This document shows, one piece after another, positions 1 to 6,173 of a stretch of 6,173 bases of DNA. Numbering within the stretch: position 1 is the first letter of the stretch; every line of letters starts with the position of its first letter. The DNA lies in contig JAJYEK010000204.1 in assembly GCA_021785795.1 (NCBI GenBank), forward strand, positions 1 to 6,173, read 5' to 3'. The stretch comes from Pseudomonadota bacterium (GTDB lineage: Bacteria; Pseudomonadota; Gammaproteobacteria; Acidiferrobacterales; UBA6901). The notes under the pieces are model-generated. The model saw only the letters and a program-made list of their open reading frames with translations. It ran no database searches and was not told where the DNA came from. Position numbers and translations under genes: made by a program.

Positions 1-2
1 CG

Positions 3-395
3 GATCCCCTTAGCGGCTATACCGGCATGCCCTGGCTCGCCGGCATGCAGGCCGTAAGCGGAGGCAATATGTATGAAATTGGCTACATTCCCTACAACGG
101 AATGGTCGCCCCTTTTAACGCGGCACTGACCTGCCCGACTACGGCGAACCTGGACAGCAACGTGTTGGCAACCAACTGTACCAGCAGCTATTACAATTAC
201 ACCCCCACCCCGCCTTCGGCGTTGCCTTCAGGGCTCGCTGGGGCGTATTCCGTAACCGCCGGCAGCTCCCCCGTCGCCGCGATCATTGGCTCCCCGGCGT
301 CCGGAGGCCCGCTCTCCTATTATGACCCGGGCCTGGGGGCCAATGTCTACTTTTCTGTTTCGGTGCCCCCCTCGCTACAGACTACAGTTCGCTGA
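3..395 (+). CDS. C-terminal part of a secreted or surface-type protein (5' partial)
   Basis: The frame is open from the window edge and ends at TGA 393-395, leaving 130 visible residues, so the true start lies upstream. I do not recognise the family. The visible part is low in charge and rich in Gly, Ser, Pro, Ala, Tyr and Asn. It has only two cysteines (visible residues 44 and 59), spaced so that they could form a disulfide. A Tyr/Asn/Thr/Pro stretch (about 61-72) is followed by a small-residue region, and no membrane segment is visible. This composition suits an exported or pilin-tip-like protein and not a cytosolic enzyme, but that is inference. The internal ATG at 27 lacks a Shine-Dalgarno and is not the start. 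No clear hairpin terminator follows the stop. Confidence 0.6.
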   Translation, partial: DPLSGYTGMPWLAGMQAVSGGNMYEIGYIPYNGMVAPFNAALTCPTTANLDSNVLATNCTSSYYNYTPTPPSALPSGLAGAYSVTAGSSPVAAIIGSPASGGPLSYYDPGLGANVYFSVSVPPSLQTTVR

Positions 396-548
396 CGGCA
401 GCCTTTCATTAGTAATAAATGCTTTACTTATTTCGATGCCTACAAAATAATACAGCTGTGATTCCGGCCCTTTTCCGTCTTTTGCGCCTCATCCCCGGCT
501 GCTAAAGTAGACCTGCCGCTGTTTTTTTTTCATTAAGGAGATATGTTG
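396..548. other. Intergenic region with T9 tract
   Basis: This spacer is more AT-rich than its surroundings. It holds two imperfect versions of the recurrent promoter octamer (TGCTTTACT at 420-428 and TGCTAAAGT at 500-508), a run of nine T at 522-530, and the AAGGAG ribosome binding site at 535-540 of the next gene. The T run lacks a GC-rich dyad directly upstream, so it does not look like an intrinsic terminator for the preceding gene. Confidence 0.5.
500..508 (+). promoter_or_regulatory. Candidate extended -10 promoter for the 120-aa gene
   Basis: TGCTAAAGT matches the TGnTATAAT layout and differs by two bases from the TGCTATACT element found at five other places in the window. The upstream -35 region is a poor match (TTTGCG at 481-486, 16-bp spacer), so it would rely on the extended -10. 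Transcription would start near 514, putting the T9 tract in the leader. Confidence 0.35.
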
Positions 549-911
549 ATGCTGTTATCCGTTCCTGAGCTATCGGTTACCTATGATTCCGTTTATTGGC
601 AGCACATACAAGCACTGGTCACGCCCGCCTTGCATGCCCCACCCTCTCTTGACGCTTTGCAGCTCATCGGAGAACTGCTTGACGCCGCAGCGGTTTTTAA
701 CCCGCCGCTTTCTCCAGCAACAGCCCAGGCGGCCCAACTGGCGGCCTCTCGACAGATCGTTGCCTTGCTGCGCGGCAAGGAGCAGCAAGCAGCACATGCA
801 GTCATAAACAATTCTTTCGCTTTGACTGACCTGCGGGAGCACTTATTGCAATCACTGGAAAAACTGGCTGTAGCTCAGGAGCCCCGCTCTCGCGCCGGAC
901 TGCGTAAGTAG
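549..911 (+). CDS. Small hypothetical helical protein (120 aa)
   Basis: I do not recognise this protein. It starts best at ATG 549, because AAGGAG at 535-540 is 8 nt upstream. The in-frame ATG at 543 is only 2 nt from that site and would add Met-Leu. The sequence is Ala/Leu/Gln-rich and should be mostly alpha-helical. There is a Leu/Ala amphipathic stretch in the first half, then an Ala/Gln-rich helix containing RQIVALLRGKEQQAA, then a final Leu-rich helix (DLREHLLQSLEKLAV) before a basic tail ending RSRAGLRK. It has no cysteine, signal peptide or membrane segment, so a small cytosolic protein that may form oligomers is likely. A promoter-like TGCTATACT lies just after its stop, 40 bp before the SSB-like gene, and no terminator separates them. 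Read-through into the ssb genes is therefore plausible. Confidence 0.72.
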   Translation: MLLSVPELSVTYDSVYWQHIQALVTPALHAPPSLDALQLIGELLDAAAVFNPPLSPATAQAAQLAASRQIVALLRGKEQQAAHAVINNSFALTDLREHLLQSLEKLAVAQEPRSRAGLRK

Positions 912-912
912 T

Positions 913-921
913 TGCTATACT
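913..921 (+). promoter_or_regulatory. TGCTATACT extended -10 promoter for the SSB-like/ssb pair
   Basis: TGCTATACT is an extended -10 (TG plus TATACT) 30 nt upstream of the ATG at 952, and the predicted start point is near 928. No good -35 sits 16-18 bp upstream, where the sequence is GC-rich coding DNA. It is an exact copy of the octamer seen upstream of four other rightward units. Confidence 0.6.
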
Positions 922-951
922 GAAAAGAGGCCAACAGTAGGAGAGCGTACG

Positions 952-1269
952 ATGAATGCTTCATTCTACGCCGCCCAGGTCATCGGGTATGTTGGTCACG
1001 TGCGGCAACGAGCCGCATCTGGGGGATCGGTGTACGCCGTATCGGTGTGCATCACAGTACCCCCTACCAATGGCTCAGAATCCCCAACCCACGAATGGGT
1101 TGAGGGGATTCTGAGCGGGGCCCTGGCAGCAGCCGTGGGCCCGCACCTGAGTCCTGGGCGGCTCATATATCTCGACGGACCGCTTACTCACAAGCGGTAC
1201 GTCAAAAAAGACGGGACTCCGGGAGTCGCAGACCGAATCAAGGTCTGCAACTTCCGGTTCCTGGATTAA
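952..1269 (+). CDS. Divergent SSB-like OB-fold protein (105 aa)
   Basis: Read by eye against the ssb gene just downstream, this protein follows the SSB OB-fold almost throughout. An opening strand (AQVIGYVGHVR) matches [11 protein letters not shown] central strand (YAVSVCITV) matches [19 protein letters not shown] matches [33 protein letters not shown] matches the [22 protein letters not shown] block, and the final strand (DRIKVCNFRFLD) matches [10 protein letters not shown]. The DNA-contacting Trp of the EW motif is kept (W49). The third SSB tryptophan is replaced by Tyr (Y83), and the first is missing. It stops at the end of the fold, with no linker and no acidic tip, so it should not recruit SSB-tail partners. 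AGGAG at 939-943 is 8 nt before ATG, and ssb follows after 21 nt. It could also be a small relative of OB-fold proteins encoded by integrative elements. Confidence 0.75.
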   Translation: MNASFYAAQVIGYVGHVRQRAASGGSVYAVSVCITVPPTNGSESPTHEWVEGILSGALAAAVGPHLSPGRLIYLDGPLTHKRYVKKDGTPGVADRIKVCNFRFLD

Positions 1270-1290
1270 CACAACCTGAAGGAGAGAGAC

Positions 1291-1737
1291 ATGGCAGCAG
1301 TCAATAAAGTCATCCTGATCGGCAACCTTGGCCGCGATCCGGAAACCAAGTACATGCCGAGTGGTGACGCGATGGTCAATCTGTCGCTGGCCACCACGGA
1401 AAACTGGAAGGACAAGAGTGGCGAAAAGCAGGAGCGCACCGAGTGGCACCGCGTGGTGATCTTCGGCAAATTGGCCGAAGTTGCGGGCGAGTACCTGAAG
1501 AAAGGCTCGACCGTCTACTTTGAAGGCAGTCTGCGCACCCGCAAGTGGACCAACAAGGAAGGCCAGGATCAGTACACCACCGAAATCGTTGCCGACAAGA
1601 TGCAAATGCTTGGCGGACGGTCTGGTGGCGGCGAGGAGACCTCCTCTGTTGAAAAGCCGAAGGCCAGCGGGAAAACCGCCGGGAGAAAGGCCGCTCCCGC
1701 TCCGGAGCCCGACGATCTGTCGGACGTGCCTTTCTGA
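1291..1737 (+). CDS. ssb: Single-stranded DNA-binding protein SSB
   Basis: This is a canonical bacterial SSB that coats single-stranded DNA during replication, repair and, on mobile elements, conjugative entry. It has 148 aa. The OB-fold spans about residues 4-108, from [15 protein letters not shown] to MQMLGGR. The three DNA-stacking tryptophans of E. coli SSB have counterparts at W39, W52 and W86, with F58 for Phe60. A low-complexity Gly/Ser/Ala/Pro/Lys linker (about 110-138) leads to an acidic tip, DDLSDVPF, which retains the terminal Pro-Phe bound by partner proteins. It is shorter than the 178-aa E. coli protein because of the short linker. GAAGGAG at 1278-1284 lies 6 nt before ATG. It is probably cotranscribed with the SSB-like gene and ends at an intrinsic terminator. 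The sequence looks betaproteobacterial, but whether it is a chromosomal or an element-borne copy cannot be settled here. Confidence 0.97.
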
Positions 1738-1741
1738 TTTC

Positions 1742-1772
1742 AACGCCGGTCATACTGACCGGCGTTTTTTTT
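1742..1772 (+). terminator. Intrinsic terminator after ssb
   Basis: A perfect 11-bp inverted repeat (AACGCCGGTCA, loop TAC, TGACCGGCGTT) runs into eight T at 1765-1772, starting 4 nt after the ssb stop. This is a textbook Rho-independent terminator. Confidence 0.95.
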
Positions 1773-1979
1773 CTACCTCCTGGCGCTGCGGGGTCTCCAA
1801 CTAACCGCCTGATTCTTATGCGGATTCTTATTTCATCGCAAATCGGCGGCAGGCTCTCCGAACCGCGCTATCCAGTTGCAGCCCGACGCCAGTTTGAGCG
1901 ATACGGGGGCGCGCTGTCTGTCCGGGCGTCGAAGCAGACCAGCTATCGTTGTGAGCTAGGTGACCGCCTTTCGGTATTC
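1773..1979. other. Non-coding region with repeats between ssb and the next promoter
   Basis: No convincing gene is present: the one short open frame from ATG 1818 has no ribosome binding site and an Arg-rich, atypical composition. The stretch contains a direct repeat of GATTCTTAT (1811-1819 and 1823-1831) enclosed by an imperfect inverted repeat (CCGCCTGATT at 1805-1814 and AATCGGCGG at 1841-1849, one bulged base). A longer-range 7-bp inverted pair (CGACGCC at 1884-1890, GGCGTCG at 1925-1931) follows. Its function is unknown; a protein-binding or transfer-origin-like site is possible but unproven. Confidence 0.5.
1805..1849. repeat. Imperfect inverted repeat enclosing a direct repeat
   Basis: The arms CCGCCTGATT and AATCGGCGG pair with one bulged T. 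Between and partly within them, GATTCTTAT occurs twice with a 12-bp period. The nested arrangement looks like a protein-binding site, but no known consensus was recognised. Confidence 0.45.
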
Positions 1980-2008
1980 TTGCGTATGGCCTATACTGCT
2001 GCTATACT
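1980..2008 (+). promoter_or_regulatory. Tandem CTATACT promoter element, 11-bp spacing
   Basis: CTATACT occurs at 1991-1997 and again, as TGCTATACT, at 2000-2008, so the TATACT hexamers are exactly 11 bp apart. The downstream copy has TTGCGT at 1980-1985 with a 17-bp spacer, making it the better -10, and transcription would start near 2015. The upstream copy could be a second promoter or a binding site one helical turn away. The same doubled arrangement occurs at 6070-6089. Confidence 0.6.
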
Positions 2009-2021
2009 ATAAGCTCTTGAC

Positions 2022-2061
2022 TGCGCCGCGCGGCAAGTCCGTCCTTTCAGGGCGGGGCGCA
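2022..2061 (+). promoter_or_regulatory. Structured 5' leader of the 153-aa gene
   Basis: In the predicted 87-nt leader, an inner stem CCGTCCT/AGGGCGG (2039-2045 with 2049-2055, one G-U pair, UUC loop) abuts an outer stem TGCGCC/GGCGCA (2022-2027 with 2056-2061). An 11-nt bulge lies on the 5' side. This could control translation or mRNA stability. The inner hairpin also recalls the terminal hairpins of IS200/IS605-type elements, but no transposase or TnpB remnant is adjacent. Confidence 0.45.
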
Positions 2062-2101
2062 TCAACGCGCTGCTACACACCACAAGCAAGGAGCTTCTTT
2101 A

Positions 2102-2563
2102 ATGCCCGCCCTCTTCCCTCCGCCAGCCGCGACCCCTCTGTTACGTAGCTACGTTTCCGGCGTTCAGTTTGACCCGAACCCCGCCTATAACGAGTTTCTG
2201 CGTACGGGGCAGTGCCGGGAGGTATGCATTCGCCCAAGCATCGGCGCACATTTGCTGCCCCTCCCTCCCGACTGCCAGCAGCTGGATGTAAAGCTGGTCC
2301 TGGATATTCATGAGGCGCATCCATGGCGCGAGTCGGACTTTACCCCCCTTTCCTGGGCGGTAACGGTCACCGGGATTCTGTTTCTTCCGGATACAACCGC
2401 CAGTCAGGCCAGAGCGGATCAGTTGCTCGCTGCAAGCGAATACCTGGCCGCGCGTGCCTGGGAGCATCTGCTTTATCTGCTCGGGGCCAGCGGGGTTAGC
2501 CTGACGGCTCCCCCTCAGAAAGCGGGCCGGACGACGGCGGATGGCCGGGCGTTCTGGCCGTAG
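2102..2563 (+). CDS. Hypothetical protein (153 aa)
   Basis: I do not recognise this protein. AAGGAG at 2088-2093, 8 nt before ATG 2102, fixes the start. The N-terminus is Pro-rich and lacks a signal peptide. The middle (about residues 60-95) alternates hydrophobic residues in a beta-like pattern, including VKLVLDIHE and WAVTVTGILFLP, with His and Trp residues nearby. Residues about 98-130 look helical (ARADQLLAASEYLAARAWEHLLYLLG). The tail is basic and ends in Trp-Pro. Three cysteines (about 38, 42 and 58) form no metal-binding pattern that I can name. It appears monocistronic, driven by the tandem TATACT element through a structured leader. It converges on the minus-strand operon, with only 14 nt between the two stops. 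Confidence 0.75.
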   Translation: MPALFPPPAATPLLRSYVSGVQFDPNPAYNEFLRTGQCREVCIRPSIGAHLLPLPPDCQQLDVKLVLDIHEAHPWRESDFTPLSWAVTVTGILFLPDTTASQARADQLLAASEYLAARAWEHLLYLLGASGVSLTAPPQKAGRTTADGRAFWP

Positions 2564-2580
2564 GCATAGATGCCAGCCTA
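2561..2580. other. Convergent gene junction with short dyads
   Basis: The two stop codons (TAG at 2561-2563 on plus, TAG at 2580-2578 on minus) lie inside an inverted repeat, TAGGC...GCCTA. An alternative tighter hairpin, GGCAT-AG-ATGCC, sits at 2563-2574. There is no T tract on either strand, so intrinsic termination here is weak at best. Confidence 0.35.
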
Positions 2581-3045
2581 GAAGGGCCAATCCACCCCGT
2601 CGACCCGCGACAAACCAGCCGGCCACTCTCCCGCGGTGAGCGCATCGATCAGGAATTGCAGCGCTATTCGTGGCGTGCCCGGTAGCGCGTCTAGCGCAGG
2701 GCCAATCTGCCTGCCCCTGAAATCCCGCCATCTGATTTTTGCGGGCGCGAAGCCTTCAAGCCAGAGCATGTAATGAGGCGGGCCGCCGGCTTCGTGAATT
2801 ATGGGTTTCGGGTGCCGATCCGCCCTGAGCAACGGGGTGAAGTCAAACGGAAATTCGTGCCCTGCGGTTGCTGCCAGTTGGTCCGCCCGAGCAGTTAGCG
2901 GAACGCCCGGGATGCGCAGCCAGTATTGCAGGTCAGCGTCGCACAGGAACGAATACTGCAGTGCCGGGTTGCGTCGAATACGGGCGGCAGCCGCGGGCTG
3001 CTCGTCCGCTTCTGGCAGCATGTCTTCAGGGGCTCTATCTGTCAT
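2578..3045 (-). CDS. Hypothetical protein, last gene of the minus-strand operon (155 aa)
   Basis: I do not recognise this protein. ATG 3045-3043 overlaps the stop of the upstream gene by 4 nt (ATGA). The Shine-Dalgarno is weak (GGA close to the start), so translational coupling is expected. The acidic, Ala/Pro/Glu-rich first 25 residues look disordered. The body has many aromatics (YSFLCDADLQYWLRIPG, FPFDFTPLL, HYMLWLEGFAP). Then comes a basic block, IRWRDFRGRQIGPALDALPG, with a probable helix RIALQFLIDALTAGEWP, and the protein ends VDGVDWPF. There is no signal peptide, membrane segment or recognised catalytic motif. A longer plus-strand frame overlaps the 5' half of this gene and runs on into the genes upstream, but it lacks the matching ribosome binding site and stop/start overlaps seen on the minus strand. 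Confidence 0.75.
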   Translation of the reverse strand: MTDRAPEDMLPEADEQPAAAARIRRNPALQYSFLCDADLQYWLRIPGVPLTARADQLAATAGHEFPFDFTPLLRADRHPKPIIHEAGGPPHYMLWLEGFAPAKIRWRDFRGRQIGPALDALPGTPRIALQFLIDALTAGEWPAGLSRVDGVDWPF

Positions 3046-3422
3046 TCGTCCAGCTTAGCACATTTTTCCGTGGCCGACTTGAGTGCCTTGCGGATGCCTT
3101 CGCTGACATTGCCGTCACCCAACCTGACAGCGATTGCAAGGCTTTCGGTATCAAGATAGACATTTACACGTTTCCCGCCTTCCATCTTGATCGGGCGGCC
3201 AGCCGTTCCAAGTGCGGCGGAGACTTTCCGACCGTCCAGGTTGCGAACAGATCCTGCGTTGACCTGAATATAGCCGCCGGTAGCTTTGATGCGCACAAGG
3301 GCGCCAGTATCGGTTTCATTCCGCGTGACGGTGCCCAAAGGTGTCCAGTTTTCAGGGAGAGAGTTGGTGTAGAGCCGCCAGTTACCGTACTGATCGACGG
3401 TGATGCGGTCACGGTTTGTCAT
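3042..3422 (-). CDS. Two-part protein with C-terminal ribbon-helix-helix-like domain (126 aa)
   Basis: The C-terminal part looks like a ribbon-helix-helix DNA-binding domain. A basic beta-strand (GKRVNVYL, residues 83-90) is followed by helix A (about 92-101, TESLAIAVRL), a Gly-containing turn (LGDGNVS) and helix B (about 106-118, VSEGIRKALKSAT). The GNVSEGIRKAL pattern is common in small RHH-type proteins. The first 75 residues form a separate beta-rich module with TGGYIQVNAGSVRNLDGRKV. The start ATG at 3422 overlaps the previous gene by 14 nt, with AAGGGG at 3435-3430 and a 7-nt spacer. The protein may autoregulate the operon, since RHH proteins often bind direct repeats and such repeats lie at the operon promoter; this is inference. 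An antitoxin role is possible, but no obvious toxin partner is seen. Confidence 0.78.
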   Translation of the reverse strand: MTNRDRITVDQYGNWRLYTNSLPENWTPLGTVTRNETDTGALVRIKATGGYIQVNAGSVRNLDGRKVSAALGTAGRPIKMEGGKRVNVYLDTESLAIAVRLGDGNVSEGIRKALKSATEKCAKLDE

Positions 3423-3711
3423 GGTCTTGCCCCTTGCACGTGGGTTTCATCTTTAGCGATGCGACAAGACGGACAATATCAGCCTCAAACTGATCGCGCC
3501 CAGCAACGCCGGACGCGGGGTTATTGCAATCCAGGGAATACCGTGCGTGCGGCATGTTGTGTTCTTTGTATGCAGCAATAATTCTGTTGTTCTCGAAGTC
3601 GCGCCGCTCTGGCGAGTACACGACCGTCCCGGTCGCTGTTTGTACGACATGCAGTCCGGTATCGACCCGATTTACTTCGATTGCACCGCTAGTGTAAATT
3701 CGCATGCTCAT
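3409..3711 (-). CDS. Small hypothetical protein (100 aa)
   Basis: No named family is recognised. ATG 3711 has AAGGAG at 3725-3720 with an 8-nt spacer, and this site lies inside the last codons of the upstream gene. The two genes are separated by only 2 nt, so translation is probably coupled. An in-frame ATG two codons later is possible but spaced less well. The N-terminus is a beta-rich module (MRIYTSGAIEVNRVDTGLHVVQTATGTVVYSPE). It is followed by KEHNMPHARYSL, a Pro/Gly linker (NNPASGVAG) and a helical part (RDQFEADIVRLVASLK). The tail is basic and hydrophilic. The protein lacks membrane segments and a signal peptide. The N-terminal module loosely resembles that of the next gene in charge pattern, but I cannot show homology by eye. 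Confidence 0.75.
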   Translation of the reverse strand: MSMRIYTSGAIEVNRVDTGLHVVQTATGTVVYSPERRDFENNRIIAAYKEHNMPHARYSLDCNNPASGVAGRDQFEADIVRLVASLKMKPTCKGQDHDKP

Positions 3712-3713
3712 GA

Positions 3714-3914
3714 TTAAATCTCCTTGATCGATTTCCGATCGACTTCGGTGACGCTGATTTCGCCATCCTTGACCGGTGCGACTTCGCAGCAGGCGGCATA
3801 GTCGGCGTATCCGGCGTCGCGTGCCATCGCGTTAAGTGCGTCGGCTTCGGTCTCGCCTTCATAGTCCCCGAGGATGGCGCCAGAGATGGTGTTTTCGATG
3901 CGATAGGTAGTCAT
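3714..3914 (-). CDS. Small acidic hypothetical protein, first gene of the minus-strand operon (66 aa)
   Basis: The start is ATG 3914-3912: GGAG at 3924-3921 is 6 nt upstream. The longer open frame reaching back to 4067 would run through the promoter and has no ribosome binding site. The protein is acidic (many Asp and Glu) and compact. It has a beta-like opening TYRIENTISGAILGDYEGE, then a helix EADALNAMARDAGYADYAACC, then a beta-like end GEISVTEVDR. Similar short proteins with an 'EADALNAMARDAGY'-type helix recur in accessory DNA as I recall, but without a known function. It is 2 nt from the next gene, and its last codons (Lys-Glu) double as that gene's Shine-Dalgarno. An anti-defence or DNA-mimic role would suit its size and charge but is speculation. 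Confidence 0.72.
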   Translation of the reverse strand: MTTYRIENTISGAILGDYEGETEADALNAMARDAGYADYAACCEVAPVKDGEISVTEVDRKSIKEI

Positions 3915-3977
3915 TTTTCGCTCCAGCCCCTGATCCCCGAGGCGCGGTGGGTTGCGTTGTTGCTCCCCTTGATTTGT

Positions 3978-4005
3978 ATTATACACACAATTTATTTTTG
4001 TGCAA
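3978..4005 (-). promoter_or_regulatory. Promoter of the minus-strand operon
   Basis: On the minus strand, TTGCAC (4005-4000) is followed after 16 bp by a perfect TATAAT (3983-3978). Transcription would start near 3971, giving a leader of about 57 nt before ATG 3914. The surroundings are markedly AT-rich compared with the flanking genes. Confidence 0.65.
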
Positions 4006-4016
4006 GTGTTTTGTGC
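3996..4016. repeat. Direct repeat TTTTGTGC, 13-bp period, at the operon promoter
   Basis: TTTTGTGC occurs at 3996-4003 and 4009-4016, covering the -35 of the minus-strand promoter. A related ATTGTGG lies at 4022-4028. It is a candidate operator, possibly for the RHH-like protein encoded by the operon. Confidence 0.4.
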
Positions 4017-4046
4017 GCATATATTGTGGTTGAGTACTGCGTGCAA

Positions 4047-4075
4047 TAGACCAAATGCGAAGCGCATGCTATACT
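4047..4075 (+). promoter_or_regulatory. TGCTATACT promoter of the barrel/transglycosylase pair
   Basis: TAGACC (4047-4052), a 17-bp spacer and TATACT (4070-4075) with an upstream TG give a good extended -10 promoter. It starts transcription near 4082, 25 nt before the ATG. Between the hexamers lies a dyad, ATGCG-AAG-CGCAT (4055-4067), where a repressor could block RNA polymerase. Confidence 0.65.
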
Positions 4076-4106
4076 AATCGTCCGTTTCTTAAATTGAGGC
4101 AAGAAC

Positions 4107-4949
4107 ATGAATCCATCCCGCATCGCCCTCGCCATCGCCGTCGCGTCCGCAGCGCTGGCTCTTTCGGGCGCCGCACGCGCTGACTCGCTCGGTGACATTA
4201 TGGCGTCCAACAACGAGGTCGGCATTGCGTCGATCAGCCAGAACATCAACTATTCCGAGCTGGACAGCCTGCAGTCGTTTGGCGGCCCGAGCCTGGACAG
4301 CGAGCAGGGCAGCCCGGGCGGCTATGCGTTCACCGTGTCGGTTGACAAGGACCTGTGGAGCACCAACAACTATCTCGCGCTGGGCTATTCCAGCACGTCC
4401 GGGACCACGAATTACACCGGTGGCGTCATGTCCGGTTCCGGCACATATACCCCATTGTCGGCGATTTCCGGAGCGCGCACCTCCGATTACTATGCCCGTG
4501 TCGGCACAACCTTCATTCCCGGAGACCACACGATGGTCACCCCGTATCTGGAATACGGCAACCACACCTGGGATCGGAATGTGGGCCAGAGCACGTCCTT
4601 CGGCTACGCAGAAACCTACACGCACGATTATGCCGGCGCCGGCATGCTGCTGCAGTTCGCGCCGGTTGACAAGCTGGTGCTGACCGCAGACTTGTTCATG
4701 GGCACGATGCTGAACGCCAGTATTTCGGCCGCATCCTTGGGCACTCAGAGCATGACGGATCCGAACATGCTTACCCGTATCGGCGTCGGACTCGACTATC
4801 GCCTGTGGCACGACATCCACCTCACGCTCGGCTTCGACCAGGTGCAGTACTCGTACAGCGGTTCTGCGGTGAGCTCCACCGGGTTCCTGGAGCCGCCCAG
4901 CAATACGACGCTGCAGGTGACGTCGATCGGGCTGGCCTACGGCTTCTGA
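4107..4949 (+). CDS. Outer-membrane beta-barrel protein (280 aa)
   Basis: A typical Sec signal peptide opens the protein: basic Arg5, a hydrophobic Ala/Leu core, then Ala-Arg-Ala at 23-25, with cleavage expected before Asp26. The mature 255 residues show repeated stretches of alternating polar and hydrophobic residues with aromatic girdles, such as NYLALGYSSTSG, VTPYLEYGNHTW, KLVLTADLFMG, TRIGVGLDYRLW and HLTLGFDQVQYSY. The last strand, LQVTSIGLAYGF, ends in Phe, the signal recognised by the BAM complex. About 8-10 strands can be counted, and there are no cysteines. The family is not recognised beyond a generic small barrel. TGAGG at 4095-4099 sits 7 nt before ATG. The lytic transglycosylase gene starts 2 nt after the stop, so the two are probably made together, perhaps for transfer-apparatus or envelope remodelling. 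Confidence 0.85.
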   Translation: MNPSRIALAIAVASAALALSGAARADSLGDIMASNNEVGIASISQNINYSELDSLQSFGGPSLDSEQGSPGGYAFTVSVDKDLWSTNNYLALGYSSTSGTTNYTGGVMSGSGTYTPLSAISGARTSDYYARVGTTFIPGDHTMVTPYLEYGNHTWDRNVGQSTSFGYAETYTHDYAGAGMLLQFAPVDKLVLTADLFMGTMLNASISAASLGTQSMTDPNMLTRIGVGLDYRLWHDIHLTLGFDQVQYSYSGSAVSSTGFLEPPSNTTLQVTSIGLAYGF

Positions 4950-4951
4950 AC

Positions 4952-5548
4952 GTGTACCAAGTAATCCTCAGCAGTTCCGACAAGCTGGCAGCGCTACTCC
5001 TTGTGGCGCTGCTCTGTCTGGGCCTGCTGCTCTCGCCCCCCGCCGTGCGGGTTGTGGCCTACCAGATTCCGGCTCACCCCGAGGTCTACCAGACCGGGGA
5101 ACCGGCGTTCGTCTACAGGCTGAGCCAGCATATCGTCAAAACCTACCACGTCTCGGCCGCGCTGGCTGACGCCGTGGTGGCCAACACCCTGGAAGCCGCC
5201 CATCGTACCCGCCTTCCCTTGACCCTGCTCCTGGCGGTAGCCGCCGTGGAGTCCAGCTTCCAGCCTTATGCGCAAAGCAAGACCGGGGCAGTCGGGCTGA
5301 TGCAGGTGCAGCCCGCCGCGCATCCCGAGTTGCAGGCCGGCCCGACGGAATTGCAGCAGGTACGCCCGAATCTGCTGGCCGGGGCGGCGATACTGCAAAC
5401 CTATATGCAGCAGACCGGCGGAGATCTGCCAAGGGCTCTTCAGCGGTACAACGGGGCGCGACATGACCGGCACGCCAAATACTCCCACAAGGTCATGGAG
5501 CGGATGCGCGAGTTCCGCCTTGTGCTGGCAGGCCAGGCGGACGCTTGA
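4952..5548 (+). CDS. Membrane-anchored lytic transglycosylase, SLT family (198 aa)
   Basis: This enzyme would cleave peptidoglycan glycan strands in the periplasm. GTG 4952 is chosen because it directly follows the barrel gene's stop and keeps an N-terminal signal-anchor (about residues 11-28, LAALLLVALLCLGLLLSP); an ATG farther upstream, inside the barrel gene, would add an Arg/His-rich peptide with no function. The Shine-Dalgarno is poor, which points to translational coupling. The SLT domain spans about 60-190. The catalytic Glu is E100 in AAVESSF, followed by the TGAVGLMQVQP motif (111-121), the NLLAGAAILQTYM helix (140-152) and the RYNG motif (165-168). It is short, like VirB1-type enzymes that open the wall for secretion or conjugation machines. 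The gap after PAAHPEL suggests a shortened variant of the usual 'GLMQ-P-TA' region, so activity should be checked. Confidence 0.88.
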   Translation: MYQVILSSSDKLAALLLVALLCLGLLLSPPAVRVVAYQIPAHPEVYQTGEPAFVYRLSQHIVKTYHVSAALADAVVANTLEAAHRTRLPLTLLLAVAAVESSFQPYAQSKTGAVGLMQVQPAAHPELQAGPTELQQVRPNLLAGAAILQTYMQQTGGDLPRALQRYNGARHDRHAKYSHKVMERMREFRLVLAGQADA

Positions 5549-5573
5549 TCGACAAATGCGCCTGTGCTATACT
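5545..5573 (+). promoter_or_regulatory. TGCTATACT promoter of the 124-aa gene
   Basis: TTGATC (5545-5550), overlapping the transglycosylase stop, is followed after 17 bp by TATACT (5568-5573) with an upstream TG. This is the best-formed of the single-octamer promoters. An inverted repeat ATACTT/AAGTAT (5569-5574 and 5581-5586) spans the -10 and the expected start point near 5580. Confidence 0.65.
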
Positions 5574-5613
5574 TAAAGCCAAGTATGAATAACAAGCATA
5601 ACAGGACAACACC

Positions 5614-5988
5614 ATGATTGACGACAGACTTGATTACGGCTCGGCGCACGAGCCACTTCCCCTCGAGCTGGCCAGAGAGGCCGCCAGCATTTTCAACTAC
5701 GCCGCCGATACGATGGTCGCCATCAATTCGGCAGTGCTTAACCAGATAGGCTATCTCGGATTCGCCTCTGCGCTGCAGTCCTGTGCCTTTTTGGTGGCAA
5801 ATCGTATTTCGTTTACCCTGTGCGTCATCGAGGATATGGACACCCTGTCGCTTCGGCCTCTGTTCGCATTTGACGCAGCCAGCGGCGCTTTTACAGGCGA
5901 TGAGCGGGCACTGCGTATCATGGAAACCCTGAACATGGGCTTCGAAGCCCAGATGCGCGAGTTTTTCAAGACCAGCTCGTACTACTGA
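5614..5988 (+). CDS. Hypothetical protein (124 aa)
   Basis: I do not recognise this protein. AGGA at 5603-5606 is 7 nt before ATG 5614. The first 20 residues are acidic and hydrophilic. A helical stretch follows (ELAREAASIFNYAADTMVAINSAVLNQIGYL), then a hydrophobic segment with two cysteines (FASALQSCAFLVANRISFTLCVI, about residues 49-71) that is broken by Arg and Asn and is not a clear membrane helix. The C-terminal half has DERALRIMETLNMGFEAQMREFF, probably an amphipathic helix, and ends Ser-Ser-Tyr-Tyr. There is no signal peptide. It appears monocistronic: it has its own TGCTATACT promoter and an intrinsic terminator 38 nt after its stop. Confidence 0.75.
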   Translation: MIDDRLDYGSAHEPLPLELAREAASIFNYAADTMVAINSAVLNQIGYLGFASALQSCAFLVANRISFTLCVIEDMDTLSLRPLFAFDAASGAFTGDERALRIMETLNMGFEAQMREFFKTSSYY

Positions 5989-5995
5989 GTCTCGC

Positions 5996-6015
5996 CGCCA
6001 AGCCTTGGCGCCAAG
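5996..6015. repeat. Overlapping palindromes CGCCAAG/CTTGGCG
   Basis: CGCCAAG (5996-6002), one base, then CTTGGCG (6004-6010) form one dyad. CTTGGCGCCAAG (6004-6015) forms a second, perfect 12-bp palindrome sharing the middle arm. Only one of the two hairpins could form at a time. The site lies between the 124-aa gene's stop and its terminator. Confidence 0.55.
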
Positions 6016-6025
6016 CCCTAACACC

Positions 6026-6054
6026 AAGCTACCTTAACAGGTAGCTTTTTTTTT
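6026..6054 (+). terminator. Intrinsic terminator after the 124-aa gene
   Basis: AAGCTACC (6026-6033), loop TTAACA and GGTAGCTT (6040-6047) form an 8-bp perfect stem that merges into nine T at 6046-6054. Confidence 0.92.
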
Positions 6055-6069
6055 CGCCTGATTTTTCTA

Positions 6070-6089
6070 TGCTATACTCGCGCTATACT
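6070..6089 (+). promoter_or_regulatory. Second tandem GCTATACT promoter element, 11-bp spacing
   Basis: TGCTATACT (6070-6078) and GCTATACT (6082-6089) place two TATACT hexamers exactly 11 bp apart, as at 1992-2008. The three-base spacer (CGC here, GCT there) differs, and both elements are preceded by TATG. No good -35 is seen. Transcription from the downstream copy would start near 6096. Confidence 0.6.
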
Positions 6090-6106
6090 TTCATGTAGGT
6101 CATGAG

Positions 6107-6125
6107 AGCCGGCGTTGTGCCGGCT
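6107..6125 (+). promoter_or_regulatory. Leader hairpin upstream of the last gene
   Basis: AGCCGGC (6107-6113), loop GTTGT and GCCGGCT (6119-6125) form a perfect 7-bp stem in the predicted 47-nt leader. The outer TCAT/ATGA (6100-6103, 6127-6130) could extend it up to the AAGGAG at 6131-6136, so it may affect ribosome access. No T tract follows, so it is not a terminator. Confidence 0.5.
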
Positions 6126-6142
6126 GATGAAAGGAGTGGGCA

Positions 6143-6173
6143 ATGGAACAGAAGAGGATTTCAGAGTTGTTTG
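6143..6173 (+). CDS. Start of an unidentified gene (3' partial)
   Basis: ATG 6143 follows AAGGAG (6131-6136) by 6 nt and opens a frame reading MEQKRISELF before the window ends. Ten residues are too few to assign a family. The tandem promoter, the leader hairpin and the strong ribosome binding site all argue that it is a real start. Confidence 0.65.
   Translation, partial: MEQKRISELF

Follow-up and report, generated by a model that had tools for sequence, protein, structure and literature searches.

What does a small gene of divergent type do directly before a canonical ssb gene? The question is raised by contig JAJYEK010000204.1, assigned to the Acidiferrobacterales, the whole analyzed stretch of which (6,173 nucleotides, 58% G+C) is hereafter called the window. 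An ORF of 105 codons ends 21 nt upstream of ssb on the same strand, and the coordinates agree with an earlier note on this DNA, which had read the two as a tail-less SSB-like protein preceding a normal ssb behind a shared promoter. The features of the region are the following, the two motifs resembling ribosome-binding sites having been read from the sequence.

913 to 921, plus strand: TGCTATACT, extended -10-like box, putative shared promoter of the pair
939 to 943, plus strand: AGGAG, ribosome-binding-site-like, 8 nt ahead of the 105-aa ORF
952 to 1269, plus strand: intact 105-aa ORF with ATG start, predicted to encode a divergent, tail-less SSB-type OB-fold protein
1279 to 1284, plus strand: AAGGAG, ribosome-binding-site-like, ahead of ssb
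1291 to 1737, plus strand: canonical ssb, 148 aa, with OB domain, linker and DDLSDVPF tip (Pfam SSB, 5.7e-42)
1742 to 1766, plus strand: intrinsic-terminator-like hairpin 3' of ssb, 11 pairs, 7 of them G-C, then a T run

The promoter claim fared unevenly: the extended -10-like box makes a shared promoter plausible, but a consensus scan found a -35/-10 pair neither 5' of the 105-aa ORF nor between the two genes. TGCTATACT occurs five times in the window, always on the plus strand (913-921, 2000-2008, 4067-4075, 5565-5573 and 6070-6078; 0.02 copies expected), every copy standing upstream of a plus strand ORF, and is probably an extended -10 promoter box common to ORFs of the window. An additional GCTATACT is found at 6082. 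Terminator-like sites between 400 and 2200, both strands considered, number three against 2.1 expected, the one 3' of ssb being the longest. The 105-aa gene stands where the leading gene of a short operon with the canonical ssb would stand.

By its sequence, the 105-aa protein belongs to the SSB-type OB proteins as a divergent member, distantly related to bacterial SSB. The Pfam SSB profile (PF00436) matches residues 11-103 along profile positions 7-103 of 104 with E=5.6e-4, the score (20.4 bits) being under the curated cut-off of 26 bits; TIGR00621 matches at E=1.1e-4 (22.6 bits), likewise under its own cut-off. The top PDB sequence match is an SSB (E=0.0097), and Pfam gives three matches with E of 1 or less, SSB, V4R and Phage_holin_3_1. 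The profile-profile comparison proposed in the earlier note (hhalign) matched SSB with P=96.5% over 101 columns, the OB domain being homologous along its full length. With a profile built from 151 distinct SSB sequences, itself not among them, the protein scores 24.9 bits, the best of 1000 shuffles 4.9 and the next non-SSB ORF among 10,055 ORFs 7.0; five rows of that profile had been collected as matches of the 105-aa protein, and upon their removal its score is 18.8 bits, the highest value among those 1000 shuffles being 5.6. Conclusions on the SSB relationship rest on these cleaner 146-row figures. The SSB-like character claimed in the earlier note is thus upheld by Pfam, by the profile-profile match and by the shuffle control, with which the predicted fold agrees.

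The OB domain of canonical SSB (PF00436) aligns entirely with the 105-aa protein. Canonical SSB has in addition a linker and an acidic C-terminal tip, whereas the 105-aa protein stops at the last strand and has neither, a loss correctly noticed before. The EW motif is kept, as had also been noticed, W52 of the SSB corresponding to W49, and this tryptophan and glycines 12, 15, 24, 69, 76 and 88 recur in each of the 11 other sequences of one alignment. The turn after the first strand is shorter, D16-P17 of the SSB having no counterpart. At other aromatic positions, W39 is replaced by P38, W86 by Y83 and F58 by S55. The SSB residues W39, W52, W86 and F58 are taken by us to be W40, W54, W88 and F60 in E. 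coli numbering; on this numbering, the W40 and F60 positions are non-aromatic in the 105-aa protein, which may therefore bind ssDNA weakly or not at all. That two of the three stacking tryptophans are gone is correct, but one of the replacements is a tyrosine, still aromatic. Residues 81-86 form a basic stretch, and the protein as a whole carries a net charge of +3.

Modeling supports an SSB-type OB fold. The model obtained from an alignment with SSB homologs has the SSB fold with pLDDT 88, and is biased because 25 of the 27 rows of that alignment are SSBs; the model from the two rows of the protein's own family alone has pLDDT 47.7 and no confident fold. The fold foreseen in the earlier note is accordingly recovered with SSB rows and lost with the two rows alone.

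The reading that we tentatively prefer, with somewhat less than an even chance of being right, is that the 105-aa protein would be a co-expressed protector of ssDNA unable to recruit the partners of SSB. It would assemble into a small oligomer of its own and bind ssDNA more weakly than SSB does, weaker binding being proposed in view of one Trp and one Tyr at the three stacking positions and of the basic stretch. Part of the single strands of the element would be covered by a protein lacking the tips on which repair and SOS proteins are recruited, and the tailed SSB next door would provide recruitment where replication requires it. The earlier note had offered competition for ssDNA and protection of incoming strands as possible roles. 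The literature supports a protector by analogy: pneumococcal SsbB lacking the last seven residues is reported still to maintain a reservoir of ssDNA (PMC3128108), and Anabaena proteins consisting of an OB fold alone to bind ssDNA (PMC3976300). The non-aromatic W40 and F60 positions and the dependence of the confident model on SSB rows argue against the protector.

The 105-aa protein and the neighbouring SSB are 22-23% identical. The neighbour is not the nearest SSB, ranking 12 among 146 rows gathered independently of the 105-aa protein (22.7 bits; best 29.5); an alternative rank of 145-146 among 391 is inflated, 120 rows having been gathered by means of a profile to which the 105-aa protein itself contributed. 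In a tree of 36 sequences (LG+G4, ultrafast bootstrap), a long branch leads to the pair of 105-aa sequences, which fall outside canonical SSBs with support 90 and separate from nine PriBs (98). Given so few alignment columns and so long a branch, the one conclusion safely drawn from the tree is that the neighbour was not recently copied. A recent tandem duplication of the neighbouring ssb is ruled out by the identity and the tree together; an old duplication may be the origin of the gene.

The same figures bear on the idea, already raised in the earlier note, that the 105-aa protein and the neighbouring SSB form hetero-oligomers with fewer tips. The operon-like arrangement and the SSB-type predicted fold are in its favour, but the low identity to the neighbour speaks against it, as does the description of S. 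pneumoniae SsbA and SsbB as homotetramers each, and we regard such mixing as improbable. Just as improbable is that the pair makes up a two-component, RPA-like ssDNA-binding complex, in which the ratio of tailed to tail-less subunits would set the number of recruiting tips.

PriB is a tail-less protein of SSB fold, about 100 aa long, and resembles the 105-aa protein in size and in the missing tail; a PriB-like primosome factor of the element, a tail-less, SSB-derived OB dimer acting in replication restart or at the element origin, could look like this. The 105-aa protein does not, however, fit the sequence profile of PriB: with a profile made from nine PriBs it scores 3.2 bits, compared with 24.9 bits for the SSB profile, and TIGR04418 is unmatched even at E as high as 1. 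In the tree, the nine PriBs are grouped in a separate clade (98), and a PriB over the family cut-off is already present in eight of the nine genomes of the family holding the two best ssb matches. E. coli priB lies between rpsF and rpsR, the 105-aa gene between an ORF without family and ssb. PriB identity was rejected by sequence, on the profile, the score and the separate clade, and a PriB-like role is slightly less probable still than the mixed oligomers.

Relatives of the 105-aa protein are few. The protein search, in which 18 candidates were scored, so that distant relatives may escape, yielded one cluster (P0001; 95% identical, 4 member sequences, source lgn, 2 contigs, the longest of 5,710 bp). 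P0124, an ssb with 87% identity along 99% of the window ssb, comes from source lgn as well, again from 2 contigs, the longest of 5,710 bp; as the two clusters are alike in source and contig tally, the pair probably lies together there too, and hence probably recurs in a second sequence. The association with ssb on which the earlier note had staked its reading leans the same way, P0001 being the sole homolog cluster found. The ssb protein of the window itself is found on 3 contigs, the longest of 13,405 bp; its best named relative is from Sulfuriferula (88% over 76%), and the named relatives noted are betaproteobacterial. Another ssb, P0123 (contigs up to 171 kb, source ena), has an OB domain identical to that of the window SSB at 109 of 109 residues; ena is not listed for P0001, so the 105-aa gene may be missing beside P0123. 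This, and the finding of a single other sequence cluster, count against a protector.

Between the two pairs, conservation is about equal, 100 of 105 residues being the same in the 105-aa protein and 103 of 109 in the SSB OB domain; changes in the former are at 40, 41, 44 and 45, in a predicted loop, and at 60. The figures matter to the possibility that the 105-aa gene is a decaying or functionless ssb copy. The missing tail, the two lost aromatic contacts and the very small number of relatives would fit decay, but the ORF is intact and preceded by a ribosome-binding-site-like sequence, most residues are kept and changes fall mostly in one loop, and the tree indicates long separation rather than a fresh copy. 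Decay is the least probable of the explanations considered, and a very unlikely one.

No relative of the 105-aa protein was found in the viral_contigs and genome_contigs collections, searches which detect close relatives only. At E up to 0.01, it matches 10 plasmid and 5 phage records, at most 34.1% identical; seven of these 15 were inspected, the annotation being SSB in four, hypothetical in two and none in one region, and a second SSB-like ORF was found in none of the seven. It is unmatched at E 1e-6 in 369 sampled genomes and at 1e-5 in two families represented by 2 and 9 genomes; weaker matches to ordinary SSBs do occur.

The earlier note had also envisaged a survey of ssb loci for the same pair: in none of 160 other loci around ssb homologs, nor in seven annotated records (167 loci in all), was a second SSB-like ORF detected at E up to 1 with a local profile, the ssb ORF itself being recognised at E 1e-10 in 166 of 168 sources, window included. 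The 369 sampled genomes belong to one class, and in 354 of them an SSB match exceeds the cut-off; 106 with at least two SSB matches, chosen by eye, were re-examined (52 + 54). In two of the 369, G150 and G194, two distinct ORFs of the SSB family share a strand and lie within 1 kb of each other, in a survey that can miss relatives weaker than E 0.01, the 105-aa protein of the window being nearly that weak. The tandem genes of G150 (C2; L205 2807-3833) encode proteins of 168 and 144 aa, both tailed, and are sisters in the tree (support 99), so that they probably derive from a recent duplication. Close pairs of matches in G015, G154 and G325 cover complementary parts of the SSB profile and, by their coordinates, look like one split or frameshifted gene. 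In G144 (C32 236124-236702), two SSB matches reside within one open frame of 228 aa, possibly a two-OB SSB-like protein.

The second tandem, in G194 (C51; L204 3057-3803), is made up by genes of 112 aa (OB1) and 117 aa, directly after a VirD4-type coupling-protein gene; the order is T2SSE-type ATPase, ORF without family, T4SS-DNA_transf (5.3e-93), 112 aa, 117 aa. In G299 (C46; L211 3885-4223), TrbI, T2SSE and T4SS-DNA_transf genes precede a tail-less SSB-like gene of 112 aa, the product of which is 52% identical to G194 OB1. OB1 has no match in a third genome of the same order, nor a relative among plasmids. Tail-less SSB-like proteins occur in transfer modules, and the G194 and G299 genes are candidate transfer accessories, not close to the 105-aa protein.

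A transfer accessory, that is an OB protein serving the relaxase or helicase of a conjugative element, like OrfL/OrfM or HelP, rather than a general protector, may be considered for the 105-aa protein as well, and is unlikely, though less so than the readings set out above other than the protector. The position of the G194 and G299 genes directly behind the coupling-protein gene favours it, as does the complex which OrfL and OrfM, two OB proteins of one element, are described to form in passages of PMC12614216. However, BLASTP aligned the 105-aa protein with G194 OB1 at no E up to 100, and the G194 and G299 OB1 proteins group with PriB (98), apart from the 105-aa protein. A scan of ten window ORFs (frames 3-395 and 3714-4067 left out) revealed no recognisable relaxase, coupling protein or VirB gene. 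A lytic transglycosylase (SLT) encoded in the window has a relative, 41.8% identical over 46%, in the T4SS region of the conjugative plasmid pBYT5-5, another point for a transfer role; on the other side, the two closest chromosomal relatives scanned both adjoin an EF-G-like gene (2 of 3 loci; L224 left out). SLT matches are found at E 1e-14 in 64 of 399 genomes, and the gene is an ambiguous sign of conjugation.

Since many ORFs of the window belong to no family, we infer that the fragment is a mobile element. Further features of the window are listed below.

2578 to 4067, minus strand: four small ORFs of 155, 126, 100 and up to 117 aa, adjacent ones sharing a few bases or almost doing so
4107 to 4949: outer-membrane-protein-like, 280 aa, relatives on three Acidithiobacillus caldus plasmids (27.3%)

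Three of the four small ORFs have no convincing match in Pfam and at least two other libraries, the last one, of uncertain start, being left out of library scans. The 4107-4949 product has relatives in 10 of 200 sampled genomes of G001's order. Some 5.6 kb separate its relative from an ssb on the A. caldus SM-1 megaplasmid; the corresponding distance in the window is about 2.4 kb. Four other window proteins have no relatives in viral_contigs, three others are unmatched in plasmids, and nothing relevant emerged from PADLOC, Rfam and a repeat scan.

Extra SSB and OB proteins have been described elsewhere. Like the 105-aa protein, S. pneumoniae SsbB is a second, shorter SSB in addition to a main one; unlike it, SsbB keeps a short C-terminal domain (PMC3168475) and is made during competence. 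Small OB proteins of mobile elements include OrfL/OrfM of ICESt3, Orf22/Orf23 of Tn916 and HelP of ICEBs1, ICESt3 and Tn916 coding for two each (passages of PMC12614216). According to PMC3542172, HelP shares the fold of Ssb but is not significantly similar to it in sequence, whereas the 105-aa protein is. SsbB of the gonococcal genetic island is a divergent extra SSB on a genomic island as well, but has a short acidic C-terminus and clusters with parA, parB and topB; the passages on it in PMC3334931 mention no second ssb beside it. In the open-licence literature, the titles and abstract openings among the matches listed describe no tail-less SSB gene adjoining ssb. The 105-aa protein is real but rarely seen: tail-less relatives of SSB are known, and the place directly before ssb is unusual.

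If the 105-aa protein acted as the proposed protector, a natural pair of tail-less and tailed SSBs would provide a direct test of how mobile elements tune what their single-stranded DNA recruits in the host.
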